Source: Spirogloea muscicola (Eukaryota; Streptophyta; Zygnematophyceae; Spirogloeales; Spirogloeaceae). Taken from it: a DNA stretch of 41,519 bases. Location of the stretch: the NCBI GenBank assembly GCA_009602725.1, contig WELB01000060.1, forward strand, positions 675,871 to 717,389, given 5' to 3'. Below the pieces are notes generated by a model. It saw only the letters and a list, made by a program, of their open reading frames with translations. It did not search any database and was not told the DNA's origin. Every line of letters begins with the position of its first letter. The first letter of the stretch is position 1. A program made the position numbers and the translations under genes. Shown here piece after piece: positions 1 through 41,519 of the stretch.

Positions 1-82
1 CCATCGCCGCCGCCGCCCCCGCCGCCGCAGGCTCCGCTTCGGGGAGGCGGGCCGCAGGGGCCTCCGGCGCGCCGCCGCCGCC
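1..82 (+). promoter_or_regulatory. GC-rich 5' leader of the ArfGAP gene
   Basis: This stretch is almost pure G+C with GCC/CCG runs and ends in GCCGCCGCCGCC directly before the ATG at 83. The same layout, a GCC run leading into an ATG, recurs before the starts at 37225 and near 41493. It is read as the 5' UTR and proximal promoter. No TATA box is visible. Confidence 0.5.
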
Positions 83-3000
83 ATGCCCTTCGCCAAGCTC
101 GATGACTCGCCCATGTTCCGCAAGCAGGTCTCGCCCCGCCCCACTGATCGCCGCTCGCGGCGCCGCCGCCGCCGCCGCCCTGGCCGCCCGGGCCTCTGCC
201 AGCCTCTTGTGGCTTTGAGTCCTGCGCGAGCAAGCCGGACGGCCCTTGCTGACGCCGGGCTCGCCCGGTGATCCCGGCCACGATGCGGCCCACCACCGGT
301 GCCCCGCACCTGCCAGGCTTTGCCTGCGCCGCTGTTCCTCCTGCTGGCTCGTGGTCACGGGGGGCCTCGACCATGGCCGCCATTGACGCTCGCCGCACTG
401 GGTGCCCGCGTGTGTCCTGCAGCTGCAGGCCTTGGAGGAGACCGCCGAGACCCTGCGCGACCGCACGCAGCGTCTCCACAAGAGCTGCCGCAGATACACG
501 TCCGTAGCACCCCCTGGACCCTGTCCAGCAAGCCCCGCAGATCCCAGCAACTTTAATGCTTGCCGGCTGGCACCGTCGACGGCACAGCACACTTGACGGC
601 ACGACATGAGTCGCCTTAGCCGAGCTCTTCCTGCCCGCAGAGATGGCCTTGGGGAGGCTTGCGAGGGCGACGTCGTGTTCGCCAGTGCGCTGGAGGCGTT
701 TGGAGACGGCCACGACGACCCCATCAGTGTGGCAGTGGGAGGTGCGACTCCGCCAGCCTTGGCAACCGCCGGCTCTGGCAGCTTAGCCCCGGCCCGCGGG
801 GTCCATTCGAGGCCCTCGTTGCCGCTGCATGCACCACACCCACTATGGCGCAGCAACTGTCAGACGGCCAAGGCAGTGCCTACTCATTCCAGGCCCACTG
901 CCACTGGAGACGCCCTTCAGGTTGTCCCTACCTGGCGGCACCCAGAAAGGCCTGTCAGACCACGAGTAGCTGGTGGCAGCGTGGCTGTCGCGGAAGCGCC
1001 TCGGCGTCTGAAATCCCACGTTAACATTCCCGCAGGCATGCTTTCGACAGAGGCCGCTGCTGCTGCTGAAGCGCCCCCTGACGCTGCGCCGCCGCTTGCT
1101 GCGCAGGTCCCGTGATGACCAAGTTCACAATCGCGCTGCGGGAGATTGGCAGCTACAAGGAGGTCCTTCGATCGCAGGTCGGTGGCCCCCAGCGTCTCCC
1201 TCCTCTTCAAGCAAGTCCTGCTGTAGGTCTCGTTGCAAGCTCGGGGAGTCCGTGGGTGCCGCTGGCGCTGCTCAGAGTGTCCTAGCGACGGACGCGACAG
1301 CAGTTTGAAAGTGCAGAAGTCGTGCGGCGCGGCGGCGCTCCGCCCCTCCTGTCCGCTGCCGCAGATGGAGCACATGCTGGTGGATCGTCTGACGGGCTTT
1401 GTCAGGGTAGACCTGCAGGACGTGAAGGTGCGCCCGCGCTTAACCCCTGCTCTCACATGGCTCCTCCTTCCTTGCCGCCGTCTCACAGGTGGAGCACCTG
1501 CTCAGTGACCCGATGGCCGCCTTTAAGGACATTGACCTCCTGAGTGCCAAGGTTTGCCCTGCCTCTGGTGTCGCGGAGGTGCACCCGCTCCGCGTTCCTT
1601 GCGGAGGGCGGTGCTGCAAGCTGGCGAGTGACAGGTGTTGCCAGCAGCGGGGTCCAGGAGAGTCAGGGTCTAGAGCCCTGTGCTGTCCGGGGTCGTGATG
1701 TCCGTATGGAGCTGCTACTTCTGTATCAGCACTGCTACTCACGAGCCTTTGGCCCTGTGGAATGCTGCCTGGGCACAGGAAGTCCGCAAGCGCTTTGACA
1801 AGGCGAGCGTCCAGTATGACCAGGTTCGTGCAGCCTGACGGGCAACCCTCACCAGTCGAGATTGCGAAGGTTTACCTGTAGGTAGGAGGTTGTGAAGAGA
1901 AGGCCTTCTGAGCACTTGGTGATCACCGCTTACCTTGGGCGTGCTAGTTGCATCAGCAGCCTGAGGCGCTCCCGCCTTTGTCAAGCAGATTCGCGAGAGG
2001 TACCTGTCCCTGAAGAAGGACACGAAGGCCGACACTCTGGCAGAGGTTGAGGAGGTCGGTGACCCTGCTGAAGCTTCAGTAGCCCAGCAGAACACCATGT
2101 ACAGCTCTGATCTGCTCTTTCGAGTAGGTGACAGTCTGTGCCCTTGGGATGTGCCCTCAACTCAACGAGCCTTGCTGGGCTGACCACATTAGCATGTACC
2201 TGAGCAGGACTTGAGAACGGCAAGGTCACACTTCGAGCAGTGCCGCTTCAACCTCGTAAGCGACCTCTTCCCTCCTGCTTTCAAATGACCACAGCCGAGC
2301 TGTCCACTGTGAGTCGGTGGTCACAGCAAATCTAAACCTACCCTGACTTTACTGCTCACCTATGACACATCTCGCAATCGAAGTTGCAGTTCCTGCACGT
2401 TCTCTGGTCAGAGTGGCGATCCCTTGTCTTATCTCTCAGAATGTGCTCAGGCAAACTCGACTATGCAGTCAAGACTTACATACAGATTTAGCTTAAGGAT
2501 CTGACAACTGTTATGCTACCCACCCCTTCATTGAGAACGTACTGTGCTACCCACTCCTTTTTCGACCCACCCACTTCCCTTTCCAACTTGAGCACAGGAG
2601 ACAATTGAGTGGTGTACATCCATTTGCCATCACACTGAGGGGCACTGAGTGGCTTACTAGTGCAGGTTACGGCCCTGTCAAATATTGAGGGGAAGAAGAA
2701 ATTTGAGTTTCTGGAGGCCGTCAGCGGCTCCATGGATGCTCATCTCCGTTACTTCAAGCAGGCCTGTCTAGATTCTCAGCCCGTTTACCCTTCCTCTTGA
2801 CAAAGATTGGCTTTGACCTTGGTTCAGGTAGTCATGGCTCACAGACTATCACTCTTGATTTCCGACTTACCGGCTTGCTGATGCGTGCTGGGTTGGCAGG
2901 GCTATGAGCTGCTGCACTCGATGGAACCATACATCCACCAGGTTCTGACTTATGCACAACAGTCACGCGAGCGGGCCAACATAGAGCAGGCGGCGCTCGC

Positions 3001-6000
3001 AGACCGCATGCAGGAGTTCCGGCGGCAGATGGAGAGGGACTCTGCTGCTGCCGCGGCAGCGGACTTGGCCTCTACTCCCTTCACTGGTGACGGGCTGCAG
3101 ATGGGCAAGTCCTCACACCGTGCGATTGAGGCTGTCATGGCCGCCACGCCTGATGGGAAGGTAAGCCCTTCAACCACCCAGCCTTATTGGATGCCATCTT
3201 GTCGCATGCCGTCCCATTATCCAGTACTCTCTGCTTATTGCAGCAGGAAGTGCATCTACATCAGCAGCATTTGCCGTCTGCTAGCTCAGAGGTCCAGCAC
3301 TTGTCATGATGCCTTGCCACAGCAGTATAAGCTTCCACTTTGGGTTGGGGCATTTCATGTCATACCCAAGCTGCTCAGCAGTTGGTAGTGAGGTTGAATC
3401 TGTAAAGTCATAGCCCTTTCATCATGAATGTGGTACTTTGGGTGTGGGCTCCCTGTGAAACAGGTGCAGACAATAAAGCAGGGGTACTTGCTGAAACGGT
3501 CCTCGTCACTCCGTGGAGATTGGAAGCGCCGCTTCTTTGTGCTGGACTCACGCGGGATGCTCTACTACTACCGCAAGCAGTGGGGAAAGCCAACCGTAAG
3601 ACTTGCAAGACATCCTAACTTGCCCATTTGGGTCTTGATCGTTGTTGCACAAGCACTGTTGCAGCCCGCACCTGGGAGCAACCTGGTGCTGGTTGACTCA
3701 ACAATCTCAATGCTGCAGGGCCGGCCCTGACTTGTATGCCACAGTGTAACTGCTTGCGAAGAGTCAGCTCTGACCAACTTGCGTTCCTTAAGCACATCCT
3801 CTAAGCCTGCACTACTGATTAGGAGGCCTCACCCCGCTTCCCCTTACAGAGTGCATGTCGTTTCACCATTAGGATGACAACACAGTAGCAAACAACACTG
3901 TGAACTTGCTGACGAGTACAATAAAGATGGACGCGGAGCAGTCGGACCTGCGCTTTTGCTTCCGAGTCGTCTCCCCAAACAAGTCGTACACCCTTCAGGT
4001 GCTGGGACGAGGGTCAATGGCATGGGTATATGATCAGAGCTTGTTGGCTGCTCATGTCCAAGCCAGTGCTGGCGTGCGCCCACACCCTGAATCTCACCAT
4101 CTTGCCCTGCAGGCTGAAAACAATGCTGATCGGCAAGACTGGGTCGACAACATCACGGGCGTCATTTCCTCCTTGCTTAATGCACAATCACCCGTGCCTG
4201 TAAGCGTCAAAGTGCCCCTAAGCTGCCCGCCATGATGCCGTGCTGGCAAGCTATGGTATGGGACTGCATCCCAGATCCGCCTTCTTTCAGAGCATCTGCC
4301 GGGCTGCACAGGGAGCCCACATGATGATCCCTGTTTGTCCCTTGCAGCGAATGCAACGAGGCCACCTGCGGTCCCCAAGTGATCTGTCTGAGGCTACCAC
4401 TCTTGACTCTCCCACAGCAGGTGGGGACTTTGCCAACCTTCTTTCTGGTACTCTGTCTGTCAGGTAAACAAGTTGCAGATATGTCTGACTCGTAGCTTGC
4501 TTTGTGCCACTATCAGAGGATGGAGGAAGAAGGGGCGAGGGCAGGTCTTTGAGGCAGAGCTTCCAGGAGAGACCGCTGGACGTTTTGAGGAAAGGGGAAG
4601 GCAATGATCGCTGTGCCGACTGCGGTGCCTTGGATCCCGATTGGGCTTCTCTCAACCTTGGCATCCTCATATGCATCGATTGCTCAGGCGTGCATCGCAA
4701 TCTTGGTGTGCACATCTCCAAGGTGAGCTTGTTGAGCTCACTGCATACAGCTCTTTGATCTACCGTCCTCTAGCCACCTGGATCCCGTGGATGTTTGTTG
4801 TTCGCATCCATGCATCTGGCAAGTCAGTCCCTGTGTATTTCTGCAGCAGCTCAGCAGATGAGGAGATTGACCTTCCATCCTCTCTTATGGAGCAAGAGGG
4901 CATCAAGTAGAGGCCCTTATGTCGGTGCTGGCCCATCCAGGTGAGGTCGACCACGCTGGACGTTAAGGTATGGGAGCCGGCAGTCCTGGCATACTTCACG
5001 GCAACCGGCAACACCTTCTTGAATGGCGTATGGGAGGAGCTCCTCCCACAGCAGCAGCGGAGACCTCAGCCAGGCTTCCTGCCCCCACGCCCAAGCAGGT
5101 CTGCTGGCTTGCCCTCTTGAGGCCTCTGATGGCCTTGAGCTTCCACATTGCCATTTGCCTGCTAATGTTGATGAATACAGGACTGCTGACGATGAAGCTT
5201 TGAGCAATTTGGTGCAGGGCTGACAAGGTAGATGAGGGTGCCTGCAGGGACAATGCAGCAGTGTCAGCAGGTGCATCAAAGCCCAATCCCAGTGACTCAC
5301 TGCAGGTCAAGGAGAAATTTATCCAAGCAAAGGTGATGCTCCGTAGTGACTCTTAGGAAGTTGTTGCAGATTCGCAGCATTGACGAGCACAGCTGCTAGG
5401 TGCTGAACGTGCTTCATAGAGGGCACTGCTTCGACGATACCAAGCAAATGTTGACAAAGTGCTATGGACGTGGATCTGGTGGTGCCAGTATGTGGAGAGA
5501 CGATTCATTCGCCAGAGTGGGGCAGAGTTAGGAGATGAGGAAGTTGCATGCCAAATGTGGGATGCTGTGAAGGAGGCGGACAAGCGGAAGGCCCTGTGTC
5601 TAGTGGTGCAGGCACAGGCTGACCCTAACACTACCTTCGAGCAGGCAAGTACTGCCTGGTTGCAGTGGGTCTGATTACGTACCTCAGGTGCTTCAGCCAA
5701 GTGTCAGCACCGATGGAAATATGACTTTGCAGTTGACATGAGGGCCTTCTATTTACCAAACGGCAGACCCTTTACCAGGCACACGGGCGTACAGGAGAGG
5801 ACTCGAGTCCATCAGGTGGAGATGAGCTGGAGCTCAAGGGCTGCACGTTGCTGCACGCAGCATGTCGGCTTGGGGACTCCGCTATGGTCGAGCTGCTACT
5901 GCAGTTCGGAGCTGCGGCCGGTGCTCGGGATGCCATGGGCAGGACCCCCCTACATCACGCAGTCCTTTGCTCGCATAACAACATCGCGAAAATGCTCCTC

Positions 6001-6249
6001 TACAGGTGGGATGGTGGCTTGTCTCATCGGGCAACTGGAGTAGCTTATGTCCTGCTGTCTGCCGTAGCCAGGATTCAATATCGACTGGTATTAGCGCCCT
6101 TTGACACTATCGTGACCTGATGTTGCAGGGGCGTGAGTGCAACCATTGTGGACGTTGCTGGCAAGACGCCATTGGAGGTTGCTGCAGAGCTCGGTGCCAT
6201 TCCCGATGAGGAGCTCTTTGTGCTTTTGTCACAGCCTCATGACCCATAA
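83..6249 (+). CDS. AGD: BAR-PH-ArfGAP-ankyrin protein (plant AGD1-4 / ACAP type)
   Basis: Predicted GTPase-activating protein for Arf small GTPases, acting on endosome, Golgi or plasma-membrane vesicle traffic. Exons: 83-127, 423-499, 641-741, 1107-1177, 1365-1427 (or 1489-1551), 1779-1823, 1989-2054, 2208-2255, 2666-2761, 2900-3160, 3464-3595, 3873-3998, 4113-4199, 4348-4447, 4517-4722, 4941-5098, 5248-5332, 5489-5644, 5779-6005, 6129-6249. All phases agree and the sum is 757 codons including TAA, close to the plant size. Order: BAR helices (exons 1-10), PH domain (exons 11-13, [10 protein letters not shown]), ArfGAP zinc finger CADC-x16-CIDC with [13 protein letters not shown] (exon 15 onward), two ankyrin repeats ([18 protein letters not shown]). 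The start [15 protein letters not shown] fits the family start. Introns after 2761 and 5644 use GC donors. Least certain points: the 4447/4517 junction and the 5645-5778 stretch. Family assignment is very secure; exon edges are inferred. Confidence 0.93.
1365..1427 (+). other. BAR-domain exon 5a (duplicate pair member)
   Basis: A 63-nt phase-0 exon between GCCGCAG and GTGCGC. It begins MEHMLVDRL and ends VDLQDVK, and matches the usual plant BAR segment better than its neighbour 5b. It joins in frame to the exon at 1107-1177 upstream and 1779-1823 downstream. Confidence 0.8.
1489..1551 (+). other. BAR-domain exon 5b, tandem duplicate of 5a
   Basis: A second 63-nt phase-0 exon between CTCACAG and GTTTGC, beginning VEHLLSDPM and ending IDLLSAK. 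It shares about 8 of 21 residues with 5a at matching positions and the same splice phases. The intron between the two is only 61 nt (1428-1488). Either exon alone keeps the frame; both together would add 21 residues to a coiled-coil helix. Confidence 0.75.
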
Positions 6250-6840
6250 GGCTGTGACCAGCGGATGAATGCCGCCGCTCCACTACTGATTTGCTTGTGA
6301 ATGCAAGCATCAAATTTGGCTGGTCAAGTAAATAGCTGGTGCTCGTCTGCATCAAGGCCAGTGCCTTGCTGTGCCCTTGGCGAAGCTGCTGGATTGTCGT
6401 GGCCCTGTATATTGACTGTGCATGCGGGGTTCACAGATGTCAGTGCCGGGCTTGTGCACAATTCTTTGAACAGCACTCACGACACGGCCGTCGCAAGCAA
6501 AGCTTGCGTTTTGGCAAGAAATGTGCTGTCCTCCCTCCTTGCCCTTCTTCTACAACATGGACATCCTCCTCTGTTCTCGCTTCTTGTATTCTTGCCCCAT
6601 GTAGGATCGCCTAAAGCTGGTGCTTTATTGCTATGCGCTTGCCCATCACTCATCAGCAAGATTGCGGAAGATGTGCGACCCTGCTTAGTAGAGTTCCATA
6701 TCAGAATTGTCAGGTATACATGGCACTGCAAGATGGAAGTGGTAACATAGCTGAAGGTGTCAGGAAGAAGCAGGGGGCGAGGTAATGGATCGGAAGTGAG
6801 AATAGGTAGTGATGCTCCCATGCAAGGAGCACCAAAGAAG
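6250..6840 (+). other. 3' flank of the ArfGAP gene
   Basis: No convincing coding exon, RNA gene or repeat is seen here. It probably holds the 3' UTR. A TGTAA-type algal polyadenylation signal was not found by eye. Confidence 0.4.
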
Positions 6841-7190
6841 TCCATACAAAGGGGGCAAGGACTGTGAAAGGCGAGCTAAAAAAGAACGGTCAGCGACGAG
6901 TTCATCAGAGTAAGCGCTCTGAATGAACGATGGCTGTAGAAGGCCAACCCAAGACAATGGACCAAGTCCTGAAGGGGCCGAAAACTGCACCACCTAGCTA
7001 AGCAAGAGGCCACTACGAAAGGGGTGCTCAATGAGCTCTAGTCAACAGGCGCAAGTTGGAGTGATACAGTAGCTGGAAAGAGCTGCCCCGTCATCCATAG
7101 GCAGCAGCCATGGCTTGGCCTGTCCGCAAATGCACGGAAAACGCCTGACAATGCTGGAGCGCATGGAGCGGCACTACATGACACCTGAGT
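6841..7190 (-). pseudogene. Strongly decayed retrotransposon 3' end
   Basis: Read on the minus strand, about 7170 to 7020 gives a damaged version of the element C-terminus (RSM..., then a run resembling the R-A-G-R-A-L-A-A-A-S-G block). About 6960 to 6850 resembles the element 3' UTR (TTCACAGTCCTTGCCCCC on the minus strand). Several frame breaks are present. It was recognised only by comparison with better copies elsewhere in the window. Confidence 0.45.
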
Positions 7191-7253
7191 GATTGACCTG
7201 GCGGCTTTGCAGCCGGGCTGCTTGCCCTTCTGCCCTTGCCGACTTCCGTCTAC

Positions 7254-7410
7254 TTGCCGTGCAAGCTGCTGGAGGAGGTCAAACCGCCAAGTCTAGAATG
7301 CCCCGTGGACATTGTGCGCTAGGGCACTGAATTCATTCCCGGCAGGGTGGTCCACATGTTTGCCTTCCTGGACGCCTGCAGCTTTGCCAACCGCGTGGCA
7401 CGGGAATGGA
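7254..7410 (+). pseudogene. Possible F-box motif relic in two exon-like pieces
   Basis: The piece at 7254-7277 reads LPCKLLEE. After an intron-like stretch (GTCAAA to CGGCAG, 7278-7345) a second piece reads VVHMFAFLDACSFANRV then AREWRR. Together these follow the F-box pattern LPxxLLxxVxxFLDxxSxxNxxxxxxRxW. The splice phases do not match by one base, and a retrotransposon 3' end begins immediately after. This could be a truncated host F-box gene or a chance resemblance. Confidence 0.28.
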
Positions 7411-7414
7411 GACG

Positions 7415-7720
7415 GAATGAAAGAAGAAAGTGCCCGCCCGTTGAGAAGAGGGGCTGGCAAAGCCAACCCAAAAAGAATGGACAATGTTCAAAGCCAAAGA
7501 AAGAAGTGCCGAAAAGGACTACACTACCAAGTGCAAGACGGTGCAGAGGGAGATGCAGATGGATGCTCAGTATCCACGTGTGAGCAACAGCAGATCAGAG
7601 TAACTCGGGGCAGGAAAAGCGGCACTCTGCCGAGACCCGGAAGCAGCAGCCACAGTACGGCCAGCGCGCGCGTGGACCGCATGAGCCAAAGAGCGCTGTA
7701 GCGAAAGGGCCGGATGGCGC
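7415..7720 (-). mobile_element. 5'-truncated non-LTR element tail with 3' hairpin
   Basis: On the minus strand the coding tail runs from about 7720 to a stop at 7567, reading LQRSLAHAVHARAGR..AAASG and ending YSDLLLLTRGY. Its 3' UTR follows, ending in a type A hairpin (minus-strand GGGTTGGCTTTGCCAGCCCC, then TTCTCAACGGGCGGGCAC) at about 7430-7492. Only the last 45 or so codons remain, the typical 5' truncation of LINE-like insertions. Confidence 0.75.
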
Positions 7721-7762
7721 AAAAAGCAGGATACTAGTCTCCAAGACGGCAGCAAGAGGCGC

Positions 7763-8055
7763 TCAATACCCTCTAGTGAGCAAGTGCAAGTCAGAATAAG
7801 TAGAGGGCGGAAAAGCGTTGCCCTGACGGAACCCGGAGGCAGCAGCCAAGGAGCGGCCTGCACGCAAGTGCATGGTAGCTCCACCTCACCATATGAGAGA
7901 GGAAGATGCACCGTGCGCATAAATCGAAAGGGAGGCCGGGACATCCAATTTGCTGTCATGCAATGGGCAAAGATTGAGGGCAAGAGTGGCCAAGTACAAG
8001 GGCAAGCACTTTGGCAGATGCACATCACCTGCTGCTAGGCTAAGCAGAAGAAAGA
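7763..8055 (-). mobile_element. Element tail plus 3' ends of other subfamilies
   Basis: Minus-strand codons from about 7880 to the TGA at 7763-7765 read HLRAGRSLAAASGFRQ and end YSDLHLLTRGY. Around 7890-7930 lies sequence like the subfamily 3' UTR with GCGCACGGTGCATC. Around 7960-8040 lies another 3' UTR ending (TGATGTGCATCTGCC... GTACTTGGCC on the minus strand). Several insertions or rearrangements are stacked here. Confidence 0.65.
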
Positions 8056-8125
8056 CGCTTCCAGGAGAGGGCGGTGGTTGGGAGAGGCCAGCCCAGGAAA
8101 AAGAATGAAGAAAGTTCGAAGGGGG
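8056..8125 (-). repeat. Type B 3' UTR hairpin, minus strand
   Basis: The minus strand carries TTCCTGGGCTGGCCTCTCCC followed by AACCACCGCC, a variant of the type B element end (GGGCTGGCC...GGCCAGCC stem with a CCACCAG tail). Confidence 0.55.
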
Positions 8126-8159
8126 CAGGGGAAGCGCTAAATCACACAGGGAATCCAAT

Positions 8160-8690
8160 ACTTACGAAACACCAGTAACCACTGCTAAGCAGACGGAGGT
8201 CGGAAAAACTGGTCTCCTGGTAGCGGGTCTCCTGGCCAGGGCCAGAGGCTGCAGCTAAGGCACGACCGGCATGCAGCTGCAGTGCGCGAGCCATGGACCT
8301 TTGCAGCGAGACGGCCAGGCTCATGCGATAGACCTGCGCGAGCGAGCCTGCTGCATGGAATCTACCGGCTCCCCAGGGTTCCGGCGGGAGATAGTGCGAC
8401 ACAAGAGCTGATCGAGCAGCTCGAGCCACCGAGCGCCCGACGCACCATGGGTATCGATGGCGAGCAGGACCGCAAGTGGTCGGCGTACTTCGACTCCTTG
8501 GCCCTGGCGGCGCTGGCCACCGCATGCCCAGCCTTTGGATGCGGAGTGCTGAGTACTGGGGTGAGTAAGCTGACCCGCTCAGGATCGGCGAGTCAGCACG
8601 CAGAGATCGCTGACTGAAAGGCCCGGATACAGGAAGGCCCTGGAGCCGGCAAGCGGGCGAGAGCCACGGCTCGGGCCGCTCGGGCAAGAA
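8160..8690 (-). pseudogene. Retrotransposon endonuclease/C-terminal fragment
   Basis: The minus strand encodes pieces of the endonuclease domain: AVASAARAKESKYADH near 8500, then ARWLELL, then SLAQVYRMSLAVSLQRSMAR near 8300, ending SDLRLLSSGY near 8175. The normal TGA stop is TGG here. At least two frame breaks separate the pieces. It belongs to the same subfamily as the copy at 27585-28065. Confidence 0.7.
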
Positions 8691-8860
8691 GAAAGTGCTC
8701 GCCCACAGAGAAGAGGGGCTGGCTTTTTCGGGCTCTTCTCTGCCTTTGGGGGCTGGCCTCTCCCAGCCATCCAGTTAATGTGGCCGCGCTTTCTCTCTTT
8801 GGCTTTGGACATTGTCGTCTCTTTTTGGGCTGGCTTTGCCAGCCCCTCTAGCCTCTGCGG
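8690..8860. repeat. Cluster of three 3' UTR hairpins in opposite orientations
   Basis: About 8690-8722 is a minus type A end (CTCGCCCACAGAGAAGAGGGG). About 8750-8800 is a plus type B end (GGGCTGGCCTCTCCCAGCC, then GTGGCCGCGCTTTC). About 8818-8852 is a plus type A end (GGGCTGGCTTTGCCAGCCCC). The largest element begins straight after. Confidence 0.65.
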
Positions 8861-9673
8861 TGCCGGCACTGTCAACGCCCCTGGCCAACGCAGCGTGCTC
8901 GGACCTTGCACGAGCGCACTTGCCAGCAGCAGGCCAATTTTCTTGGCCAATCGTGCTGCGCAGACGCGGGCCACGTCCGCAGCGGGCGGCTGCGGCCGCG
9001 GTGGCAGCCCAGGCCGGCGTGTCCCGCCAGGGCCGACCCCTCCAGGTCCCAACCACTGGCAACGTCGGCAGACCTTGACCTGGATGCGGTCCACCGGCAG
9101 GAGGCTCTCCCACTCCTGCGCCATGTGCCGCGGTGGGCGCGCGCACACCTGCGCCGCGCCCTTCGCCCCGTTCTGCAACAAATCGTGGTCGACCACAGGG
9201 ACGCGGCCGCCTGGAAAGTCTTCATCCTCTTCCCCAGGCTGCTGCTTGGGCGAGCACCCCCCCAAGGGCCACGGCCAAGGCCGCCAGCTGCTCCTGGACC
9301 GCATCTACCTCTTTGGGTGCATTGGGAGGAGCTCCTGGCGCGGCACGACGCTGCAGTGGCTGCGACCACGGCAGGCTGCCGCACTTCGCAGACAGCGCCT
9401 CCGCCTGACAGGGCGGCCTGTGTCCGCCGCGCTCTCCGGTATGGCCATGCCGGAGAGCTCTCGAGAGCCGTCCAGGCGCTCGATGATTCGGTGTTGGCGC
9501 CGGCTACTGAGGCCACGCGGGAAGCCCTCTCGTCCCTCCACCCCCCGGCGCGCTCTCCCATGCCTTCGTGGTTGGCTTCCTACGTCCCGCAGGCGGAGGT
9601 GGCCCTTGATGCGGCAGCGTTCCGCAAGGCCTTGTAGAGCAGCCGGCGCGCAGCTGCAGGCGGCCCCTCGCGC

Positions 9674-10410
9674 ATGGTCACGGAGCATTTGAGGGAACTC
9701 TTCCTCGACGGGGACGAGGCGGACTTTCGTGCGCTGCACCAGGTGTGCCAACACATGGCCCGGGGTCACATCCCTGCCAGCATCCGCGGTGAGCTCTGCG
9801 CCAGCACCCTGCTAGCCCTCAGCAAGGTCAATGGCGGCGTCCGCCCCATCGCCATCGGCGAGGTTCTGTACCGCCTGGTGAGACGGGCACTCTGGCAACA
9901 GCACGCCGATGCGGCCCAGCCACACCTGGCCCCACACCAGTATGGCGCAGGCCTGCGGAGTGGCGGCAAAGCAGTAGTCCATGGGGTGCGGGCTTCCCTC
10001 GACTTGCACCCCGACTGGGTGGTGTTGGCAGTGGACGTCCGCAACGCGTCTAACTGCGTCGACCGCGCAGCTGTTGCCGAGGAGCTCCGTGACGCCTTCC
10101 CCACCCTGCTGCTGTTCTTCCGGCTGGGCTACGCCCAGCCCAGTGATCTCCTATGGCGGCTTGGAGCCGGAGGGGTGGAGGTCCTTGAGTCTTCCACAGG
10201 CACGCATCAAGGGGACCCACTGGCGGGGTTCTTCTACGGGCTGGCCCACGACCGCGCCCTGAAGACCACTGCAGCTGCTCACCCGGGCGTCCTCATGCCC
10301 ACGTATGCCGACGACACCACCCTAGTCGGGCAAGCAGACGAGGTCTTGGCTGCCTTTGCCACCCTCCAGGAGCAGCTGAAGGAGATCGGCCTGGACATCC
10401 GCGCATCGAT
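9674..10410 (+). other. Reverse transcriptase core of the 8861-12104 element
   Basis: Motif A reads VVLAVDVRNASNCVDR, with the catalytic Asp in VDV. Motif B reads GTHQGDPLAGFFYGLA. Motif C reads PTYADDTTLVG with the YADD box. These are standard non-LTR RT motifs in the expected order and spacing. Motif A carries NASN where NAFN is usual. Confidence 0.88.
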
Positions 10411-12052
10411 GTGCAGCGCTTGGTCCCCACAAGGGTTGCCAGCCCTCCTCCGCCTATTCTCCGGCTGTCAGACACCAGCGGGGGCCTCACACTCCTCGGG
10501 GTTCCCTTGGGCTCACTGGCCTTCGTGGACGAGCAGCTGCGCGGCAAGCTGCAGGAGCACCTCAAGCCGGCGGCTCGCCTCCCTGAGCTGCGTGACATGC
10601 AGCTAGGGCTCGCCATGCTGACGCGCAGCTTTGCACAACGTCCCCTGTACCTGGCTCGAGCCCTCCCCCCCTCCCCGGCGGCGCAGGCCGCCTATGCAAC
10701 CTTCAATGCAGGTATCCTCGCCAGCACAGCGGCCCTGGTCCAACACCCGACCTTCCCTGGCGACGCCGGCTGTTGTGCACCAGGCCTCCCTGCCTGTGAG
10801 CCGCGGGGGTCTGGGCTGCCGTCCGCGGGCTCGTGCCTGCCGGGCAGCACACCTGGGGAGTTGGGCGCAGGTCGCGGCTTCGGTGGCCCAGCGTTTCATC
10901 CGGCATGGGGGTCGCCTTCTGGAGCAGGCGGCAGTGGACGTGGAGACTGGCACGTTGCCCTTCCAGGCGGCTCTCCGCTCAGCCCGGGATGCGCTGCTTG
11001 CAGATCACCCCGCCCTGGTGCCACGGGCCGTCCCGTTCGTGCACCTCGCGCGCGCGGCCGACCTCCGGGCCCAAGCTCGCTTCGTGGCAGAGGTAGATGC
11101 GGCCTCCTTCACAACGGTGATGGGGCTCTTGCCATCAGCCGACCTCCGGGGGCGCGCGCGGTTGCTCTCGGCATCCTCACCAGGGGCGGCAGCTTGGTTG
11201 TCTGCCCTGCCGATCCACGACGCGCTCCGAATGCCCGATGACGCCTTCTGTACGGCGGTGCACCGCCTCCTCGGCCTCCACCCACCCTGCCTCAGTGGAG
11301 TACAGTAGTGTGAGTGCGGAGAGCGCGGTTCAGCTGTGGCATCGTCAGCAGCTCACATGCTCAGGTGCGCATGGGGCGGGGAGCGGACAGGAACACACGA
11401 CCTGTTGCGGAATGCAAAGTTTGGAATCTTTGTCGAGGCCGGTCACACGGTACCAGCATCATGCCTCTGGGCGGATGGCCGCATCCACGCCAAGCGCGCC
11501 GATCTCGTCGCCAGCGCGCTCGGCGGGGGGCCTCGGCTCATCGCTGACGTTGTCATGACTGACTGCTTTGTTTCCAGCAGCGCCAAACGCTCGTCAGAGG
11601 AGGCTGGCTACGCAGTCTGCCAAGCGGCGGGCGCAAAGGAACGGAAATACTTGGACCACCTGGTGGGAGACGAGTTTGTTCCACTGGCAGTCGACGTGCA
11701 TGGAGCCTTTGGCACAAAATGGCCTAACTTGCTTCACCGCCGTGCGCGGCGTGCAGCGGCCCGCCGCCTCGGGCAGCAGGACGAGCGGCCCGGCTTCGAT
11801 GTCGCCGGGTCTCTCGCTCAAGTCTTCCGAATGCGTCTGGCCATCTCAATGCAGCGGTCCCTTGCCTTCCTTGTCCCTCACTTGCGTGCAGGCCGAGCTT
11901 TGGCGGCGGCCTCCGGCTTCCGTCAGGGTGACGTCTTTCCACCGGCTACCTACTCAGACTTGCATCTCCTGGCTAGAGGTTACTCAGCGTTCCCTGGCTG
12001 ATGTCTTAGTCCTAGTCCTTCGCACTCCGGCTCCTTCAGTCCTTGTCCATTC

Positions 12053-12102
12053 CTTTGGGCTGGCCTTTCCCAGCCACCAGCCAATCTGGCCGCGCTTTTT
12101 TC
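12053..12102 (+). repeat. Type B 3' UTR hairpin
   Basis: The sequence GGGCTGGCCTTTCCCAGCC is followed by ACCAGCCAATCTGGCCGCGC and a T run. It is the 3' end of the element at 8861-12104. The same module occurs at about 26450-26500 and 36808-36850 (+) and 22800-22875 and 36880-36990 (-). Confidence 0.7.
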
Positions 12103-12183
12103 ATTGGGAGAGCCACGTTGTGCTAAGGCCTGCCCGCTCCCCAAGCGGGGGCGGAAGGTGCCCTCCCGCCCCCGGGCGGCTTC

Positions 12184-12240
12184 TTTTTTGGGCTGGCTGT
12201 TTCAGCCCCTATCATCACTGGGCGAGGCCTTCTCTTCTAA
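12184..12240 (+). repeat. Type A 3' UTR hairpin (variant)
   Basis: TTTTGGGCTGGCTGTTTCAG then CCCCTATCATCACTGGGCGA: a diverged type A end. It sits between the near-complete element and the next fragment. Confidence 0.6.
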
Positions 12241-12533
12241 AATGACGCCCTCACACTCCCATACGAGGTATTTCGCACGGCCGTCCACCGGCTCCTGGGA
12301 CTGCCGCCGCCATATCTTCAGGGTGTGCGTTAATGCGAATGCGGCGAGCGAGGGGCCGAGTCTGGGGAGCTGGCCGCCCATGTTCTGCGCTGCGCCCACG
12401 GCGGCGAGCGGACTGCAGCGGCCCACGACCGCCTTTTTGATGCGATGCATGGCGTCCTGGTGGAGGCTGGCTCCTCGGTGGCAGCGGAGCACTCCGGCGT
12501 CATGCCGCACCAGCCAAAGGCTGACGGCTGAGC
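12241..12533 (+). pseudogene. Retrotransposon zinc-knuckle fragment with TAA before the knuckle
   Basis: Reads VFRTAVHRLLGLPPPYLQGVR, TAA (12331-12333), then CECGERG..., AAHVLRCAHGGERTAA and VEAGSSVAAEHSGVMPHQP. It stops abruptly near 12533 and passes straight into a 3' UTR like that at 24600, so the endonuclease half is missing. It is an inverted close relative of the minus copy at 14110-14280. Confidence 0.75.
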
Positions 12534-12625
12534 TTCCCCTGGCCCCCTTCCCGACCTTTGTTCATTCTTGTTTGGGCTGGCTTTTCCAGCCCCTATACTC
12601 AATGGGCGAGCACTTCCTTCTTTCT
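12534..12625 (+). repeat. 3' UTR and type A hairpin
   Basis: The run CTTCCCCTGGCCCCCTTC is followed by TTCATTCTTGTTTGGGCTGG, CTTTTCCAGCCCC and CTCAATGGGCGAGCAC. This is the canonical type A module, with GGGCTGG and CCAGCCC forming the stem. Confidence 0.75.
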
Positions 12626-12664
12626 TCAAAAGGTTGTCTGTGATGTCGGCCGCGGCGTCACAAA

Positions 12665-13345
12665 TGTGTCGCTTGTGGTCGCAGGGCTCCTCCAGCCTTC
12701 AAGCACTCGTACTGCGGACCTCCCATGTTTAACTTCATTCATGCCTCAAAGCTGCCAGAATGGCTTTAATATCACGATTACCTGATGCACAATAGCGTCC
12801 ACTATGTGCTATACCTGTCACAGGGCAGCATGACAACAGACCTCCGGCATCAGTATCAGGCAAGTACCATGCTCTTGATGATGCCCCACAGATCAGACAC
12901 TGGCATGGAGGTAGCACACAGTAGTCATGGCCACAAGTAGCGCATGTGGCTAGCTCGAGCCGACTTGGTGGCATTCAAGGGTGCAAACTAGCAAATCTGA
13001 GGGCTTGGAAGTGCCCTGCGCTGCGCAGCCGAGCTTTGCATGGTCACAGTAGTATCTGAAAACAAGTCAACTGCTGGCACCGTAGTGAAAGGTGGGCTGT
13101 GCTGCTCGACGAGTACAGAGACATTTGGAGGATGGCCGCATGACATTGTTGGACGTGAGGGAGGAGCGCAAGTAGTCGGCATGGTTCAATTGCCAGATAG
13201 TGCATCTGAATGACTGGGCATATAGGACTAGGGGATTGTCGGAGTGGACCCTCTTCTTCGACCTCGACGAGTACCTCTTCCCGGTGCCCTACATGACTCT
13301 TGGCAAGGGCCTCGAAACCCTCCCCCCTTCTCCATACACTGCTGA
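12665..13345 (+). pseudogene. GT92-type glycosyltransferase copy, 3'-truncated (copy alpha)
   Basis: Direct duplicate of 17457-18141 including intron sequence. The exon at 12685-12859 has the same 175-nt length as its partner at 17477-17651 but carries TAA at 12777-12779 in place of an Arg codon. The next exon, from 13117, carries TAG at 13173-13175 in place of Tyr, then reads WTLFFDLDEYLFPVP with the DxD motif. Homology ends at 13345, where retrotransposon sequence begins. The missing 3' part has a counterpart at 21606. It is not expected to make protein. Confidence 0.78.
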
Positions 13346-13442
13346 CCTCACCAGGACGAGGCACTATAATGACCACCCCCGGGGCGACCACTCCTTTCCA
13401 TGCGCCATGGACATATGCGGCGGCTACGGAACGAAATCCGAC
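13346..13442 (+). pseudogene. Short endonuclease-domain fragment
   Basis: Plus-strand reading: RHYNDHPRGDHSFPCAMD, then ICGGYGTK. It matches the copies at 23410-23500 and 40550-40630. It abuts copy alpha on the left and an oppositely oriented element on the right. Confidence 0.65.
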
Positions 13443-14285
13443 GGGTCGAAGAAAGTGGCTCTCCCAATGGGGGCAAGCGCTGTGAAAACGACAGGGCGCG
13501 CCCTTTTGAGGATAGGGGCTGGAGAAGCCAGCCCAAAAAGGAATGAACAAAGTACGAGAAGGGGGCCAGGGAATGCGCTGAGGAAAACAAGCTCACAAAG
13601 AAACAAAGCAGCTACGAATCACTCAGCAACCCCTGCTAAGCAGCCGCAGATCAGAGATGCTAGGCTCCTGGAAGTGGGTCCCCTGGCCAGAGCCAGAGGC
13701 AGCAGCGAGGGCTCTGCCAGCACGACGGTGCAGCGCGCAGGCCATAGACCTCTGCAGCGAGACGGCCAGGCGCATACGATACATTTGCGCCAGCGACTCG
13801 GCTGCAGGAAAGTCTACCGGCTCCCCATGGAAGCGACGGGCGATGGGGTGACGAGCGAGCTGGGTGAGCAGCTCGAGCCACCGAGCGCCCAGCGCCCCAT
13901 GGGTGTCAGTTTGCCAACGGGAAGAACTCGTCTTCCCGCGGATGGTCGGCGTACTTGAGCTTCTTTAGCCCGAGCGGCGCAGGCGACCGCATACCCAACC
14001 TTGGTGGCACATTGGGCTGGGTGTGAGCGGTCGTATGCGTCGGTGGTCACCACGTTCAAGGAGAAGACTTGGCCCGCCGGCCTGTGGGGTGGCCACCAGG
14101 TCTACGCGACGGGCGTGGAGACCGACGGCCCTTGGCTGGAGCGGCATGACGCCGGAGTGCTCCGCTGCCACCGAGAAGCCAGCCTCTACCAGGATGCCAT
14201 GCATCGCATCGCGGAGGCGGTCGTGGGCCGCTGTCCACTCGCCGCCGTGGGCGCAGCGCAGAACATGAGCGGCGGATTATGGCCC
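13443..14285 (-). pseudogene. Retrotransposon zinc-knuckle/endonuclease copy with 3' hairpins
   Basis: Minus strand, from 14285 down: LRCAHGGE region, VEAGFSVAAEHSGVMPLQP, RRVDLVATPQAGGPSLLL, VVTTDAYDRSHPAQ, GYAVACAARAKE, then LQRSMA...RALAAAS and the C-terminal tail near 13650. Frame breaks are numerous. A type A end lies at 13496-13548 and a type C end (CACAGCGCTTGCCCCCATTG) at 13455-13495. Its central part is an inverted relative of 12370-12530 and a close relative of 27600-28050. Confidence 0.72.
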
Positions 14286-14460
14286 CTTGGAACCTTTGTC
14301 GATTCTTGTCGGGCTGGGCTTTGCACAGCCCTTGCCCCCATTTGGAGTGCCGCTTCGTCTTTCTTACAGCCCTTGCCCCCATCGGGAGTGCCACGTCTTC
14401 GTTGTCCAGCCTCACAAGGAGGACGGGGGCTGTGAGAAGCCAGCCCGAAAGAGAGTGGAC
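14286..14460. repeat. Type C 3' UTR modules in both orientations
   Basis: Plus strand 14300-14402: GGGCTGGGCTTTGCACAGCC, then CTTGCCCCCATTTGGAGTGC, with a second CAGCCCTTGCCCCCAT. The minus type module follows at about 14418-14458. No gene is seen from 14461 to the gap. Confidence 0.6.
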
Positions 14461-14601
14461 ACAAGGAACAAGGGAGGACTTGGTCAGAAGTCAGAAGAAG
14501 AAGAAGTTGGGGGGGGCAGCTGGGCAAGTGGCAGGCGCCGAGCGGGGGGGCTGGTCGGCCCCGCAGCGGCCGGCCCGGGCCGGCCGCCCGTGCGCCGGGG
14601 C

Positions 14602-15414
14602 NNNNNNNNNNNNNNNNNNNNNNNNNNNNNNNNNNNNNNNNNNNNNNNNNNNNNNNNNNNNNNNNNNNNNNNNNNNNNNNNNNNNNNNNNNNNNNNNNNN
14701 NNNNNNNNNNNNNNNNNNNNNNNNNNNNNNNNNNNNNNNNNNNNNNNNNNNNNNNNNNNNNNNNNNNNNNNNNNNNNNNNNNNNNNNNNNNNNNNNNNNN
14801 NNNNNNNNNNNNNNNNNNNNNNNNNNNNNNNNNNNNNNNNNNNNNNNNNNNNNNNNNNNNNNNNNNNNNNNNNNNNNNNNNNNNNNNNNNNNNNNNNNNN
14901 NNNNNNNNNNNNNNNNNNNNNNNNNNNNNNNNNNNNNNNNNNNNNNNNNNNNNNNNNNNNNNNNNNNNNNNNNNNNNNNNNNNNNNNNNNNNNNNNNNNN
15001 NNNNNNNNNNNNNNNNNNNNNNNNNNNNNNNNNNNNNNNNNNNNNNNNNNNNNNNNNNNNNNNNNNNNNNNNNNNNNNNNNNNNNNNNNNNNNNNNNNNN
15101 NNNNNNNNNNNNNNNNNNNNNNNNNNNNNNNNNNNNNNNNNNNNNNNNNNNNNNNNNNNNNNNNNNNNNNNNNNNNNNNNNNNNNNNNNNNNNNNNNNNN
15201 NNNNNNNNNNNNNNNNNNNNNNNNNNNNNNNNNNNNNNNNNNNNNNNNNNNNNNNNNNNNNNNNNNNNNNNNNNNNNNNNNNNNNNNNNNNNNNNNNNNN
15301 NNNNNNNNNNNNNNNNNNNNNNNNNNNNNNNNNNNNNNNNNNNNNNNNNNNNNNNNNNNNNNNNNNNNNNNNNNNNNNNNNNNNNNNNNNNNNNNNNNNN
15401 NNNNNNNNNNNNNN
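14602..15414. other. Assembly gap (813 N)
   Basis: Run of N. Both edges are very GC-rich. The gap probably contains the promoter and the first exon or N-terminal coding part of the GT92-type gene. Confidence 0.99.
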
Positions 15415-18400
15415 GCCGCGCCGGCCCGCTCGCGCCGTCGCCGCCGGTACGCCCAGCCCCCTCCTCTCCGCGGGCTGCGCCGTGCCCGCCTCTCCGGCCT
15501 GCTGCCGCGGGCGATCGGGCATGCGCACTGGCGACCGGATCCGTCTCACACCTGCACACCACCTCGCTCGGTCGAGCGCGCGGCCCCGTCGTGAATGCCT
15601 CTGCCCCGGCTGTGCCCGCCCCGCTCGCCGGCGTGCTGAAGCAGCAGCTACCCTGTCGCAACCGCCCCTCCGGCGCCCCGCAGGCCACAGACTCCGCCAC
15701 AGACAGCGGGCAAGGAGGTGGAGCATCGCAGGCCGCCGGCGCGGGCGACGCTGCTGGCGAGGGGCTGCCCGAGGAGCTCGGCCAGGGCGGTGAGGAGGGG
15801 CTGAACGGCACGTACGCCTTGGCGGGCGTCCAGCCCGTTCCCTTCACCACGCGGAAGCGCAGGGGAGGCGCCCTGCAAGCGTATGTGCACTTCATCGCGT
15901 ACAGGACAGGCCCCGACAACTTCACTGTTATCGGGGTTTGCGCGAGCAGCCTGAGGGTGAGTCTTGACTGGACCCACTTGCTGGAATCCACATCATGTCA
16001 TGGTCGACTTCGAGGACAGGCATCCCTGGACCGAAAGTAGATGGTGAGCGTGGTGTCGGAGGCCACGAGCAGCTAAGCGGCCAGCTGCAACTTGGCCGCC
16101 GCTTGCCGAGCTGGCCGCCGGCCCCCACTTCACCAGCTCACAGACCTCGGCTCCTGGTTGGGTGACTTCTGCTGGCTTGCTGGAGGCAAGCAGGACGCAT
16201 TCAGGGATCCAGCCCACTTCTGCATCTGGGCACCATACTCACATGAACCGGTTCGTGTCCAGCGACCCTCGTCGCCTCAGTCAGCAAAATTCAGCAAGCA
16301 GCGTGTTGCATGGTAGGCAGATAGGTAGGTAGTGTGGGCTGAGCACTCGCCTCATTTCTGACCGAAGAAATGGCCGACTCCAGCGTCTTACTTTCCCTTC
16401 TCATCGAGGGCGCCAGGCATCCCATCAAGCAGGACTAGCAGGGCTTCCATCCCTGTGAATCATCTGACGTGCCTCTACAGGCAGCTCCTTGCCATGAACT
16501 GCCACTCGAGTGAGCACGCTGATGCACAGGTTGCTTTTGCAGGTAGACGACGTGTACCTGCGCGATCTTGGTGTCAGGGGAACTGCGGTCCATGTGCTGC
16601 CAGGCAAGTGGCCAGCTCCTCTCACTGGTTGCTGGGTTGCTGAGGGTCATCCTGGCTTGGTTCGCTCTGGCTCACTCTGGCCAAGCAGATGGCAGTGTGC
16701 AAGTCGCTTCGCGAGGGAACATACCGTGCAGCCACTGAGACCTCCTGCAGCCTCTTTGCCATTCATGTCGGTCCCTTCTTGTCGTCCATTGCATGACACA
16801 ATTTCCAGTGCACGGGCTCGCAGTCGCCCCTCTCACGGTCTGATATGGCGCACTGAGCAGGAAATGGTATGCAGCATCCATATGAGGCGCTGCTTATACA
16901 ATGCAACTTCTTAGCAGATGACACTGACACCTTAGAAGGAGGGCAGTTGTACCTCGCACTTCATAACCTCAATGTGACTTCCCTGCTCTAGCCCTCGCGG
17001 TCGCATAGTATGGCCATGTGAACCCAGCTTGTGAATGGACATCACTGCCCAGCATATTCAGTGGAAGCAATCCGCCTGCTCGGACTTCTCATGGTGCACC
17101 GGAGCTTTCGAGCCTGGTTGACAGTTTGCGGAGGACTTGTGGCGCGCTGCTCACAATGAGGCCCCGCGGTCAGTGGCAAGTGGATGATCCAGAAATCTGT
17201 AGTCTGTGACATCTGTGCTTGATTTGCTCCACAGCTATACGTGAAGGAGGAAGACCAAGAACTGGAGTACATGCTGGTCTATGGAGAAGAACCTTCAAAT
17301 GAGTCGCAGAACCCGACACAGGCGGGCACCAGCAGGCATGCTCCGCAGCACTTGCCACCATGCACATTGTGGTGGCAGGGCGAGCACCTCTTCTGCTGTG
17401 GGTGAGGCAGGACTAACAAGGGCTTTGGTCTCACCAGGTTACTAAGCCCGTCAACATATGTTGCTTGTGGTCGCAGGGCTCCTCCAGCCTTCAAATACTC
17501 GTACTGCGGACCTCCCAATTTTAAATCCATTCATGCCTCAAGGGTGGCAGAGTGGCTTCGGTATCACGATTACCTGATGCACAACAGCGTCCACTATGTG
17601 TTTTACCTGTCAGAGGGCAGCATGACAACAGACCTCCTGCATCTGTATCAGGCAAGTACCATGCTCTTGATGATGCCCTACAGATCAGACACTGGCATGG
17701 AGGCAGCACACAGTACTTATTGCCACAAGTAGCGCATGTGGCTAGCTGGGGCTAGGCTGACTTGGTGGCATTTAAGGGTGCAAACTAGCAAATCTGAGGG
17801 CTTGGAAGGGCTGCACAGCCAAGCTTTGCATGGTCACAATTGTATCTGCAAACAAGTCAATTGCTGGCACCGTAGTGGGAGGTGGGCTGTACTGCTCGAC
17901 AAGTACAGAGACATTTGGAGGATGGCCGCATGACATTGTTGGACGTGAGGGAGGAGCGCAAGTATCCGGCATGGTACGATGGCCAGATAGTGTATCTGAA
18001 TGACTGCGCATATAGGACTAGGGGTTTGTCGGAGTGGACCCTGTTCTTCGACCTTGACGAGTACCTCTTCCTGGTGCCCCCACGACTCTTGGCAAGGGCC
18101 TCGAACCCCTGCCCCCTTCTCCATACACTGCTGACCTCACCAGGACTGATGTACGCCGCAGCAATCCAGGCGCCTTGCATTGCCTGACCAATTCGAGGCA
18201 GCTGCGCGGCTGCAGACACAATCGTGGAGCAATTCAAGGACCGCAAGTACTTCCGAATGTACGACTACAGGTTTGCTGTGCGCTGGTGCCTACCTGAGAA
18301 TGCCGCCTCGCAGATAGCCAACCCCATCTTGGCACAGCGCATGCCCTACCGGTTCACCAACAGGACGGAGTACCATGAGAAGTGGATGGCCGTGACTGGG

Positions 18401-18649
18401 GAGGTGGAGCTGGCATGGATGCACAAGCCCCTCAAGCTTGCAGGCGACTGGCGCTAGCTTCTTGCAGAGGATCCTCATGTCAGCCTAGAAGTGATGCACA
18501 TCAAGCACATGCGCGGCATCATCTCTGAGAACAGTACCTGTTGCACAATCGTGACAGACGTTCGGACAGGGGACCCCGATGAGCGGTTTGTGCCAGATCT
18601 TAGCATGCTCCAGTATACTCAGCTTCCGAGCCCCTCAATTGAAGTGTAA
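15415..18649 (+). pseudogene. GT92 (DUF23, GALS-like) glycosyltransferase, 5' end in gap, frame damaged (copy gamma)
   Basis: Resembles plant GT92 galactan synthases, Golgi type II enzymes. Exons consistent in phase: up to 15956 (FIAYRTGPDNFTVIG), 17009-17179 (YGHVNPACEW), 17235-17401, 17477-17651 (FKYSYCGPP; AEWLRYHDYLMHNSVHYVFY), 17909 to about 18140 (DGQIVYLNDCAYRTRG; FFDLDEYLF with the DxD motif), 18216-18649. The donor at 17652 is GC. Upstream frame 0 stays open into the gap, so the start and any membrane anchor are unseen. Lesions: compared with copy alpha one base is missing near 18078-18083, and TAG at 18455-18457 stands where the duplicate at 21606 has Lys; the frame then continues to TAA at 18647-18649. 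It may be a pseudogene or a gene with assembly errors. A possible extra exon at 16543-16603 breaks phase and was left out. Confidence 0.7.
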
Positions 18650-19060
18650 GGCCATGGAGATCACCTTTTTGCATCTCTAAGTCGAGCACGCCCAGTCCTG
18701 GATCTAGTAGGGAAGGCTAAATATAGGCGGCAGGTTGGGTGATGAGGTCAGCTTGGGTGCTTGGTGACGGTACAACATGGCATGATGAAGGCCTGCCTGC
18801 CAAACAGAAAGCAGTGCGACAGGGCCTGTCAGGTAGAAGGAAGGTGGGACGGAGGGGGTAGAGGGACGTCTCGGAGGAGGGGTGCAGGCGGGGCAGACGG
18901 GAGCTCTTGGAGATCACAGTGGGCATGGCATTGAGGAGGTCAGGGTCCTTGAAGCCGAGATGGATGTGGAGCGTAGCTCCTGTGAAGTCAAACTCAAGTC
19001 ACAGTGCATGCTGAGCTGCTAACGATGAAAAGCGCAGCCTCCTCAGATGTCAATGACTCA
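18650..19060 (+). other. GT92 3' flank, no gene seen
   Basis: Duplicated flank sequence shared with 21990-22300. TGTAAG overlaps the GT92 terminal TAA and could serve as an algal TGTAA polyadenylation signal. No open frame of interest was found. Confidence 0.4.
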
Positions 19061-19570
19061 AGCCGACCCGCTCACCAAGCATGGCTCAGCACGTAGAGGT
19101 CGCCAAGTGATGCCCAAATGCTTGACGAGAAACTCCAAGCTTTCTGCCACACCAAGTGGGGCTCGCCCAGCTTTTGGGTGCAAGGCTTGAGCTGAGCTTG
19201 CTGTCAATGATTTGACACACGACACCACAAGAATAACAAATCCCACCGCCGGCGAGCCCATCTTAGCCGAGAGCACATCATACCCTCATGCGGTGCACAA
19301 TTTCCAGAAGCAAAATATGGAAACGAGGACATCTGCAACCAAAGGTGTTAGCTGCGCTAAGGAGGTAGTCACAGCGGGGGTGGTCGAAGTAGTGCTGCAA
19401 CTCTCTTTCGAAACAAGACCGCCCCCGTCAGCGGCTGCCTGGCGTCCAAGTGCAGGCCTAGGGCGTGGAAGAGGGCCGGCCCGGTAGCGGAGCCGGGGCA
19501 CGGGGAGCCACTGCCCGGGGCTACACGGACCACGCTCCCCGTTTCCCCTGGCCCTTCTGGCCCTTAATCA
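19061..19570 (-). pseudogene. Retrotransposon endonuclease tail (subfamily with GCGGGTCA 3' UTR)
   Basis: Minus strand: from about 19400 it reads, with frame breaks, ELQHYFDHPRCDYLL and AANTFGC, then a damaged LQ-A...LHPKAGRAPLG block, ending near 19070 where the DLxVL-R terminus would lie. It corresponds to the better copy at 34575-35060. Partner in the duplication: 22290-22800. Confidence 0.6.
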
Positions 19571-19599
19571 GCTAGTCAATCGGATTTGACTAGCTTAGC

Positions 19600-19935
19600 G
19601 CTTCCCCTGGCCCCCTTCTCGTACTCTTTTCAATCTCTTTTGGGCTGGCTTTTCCAGCCTCTATCCTCAATGGGCGAGCTCTTTCTTCAATTTGAGGCTC
19701 CTCACTCGTAGCTACTGAGTGGTCCATCCTCCACAGGTTCTGACATTGCGTTTTAGGCCCCTCCGTCATCTGGCCCCCTTCGAGCCTTTGTCAATTCTTT
19801 TCGGGCTGGCTTTTCACAGCCCTTGCCCCCATTGGGAGCGCCACTACTCTCTTTCTTCAGACCGGGTCATCTCATCTCGGGCTGGCCTCTCACAGCCGTT
19901 GCCTTAAGTAGGGCGAGCTGTTTCTTGAAGTATTT
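19600..19935 (+). repeat. Three 3' UTR hairpin modules in tandem
   Basis: About 19632-19690 is type A (GGGCTGGCTTTTCCAGCC, then CTCAATGGGCGAGCTC). About 19800-19850 is type C (GGGCTGGCTTTTCACAGCCC, TTGCCCCCATTGGGAGCGCC). About 19880-19930 is a type C variant ending GGGCGAGCTG. No coding sequence lies between them. Confidence 0.7.
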
Positions 19936-19959
19936 CCTTGTCTAATGTCCTTTGCTTCT

Positions 19960-20065
19960 TACATCCAGGCACCCGCTTCCGTGGCGGGCGCTCAGTCTTT
20001 AGCCTGCCGGATCTGCCTGCCTGTATGTGCTCACCGGAGGATACTAGCGTTGTCATGCCCGGGCG
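19960..20065 (+). pseudogene. Retrotransposon C-terminal tail
   Basis: CCGCTTCCGTGGCGGGCGCT then AGCCTGCCGGATCTGCC and TGTGCTCACCGGAGG: a degenerate copy of the GFRGG...LSLSDLxVLTRG terminus also seen at 23640-23731 and 41080-41164. Confidence 0.5.
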
Positions 20066-20279
20066 CAGAGCGTCGTCGTAGCGTCGGCTAGAGGGCGGTT
20101 GGGCAGAACCGAGCAGGGCTAACCCTGGTCAGATATCTCAGGCAGGAAGGTGGTATAGGGAATCTCAGCGGGGGTAACCCATGGGGTGACTCGCTGGGCA
20201 GGGCGCAACCCGTATGGGCGGGCTGGAGAGCCCCGGGGCGCCGAGCACGAAGTCCCTGTACCTACTGCCTTGACCCCCC

Positions 20280-20605
20280 CTCGCGAAGAAAAAGCTCGCC
20301 CATAGAAGAGAGGGACTGGCAGAAGCCAGCCAATAAAAGAATGGACAAAATCCAAAGAGCTACAGGAGAAGCACTCAGTAACCTCTGCTAAGCAGCCGCA
20401 GGTCGGAGAGGCTAGGCTCGTTGAAGTGGGTCCCCTGGCCAGAGCCAGAGGCAGCAGCGAGGGCTCTGCCGGCACGAAGGTGCAACGCCCGGGCCATAGA
20501 CCTCTGCAGCGAGACGGCCAGGCGCATTCGATACACTTGCGCCAGCGACCCGACTGCAGGGAAGTCGACCGGCTCCCCATGGAAGCGACGGGCGATGGTG
20601 TGGCG
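20280..20605 (-). pseudogene. Retrotransposon C-terminal tail with type A hairpin
   Basis: Minus strand from 20605: VDFPAVGSLAQVYRMRLAV, SLQRSMARALHLRAGRALA, ending SLSDLRLLSRGY with TGA at 20375-20377. Then the 3' UTR and hairpin at 20290-20345. Almost the same sequence as 25750-25945 and 27860-28060, so these are relatively recent relatives. A GC-rich stretch at 20606-20815 continues upstream and is unassigned. Confidence 0.75.
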
Positions 20606-20815
20606 CTGAAGAGATCGGACGGCGGAGAGAGGCCATCTCTCCGCTGGTCCCTCAGTGGAGAAAGAAACTGCGCCGCCGCCGCAGCCGCCGACAAGGGTTG
20701 GCAAGCGCAGGTTGACGCTCCTCGGTCAGGGGGCCGAAGCGGCGAGAGATCCCCGGCGGGGGTGACTACGCAGCGGCGCAGGAGGCGCACGCGAGTGTGA
20801 GGGAGGCGAGGTGTT
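20606..20815. other. Unassigned GC-rich stretch
   Basis: Minus-strand frame is open here and contains KGCGRYVKEVTPRLP, but nothing recognisable. It may be a diverged upstream part of the adjacent element or unrelated sequence. Confidence 0.3.
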
Positions 20816-20949
20816 ACCTCTTTCACATATCTGCCACATCCTTTGCATGTCTGCTTACTTGGTAGTGTAACCATGCAGGGCAGGCTGCTGCTAGCCAAGC
20901 AGAGTCCTGGCTTGTAGGCGGAGCTTCAGGTAGCACTTCGACGCGTTGT

Positions 20950-21260
20950 GAGCGCTATACGGGCAGGCACGACAGCGTCACACTGTTACCTTGGCCAACT
21001 GTTACCTTACCAGCTCATCATAGAAAAAAGTGCTCATATGGCTTCGTTTCATGTAGCCCCACTTTCTGGACCAGCTTTTGCCCGAACAAGGTATTGGCTA
21101 AAGAAGAAAGCTCCTCCTAAGGGGGAGGGGGCTGTAAAATGCCAGCACAGAGAAAATGGACAAGGTCCAAAGGGCCAATAGAAGAAGAGCTCGCCCATAG
21201 AGAAGAGGGGCTTGCAATGCCAACCCAAAAAGAATGGACAATGTCCATAGCCAAAGAAAG
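20950..21260. repeat. Retrotransposon 3' UTR fragments
   Basis: Plus strand 20960-21105 matches the type E 3' UTR (GTCACACTGTTACCTT..., TGCCCGAACAAGGTATTGGC), as at 24130-24240. Minus type A/C ends follow at about 21110-21170 and 21185-21240 (GCTCGCCCATAGAGAAGAGG). Confidence 0.55.
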
Positions 21261-21600
21261 GTGCCGAAAAAGGACTACAACACAAAGCACGAGACGGTGC
21301 AGATGGATGCTCAGTATCCACGTGTCAGCAACAGCAGATCAGAGTAACTCGAAGCAGGAAAAGCGGCACTCTCCGGAGACCGGAAGCAGCAGCCATAGCC
21401 CCATAGCACCATAGCCAATAGCGCCAAAACCACACAGCTATCCATTTCCTCTCAGCGGTCCCAGGCTCACGCAGTACACTTGCAGCAGGCCGCGCTTTGG
21501 CTGCTACTCCTGGGACTCGTTGGGTGCCCCTTTTCCAGCTGCACATTACTCCGACTTGCGGCTGCTGACTTGGGTCGTTAAGCTCCCATTGGCTGGGAAC
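21261..21600. pseudogene. Two opposed retrotransposon tails
   Basis: Minus strand about 21400-21290 is a decayed C-terminal tail close to the one at 7567-7720. Plus strand about 21430-21580 reads SQRSQAHAVHLQQ then the RALAATPG region and ends near ACTCCGACTTGCGGCTGCTG, another tail. The plus tail meets the GT92 duplicate at about 21605. Confidence 0.55.
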
Positions 21601-21605
21601 AAAGG

Positions 21606-21990
21606 TTCGGATTTGAAGTGGATGGTCGGGACTGGGGAGGTGGTGCTGTCAGGGATACATAAATCCCTCAGGCTTGCAGGCGACTGGCCCAAGCTCAGGG
21701 CACAGGATCCTCATGTCAGCCCGGAAGTGCTGCACATCAAGCACATGCGCGGCCTCACCTCCCAGAACGATACCTGTCGCACAATCAAGACAGACCATCG
21801 GACAGGGGACCCTGATGAGCGGCTTGTGCCAGATCTTAGCATGCTCGGGTATACTCGGCTTCCGAGGCCCATCATTAAGTGTAAGGCCATGGAGATCATC
21901 TTTTGCATCTCAAGTCGAGCACGTCCAGTCCTGGATCTTGTAGGGAAGGCTCAAGATAGGCGGCAAATTGGGTGATGAGGTCAGCTTGGT
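21606..21990 (+). pseudogene. GT92 3' exon duplicate (copy beta)
   Basis: Open reading KWMVGTGEVVLSGIHKSL..., GDWPKLRAQDPHVSPEV, HIKHMRG, GDPDERLVPDLSMLGYTRLP. It matches 18373-18649 but keeps Lys where copy gamma has TAG. It lacks everything upstream, so it cannot be a gene alone. Copy alpha (12665-13345) stops 232 bp, in gamma coordinates, before beta begins. Confidence 0.75.
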
Positions 21991-22800
21991 GCTTGGTAAC
22001 GTCTCAAAATGGCATGATGAAGGCCTGACTGCCAAACAGAAAGTCAGTGCGACAGGGCCTGGCAGGTAGAAGGAAGGTGGGACAGAGGGAATAGAGGGAC
22101 GTCTCTGAGGAGGGGCGCAGGCGCGACAGAAGGAAAGGAAGAATGGAGCTCTTGGAGATTACAATGGGCAAGGCGTTCAGGAGGTAAGGGCCCTTAAAGC
22201 CGAAATGGACGTGGAGCGTAGCTCCCGTGAAGTCAAACTCATCTCATAGTGCATGCTGAGCTGCTACAGATGAGAAGCGCAGCCTCCTCAGATGTGGATG
22301 ATGTAAGCCGACCTGCTCAGTAACCATGGGTCTGTACATAGACATCGCCAAGTGATGCCGAGATACTTAACAACAAACTCCAAGCCATGATACCACCAAC
22401 TGGAGCACACCCGGCTTATTGGTGCATGGCTGGAGCTGAGCTTGCTGTCATCAATCTGACACGCGACAACGCGAGCCCATCTCAGCCGAAAGCACATCCT
22501 CACGTTCTGCACAATCTCCAACAAAGTATAAACCCGAGGACATAGGCAACCAGAAGTGTTGATTGCGCTAATAGGAGGTGGCCACAGCGGGGGTAGTCGT
22601 AAGTAGTGCTGCAACTCTCTTTCTTTCGCTGCCACCGCCCCTGTCGGCGGCTGCCTGGCTTCCAAGTGCAGGCACAGAGCGTGGACGTGGAGGAGGGCCG
22701 GCCCGGTGGCGGAGCCGCGCACGGGGAGCCACTGCCCCGGGGCTACACGAGCCGCGCTCCCTGGCTCCCCTGGCCCTTCTGGCCCTTCTTCGTGCAGGCC
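21606..22800 (+). repeat. Right copy of the 1.2-kb direct duplication
   Basis: Partner of 18373-19570. It includes the GT92 3' exon, flank, and the minus-strand retrotransposon tail at 22290-22800 (ends GTAACCATGG... and GCGGGGGTAGTCG on the plus strand). Confidence 0.8.
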
Positions 22801-22880
22801 GCCTCTGAATTAAGAAAGCGCGGCCAGATTGACTGGTGGCTGGGAAAGGCCAGCCCAAAAGAATGGACAAGGTCTGAGGG
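22801..22880 (-). repeat. Type B 3' UTR hairpin, minus strand
   Basis: Plus-strand AAGCGCGGCCAGATTGACTG then GTGGCTGGGAAAGGCCAGCC and CAAAAGAATGGACAAGG: the reverse complement of the type B module. Confidence 0.7.
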
Positions 22881-22919
22881 AGCTTGAGTGAATGGAAGGG
22901 ACTGCTCAAGGACGATGGA

Positions 22920-23731
22920 CGTGGCCTCACCCGGCTCCTTTCCATCAGCTCCCCGGGCGTCTGAGTGGCTAAACGCTTTGCCGATATACGAGTCCCTTCG
23001 GCTCACAGACAACCTGTTTCGCAAAGCGCTTCACCACCACCTCGGCCTCCCCCCGCTTGCTTGGCTGGCATCCGCCAGTGCGAGTGTGGCCACATTGCCG
23101 ATGACAAGCTCGATCTAGCTGCTCATATGCTGAGATGTGTTGAGGGGGGTGAGCGCGTTGCCTCCCACGACTTACTCAGGGACATTATGTTTGGAATTGT
23201 GCGAGAGGCGGGGTATCATCCGGCGATGGAGGTGTCCGGCATCATGCCAATCTCCTCAAAGCGCGGCAAGCCATACGTGCGGCGTCTGGACGTGGTCGCC
23301 ACCCCTTGGGGCGGTGGGCCTCGTCTGCTCCTGGACGTGGTCGACGCGTACAAGGCTCGCGCACCCACGCCAACCGTGTCTGGCTGGGCCACGTCCAGCG
23401 CGGAGCGCTAGAAGGAGCGGCACTACCAGGACCATCCCCGAGGGGACCATCTTTATCCGTGTGCCATGGATATCTACGGAGGCTACGGCGTAAAATGGTC
23501 CTCCCTGATCCAGCATTTGGCCCGGCTGGTTGATGCGCGTCGTCGAAGTCGGGGGGGCAGCTTGAGCCACTCCAGCATTCCGCAGGCCTTAGTTGCAGAT
23601 TATATAATGCGGCTCGCAAACATTGGCTCTTTATCAACGTGCAGGGCGCGCTTTAAGTCAGCTTTCGTGGCGGTGATCCAGCTCCCCAAGCTAGCTTGTC
23701 GGATTTGTTTGTGGTCACCCGTGGATATTGA
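22920..23731 (+). pseudogene. Retrotransposon zinc-knuckle + endonuclease copy, best-preserved knuckle
   Basis: Linker ASEWLNALPIYESLRL, frame break, then GIRQCECGHIADDKLDLAAH with MLRC, ASHDLLRDIMFGIVREAGYH, RRLDVVATPWGGGPRLLLDV, a TAG at 23409-23411 in place of a residue before KERHYQDHPRGDH, then CAMDIYGGYGVKWSSLIQHL. After another frame break it ends SLSDLFVVTRGY with TGA at 23729-23731. The D...D-V pattern around RRLDVV and LLLDVV fits the restriction-like endonuclease core (PD-(D/E)xK superfamily). Gln before CECG is intact here (CAG). Confidence 0.8.
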
Positions 23732-23885
23732 CGTCACCTTAGGCACATTGGTTTCGTTATCCGTGTTTTGTAGCCCTGTTTAGTTTGCCCTAGACTCTGC
23801 CTGAACAATGCATCGGCTTGAATTGGCCTCCGTTTCATTTCATGCGCCCCGTGCGCCTTCTCCCTCTTCAGAAGAAAGGCTCGCC
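23732..23885 (+). repeat. Type E 3' UTR
   Basis: GACGTCACCTTAGGCAC, GTTTAGTTTGCCCTAGACTC, TGCCTGAACAATG, GGCTTGAATTGG, CATGCGCCCCGTGCGCCTTC. The same module follows RGY stops at 41165-41300 (+) and lies reversed at 28200-28325. Confidence 0.7.
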
Positions 23886-24240
23886 CATTGAGGATCAGAC
23901 CCCGTCATTGAAAGAAAGCGCGGCCAGATTGACCGGGCTGGCCTCCAACAGCCTTTGCCTCACATTGGAAGAGCTGTTTCTTTTCTACTTCTTTTGTCTA
24001 TTTTTCTCTCTTCTATTCAGGCCACTGGCTTCCGTGGCGGTGCTCCGTCTCCCAAGTTAGCCTGTCGGATCTGTATGGTTTATCCAACTTATGAGGCTTG
24101 GACTAAACGCCATGGGGTTTGCCTCCCGTGGGTACTAACGTCACACTGTTACCTTAGCCACCTTAGCATAGGGCTTTGTCTCACTTAGCCCCAATTTCTG
24201 CACTAGCTTTTGCCTGAACAATGTATTGGCTGAAGAAGTG
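23886..24240. repeat. Mixed retrotransposon 3' ends
   Basis: A reversed GCTCGCCCATTGAGG scrap at 23878-23895, a hybrid GCGCGGCCAGATTGACCGGG CTGGCC module near 23912-23985, a plus C-terminal tail at about 24025-24070 (GGCTTCCGTGGCGGTGC, AGCCTGTCGGATCTG) and a type E-like 3' UTR to 24240. No host gene is visible. Confidence 0.55.
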
Positions 24241-24511
24241 AGCTCTTTGCAAATAGCGCGGGGGCTGTGAACCGCCAGCCCAGAAAGAATGGACAAGGTC
24301 CAAAGGGCCGAATGGCACAAAACCACACAGCTATCCATTTCCTTCCAATGGTCCCAGGCTCACGCAGTGCACTTGCGAACATGCCGCCCTTTGGCCCATT
24401 TCGCTGCAGTCTCCTGCATTGCTGTGTGGTTTTGGCGCCTTTCGGCCCTTTGGACCTTGTTCATTCTTCCTGGGCTGGCCATTCACAGCCCCCGCCCCCT
24501 TTGGAAGAGCT
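24241..24511. repeat. Fold-back: 91-nt inverted arms around an 89-nt retrotransposon scrap
   Basis: Left arm 24241-24331 begins AGCTCTTTGCAAATAGCGCG and ends CAAAACCACACAGC. Right arm 24421-24511 begins GCTGTGTGGTTTTGGCGCC and ends CCCTTTGGAAGAGCT. The arms are near-perfect reverse complements with few mismatches. Each arm contains a type C 3' UTR hairpin. The 24332-24420 spacer is a plus-strand coding-tail scrap (HAVHLRTCRPLAHFAA). Confidence 0.8.
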
Positions 24512-24702
24512 CCAGGAGCCCAGCATTGTTCCAAGAGCCCAGCATCTCTGATCTGCGGCTGCTTAGCAGGGGTTACTGAGTGTCTCGTAGTAGCTTTGTT
24601 TCTGTTACTTAGCGCTTCCCCTGGCCCCCTTCTCGTACTCTGTTCATTCTTTTTCGGGCTGGTTGTTCCAGCCCCTATTCTCAATGGGCGAGCACTTTCT
24701 TC
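24512..24702 (+). mobile_element. Retrotransposon 3' end, near-identical to 38599-38739
   Basis: Tail SISDLRLLSRGY with TGA at about 24577, then a 3' UTR and a type A hairpin variant (GGGCTGGTTGTTCCAGCCCC, CTCAATGGGCGAGCACTTTC). The segment 24562-24702 and 38599-38739 are both 141 nt and differ at one position by eye. Confidence 0.8.
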
Positions 24703-24829
24703 ATAGTAGCTGGACCTTTCAGCTGGACACGAGACGACCGCAGATGCAAGCTTAGCTTAGTACCCACGAGTGAGCAGCAGCAAATTCGAGAGACTCGCAG
24801 CTGGGGAAAGAGGCACTCTGCCTAGACCT

Positions 24830-25110
24830 AGTCCCACTCTGCCTAAGCCCAGCTTCTCTGACCTGAGGCTGCTTAGCAGGGGTTACTGAGTGTTTAGTAG
24901 CTGCTTTGTTTCTATTTGTGCCTGTATTTCTTTGCGCTTCTTTTCATTTCTGGCATCGAGTATTCATGCATCAATAAGTGACCTTTATGTTTTGACCCGT
25001 GGTCACTGAGCGGGTCAATCTGCTGTAGGTTATGTAGATCTTTAGATGTGCTTGCCAATGTACTTGGCCATTTGGCCTACGTTTGTTTCAAATACGCGAA
25101 ATTCTCCTGT
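24830..25110 (+). mobile_element. Two more element tails, second with type D 3' UTR
   Basis: About 24845-24890 is a short tail (DLRLLSRGY). About 24955-25008 reads SSIHASISDLYVLTRGH and TGA, followed by the type D 3' UTR: GCGGGTCAATCTGCTGTAGG, TTATGTAGATCTTTAGATGT, TGTACTTGGCCATTTGGCC, TACGTTTGTTTCAAATACGC. The same 3' UTR is reversed at 34540-34600. Confidence 0.7.
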
Positions 25111-25240
25111 GGAAGAGAGAGTGACTCTTCCATACAGGGCTTCTTGGAGGAGCTTATTTCCTCCTTTCACAGCCCCGCCCCATGGAAGAGGAAAGTGCTC
25201 GCTGGAAGGGCTCACTTTCCCGCAGGAAGTAACCTAAATT
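25111..25240. other. No gene seen
   Basis: Short stretch with AGCCCCGCCCCATGGAAGAG-like scraps of a type C end. Nothing else is supported. Confidence 0.35.
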
Positions 25241-25745
25241 ACTGTCGGAAGAGAAGCGAGCCCCAGAAGATTGGATGAAGAACAGCTCTCCAAATCTCCC
25301 AGCCACCAGTCAATCTGGCCGCGCTTTCTTCAAATCTACGGCAATGGTGGTGAAAGGCCAGCCCAAAGCTTTGCACGTCTGAAAGGGCCTGATGCCGTAG
25401 GACGCAGGACAAGATGAAAGTGCTCGCCCACAGAGAAAAGGGGGTGGCAAAGCCAGCCCAAAAAGAATGGGCAGTGTCCAAAGCCAAAGAAAGAGGAGCC
25501 AAAAACGGACTACAGGAGGGGGGTGGAAGGCGAGAGAACGAACGTGTATAGATGGGGAGGCCATGTGTGGCCAAGTACGAAGGCAAGCACATTGACAAAT
25601 GCACGTCACCTGCTGCTAAGCCGACCCGCTCAGTAACCACGAGTCAGCACATAGAGGTCGCTAACTGATGCTCGAATACCAGATGGCAATCGACAAGCTC
25701 TTGAGAAGGCGGAGGGAAATTTCGTGTATAAGAAACAAACGTAGG
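25241..25745 (-). repeat. Type B scrap, type A hairpin and reversed type D 3' UTR
   Basis: A plus type B scrap at about 25300-25335 (CCACCAGTCAATCTGGCCGC). A minus type A end at about 25415-25460 (GTGCTCGCCCACAGAG; GGCAAAGCCAGCCC). A reversed type D-like end at about 25560-25660 with TAACCACGAGTCAGCACATA, and a reversed CGTGTATAAGAAACAAACGT at 25722-25745, which mirrors the end at 25078-25105. Confidence 0.55.
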
Positions 25746-25749
25746 CCAA

Positions 25750-25945
25750 AGTACCTTTCCTGCAGCCGGGTCGCTGGCGCAAGTGTATTGCGCGCCTGGC
25801 CGTCTCGCTGCAGAGGTCTATGGCCCGGGCGTTGCACCTTCGTGCCGGCAGAGCCCACGCTGCTGCCTCTGGCTCTGGCCAGGGACCCACTTCCACGAGC
25901 CTAGCATCTCCGACCTGCGGCTGCTTAGCAGAGGTTACTGAGTGA
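25750..25945 (+). pseudogene. Retrotransposon C-terminal tail
   Basis: RSLAQVYC-like start, LAVSLQRSMARALHLRAGRA, then one missing base, ending EPSISDLRLLSRGY-equivalent codons with TGA at about 25941. Nearly the same nucleotides as 20375-20602 (reversed) and 27880-28060. Confidence 0.7.
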
Positions 25946-25974
25946 TTCGTAGCTGCTTTGTTTGTGTGCTTGTT

Positions 25975-26217
25975 TTTCTTAGCGCTTCCCCTGGCCCCCT
26001 TCTCGTACTCTGTTCATTCTTTTTTGGGCTGGCTTTTCCGCCTTCCTGGCCCAGGTCTTCCGGATGCGGCTCTCCGTGTCGCTTCAACGCTCCCTCCTCA
26101 TGCCGTCCACTCGCGCGCGGGCCGTGCTCTTGTTGCTGCTTCCGGGTCTCGTCTGCCTGCATCTTTTCCAGCTTCGAGCTACTCTGACCTGATGTTGCTC
26201 ACCCGCGGGTATTGAGC
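25975..26217 (+). pseudogene. 3' UTR scrap joined to another element tail
   Basis: A type A 3' UTR runs CTTCCCCTGGCCCCCTTCTC... GGGCTGGCTTTTCC at 25980-26039 and is cut by a new tail: LAQVFRMRLSVSLQRSLL, frame breaks, then SYSDLMLLTRGY with TGA at 26213-26215. The insertion point lies inside the hairpin stem of the older end. Confidence 0.65.
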
Positions 26218-26284
26218 TTCCTGTGGTTTCGTCATGTCTAGTTGTCTAGATGCCTAGCTGTGTGTTTCCCTTCTTTTCGGCACC

Positions 26285-26560
26285 TGTTGTAGCTCTTTGG
26301 ATTTTGTCCATTCTTTTTTGGCTGGCTTCTGCCAGCCCCTCTCTTCTCGGATCTGCATCTCCTGTCTAGAGGTTACTGAGCGTTCCCTCGCTGATGTCTT
26401 AGTCCTGGTCGTTCGCACTCAAGCTCCCTCAGACCTTGTCCATTCTTTTGGGCTGGCCTTTCCCAGCCACCAGTCAATCTGGCCGCGCTTTCTCTCTTCT
26501 ATGGGCGAGCTCTTTCTTATTTTTTCCAGCCCCTATTCTCAATGGGCGAGCACATACTAA
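26285..26560 (+). repeat. Tandem stack of element 3' ends
   Basis: Order: type A hairpin (TGGCTGGCTTCTGCCAGCCC) at 26318-26345, a tail of about 14 codons (SDLHLLSRGY, TGA) to 26380, 3' UTR and type B hairpin at 26447-26500, then two type A endings (ATGGGCGAGCTC; CTCAATGGGCGAGCAC) to 26552. Each unit is cut by the next near its hairpin. Confidence 0.7.
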
Positions 26561-26609
26561 GTACAAAGGCAAAAAAGGCAAGCACATCTGAAGATCTACA
26601 TAACCTACA

Positions 26610-26735
26610 GCAGATTGGGGGGGGGGCGGCGGGGGGTGGGCCGCGGTCGACGTCGCGGAGCTGACAGGTCAATGGGACAAAGGCGGGGGGGGGGGCCGCA
26701 AGCTGTCGGCGAGGTGGCCGGATCGGGGAGTCGGC
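26610..26735 (+). repeat. G-rich tract
   Basis: Two runs of about ten G flank GGCGGGGGGTGGGCC and related G blocks, meeting the simple rule for G-quadruplex potential. It follows a reversed type D scrap (GATCTACATAACCTACAGCA). No coding sense is visible. Confidence 0.6.
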
Positions 26736-26744
26736 GGAAGCTAC

Positions 26745-26935
26745 GTTTGTTTCAAATACACGAGATTTGCCTGGCCCCCTTCTCGTATTTTGTCATTCTT
26801 TTTTGGGCTGACTTTTCCAGCCCTTATCCTCAATGGGCGAGCCCTTGCATCTTCTGACCAGAGGTTACTGAGAGTCCTCTTGCTGATGTCTTAGACCTTA
26901 GCACTCCGGCTCCTTCAGATCTTGTCCATTCCTTC
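26745..26935 (+). repeat. Type A module and short tail
   Basis: CGTTTGTTTCAAATACACGA (type D scrap), then TTTTGGGCTGACTTTTCCAG and CTCAATGGGCGAGCCC, then a tail of a few codons (LLTRGY, TGA at about 26860) and a 3' UTR start. Confidence 0.55.
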
Positions 26936-26989
26936 CCCTACCCTCTGTAGGCGAGCAATTTCTTTCTCTGTATCTGGCCCATCTGGTTC

Positions 26990-27500
26990 TTCTTGGCCCG
27001 CTTGCGCGCCGGGCTGGGTCACGCAAATGGGGCGAACAGGCTGATTTCAACGCCGCTGGCTCTCTAGCACAGGTGGTTCGCGGGCACCTGTTCGTTTCTC
27101 TCTTCCCTCCAGCAGTCCTTGGCCCACGCCTTGCATCTGCGAGCTGGCCGTGCTCTAGCTGCCGCCTCTGGCTACCATCAGGGGGGCTGCTTTCCGCCAT
27201 GGACTTGTACGGCGGCTACAAAAAAAAGTGGTCTTCCCTCCTCCATCGCCTGGCACAACATGTCAATGCCCGACATAGATGGGTGGGTCGCTTTAGGCTA
27301 TCTAGCGTCCCGCACGCCATCGTTGCTTGCTAGAGAATGCAGCTATCATTGAGTCTGCAGCACTCCCAGGCACTCGTGATACATCAGCGTGCTGGGCGTG
27401 CATTAGGCGAGACTAACGGCTTCCGTGGTGGTCGTCTGGCTCCTCAGCTTAGCTTGTCAGATATGTATGTGCTCACTCGAGAGGATATTAGTGTCCCCTA
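26990..27500 (+). pseudogene. Two joined retrotransposon endonuclease/C-terminal fragments
   Basis: About 27040-27195 gives a damaged ADFNAAGSLAQVV..., LGPRLAS-type tail. From 27196, MDLYGGYKKKWSSLLHRLAQ, then ARHRWVGRFRLSSVPHAIVA, TAG, then SQALVIHQRAGRALGETNGF, RGGRLAPQLSLSDMYVLTR and stop. The second piece belongs to the subfamily at 22920-23731 and 40318-40880. Confidence 0.7.
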
Positions 27501-27584
27501 AGCCAGCTCATTGCCCAAATACCAGGACTTTTGTAAGGCTTGGATTGACCTCCCTCTTTTTTGATTCTCCAAGCGCACCGTGCG

Positions 27585-28065
27585 CATTCCCTCTTTGCGG
27601 GCCACGGGCCCGCGGGCCACGTCTCCTCCTGAACGTGGTGACCACTGATGCCTACGACCGCTCACACCCAGCTCAATGTGCCACCAAGGCTGGGTATGCG
27701 GTCGCCTGCGCTGCTCGGGCCAAAGAGCTGAAGTACGCAGACCATCCGCGGGAAGACGAGTTCTTCCCGTTGGCCATTGATACCCATGGGGCGCTGGGCG
27801 CTCGGTGGCTCGAGCTGCTCACCCAGCTCGCTCGCCACACCATCGCCGGTCGCTTCCATGGGGAGCCGGTCGACTTCCCTGCAGTCAGGTCGCTGGCGCA
27901 AGTGTATCGAATGCGCCTGGCCGTCTCGCTGCAGAGGTCTATGGCCCGGGCGTTGCACCTTCGTGCCGGCAGAGCCCTCGCCGCTGCCTCTGGCTCTGGC
28001 CAGGGGACCCACTTCAACGAGCCTAGCATCTCCGACCTGCGGCTGCAGAGGTTACTGAGTGATTC
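27585..28065 (+). pseudogene. Retrotransposon endonuclease domain, long open copy
   Basis: Reads GPRLLLNVVTTDAYDRSHPA, GYAVACAARAKELKYADHPR, DEFFPLAIDTHGALGARWLE, EPVDFPAVRSLAQVYRMRLA, SLQRSMARALHLRAGRALAA without a stop. A 5-nt deletion (CTTAG missing) near 28048 destroys the SRGY end. The D-V-V-T-D and K-E-L-K-Y residues fit the core of the restriction-like endonuclease. Upstream zinc knuckle and RT are absent. Confidence 0.78.
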
Positions 28066-28079
28066 TCCTGTAGCTCTTT

Positions 28080-28200
28080 GGTTTTTGTCCATTCTTTTTT
28101 TTGGCTGGCTTCTGCCAGTCCCTCTCTTCTATGGGCGAGCTCATTCTCTTTGTGCCCGGCCCCTTCGGATGGCAGTGAAAGCCAGCCCAAAAGAGAGAAG
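28080..28200. repeat. Type A hairpin, then reversed scrap
   Basis: Plus strand TTGTCCATTC...TTGGCTGGCTTCTGCCAGTC at 28085-28128 ending ATGGGCGAGCTC. A reversed GCAGTGAAAGCCAGCCCAAA scrap follows. Confidence 0.6.
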
Positions 28201-28410
28201 GCGCGCGGGGCGCATGGAATGAAATGAAGGCCAATTCAAGCCGACACATTGTTCAGGCAAAGTCTAGGGCAAACTAAACAGGGCTACATAATACGGAAAC
28301 CGAAACCAAGGTGCCTAAGGTGACATCAATACCCACGGGTGAGCACAAACAAATCCAACAATTCCAAAAGGAGTACAGCTGGGAGGTTTAGCGCTCCTCT
28401 TTCGACGACA
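28200..28410 (-). mobile_element. Element tail abutting the decarboxylase promoter
   Basis: Minus strand: a tail of about 20 codons (LLLELLDLFVLTRGY, TGA at 28326-28328) followed by the type E 3' UTR to 28200. Its 5' truncation point lies within about 90 bp of the ATG at 28487, so the decarboxylase promoter must be very short or lie partly in element sequence. Confidence 0.65.
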
Positions 28411-28486
28411 ATCGGGGGTGCGAGATGACGACGATGCAGTCCCGCCTGCAGCCGCTGTCTGCACCCCCCGACAGAAGCCCTCTCGA

Positions 28487-31400
28487 ATGGGCAACTGCCT
28501 CTCCGCCGATGGCACCGCCGCGGCCGCGCGCGGCAAGCAGCGCCTACCACTGCTGCGCGCGCCTTTCCGCCGCGACCTCCTGCAAGGCATCGTGTGCGTG
28601 CAGCTGCTGCGCGCTCAGATGGGCTTCGAGGACCGCTGGTTCGCCTGCATCAGCCTGGGCGAGCAGACCTTCCGCACCGCCACCACGCCCAGGCGAGTGC
28701 CAGTGTGCGGCACCTTCCCTGTCGCCTCGCTCGCCTGACGCTGGGCTCTCTCAGCTGCACGCTCGCCTGGCGCCTCACAGCAATGCCCCAGGAGAGGCCG
28801 GACGACTGCCTTGGCCAGCACAAGCGCGACCTGCCTGCCTGCCTCCACTCAGGCTGCACAGCCTGACCTGGACCCCCCCTGCACGCCCTGCAGCACCGAC
28901 GCGCCCGCTTGGAACTCTCAGAAGCAGCTGGTCCTGGAGAAGGATGGCCCCTGCCTCGCCCGCATTGCCGTCTATGAGGTCATAGCCACCCTGTCCTATT
29001 AGAGCCCGTGTCTCTGGCCTGCCGCTTTGGGGCGTGAAGTAGCGGCCAGCAGCTCTCACCCTCCTCTCAGTAGTGGTCCATCCTGAGATAGGCTGGACCA
29101 CCTGAGGGCACCAAGCCCCACACTGCACGCAGCAGGCTGTTTGTCTGTGCAGTCTCTCGGCTGCTTGCATTCAACCACCAAGGCAGGGCTTGACTCAGAC
29201 AAGACAAGTCCTACACGTGAAATGCTGGGAAATGTGTAGCCAGCGTGTGCTTGGTTGCTTGCACTGACCAGTTCAGTGCTGCTGTCTGAGCCCCGGCAGA
29301 CAAACAGGCTGACTAGCAACACTGCAGTGGGCTACTGCGAGCTGGACCTGTCTACACCTTTTGTGAGCAGCACCTGCCTCGGGCACACCTACCCCTGTCT
29401 CAAGTAACTCATGCTCAATTCATGCTGTCCAAGCCCCCAGGGCTGACTCCCCAAGGCTCTCAAAGCGTCAGATTGTGACCAGATTGTGGACCTTCCATGG
29501 TGACGACTTGCGGCCTTGGTGATACTGGTATCTGTCAGCATCAGCCTACTGAGCAGGGAAGAAGCCATGAAGAGGAGCCCAAGCAGCTTGAGCTTCGAGA
29601 CCCTTCAAATCGCAGCACCATTGTTGGTCACATCACCCTCACGTGCACGACCGTGGTAAATGCCAAAATGCACCCCAGCGCATCCCGTCGTGCTTTACAC
29701 TTGCCAAGGCCAGTGCCACCTTCCTGCTGTTGCAACTTGTAGGCTCACAGTTGCAGGGTGTAAGGCATCTAAATTTGCTCTTCCAGAGCGACGACTCTCA
29801 GTACAGTAAGCTTGGATCTGCTCTTGCTGTCCCGTCTGGGTTCTCTGTCATGCAGCCACCTGAAGCTATGGAGAGAAACTTTGTGCGGAGTCTGCTCTCA
29901 CTTGTGGTAATCTTCATTCTCTTCATCCCTCCTACGACCCTGCAACTGCATTGCCACTGTGGTCTCCAGTCTTCATAGGTGGGTGGAGACCGTGATCGGA
30001 GCACCTGGATTCGCCCTCACACTGAGCTGGTTTGCTGGAACAGGACTATGATGGGAATGGGCAACTTTCTCTGACGGAGTTCCGGGATCTGATGAGAGCG
30101 TTTGGGAACTCCACGACTGACACAGAGGTCCGGTTCCTTCCATCGTCCTTGCTTTTGGGCTATAAAACTGATGCCTAAACTCCATATACACATGGGGCAA
30201 TTTTCTCCACGAGTTGCTATGATATCGAATGCAGTTGTGTCAGTCAGTCCAGATTCATATCTGTCCGCATTCAATGCACTGATAACTTTGAAACCCGCAA
30301 GTTTCTGCGCCACCTTTGCAGTGGTGCTTGCATGAAGGCAAGCGCCACTACTTGGCCACATTTTCCTGCTGCCACCACCTTGATGAAGTCCAACTCCCTA
30401 AACCACTGCTCATACCTACTGAGACGACATGCAAGGGCTGTGGTGCAGCTTGAAACACTGTACAATAGTGCCAACAAGAACCAGGATGGTACAGTAGACG
30501 CTGACGAGCTTGCTTCAATGTTGCTCTGCGTAGCGAGAGGTAGGATAAGGTCTCTAACTCTCTGGTCAACAATCTGCCGTACTCTGCCATGCATATGCAG
30601 AACCCCTCTGTGTGAAGATGCTGCCGAACAACAACAAGTACTGATCTTCGACAGCTCTGCTCTGCAGGCTGGTCTTTGTGCGGCAATGTCCCGTGTGCGG
30701 GGAGACGCTAGGATCCAGCGACGCGCTCAATGATGTCATCCACATGAGCCTGTGCTTCAACCAGGGCACGGGCATGCACATGATGACCGGAGGCTTCCTT
30801 ACGGAGAAGCAGGCTAGCTATGGGTAGGCCCGCCCTAGCCAGGTTGAGGGCTCGATGGTCCACATCATTACTCGCGCAGCTAAAAGTCTGCAGTGTTGGA
30901 GCAGACAGTGAGACGGGAGAAGCAGGTGACCATACTCTATTGAAGTGCACATGCTGGCCTCCTAAATGTAGGTGGATGTTCCAGCTGAGCGAGTGGATAA
31001 GCTTCTCATCATATGATGTTGGTCTCCGGTCGGGCCAGCGGTCGTCCCACATCCTCGTAAATCTACTGCGCCCAACATACCAGCTCCGTTTGCAGAATTG
31101 GCTGTTCTGCTTTGCAGATGTTGTGTGGCTGCATCAGATTTGTGGCATCAGGTTGTAGAGTGCAGCGAATTGTAAAGTGCTGATCACTGGCCAGCTTGTC
31201 ATAAGTACTTCTCTCTTCACGGTCTCTTCAGATCTGACCGTGCAATAGCTGCAGGTGTTTGAGCGGAGGATTAGGCGCTTGCAGGAAGAGCTGATCGATG
31301 CAAAAATACTCCTGGCAATGCGAACCGTTTACCAGTCCAGTTTCAGCTTGGGCCTGCTTGATTCAGGTGAGCAAACAAGGCAACCTGGTGGGGAGGTGAC

Positions 31401-33688
31401 TATCCACTGACAGTAGTCCTGCACTTGATGAGACCTAGAAAGTCTCATGCCTCACCTCCTTCCTATCATAAGTTGATGTCAAACATGCATCCTTATCACA
31501 TGCAGGCACTGTGACATGCAGGTACCAAGCGCCTCTTAATAGGCATGTCTCAGAGGCAGGGTGTGCGGATGAACTCCCCAGAGTCAGTCAAAGACATTCC
31601 TCGCTTTGTCTCTTTCTTCAAGGTGCATCACCAGGACGCGCTGCTTGTGCGGCCAGAATTGACGGAAGTACTAGGCAGACAGACATCGAGAAGGTCAAAA
31701 ACGATTGCCAGGTCCAGCTGCTCTGTTACTGACCTTCTCCTGCTTGCCTGTCTGATGTTGTGTGCTGCTATTGGTGCATATGTAGGACCAAATTGATATG
31801 GACGATGTTGATGGTACTGAGGGTGACTTTAAGGTCTGCCACATGATGCTATCACCCTTCATCAATGTACAGCACCGTCACTCTTGCTTACGGCACTGTG
31901 AGTACAACCACATTGCATCATGTGCCGCAGACTTTCAACGAGTTCTTCGTGCGCAAGCTGAAAGCTGGTGCACGGCCTATTGCTTGGCCCACCAATGAGA
32001 AGGTGGCCATCTGCGCTGCCGATTCGCGCTTGATGGTGTTCACCAATGCTAGTGAGGCGCAGCGCCTATGGATAAAGGTTCTCTGCCACAGCTTGCCCTG
32101 TCAAGAATGATTTGCCAATACAATGTATCGTTGCTGTCTAGTTGCAGGATTGCTTGGCATGGACCACCAGCTCTACTTGCATTTGCCTTTGAGAGTATGT
32201 GTTCTGTACAGGGGCGGAAATTCTCAATTGCGGGCCTTCTGGCTGATAGTGAGCTAGGGGAGCGATACAAAAGCGCTTCGCTTGCTGTCTTCCGTCTTGC
32301 ACCACAGGTCCACAACATCCACAGTGTCTCCCCACCACTATGCAGTCAATGGTTGCCCTCTTTTCTGCATTTAGTTGGGCAATCTGAGGTCCGTGAGCTT
32401 GAAGCGGAAGCACAGGAGCCGACCCCTGGTCCGGTGTTGCTGCCATGCTGCATGAGAGACTTTCAGGACTATCACAGATTTCATGTGCCCTCTACCTGCA
32501 CAGTGGGGCAAATCCGGGAGGTGCCAGATCCAGGCCACCTCTACACGGTATGCTGCACTGTCAGTCAGAATGTAGATATCTCTTGTTTGTCTGCTCACAG
32601 TTTAGTTTTCCGGTGTACCTTCAACATTCTGTGATCAAGTGCACGTGCTTTGTGCGAACACGTCTTTTGAGTTGGTCGAACGTGGGGACTTGGTGACAGG
32701 TGAACCCAATTGCTGTCAACAGCAAGTACTGTGATGTCTTCACAGAGAACAAGCGAGCCATTGTGATGCTTCACACACAATACTTTGGCTCAGTAAGGAG
32801 CAGTGCCCTTTCGTCCTGACCTGTTCGCCGCAACCTCGTGAAAATAGCAGCTGTGCATGGAGTAGCTCCTGCCTGCAGATTGACAGCGTCTTTGCAACAT
32901 CTATGTTCAGATTGCCTTTGTCGCGATCGGGGCCACAATGGTTGGCTCCATCACCTTCACACGCAGATCAGGAGACAAGTTGCAGCAAGGCGATGAGGTG
33001 AGGTGGCGATGTCTCCCAGCTGTGTCAACCTGTCAGGGCTCTGTATGGGGTGGCTGGGCAGGTTACTTCGGGCACAGAGAGTGGCTAGCTGCTGGAGTCG
33101 ATGTTGAGGTGATAGTATCATTTGATGCAGTGATCCAAAGTCTCAGTTAAGGGGGCTCCTCTGTAGCACGAAGTTAAGTGGCTGCCTGAGCACCGATGAC
33201 TTCTTTCTCTTAGTGAGTGGGCTTGACCTCCACATTTGTGTCTTGTCTGTGATACTAGCTCGGATTTTTCTCCTTTGGAGGAAGCACCTGCATATGTGTG
33301 TTCGAAGAGGTGAGGTGACAGGCGCCCCCAGCCTTGGCCATCAGCTCAGCTGCTGACAGACTAGGGCCACTACCGTCGTCATGCCTAATAAGCCAAAGCT
33401 CTGTAGAGGTACACTTGCACAATCTTGCAATCTGGCTGCTGCCAGCTGTACGTGGCCTCATGTCACAGCTGAGTGAGGTAGGCACTGATCCTGTGCCAGA
33501 GTGCCATTACCTTCAACGAGGATCTCATGGCCAACAGTGAGCGGTCGTTGGAGACCTTGGTCCAAATGGGGACAACACTTGGAGTGGCCCGTGGGGAACA
33601 GCTCAAAGGGCCCAAGCGCAAGGATAGCATTGTAGGAGACGAGGAGGAGGGTGTTCAGGAGTCCTTTCTGCCAGCGGAGCGCCTCTAG
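28487..33688 (+). CDS. PSD: Phosphatidylserine decarboxylase proenzyme with C2 and EF-hand domains (plant PSD2/PSD3 type)
   Basis: Converts phosphatidylserine to phosphatidylethanolamine (EC 4.1.1.65), self-cleaving to form a pyruvoyl group. Exons: 28487-28692, 28894-28978, 29300-29362, about 29539-29655, 29787-29906, 30044-30127, 30449-30539, 30601-30637, 30668-30823, 30972-31056, 31255-31366, 31522-31622, 31786-31833, 31931-32077, 32212-32307, 32467-32547, 32700-32792, 32911-32997, 33259-33309, 33500-33688. The sum is 683 codons including TAG, near plant length. Order: MGNCLS start with Gly2/Cys4 suggesting myristoylation and palmitoylation; C2 (GIVCVQLLRAQMGFEDRWF; GYCELDL); EF-hand DYDGNGQLSLTE; second EF loop NKNQDGTVDADE with Asn at position 1; CPVCGETL; core FNEFFVRKLKAGARPIA, FRLAPQDYHRFHVP, VNPIAVNSKYCDVF, FVAIGATMVGSI; cleavage motif FGGST (Ser near 33286). 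Plant relatives of this type sit on endomembranes. Exon 1 uses a GC donor; the start of exon 4 is uncertain (29539, 29545 or 29557, all in frame). Confidence 0.94.
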
Positions 33689-34053
33689 TAGCAGACGTGG
33701 TAATGTGCTTCCTTCCCCATGCTCCGGGTTGTCTCCAACTCGCGGATTGGCTCATTGTTTGGCCTGGCTAGGCCTCTTGGCAGTGGAAATGCGGGGTTCC
33801 CCACCTCATCAGCCTCGGCGCACCAGAAGGGAAATGCGTCAATGAGGTGGGCTGGCAGAGCAGGGCCAGCGAGAGGGGCGCTCGGGTCGGGCTGGATGTT
33901 GGCCGCCTCTACCCTCGCTCTTGAGGTGGAGCTCGCTTGCCCATCGTCCTGGGCTGGCCTTTCACTGGCACCTTCTCGGTCTTGGAAGAGCTTCTCCTCG
34001 GGCTGCTGCGGCTTCTGTCTTGAGCTAGTTGAGCGGCCAACCATTGTGTTCAC
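33685..34053 (-). other. Unassigned 122-codon open frame
   Basis: Minus-strand frame from MVGRSTSSRQKPQQPEEKLF near 34044 to a stop near 33685, Pro/Gln/Glu-rich at first, later HLIDAFPFWCAEADEVG. It overlaps the end of the decarboxylase gene tail to tail and the plus strand contains GGGCTGGCCTTTCACTGG. It could be part of a retrotransposon N-terminal region, a host exon, or chance. Confidence 0.25.
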
Positions 34054-34069
34054 TCGCTTACTTCATTTG

Positions 34070-34520
34070 GGTTGCACTTTCTACTCCTTTCAGTCTTGTA
34101 CATTCCTTTGAGCTTTTTCAAAGCTGGCCTTCACAGCTTCACAGCCTTTGCCTCCTCTCGGGAGACCACCTTCTCTTTGCCTGTGTCTGATTCTGATGCG
34201 TGTGTTGCTCACTCGTGGGCACGGAAGCCCACTTCGTCCTTGCCCTGCTTCCTCGGCCCCTCGCAGCCTTGCCGTGGTCCCAGACCTGGCACCTCGAGTG
34301 CCGGTCGCGCCCCGGCGGGCAGTGTGTGCTGGCTCCGCTCGGGCCTCCCCGGGCCGTCAAGCGCGCCGCTCGGGCCCTGGGTCTCCAGTGTAGTCCTTTT
34401 TCGGCATCTCTTTTCTTTTTTGGCTTGGGAAATTGTCAACTCTTTTGGGGCTGGCTTTGCCAGCCCCTCTTCTCTACGGGAAGACCGTGTATCAGAAAGA
34501 GATGTAGGCCAAATGGCCAG
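34070..34520 (+). repeat. Element 3' scraps and type A hairpin
   Basis: CAAAGCTGGCCTTCACAGCT and CAGCCTTTGCCTCCTCTCGG (type C scrap) near 34120-34165, then a tail-like LMRVLLTRGH at about 34194-34222. At 34385-34490 a 3' UTR with TTTTTCGGCATCTC and the hairpin GGGGCTGGCTTTGCCAGCCC. The GC-rich stretch 34225-34380 is unassigned. Confidence 0.5.
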
Positions 34521-34534
34521 GTACAATGGCAAGC

Positions 34535-35060
34535 ACATCTGAAGATCTACATAACCTACAGCAGATTGACCCGCTCAATAACCACGGGTCAAAACATGAA
34601 GGTCACTACTCGATGCATGGATACTAGATGCCAGGAACGGAGCCCTTCTGCCACCTACTAGAGCTCGCCCAGCTTTCTGGTGCAAGGCACTAGCCTGAGC
34701 ACGCTGCAAACAGGCCGAAACTCGTCGTCGCAAGAGCGACAGATATGCAGCTGGCAAGCCCATCTCAGCCGGAAACACATCTGCACGTCGAGTGTAGCCT
34801 AGATTGGCAATGTTTTGAAGCAGAGTGTGGAAGCGTTGACCCAGGCAGCCAAAGATGTCGATTGCAGCTGGCAGGAGTTGATCGCATTGGGGGTAATCGG
34901 AGTAATGCCGCAGTTTTCTTTGTTCTGCTCCGCCCACTGCGTGCCCAGCAATGTGTGTTGATGCTGGGCCTTTATATGCCTCCGTAACAACAACGTCGAC
35001 CAGGGCCCGTGGCCCTCCACCAGGTTGCACGCCCACAATGTCAAGTGTAACGATTTTACA
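34535..35060 (-). pseudogene. Retrotransposon endonuclease domain, best copy of the type D subfamily
   Basis: Uninterrupted minus-strand frame from about 35060 to TGA at 34575: LDIVGVQPGGGPRALVDVVV, TEAYKGPASTHIAGHAVGGA, KLRHYSDYPQCDQLLPAAID, IFGCLGQRFHTLLQNIANLG, RRVSACLQRAQASALHQKAG, ending SSSDLHVLTRGY. The type D 3' UTR continues to 34535. It parallels the other subfamilies position by position while the nucleotides are very different. The RT and knuckle are missing (5'-truncated), so this is a fragment although no stop interrupts it. Confidence 0.8.
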
Positions 35061-35690
35061 TGGCTGGAATGTCAATGCAGCAGTAACGTATTGACAGATG
35101 CCTGGAGACTAGACACCTCATCTGGCTGATAAATAAATTGACTGTCAGTGCCGCAGGAAAGGCTTGACAGATTCTTGGAGACGGACGATTTCACCAGGCT
35201 GGGCAGCGTGGCTTTCATATAGAGCTGAGAGCGGCGCAACCCGGAGTCGTGACACGCGAGACAGCATGGTGCTGGCGCTGGAACGGCGACGGGAGGTGGC
35301 AGTGCTGTAGACTGCCTTGACGGCGTTGTTAGCCGTTAGTGATGACGGCTGACGATAGCCTGGGGGTAGTGACCGTCAGCTGCTAGTGTCGGGGGACCGT
35401 CAGTATGGCGGTGGTTGCCGATGGATGGGTAGATTGTCGGTGGTAGCCCGTTGATAGCCGTCGACAGGTCGTGGACAGGTCGTCAACGAGAGACTGGGTG
35501 CCAAATGTCCCACCCGTGTCCGTATGGCCGGGCTCGCAGCCCGTCGGGCTATATAGATGGCACCCGAGATAGGAGAGGGGGTGAGTTCTTCACCCAACCT
35601 CGGGACCCCTGGACCCTTGCCCCTGCAGTAACCGTTGCGGCCCCATCCCAATGCCTCCCCGCTTTTCCTTGCGCTGCCGGCAGCCCGGGC
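35061..35690. other. Unexplained intergenic stretch with a TATATAG motif
   Basis: No recognised exon or element part. The stretch 35320-35480 repeats short CCGTCAG/GACGG/GTCGACAGG words, and TATATAG at 35550-35556 is followed by GATGGCACCCGAGATAGGAG. This could be a promoter or a degenerate 5' UTR of an element. Open minus frame here is a continuation of the neighbouring element frame without homology. Confidence 0.35.
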
Positions 35691-36560
35691 TTGGCGATCC
35701 ACAGCATTTGTTACATCAAGTGTGCGGCGATGATGACGTGCCTGGGCGTCCGTGGTGATAGGCATGATATTGTTGACTTCCACGACCGCACGGTAGCCGG
35801 CGGCGCGCATCAAGCCCGCCAGGGCATCGCGAAGGAGGTTGTGAATGCCCACCACTTCTGGTCCAGTGGGGCATCTCAGCATGTGAGTGGCGAGCACAGC
35901 ACCCTCTGCACGGAAGCCGCACTCGCACTGGCGCACCCCAATCAGGCAATTAGGTGGGAGGCCGAGGAAGAGTTGAAGCGATGTCCGAAAGGCCTCGGAG
36001 CTGATGCTGAAGGCGTTGGCGACGGGGGGAGAGGTGATCCAGTCAGTGGCACCAGGTGTGGCCAGAGAAGTGAGTCTTGCCAAGCTCCTTGGATTGTTCT
36101 GAATCTCTGGCAGCCTCCTCAACCTTCTGCGGCGTTCGTCTTCCACTGCCGTAACCAGTCTGGATTGTGCCCCTCTATCAGAAGCTTGGGCGAGGGTGGA
36201 GAATGGCGTGAGTAGGGGTTGGAGAGAGGGGAAAGAACTGATGGCTGAGTCGCGGATGCTCCTCAGATCCGCTTGGAAGGGGAAGGAGCCTTCCTCCACA
36301 TTGCGTACAGGGTCGTGGAGGCAAGGGAAGCGCATGGGGAGCAGGGAGGCGATCTGGTGCCAGCAGCCCAGGAAGGCTGCTTGCGCCGTCTGCTCCAACG
36401 ACCGGCAGCCAAGGCCACCCATGCGAGTAGGGAGGGAGGCCTGGAGGGAAGCTGAAGCTGAGGGGAAAGATGAAGAATGTAGTAGGGATGCCAGGGACTG
36501 CTGAAGGGAGTCACCGTATTCCTTGTAGAGCTCCGCCACCATGCCCAATGGGGAAAAAAC
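35690..36560 (-). pseudogene. Retrotransposon linker + zinc knuckle, long open copy
   Basis: Minus-strand frame open from 36560: SLPTRMGGLGCRSLEQTAQA, CWHQIASLLPMRF, ERRRRLRRLPEIQNN, LLGLPP-type FLGLPPNCLIGVRQCECGFR, HMLRC, GIHNLLRDALAGLMRAAGYR, then RRTLDVT where homology with the other endonucleases stops (about 35690). Gln before CECG is intact. It represents the region between RT thumb and endonuclease. The upstream open frame on this strand (to 36767) is only the antisense of the tail at 36563-36729. Confidence 0.75.
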
Positions 36561-36562
36561 CT

Positions 36563-36860
36563 CGCGCAGGTCTTTCGGATGAGGCTGGCGGTCTCGCTGC
36601 AGCGCTCTTTGGCTCATGCGGTCCACGCGCGCGCTGGCCGTGCTATGGCTGCTGCTTCCGGGTCTCGGCAGAGTGCCGCTTTTCCTGCCCCGAGTTACTC
36701 TGATCTGCTGTTGCTCACACGTGGATTCTGAGCATCCATCTGCATCTCCCTCTGCACCGTCTTGCACTTTGTAGTGTAATCCTTTTTCGGCACTTCTTTC
36801 TTTACCCAGCCACCAGCCAATCTGGCCGCGCTTTCTTTACTTGGCCATTTTGGCCTTTAC
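36563..36860 (+). mobile_element. Element tail with 3' UTR and type B end
   Basis: QVFRMRLAVSLQRSLAHAVH, ARAGRAMAAASGSRQSAAFP, APSYSDLLLLTRGF, TGA at about 36729. The 3' UTR contains TGTAATCCTTTTTCGGCAC (TGTAA could be the polyadenylation signal) and a type B scrap CCACCAGCCAATCTGGCCGC at about 36808-36835. It meets the previous fragment head to head at 36560. Confidence 0.75.
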
Positions 36861-36879
36861 AGGAAGCGCCTTCTCTCCC

Positions 36880-37075
36880 AGGACAGCAAGAGCGGCCACA
36901 TTGACCGGTGGCTGGGAGAGGCCAGCCCAAATGGAAGCGCGGCCAGATTGACTGGTGGCTGGGAAAGGCCAGCCCAAAGGAATGGACAAGGAGCCCTGCG
37001 AGTCAGAAATTGCTCGCCCATTGAGGATAGGGGCTGGAAAAGCCAGCCCAAAAAAGAATGAACAGAGTACGAGAA
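36880..37075 (-). repeat. Three stacked 3' UTR hairpins upstream of the 37225 gene
   Basis: Plus strand: GCGGCCACATTGACCGGTGG CTGGGAGAGGCCAGCCC (type B), then GCGCGGCCAGATTGACTGGT GGCTGGGAAAGGCCAGCCC (type B), then GCTCGCCCATTGAGGATAGG GGCTGGAAAAGCCAGCCC (type A), all reversed. No coding sequence lies between them. Confidence 0.75.
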
Positions 37076-37224
37076 TCAGAGCCCCGCCGCCAGCAGAGCC
37101 AGGCTGCCCCGCACATGGGGGCCCCTGGGCCCCCCCCGCCTGCCCGAAGTCCCCGCCGCCGCCGCCCCACCCCCTCCCCACCCCATTCTCCAGGCCCTCT
37201 CCGCTCCCCCACGCCGCCGCCGCC

Positions 37225-37496
37225 ATGGTCAAGGACCTGTCCGTGGCGGAGATCGTGGTCATCGCCGCCCTCTGCGTCGTGCCCGCCGCCATGGGCCTCC
37301 TCCTCGTCCTCGTCGCCGTCTGCCAAAGTCCCCCGCCACCGAGGAGCCCTCCTGGCCCTCCGACGACCACGACGACGCCACCGCCGCCGCCAAGGCCCTC
37401 CGCGCCCACCAGGTCGCGCCCCTTCACTTCGACGAGGCCGACTGTTCAGGCGACGCGCTCTCCAGCAGGAAGTCCGTCCGGATGGACAAGTTGTAG
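37225..37496 (+). CDS. Small single-span membrane protein with apparent frame break
   Basis: The ATG at 37225 follows GCCGCCGCC. Codons 1-33 (MVKDLSVAEIVVIAALCVV, PAAMGLLLVLVAVC) give a short head and one hydrophobic span, with third positions almost all G or C. From 37326 a different frame reads KSPATEEPSWPSDDHDDATA, AKALRAHQVAPLHFDEADC, RKSVRMDKL and TAG at 37494-37496, with the same codon bias. One missing base between 37324 and 37326 would join them into about 90 residues. A tiny intron is unlikely. The family is not recognised. The longer +frame running to 37857 is Pro/Thr low complexity and is not favoured. Confidence 0.55.
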
Positions 37497-38010
37497 CCGC
37501 CGGGCCTGCTCCTGGCTGAGTGCTCGGCGCCCTTTCCGGCCGGGTCGTGTCAGGGGCGTGGGAGCTTGCGATGGCGGCCGGGGCAGGGCCCTGTTCCGGC
37601 CTTCTCCGCCTGCGCGCCGAGGCTCCCGCGTGAGGCTGCCGCCGAAGGGGGAGCCACTCAAGCCCGTGCCTAGGAGGAGCACTGCCACCACACCAGCGAC
37701 AGCGACGGCACCGCCCTTGCTAGTGGGCGCGAGCCACTCCTATGGCGAGTGCAATATGCTCCCTCGCCCCGCTTGCCTGCTCCTATCAGTCAGCTCGGGG
37801 GTGACCTGGGCTGGCATGGGCTGGCGAGGTTGCTATACAATACCAATGGGCCAATGAGCACGGCACACCGAGGCGGACGCCTGTGATAGACCAGTAGATG
37901 GCCAGCCGTTTACAGCGCCCGTTCCTAGCGCCTACTTTCTGGCTTCTCCGGCTTGTAAGGGTGCCTGTGCAATTTCATGACCTTCCCGTCCTTGAACCTA
38001 AGCCCTGAGC
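37497..38010 (+). other. 3' flank, no further gene seen
   Basis: GC-rich then mixed sequence after the TAG at 37494. Possible 3' UTR. No exon, hairpin module or RNA gene was recognised. Confidence 0.35.
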
Positions 38011-38210
38011 CAGGCACTGGCTTGCGCTTTGGTGCTCCGTCTCCCAGATTAGTTTGTCAGATTTGTAATGCTTACTCGTCGGTACTAAAGTCCCCCTCCT
38101 TGTATTTTTGTTCTCTTACTCTTCGTCATTCTCACAACAGTGTATTTAATTTGGTTTTCCTCCATTACATGCGCACATCGCGCCTTCTCATTTTGACACT
38201 CGAGCCCATG
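38010..38210 (+). pseudogene. Retrotransposon C-terminal tail and 3' UTR scrap
   Basis: GGCTTGCGCTTTGGTGCTCC, AGATTAGTTTGTCAGATTTG and TACTCGTCGGTACTAA: a damaged G-F-R-G-G-A-P...LSDL-VLT-R-G-Y end. TACATGCGCACATCGCGCCT further on resembles the type E 3' UTR. Confidence 0.5.
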
Positions 38211-38598
38211 GCAATGCATGCAACTATTTGCAACTGAAGGTGGGCAGAGCACAAGTGTCGTGGCTCGGACGGAGTGACCTTCTTGCTGCAGTCACCTCGC
38301 CAAGTGTCACAATGCCCAGCATGGGAAGGTTGTGTGCTCAAGCTTGTAGAAAGATCGGCTAGACCTGGTGCAGCTGCAATCTGGAGCATGCATCACTTTG
38401 AATAGGCCGAGGAAGGCAGCCCAAGGAGTGGGCAGCTTGTTGATGCATAATCTGCAGGAAATGAAGGCATGAGGGCAGAGTCAAGGTGGTGGTGCAGGGG
38501 GGTGGTGCAGGGGGAATACTACAGAAAGTGCGATTGTGCTATCTCTCTGGCCATGGAAGAAGCTCCTTAGCCTTGCTTAGGCTAAGGAGTGTGATGTG
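38211..38598. other. No gene seen
   Basis: No open frame of note, hairpin module or element tail was recognised. GGTGGTGCAGGGG is repeated twice near 38490-38512. Confidence 0.35.
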
Positions 38599-38739
38599 CT
38601 TAGCAGGGGTTACTGAGTGTCTCGTAGCAGCTTTGTTTCTGTTACTTAGCGCTTCCCCTGGCCCCCTTCTCGTACTCTGTTCATTCTTTTTCGGGCTGGT
38701 TGTTCCAGCCCCTATTCTCAATGGGCGAGCACTTTCTTC
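38599..38739 (+). mobile_element. Retrotransposon 3' end, near-identical to 24562-24702
   Basis: CTTAGCAGGGGTTACTGAGT through CTCAATGGGCGAGCACTTTC TTC, 141 nt, with one substitution relative to 24562-24702. It starts in the last codons of the element frame (LSRGY, TGA) and so is an extreme 5' truncation. Confidence 0.8.
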
Positions 38740-38813
38740 TGATGTGAGTGCTACAGCTCGAGAGACGTAGTCAGAGGTGAAAGAGAGGGGAGCATGACCA
38801 CTGTCCGTAAGCT

Positions 38814-39574
38814 GTGCATCAGCTCAACATGCCCTGCAGTCGCCCATTGAAAAGTTGTCTCGCTAATATGCTTCACTGTCAAGCAGCACAATGCTCACCT
38901 GACAAATTGTTCAAATCAATGTATGCAACAGCGGAGAGCTTGCAGTATAGTGTGCGATGTGGGCTATGCTCCTGCAGTATAGGACACTGTGGGAGGTGGT
39001 ACTTGAGGGCTGCTGACTTCAGGAGCAAGAAGAACGGGCGGAAGCAAGTCGAAGCTGGCAGGCCAACTGGTGGTCCACCGATGAAGCTAGTCATGGGCCT
39101 TAAAGGGAGGCACCTAGGCGATGGGCTGTGCAGCTTGCTACAGCCATCCTTGCGCTCCCCTCTGCCATCTTGTGATCACCTGCCCTGGGCTTCATCTTGC
39201 ACTGGACACTATCTGGCACATATTCACCTGAAAAATAACACAGCATTATACAACTCTTGTATGCCTTTTCCCCGAGCTTGGGCCGTCAATTCAGATGTAC
39301 CTGTTGGCCCATTCTTGGTGACCAGCATGAGCATTTCTTCGCTCCCGTTCGGTGTCCTTATACCCGCTTCTCCAAGATGCCTTTGTGATGTAGACGAGGG
39401 AGAGGTGAGGGACGCCATGCACGCTTGGGTGGATGGATCATAACCAGGCTCAGTCAAGTCAATGGACACTGAGAACGCAAGTGCCGCCGTCGTTAAAGTG
39501 GCGATGGAAGTATTGACACGTCTTGTTTGGCCAGCCAGACTGCAGGTGTATGCCCAACGTCAGCACCAAAGAAT
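38814..39574 (+). other. Unassigned open frame, possible host exon fragment
   Basis: A 209-codon frame (38814-39443) ends in TAA, and the same frame continues with MDTENASAAVVKVAMEVLTR, VWPARLQVYAQRQHQ to a consensus-like donor GTAAGT at about 39575. The opposite strand also has a readable piece (39469-39226: DLTEPGYDPSTQ, RHLGEAGIRTPNG) ending at a GTGAAT donor. Neither is recognised. This could be a relic of a host gene cut by later insertions, on either strand. Confidence 0.28.
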
Positions 39575-39798
39575 GTAAGTTACGAGTCTAACGATCGCAC
39601 GCTCATTGTAACTGCTGTGAAACTCTGCGCTTGAGGTAAGCAAGCTCTTATCATGCTTGCTGCTCTGAACGCGATGACCAGCTGAGCGCGTGCTCGCAGT
39701 AAGGACGGGCTTTTGGCCAGCGCTGCTTTGCCGGCTGAAGTGAGTGCCGGCCTCGCCAGTACTGGCCGACTCCCCCTGCCCCTCCCTCCGCCGTCATC

Positions 39799-39874
39799 CC
39801 TTCGTTGATTTCAAGTACACAAACATTTCTTAGGCTTGAAGGGGAGGCTAAGGTGTACTTGAAATCAACGAAGG
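39799..39874. repeat. Perfect 22-bp inverted repeat
   Basis: CCTTCGTTGATTTCAAGTAC (39799 onward, to 39820) and its exact reverse complement at 39853-39874, with a 32-nt loop that holds CTTAG/CTAAG. The outer part, followed by GGCCAAAACGGCC, resembles the far end of the type D 3' UTR (GGCC...GGCCTACGTTTG TTTCAAATAC). Confidence 0.85.
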
Positions 39875-39879
39875 CCAAA

Positions 39880-40250
39880 ACGGCCAAGGCTAGCTCTTCT
39901 GACGATGTACATCACCCACAGCAGATTGACCCTCTCAACACAACCGGGTCAACACATGAAGGCCGCTAATCTATGCCTGAAAAACTAGTTGGCAGAATCG
40001 AAGCCCTTCTGCCACCAACTAGAGCTCGCCCAGCTTTCTGGTGCAAAGCATTAGCCTGAGCACGCTGCAAACAGGCCGAAACTCGTCGTTGCAAAAACGA
40101 TAGAGATGCAGCTGGCAAGCGTATCTCGGCCGGAAATACATCTGCAAGTAGTGAATAGCCTGTATTGGCGGTATTCTGAAGGAGAGTGTAGAAATGAGGA
40201 CCTAAACAGCCAAAGATATTGACCGCAGCTGGCAGGAGGTGATCAACAGG
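39880..40250 (-). pseudogene. Second type D subfamily tail
   Basis: Minus strand: VDHLLPAAVNIFGCLGPHFY, LLQNTANTGYSLLADVFPAE, RRVSACLQRAQANALHQKAG, then a damaged end near 39990 (SFSGID, stop) and type D 3' UTR scraps (CTGTGGGTGATGTACATCG on the minus strand). Close to 34575-34870 but with the terminal SDL-RGY codons destroyed. Confidence 0.72.
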
Positions 40251-40317
40251 GGCGAGTTTGGCCGCCCAGTATAGGGGCGTCGGCTGGCGACCTCCACGGG
40301 CTGCTGTTCGTTCCCCC

Positions 40318-40880
40318 ACGTGGCTTGGTGCGCGAGGCAGGTTATCATGCGGCCATGGAGGTGCCGGGCATCATGCCGGTACTCCAGAAGCGTGGCAGGC
40401 CTTACGTCAGGCGTCTGATTGTGGTGGCCACCCCCCGGAGTGGTGGGCCTCGTCTTCTCCTCAACGACGTTCTCCTCGACGCGTTCCAACCAGGTGCACC
40501 CACACTGACTGTGCCAGGTTGGGCGACACATCATGCGGAGAGGAATGAGGAGAGGCACTATTATGACCACCCCCGGGGCGACCACTTCTTCCCGTGCGCC
40601 GTGAACAAATATGGCGGCTACGGACCGAAGTGGTCTTCCCTCCTCCATCGCCTGGCACTGCATGTTGATGCCCGCCGACGTAGTCAGGCGGGTAGCTTAG
40701 GCCATTTTAGCGTCCCGCAAGCCATCGTTGCATGCTATACAATGCAGCGCTCCCAGGCACTCGCGAATTCACCAGCGTTCTGGTCGTGCATTAGCCCAGG
40801 CTAGTGGCTTCCGTGGTGGTGGTTTGGCTCTTCGGTATAGCTTGTCAGATATGCATGTGCTCACTCGGGGATGTTAGTGT
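40318..40880 (+). pseudogene. Retrotransposon endonuclease copy
   Basis: VREAGYHAAMEVPGIMPVL, KRGRPYVRRLIVVATPRSGG, PRLLLNDVLLDAF, HHAERNEERHYYDHPRGDHF, NKYGGYGPKWSSLLHRLALH, SVPQAIVACYTMQ, frame break, then GFRGGGLALRYSLSDMHVLTR, GC, stop at about 40877. The expected catalytic Asp in RRLDVV is Ile here (RRLIVV). It meets the minus copy at 40250-40317 head to head. Confidence 0.75.
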
Positions 40881-40934
40881 CCCCCTTAGCCAGCTCATCA
40901 CCCAGTCAACAGGACATTTGTAAGGCTAGAATTG

Positions 40935-41300
40935 GCGAATTCTCAATGGGCGAGCACTTTCTTCTAGAATTGGCCCCGCTTCCAACTTACTGCGAGTCTC
41001 GCCTTCACTGTTCTTTCCCTGGCCCCGTCGAACTTTCGTTTCATTTCTCCTCTGGGCTGGCCTTCTTCTTCTCTCCTCTAAGTCAGGCCTCCGGCATTCG
41101 TGGCGGCGCTCCAGCTCCCCAAGTTAGCTTGTCAGATTTGTTTGTGCTCACCCGTGGGTACTAATGTCATCTTAGGTACCTTAGATTAGGTCTCCGTATT
41201 ATGTAGCATTGTTTAGTCTGCACTCGACTCTGCCTGAACAATGTATTGGCTTGAATTGGTCTCCCTTTCAATTCATGCGCCCCGCGCGCCTTCTCTCCCA
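40935..41300 (+). mobile_element. Type A scrap, second C-terminal tail and type E 3' UTR
   Basis: TCTCAATGGGCGAGCACTTT CTTC at 40940-40963, then at about 41080 an intact end QASGIRGGAPAPQVSLSDL FVLTRGY with TAA at 41162-41164, followed by the type E 3' UTR (ATGTCATCTTAGGTACCTTA, TGCCTGAACAATGTATTGGC, CATGCGCCCCGCGCGCCTTC). Confidence 0.72.
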
Positions 41301-41492
41301 GCCCCCTATCTCCCAGCCACCGCCTTTTCCTGGAAGCGTCGGTCTCTTCACGGGCTGCTGACCCGTCGCCACCGAGCAGGTCGGCCAGGCCGCTGCAGCA
41401 GGCGACTCACACTCAGTTGGGGCTCCCCCACCCTGCACCCCAGCCCCCGGTCCTCCATCGCTCCGCTCTGCCCACGGCCCTGTCCCGCCGCG
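41301..41492 (+). promoter_or_regulatory. Probable 5' leader of the next gene
   Basis: C-rich, GC-rich stretch without element modules, ending CTGTCCCGCCGCG before an ATG, like the leaders at 1-82 and 37140-37224. Confidence 0.35.
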
Positions 41493-41519
41493 ATGGCGGC
41501 GGCGCACGCCGCCGCCGCC
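41493..41519 (+). CDS. Probable N-terminus of a gene truncated by the window end
   Basis: ATG at 41493 followed by GCG/GCC alanine codons (MAAAHAAAA) to the end of the window. The GC-rich leader, the CGCGATGG context and the similarity to the other gene starts here support it. Too short to assign a function. Confidence 0.4.

Follow-up and report, generated by a model that had tools for sequence, protein, structure and literature searches.

Much is known about homologous mutually exclusive exons in animals, whereas reports of them from algae and plants are less frequent. Plant AGD1-4 belong to the ACAP/AGD-type ArfGAPs, which carry a BAR domain, a PH domain, an ArfGAP domain and ankyrin repeats in this order. 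ACAP1 and the ACAP-A/B proteins of Dictyostelium are of this type as well, and the gene described here shares the order. No duplicated BAR exon was found for ArfGAPs of this type in the literature searched at abstract level, and the openly licensed literature searched, mostly at the level of abstracts, contained no report of a mutually exclusive pair in a BAR-domain ArfGAP. For Arabidopsis, the consulted part of a proteome study counts 11 mutually exclusive events among 2,442 (PMC13136898).

Exons 4a and 4b of vertebrate OGDH (PMC7969005) resemble the exon pair of this study in that tandem exons are separated by a short intron and the branch points are located near the upstream donor. According to the excerpts of that work used here, the donor and the branch points are 25-41 nt apart there, and the threshold is near 50. 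For human exon clusters, distances below 50 were regarded as a potential cause of steric interference, which applied to 57 of them (9%), as stated in the part of the source consulted (PMC5740500). However, OGDH is an enzyme subunit, its branch points were mapped by experiment and the exclusive choice is enforced, whereas the argument for the ArfGAP pair is built on sequence geometry. A second comparison comes from the green alga Volvox carteri, where exons 4 and 5 of cyn23 (PMC4378016) are also homologous and of equal length (106 nt each), and RT-PCR yielded a product of the expected size for each variant. In contrast to the pair described here, cyn23 encodes a cyclophilin, its variants differ at 13 residues, the exon length of 106 nt is not divisible by three and no spacer argument appears in the consulted sections of its description. 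Within the literature consulted, cyn23 was the one algal case of homologous exons backed by RT-PCR.

The window, which is the whole stretch of DNA analysed, comprises 41,519 nucleotides of the Spirogloea muscicola genome (contig WELB01000060.1, here C60). Near its start we read the following gene features, some of which are compared with a second copy of the gene on contig C5.

83..127, plus strand: exon 1 with the start codon at 83, read from the translation and the BAR_3 match; 44 of 45 nt the same in the C5 copy
423-499 and 641-741, plus strand: exons 2 and 3, as read in the gene model
1107..1177, plus strand: exon 4, which ends in phase 0 and whose donor must choose 5a or 5b; 68 of 71 nt the same in the C5 copy
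1365..1427, plus strand: exon 5a, 63 nt, phase 0, residues 99-119 of the protein model; CAG before, GTGCGC after
1428..1488, plus strand: spacer between 5a and 5b, 61 nt; 3' end of the exon 4-to-5b intron if 5b is used
1489..1551, plus strand: exon 5b, 63 nt, phase 0, likewise residues 99-119, with a proline at position 8; CAG before, GTTTGC after
1779..1823, plus strand: exon 6, downstream neighbour of the pair; 45 of 45 nt the same in the C5 copy
1989-2054, 2208-2255, 2666-2761 and 2900-3160, plus strand: exons 7-10, remaining BAR domain and linker
3464-3595, 3873-3998 and 4113-4199, plus strand: exons 11-13, PH domain (PF00169, 68.1 bits with the exons joined)
4546..5099, plus strand: ArfGAP region, two exon pieces joined by eye with approximate outer limits (PF01412, 110.7 bits; genome match C60:680446-680598)
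5821..6000, plus strand: ankyrin repeats in a single open stretch (PF00023, 49.9 bits)

It can be seen that the domains follow in the order BAR (PF16746 BAR_3, 155.0 bits when 5a is included), PH, ArfGAP and ankyrin, and as judged from its sequence the gene has the architecture of an ACAP/AGD-type ArfGAP. All exons beyond 4199, and with them the way in which exon 13 connects to those for ArfGAP and ankyrin, were read by eye. Apart from the spacer, the introns of this gene through exon 14 measure 114-410 nt. The intron at 2762-2899 is of the GC-AG type (donor GCCTGT), and this feature is kept in the C5 copy. Searches with a 48-residue and a 178-residue query yielded no relatives in viral contigs, and the 178-residue query found none in bacterial or archaeal genome contigs.

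The limits of both exons, their lengths, their phase and their AG and GT flanks had been given in the original prediction and were right to the base, as was the 61-nt intron placed between them at 1428-1488. When the two exons were compared with each other, identity was found at 8 of 21 amino acid positions and at 35 of 63 nucleotides. The prediction had already counted eight shared residues, and this similarity goes far beyond chance: the BLOSUM62 score was 42, which was not reached by any of 200,000 shuffles of 5b, and eight or more identities to 5a occurred in two of these shuffles. The two strands of the window together contain 170 open segments of 63 nt with AG ahead and GT behind; among these, 5b was the top partner of 5a (self apart), with the runner-up scoring 10. 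It was again the top partner among all 47,904 open 63-nt frames on both window strands; here the runner-up scored 21. No other open 63-nt frame of the window exceeds this value against 5a, and a third exon of this type was thus not found there. Thus, 5a and 5b are adjoining exons of equal length and phase that are homologous to each other, as mutually exclusive exons are. On these and the following sequence data we consider it quite probable that they arose long ago by tandem duplication of one exon and have been retained as mutually exclusive alternatives. In that case they would probably be a further case of a kind already known, homologous mutually exclusive exons.

The gene recurs on the minus strand of contig C5. 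Identity is 86.8% in one main aligned block and 88.6% in the other, and the similarity extends beyond the gene as far as the end of the compared stretch. The C5 copy is probably a homeologous or alternative-haplotype locus. Farther away, positions 21,615-22,000 of the window match C5:15890-16277 at 91%, but this segment also matches contig C112, with 95% identity, and further loci with 87%. When the genome (153 Mb, 471 contigs) was searched with a 258-nt DNA query, the exon pair was found on C60 and C5, with no third copy.

Comparison of the two gene copies indicated that both exons are conserved as coding sequence, as seen in two copies within one genome. Exon 5b is the same at all 63 positions and 5a at 61 of 63, with both changes silent; the spacer is the same at 56 of 61 positions and all four splice dinucleotides of 5a and 5b are retained. 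Among the 15 exons counted, just 5b (0 of 63 changed) and exon 6 (0 of 45) are unchanged. In the 13 exons besides 5b (406 codons, 5a included), 44 silent and eight replacement codons differ between the copies (dN 0.009, dS 0.179). For 5a versus 5b, we obtained a dN of 0.55 and a dS of 1.46, rough values since they were calculated from 21 codons. The exon thus seems to have been duplicated long before the gene copies diverged, and with a dS of about 1.5 the pair might be old enough to be widespread among related algae.

These data also bear on the possibility that 5b is a dead duplicate, which is never or hardly spliced in, and that 5a is the sole working exon. The better fit of 5a to the BAR_3 profile (8 bits) and to ACAP1 (5 bits) speaks for this scenario. 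However, all 63 nucleotides of 5b were kept between the copies while the introns differ at 379 of 2,908 aligned sites (13%), and none of 2,117 overlapping 63-nt intron windows is identical between them. Moreover, 5b has retained its splice sites and a branch-point candidate, and despite the long separation it still encodes a BAR-like sequence. We regard a dead 5b as the least probable of the explanations weighed here.

To compare the two versions with the BAR fold, we scored protein models containing 5a, 5b, both exons or neither of them. With 5a alone, the BAR_3 profile matched in one stretch (residues 6-235) with 155.0 bits, and with 5b alone it also matched in one stretch, with 147.1 bits. 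With both exons the score was 144.3 bits and with neither 119.1 bits, and in each of these cases the match was broken into two stretches. The PF03114 BAR profile gave 64.5 bits for 5a, 57.5 for 5b, 51.8 for both and 37.7 for neither. Thus, by sequence profile, exactly one version fits the folded element. Among solved structures, APPL1 (2q12) and then ACAP1 were closest to the 5a version. APPL1 scored 67.2 bits with 5a and 67.4 bits with 5b but 53.0 bits, in two stretches, with both exons, and ACAP1 scored 42.5 bits with 5a (E 5.3e-10), 37.4 bits with 5b (E 1.9e-8) and 27.5 bits with both. ACAP1 is the nearest ArfGAP structure, and the fit of 5b to it is poorer than that of 5a.

Exons 5a and 5b each align to residues 107-127 of the APPL1 chain. 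APPL1, which is the best solved match to both versions, shares Thr10, Phe12, Asp16 and Leu17 with 5a, and it has Phe12, Lys13, Asp16 and Leu17 in common with 5b together with the proline at position 8. It differs from the gene studied here in that the chains matched contain a single version of the segment, and APPL1 is not an ArfGAP. From this alignment, the swapped segment might form part of the membrane-curvature surface. In the BAR domains of amphiphysin and endophilin, the kink in helix 2 is usually mediated by a proline, according to the part of the source consulted (PMC3527510). By analogy, it is reasonable to assume that the proline of 5b bends the BAR helix.

The original prediction had named inclusion of both exons as an alternative. 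If both were always included, the BAR helix would be 21 residues longer. All junctions would keep the frame in this case, and other organisms do have introns as short as about 60 nt. However, the BAR_3 and APPL1 alignments split when both exons are present, and 5a and 5b align to identical APPL1 residues. In addition, none of 115 introns estimated elsewhere in the genome is shorter than 83 nt, and no adenine is located 5 to 30 nt upstream of the acceptor end of 5b. Profile and intron geometry together disfavour joint inclusion, to which we assign a very small probability.

The intron sizes of the genome were estimated from neighbouring exon matches of two gene families, Cpn60 and HSP70. For Cpn60, the 87 of 113 candidates that were scored gave 118 matches, and for HSP70 the 73 of 140 scored gave 106. 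Of these, 88 Cpn60 and 95 HSP70 matches (183 in total, taken without a scripted check for inserts) were used for intron pairing, and 41 were left out because of inserts, in-frame stops or the lack of a usable neighbour. This procedure yielded 56 Cpn60 introns, the shortest of 83 nt, and 59 HSP70 introns, the shortest of 92 nt, and the 61-nt spacer is shorter than every one of these 115. Many of the sampled introns are copies of one another and come from two multi-copy families, so that the number of independent introns is below 115. Twelve of the 41 omitted matches had an excess of at least eight codons, which amounted to 84-210 nt in 11 of them and to 24 nt in one. The latter (C347:18554-18781) has three stops inside and was read as a misplaced alignment and not as an intron; apart from it, the omitted matches concealed no short intron. 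A GC-AG intron (GCAAGT) also fits two copies of a Cpn60-family gene (L018, L019).

For exact placement, 20 stretches were fetched and 13 short introns of 83-105 nt were placed, about seven of which are distinct and the rest copies; in the other seven stretches (L023, L025-L027, L030-L032) no intron could be placed convincingly, and they were left aside. The 13 introns were chosen by a crude splice score and by eye for protein continuity (in L028 the second-ranked candidate was taken), and shorter, lower-ranked GT-AG combinations were also present in the output. The branch-point consensus motif is yUnAy. It was found in 10 of the 13 introns, 14-70 nt from the acceptor, and was absent in three. 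In these 10 introns, the candidate nearest to the acceptor is located 60-71 nt from the donor, and one of them (L022) has an extra candidate at 42 nt from the donor.

In the spacer between 5a and 5b, adenines are confined to the first 30 nt (at most 29, 0-based, from the 5a donor) and to the last four nucleotides. Inspection of this region yielded the following candidates.

1452..1456, plus strand: best 5b branch-point candidate, CTCAC, with the A at 1455, 27 nt to the end of 5a and 33 nt to the start of 5b; matches yUnAy and is kept in the C5 copy
1443 (position of the A), plus strand: second 5b branch-point candidate TTAAC

The spacer of the window copy contains no AG ahead of the 5b acceptor. 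In both gene copies the predicted branch point lies 27 nt (0-based) from the 5a donor, which is below the limit of about 50 nt for a barrier to joint inclusion. Since the spacer is shorter than all sampled introns and the usable adenines lie within 30 nt of the 5a donor, joining of 5a to 5b should be sterically hindered. The original prediction had suspected that the intron might be too short to splice, and the sampled minimum of 83 nt and the positions of the adenines lend support to this suspicion. Its central proposal, that 5a and 5b are candidate mutually exclusive exons, is likewise favoured by the conservation in the C5 copy, the BAR_3 fit of one version at a time and the spacer geometry.

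Since 63 nt is a multiple of three in both exons, the frame is kept with 5a, with 5b, with both or with neither, and nothing at the level of translation or frame forces exclusion. This leaves room for an ordinary cassette exon or a loose choice, in which 5a-only, 5b-only, both and neither all occur and exclusivity is not enforced. Preservation of the frame in every combination would fit such a choice, and the short-spacer argument is based on a limited intron sample. On the other hand, the match to the BAR profile breaks up when both exons or none are present, and with about 28 nt between them the donor and the predicted branch point are closer together than the limit of about 50 nt reported for animals. 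We consider a loose choice unlikely, albeit somewhat less so than constant inclusion of both exons.

If 5a and 5b form a mutually exclusive pair, the donor of exon 4 would join either 5a or 5b, and the chosen exon would then join exon 6. The 5b branch point, only about 28 nt into the 61-nt spacer, would be so near the 5a donor that the two could not be engaged at once. The choice would exchange the Arg-containing 5a for 5b, in which position 8 is a proline as in APPL1. Such a swap may change the bend or the contacts of the helix, but not its length. Going one step further, we tentatively propose that, in an algal ACAP/AGD-type ArfGAP, a sterically enforced switch brings in or takes out a proline that bends the BAR helix, so that one gene might provide two membrane-curvature settings. 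As far as the literature searched shows, no such switch has been described for a BAR-domain ArfGAP before, but we hold this more specific scenario to be possible rather than probable.

Upstream of 5a the situation is different. In the 120 nt before this exon (1245-1364 of the window), no yUnAy motif was found in either copy, and the window copy has no adenine 3 to 46 nt upstream of 5a. The C5 copy has an adenine there, inside an extra CAG that ends 29 nt upstream of 5a. An acceptor lacking the motif suggests that 5a may need help or may use an unusual branch point, and as judged from sequence the acceptor of 5b appears more conventional. Hence, splicing could use 5b by default and 5a under regulation, even though the BAR_3 and ACAP1 scores are better for 5a. 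The intron before 5a in the C5 copy contains two copies of a 78-nt unit (L013 6500-6656), and intron 4 of the window copy is about 80 nt shorter than that of the C5 copy.

If the choice is exclusive, the cell would alter one helix of a membrane-shaping protein by exon choice. The locus adds an algal case for which the sequence itself predicts exclusivity, as the spacer is shorter than any sampled intron of the genome. Moreover, its two versions would give BAR domains that are identical outside a stretch of 21 residues, one of them with the proline in the helix, and with these the relation between helix bending and membrane curvature could be tested. The distance from donor to branch point may serve as a criterion for finding further pairs in algal genomes.

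Several additional observations were made on the genome. The Cpn60 and HSP70 genes are present in about two to four closely similar copies on several contigs, which suggests several haplotypes or subgenomes, although the ArfGAP exon pair occurs in just two places. At 20285-20605 the window carries a repeat of about 320 nt, and with 40 of 5,967 candidates scored we counted at least some three dozen near-full copies on many contigs (94-99% identity). One of these copies is located elsewhere in the window itself (C60:703703-704017, 95%).
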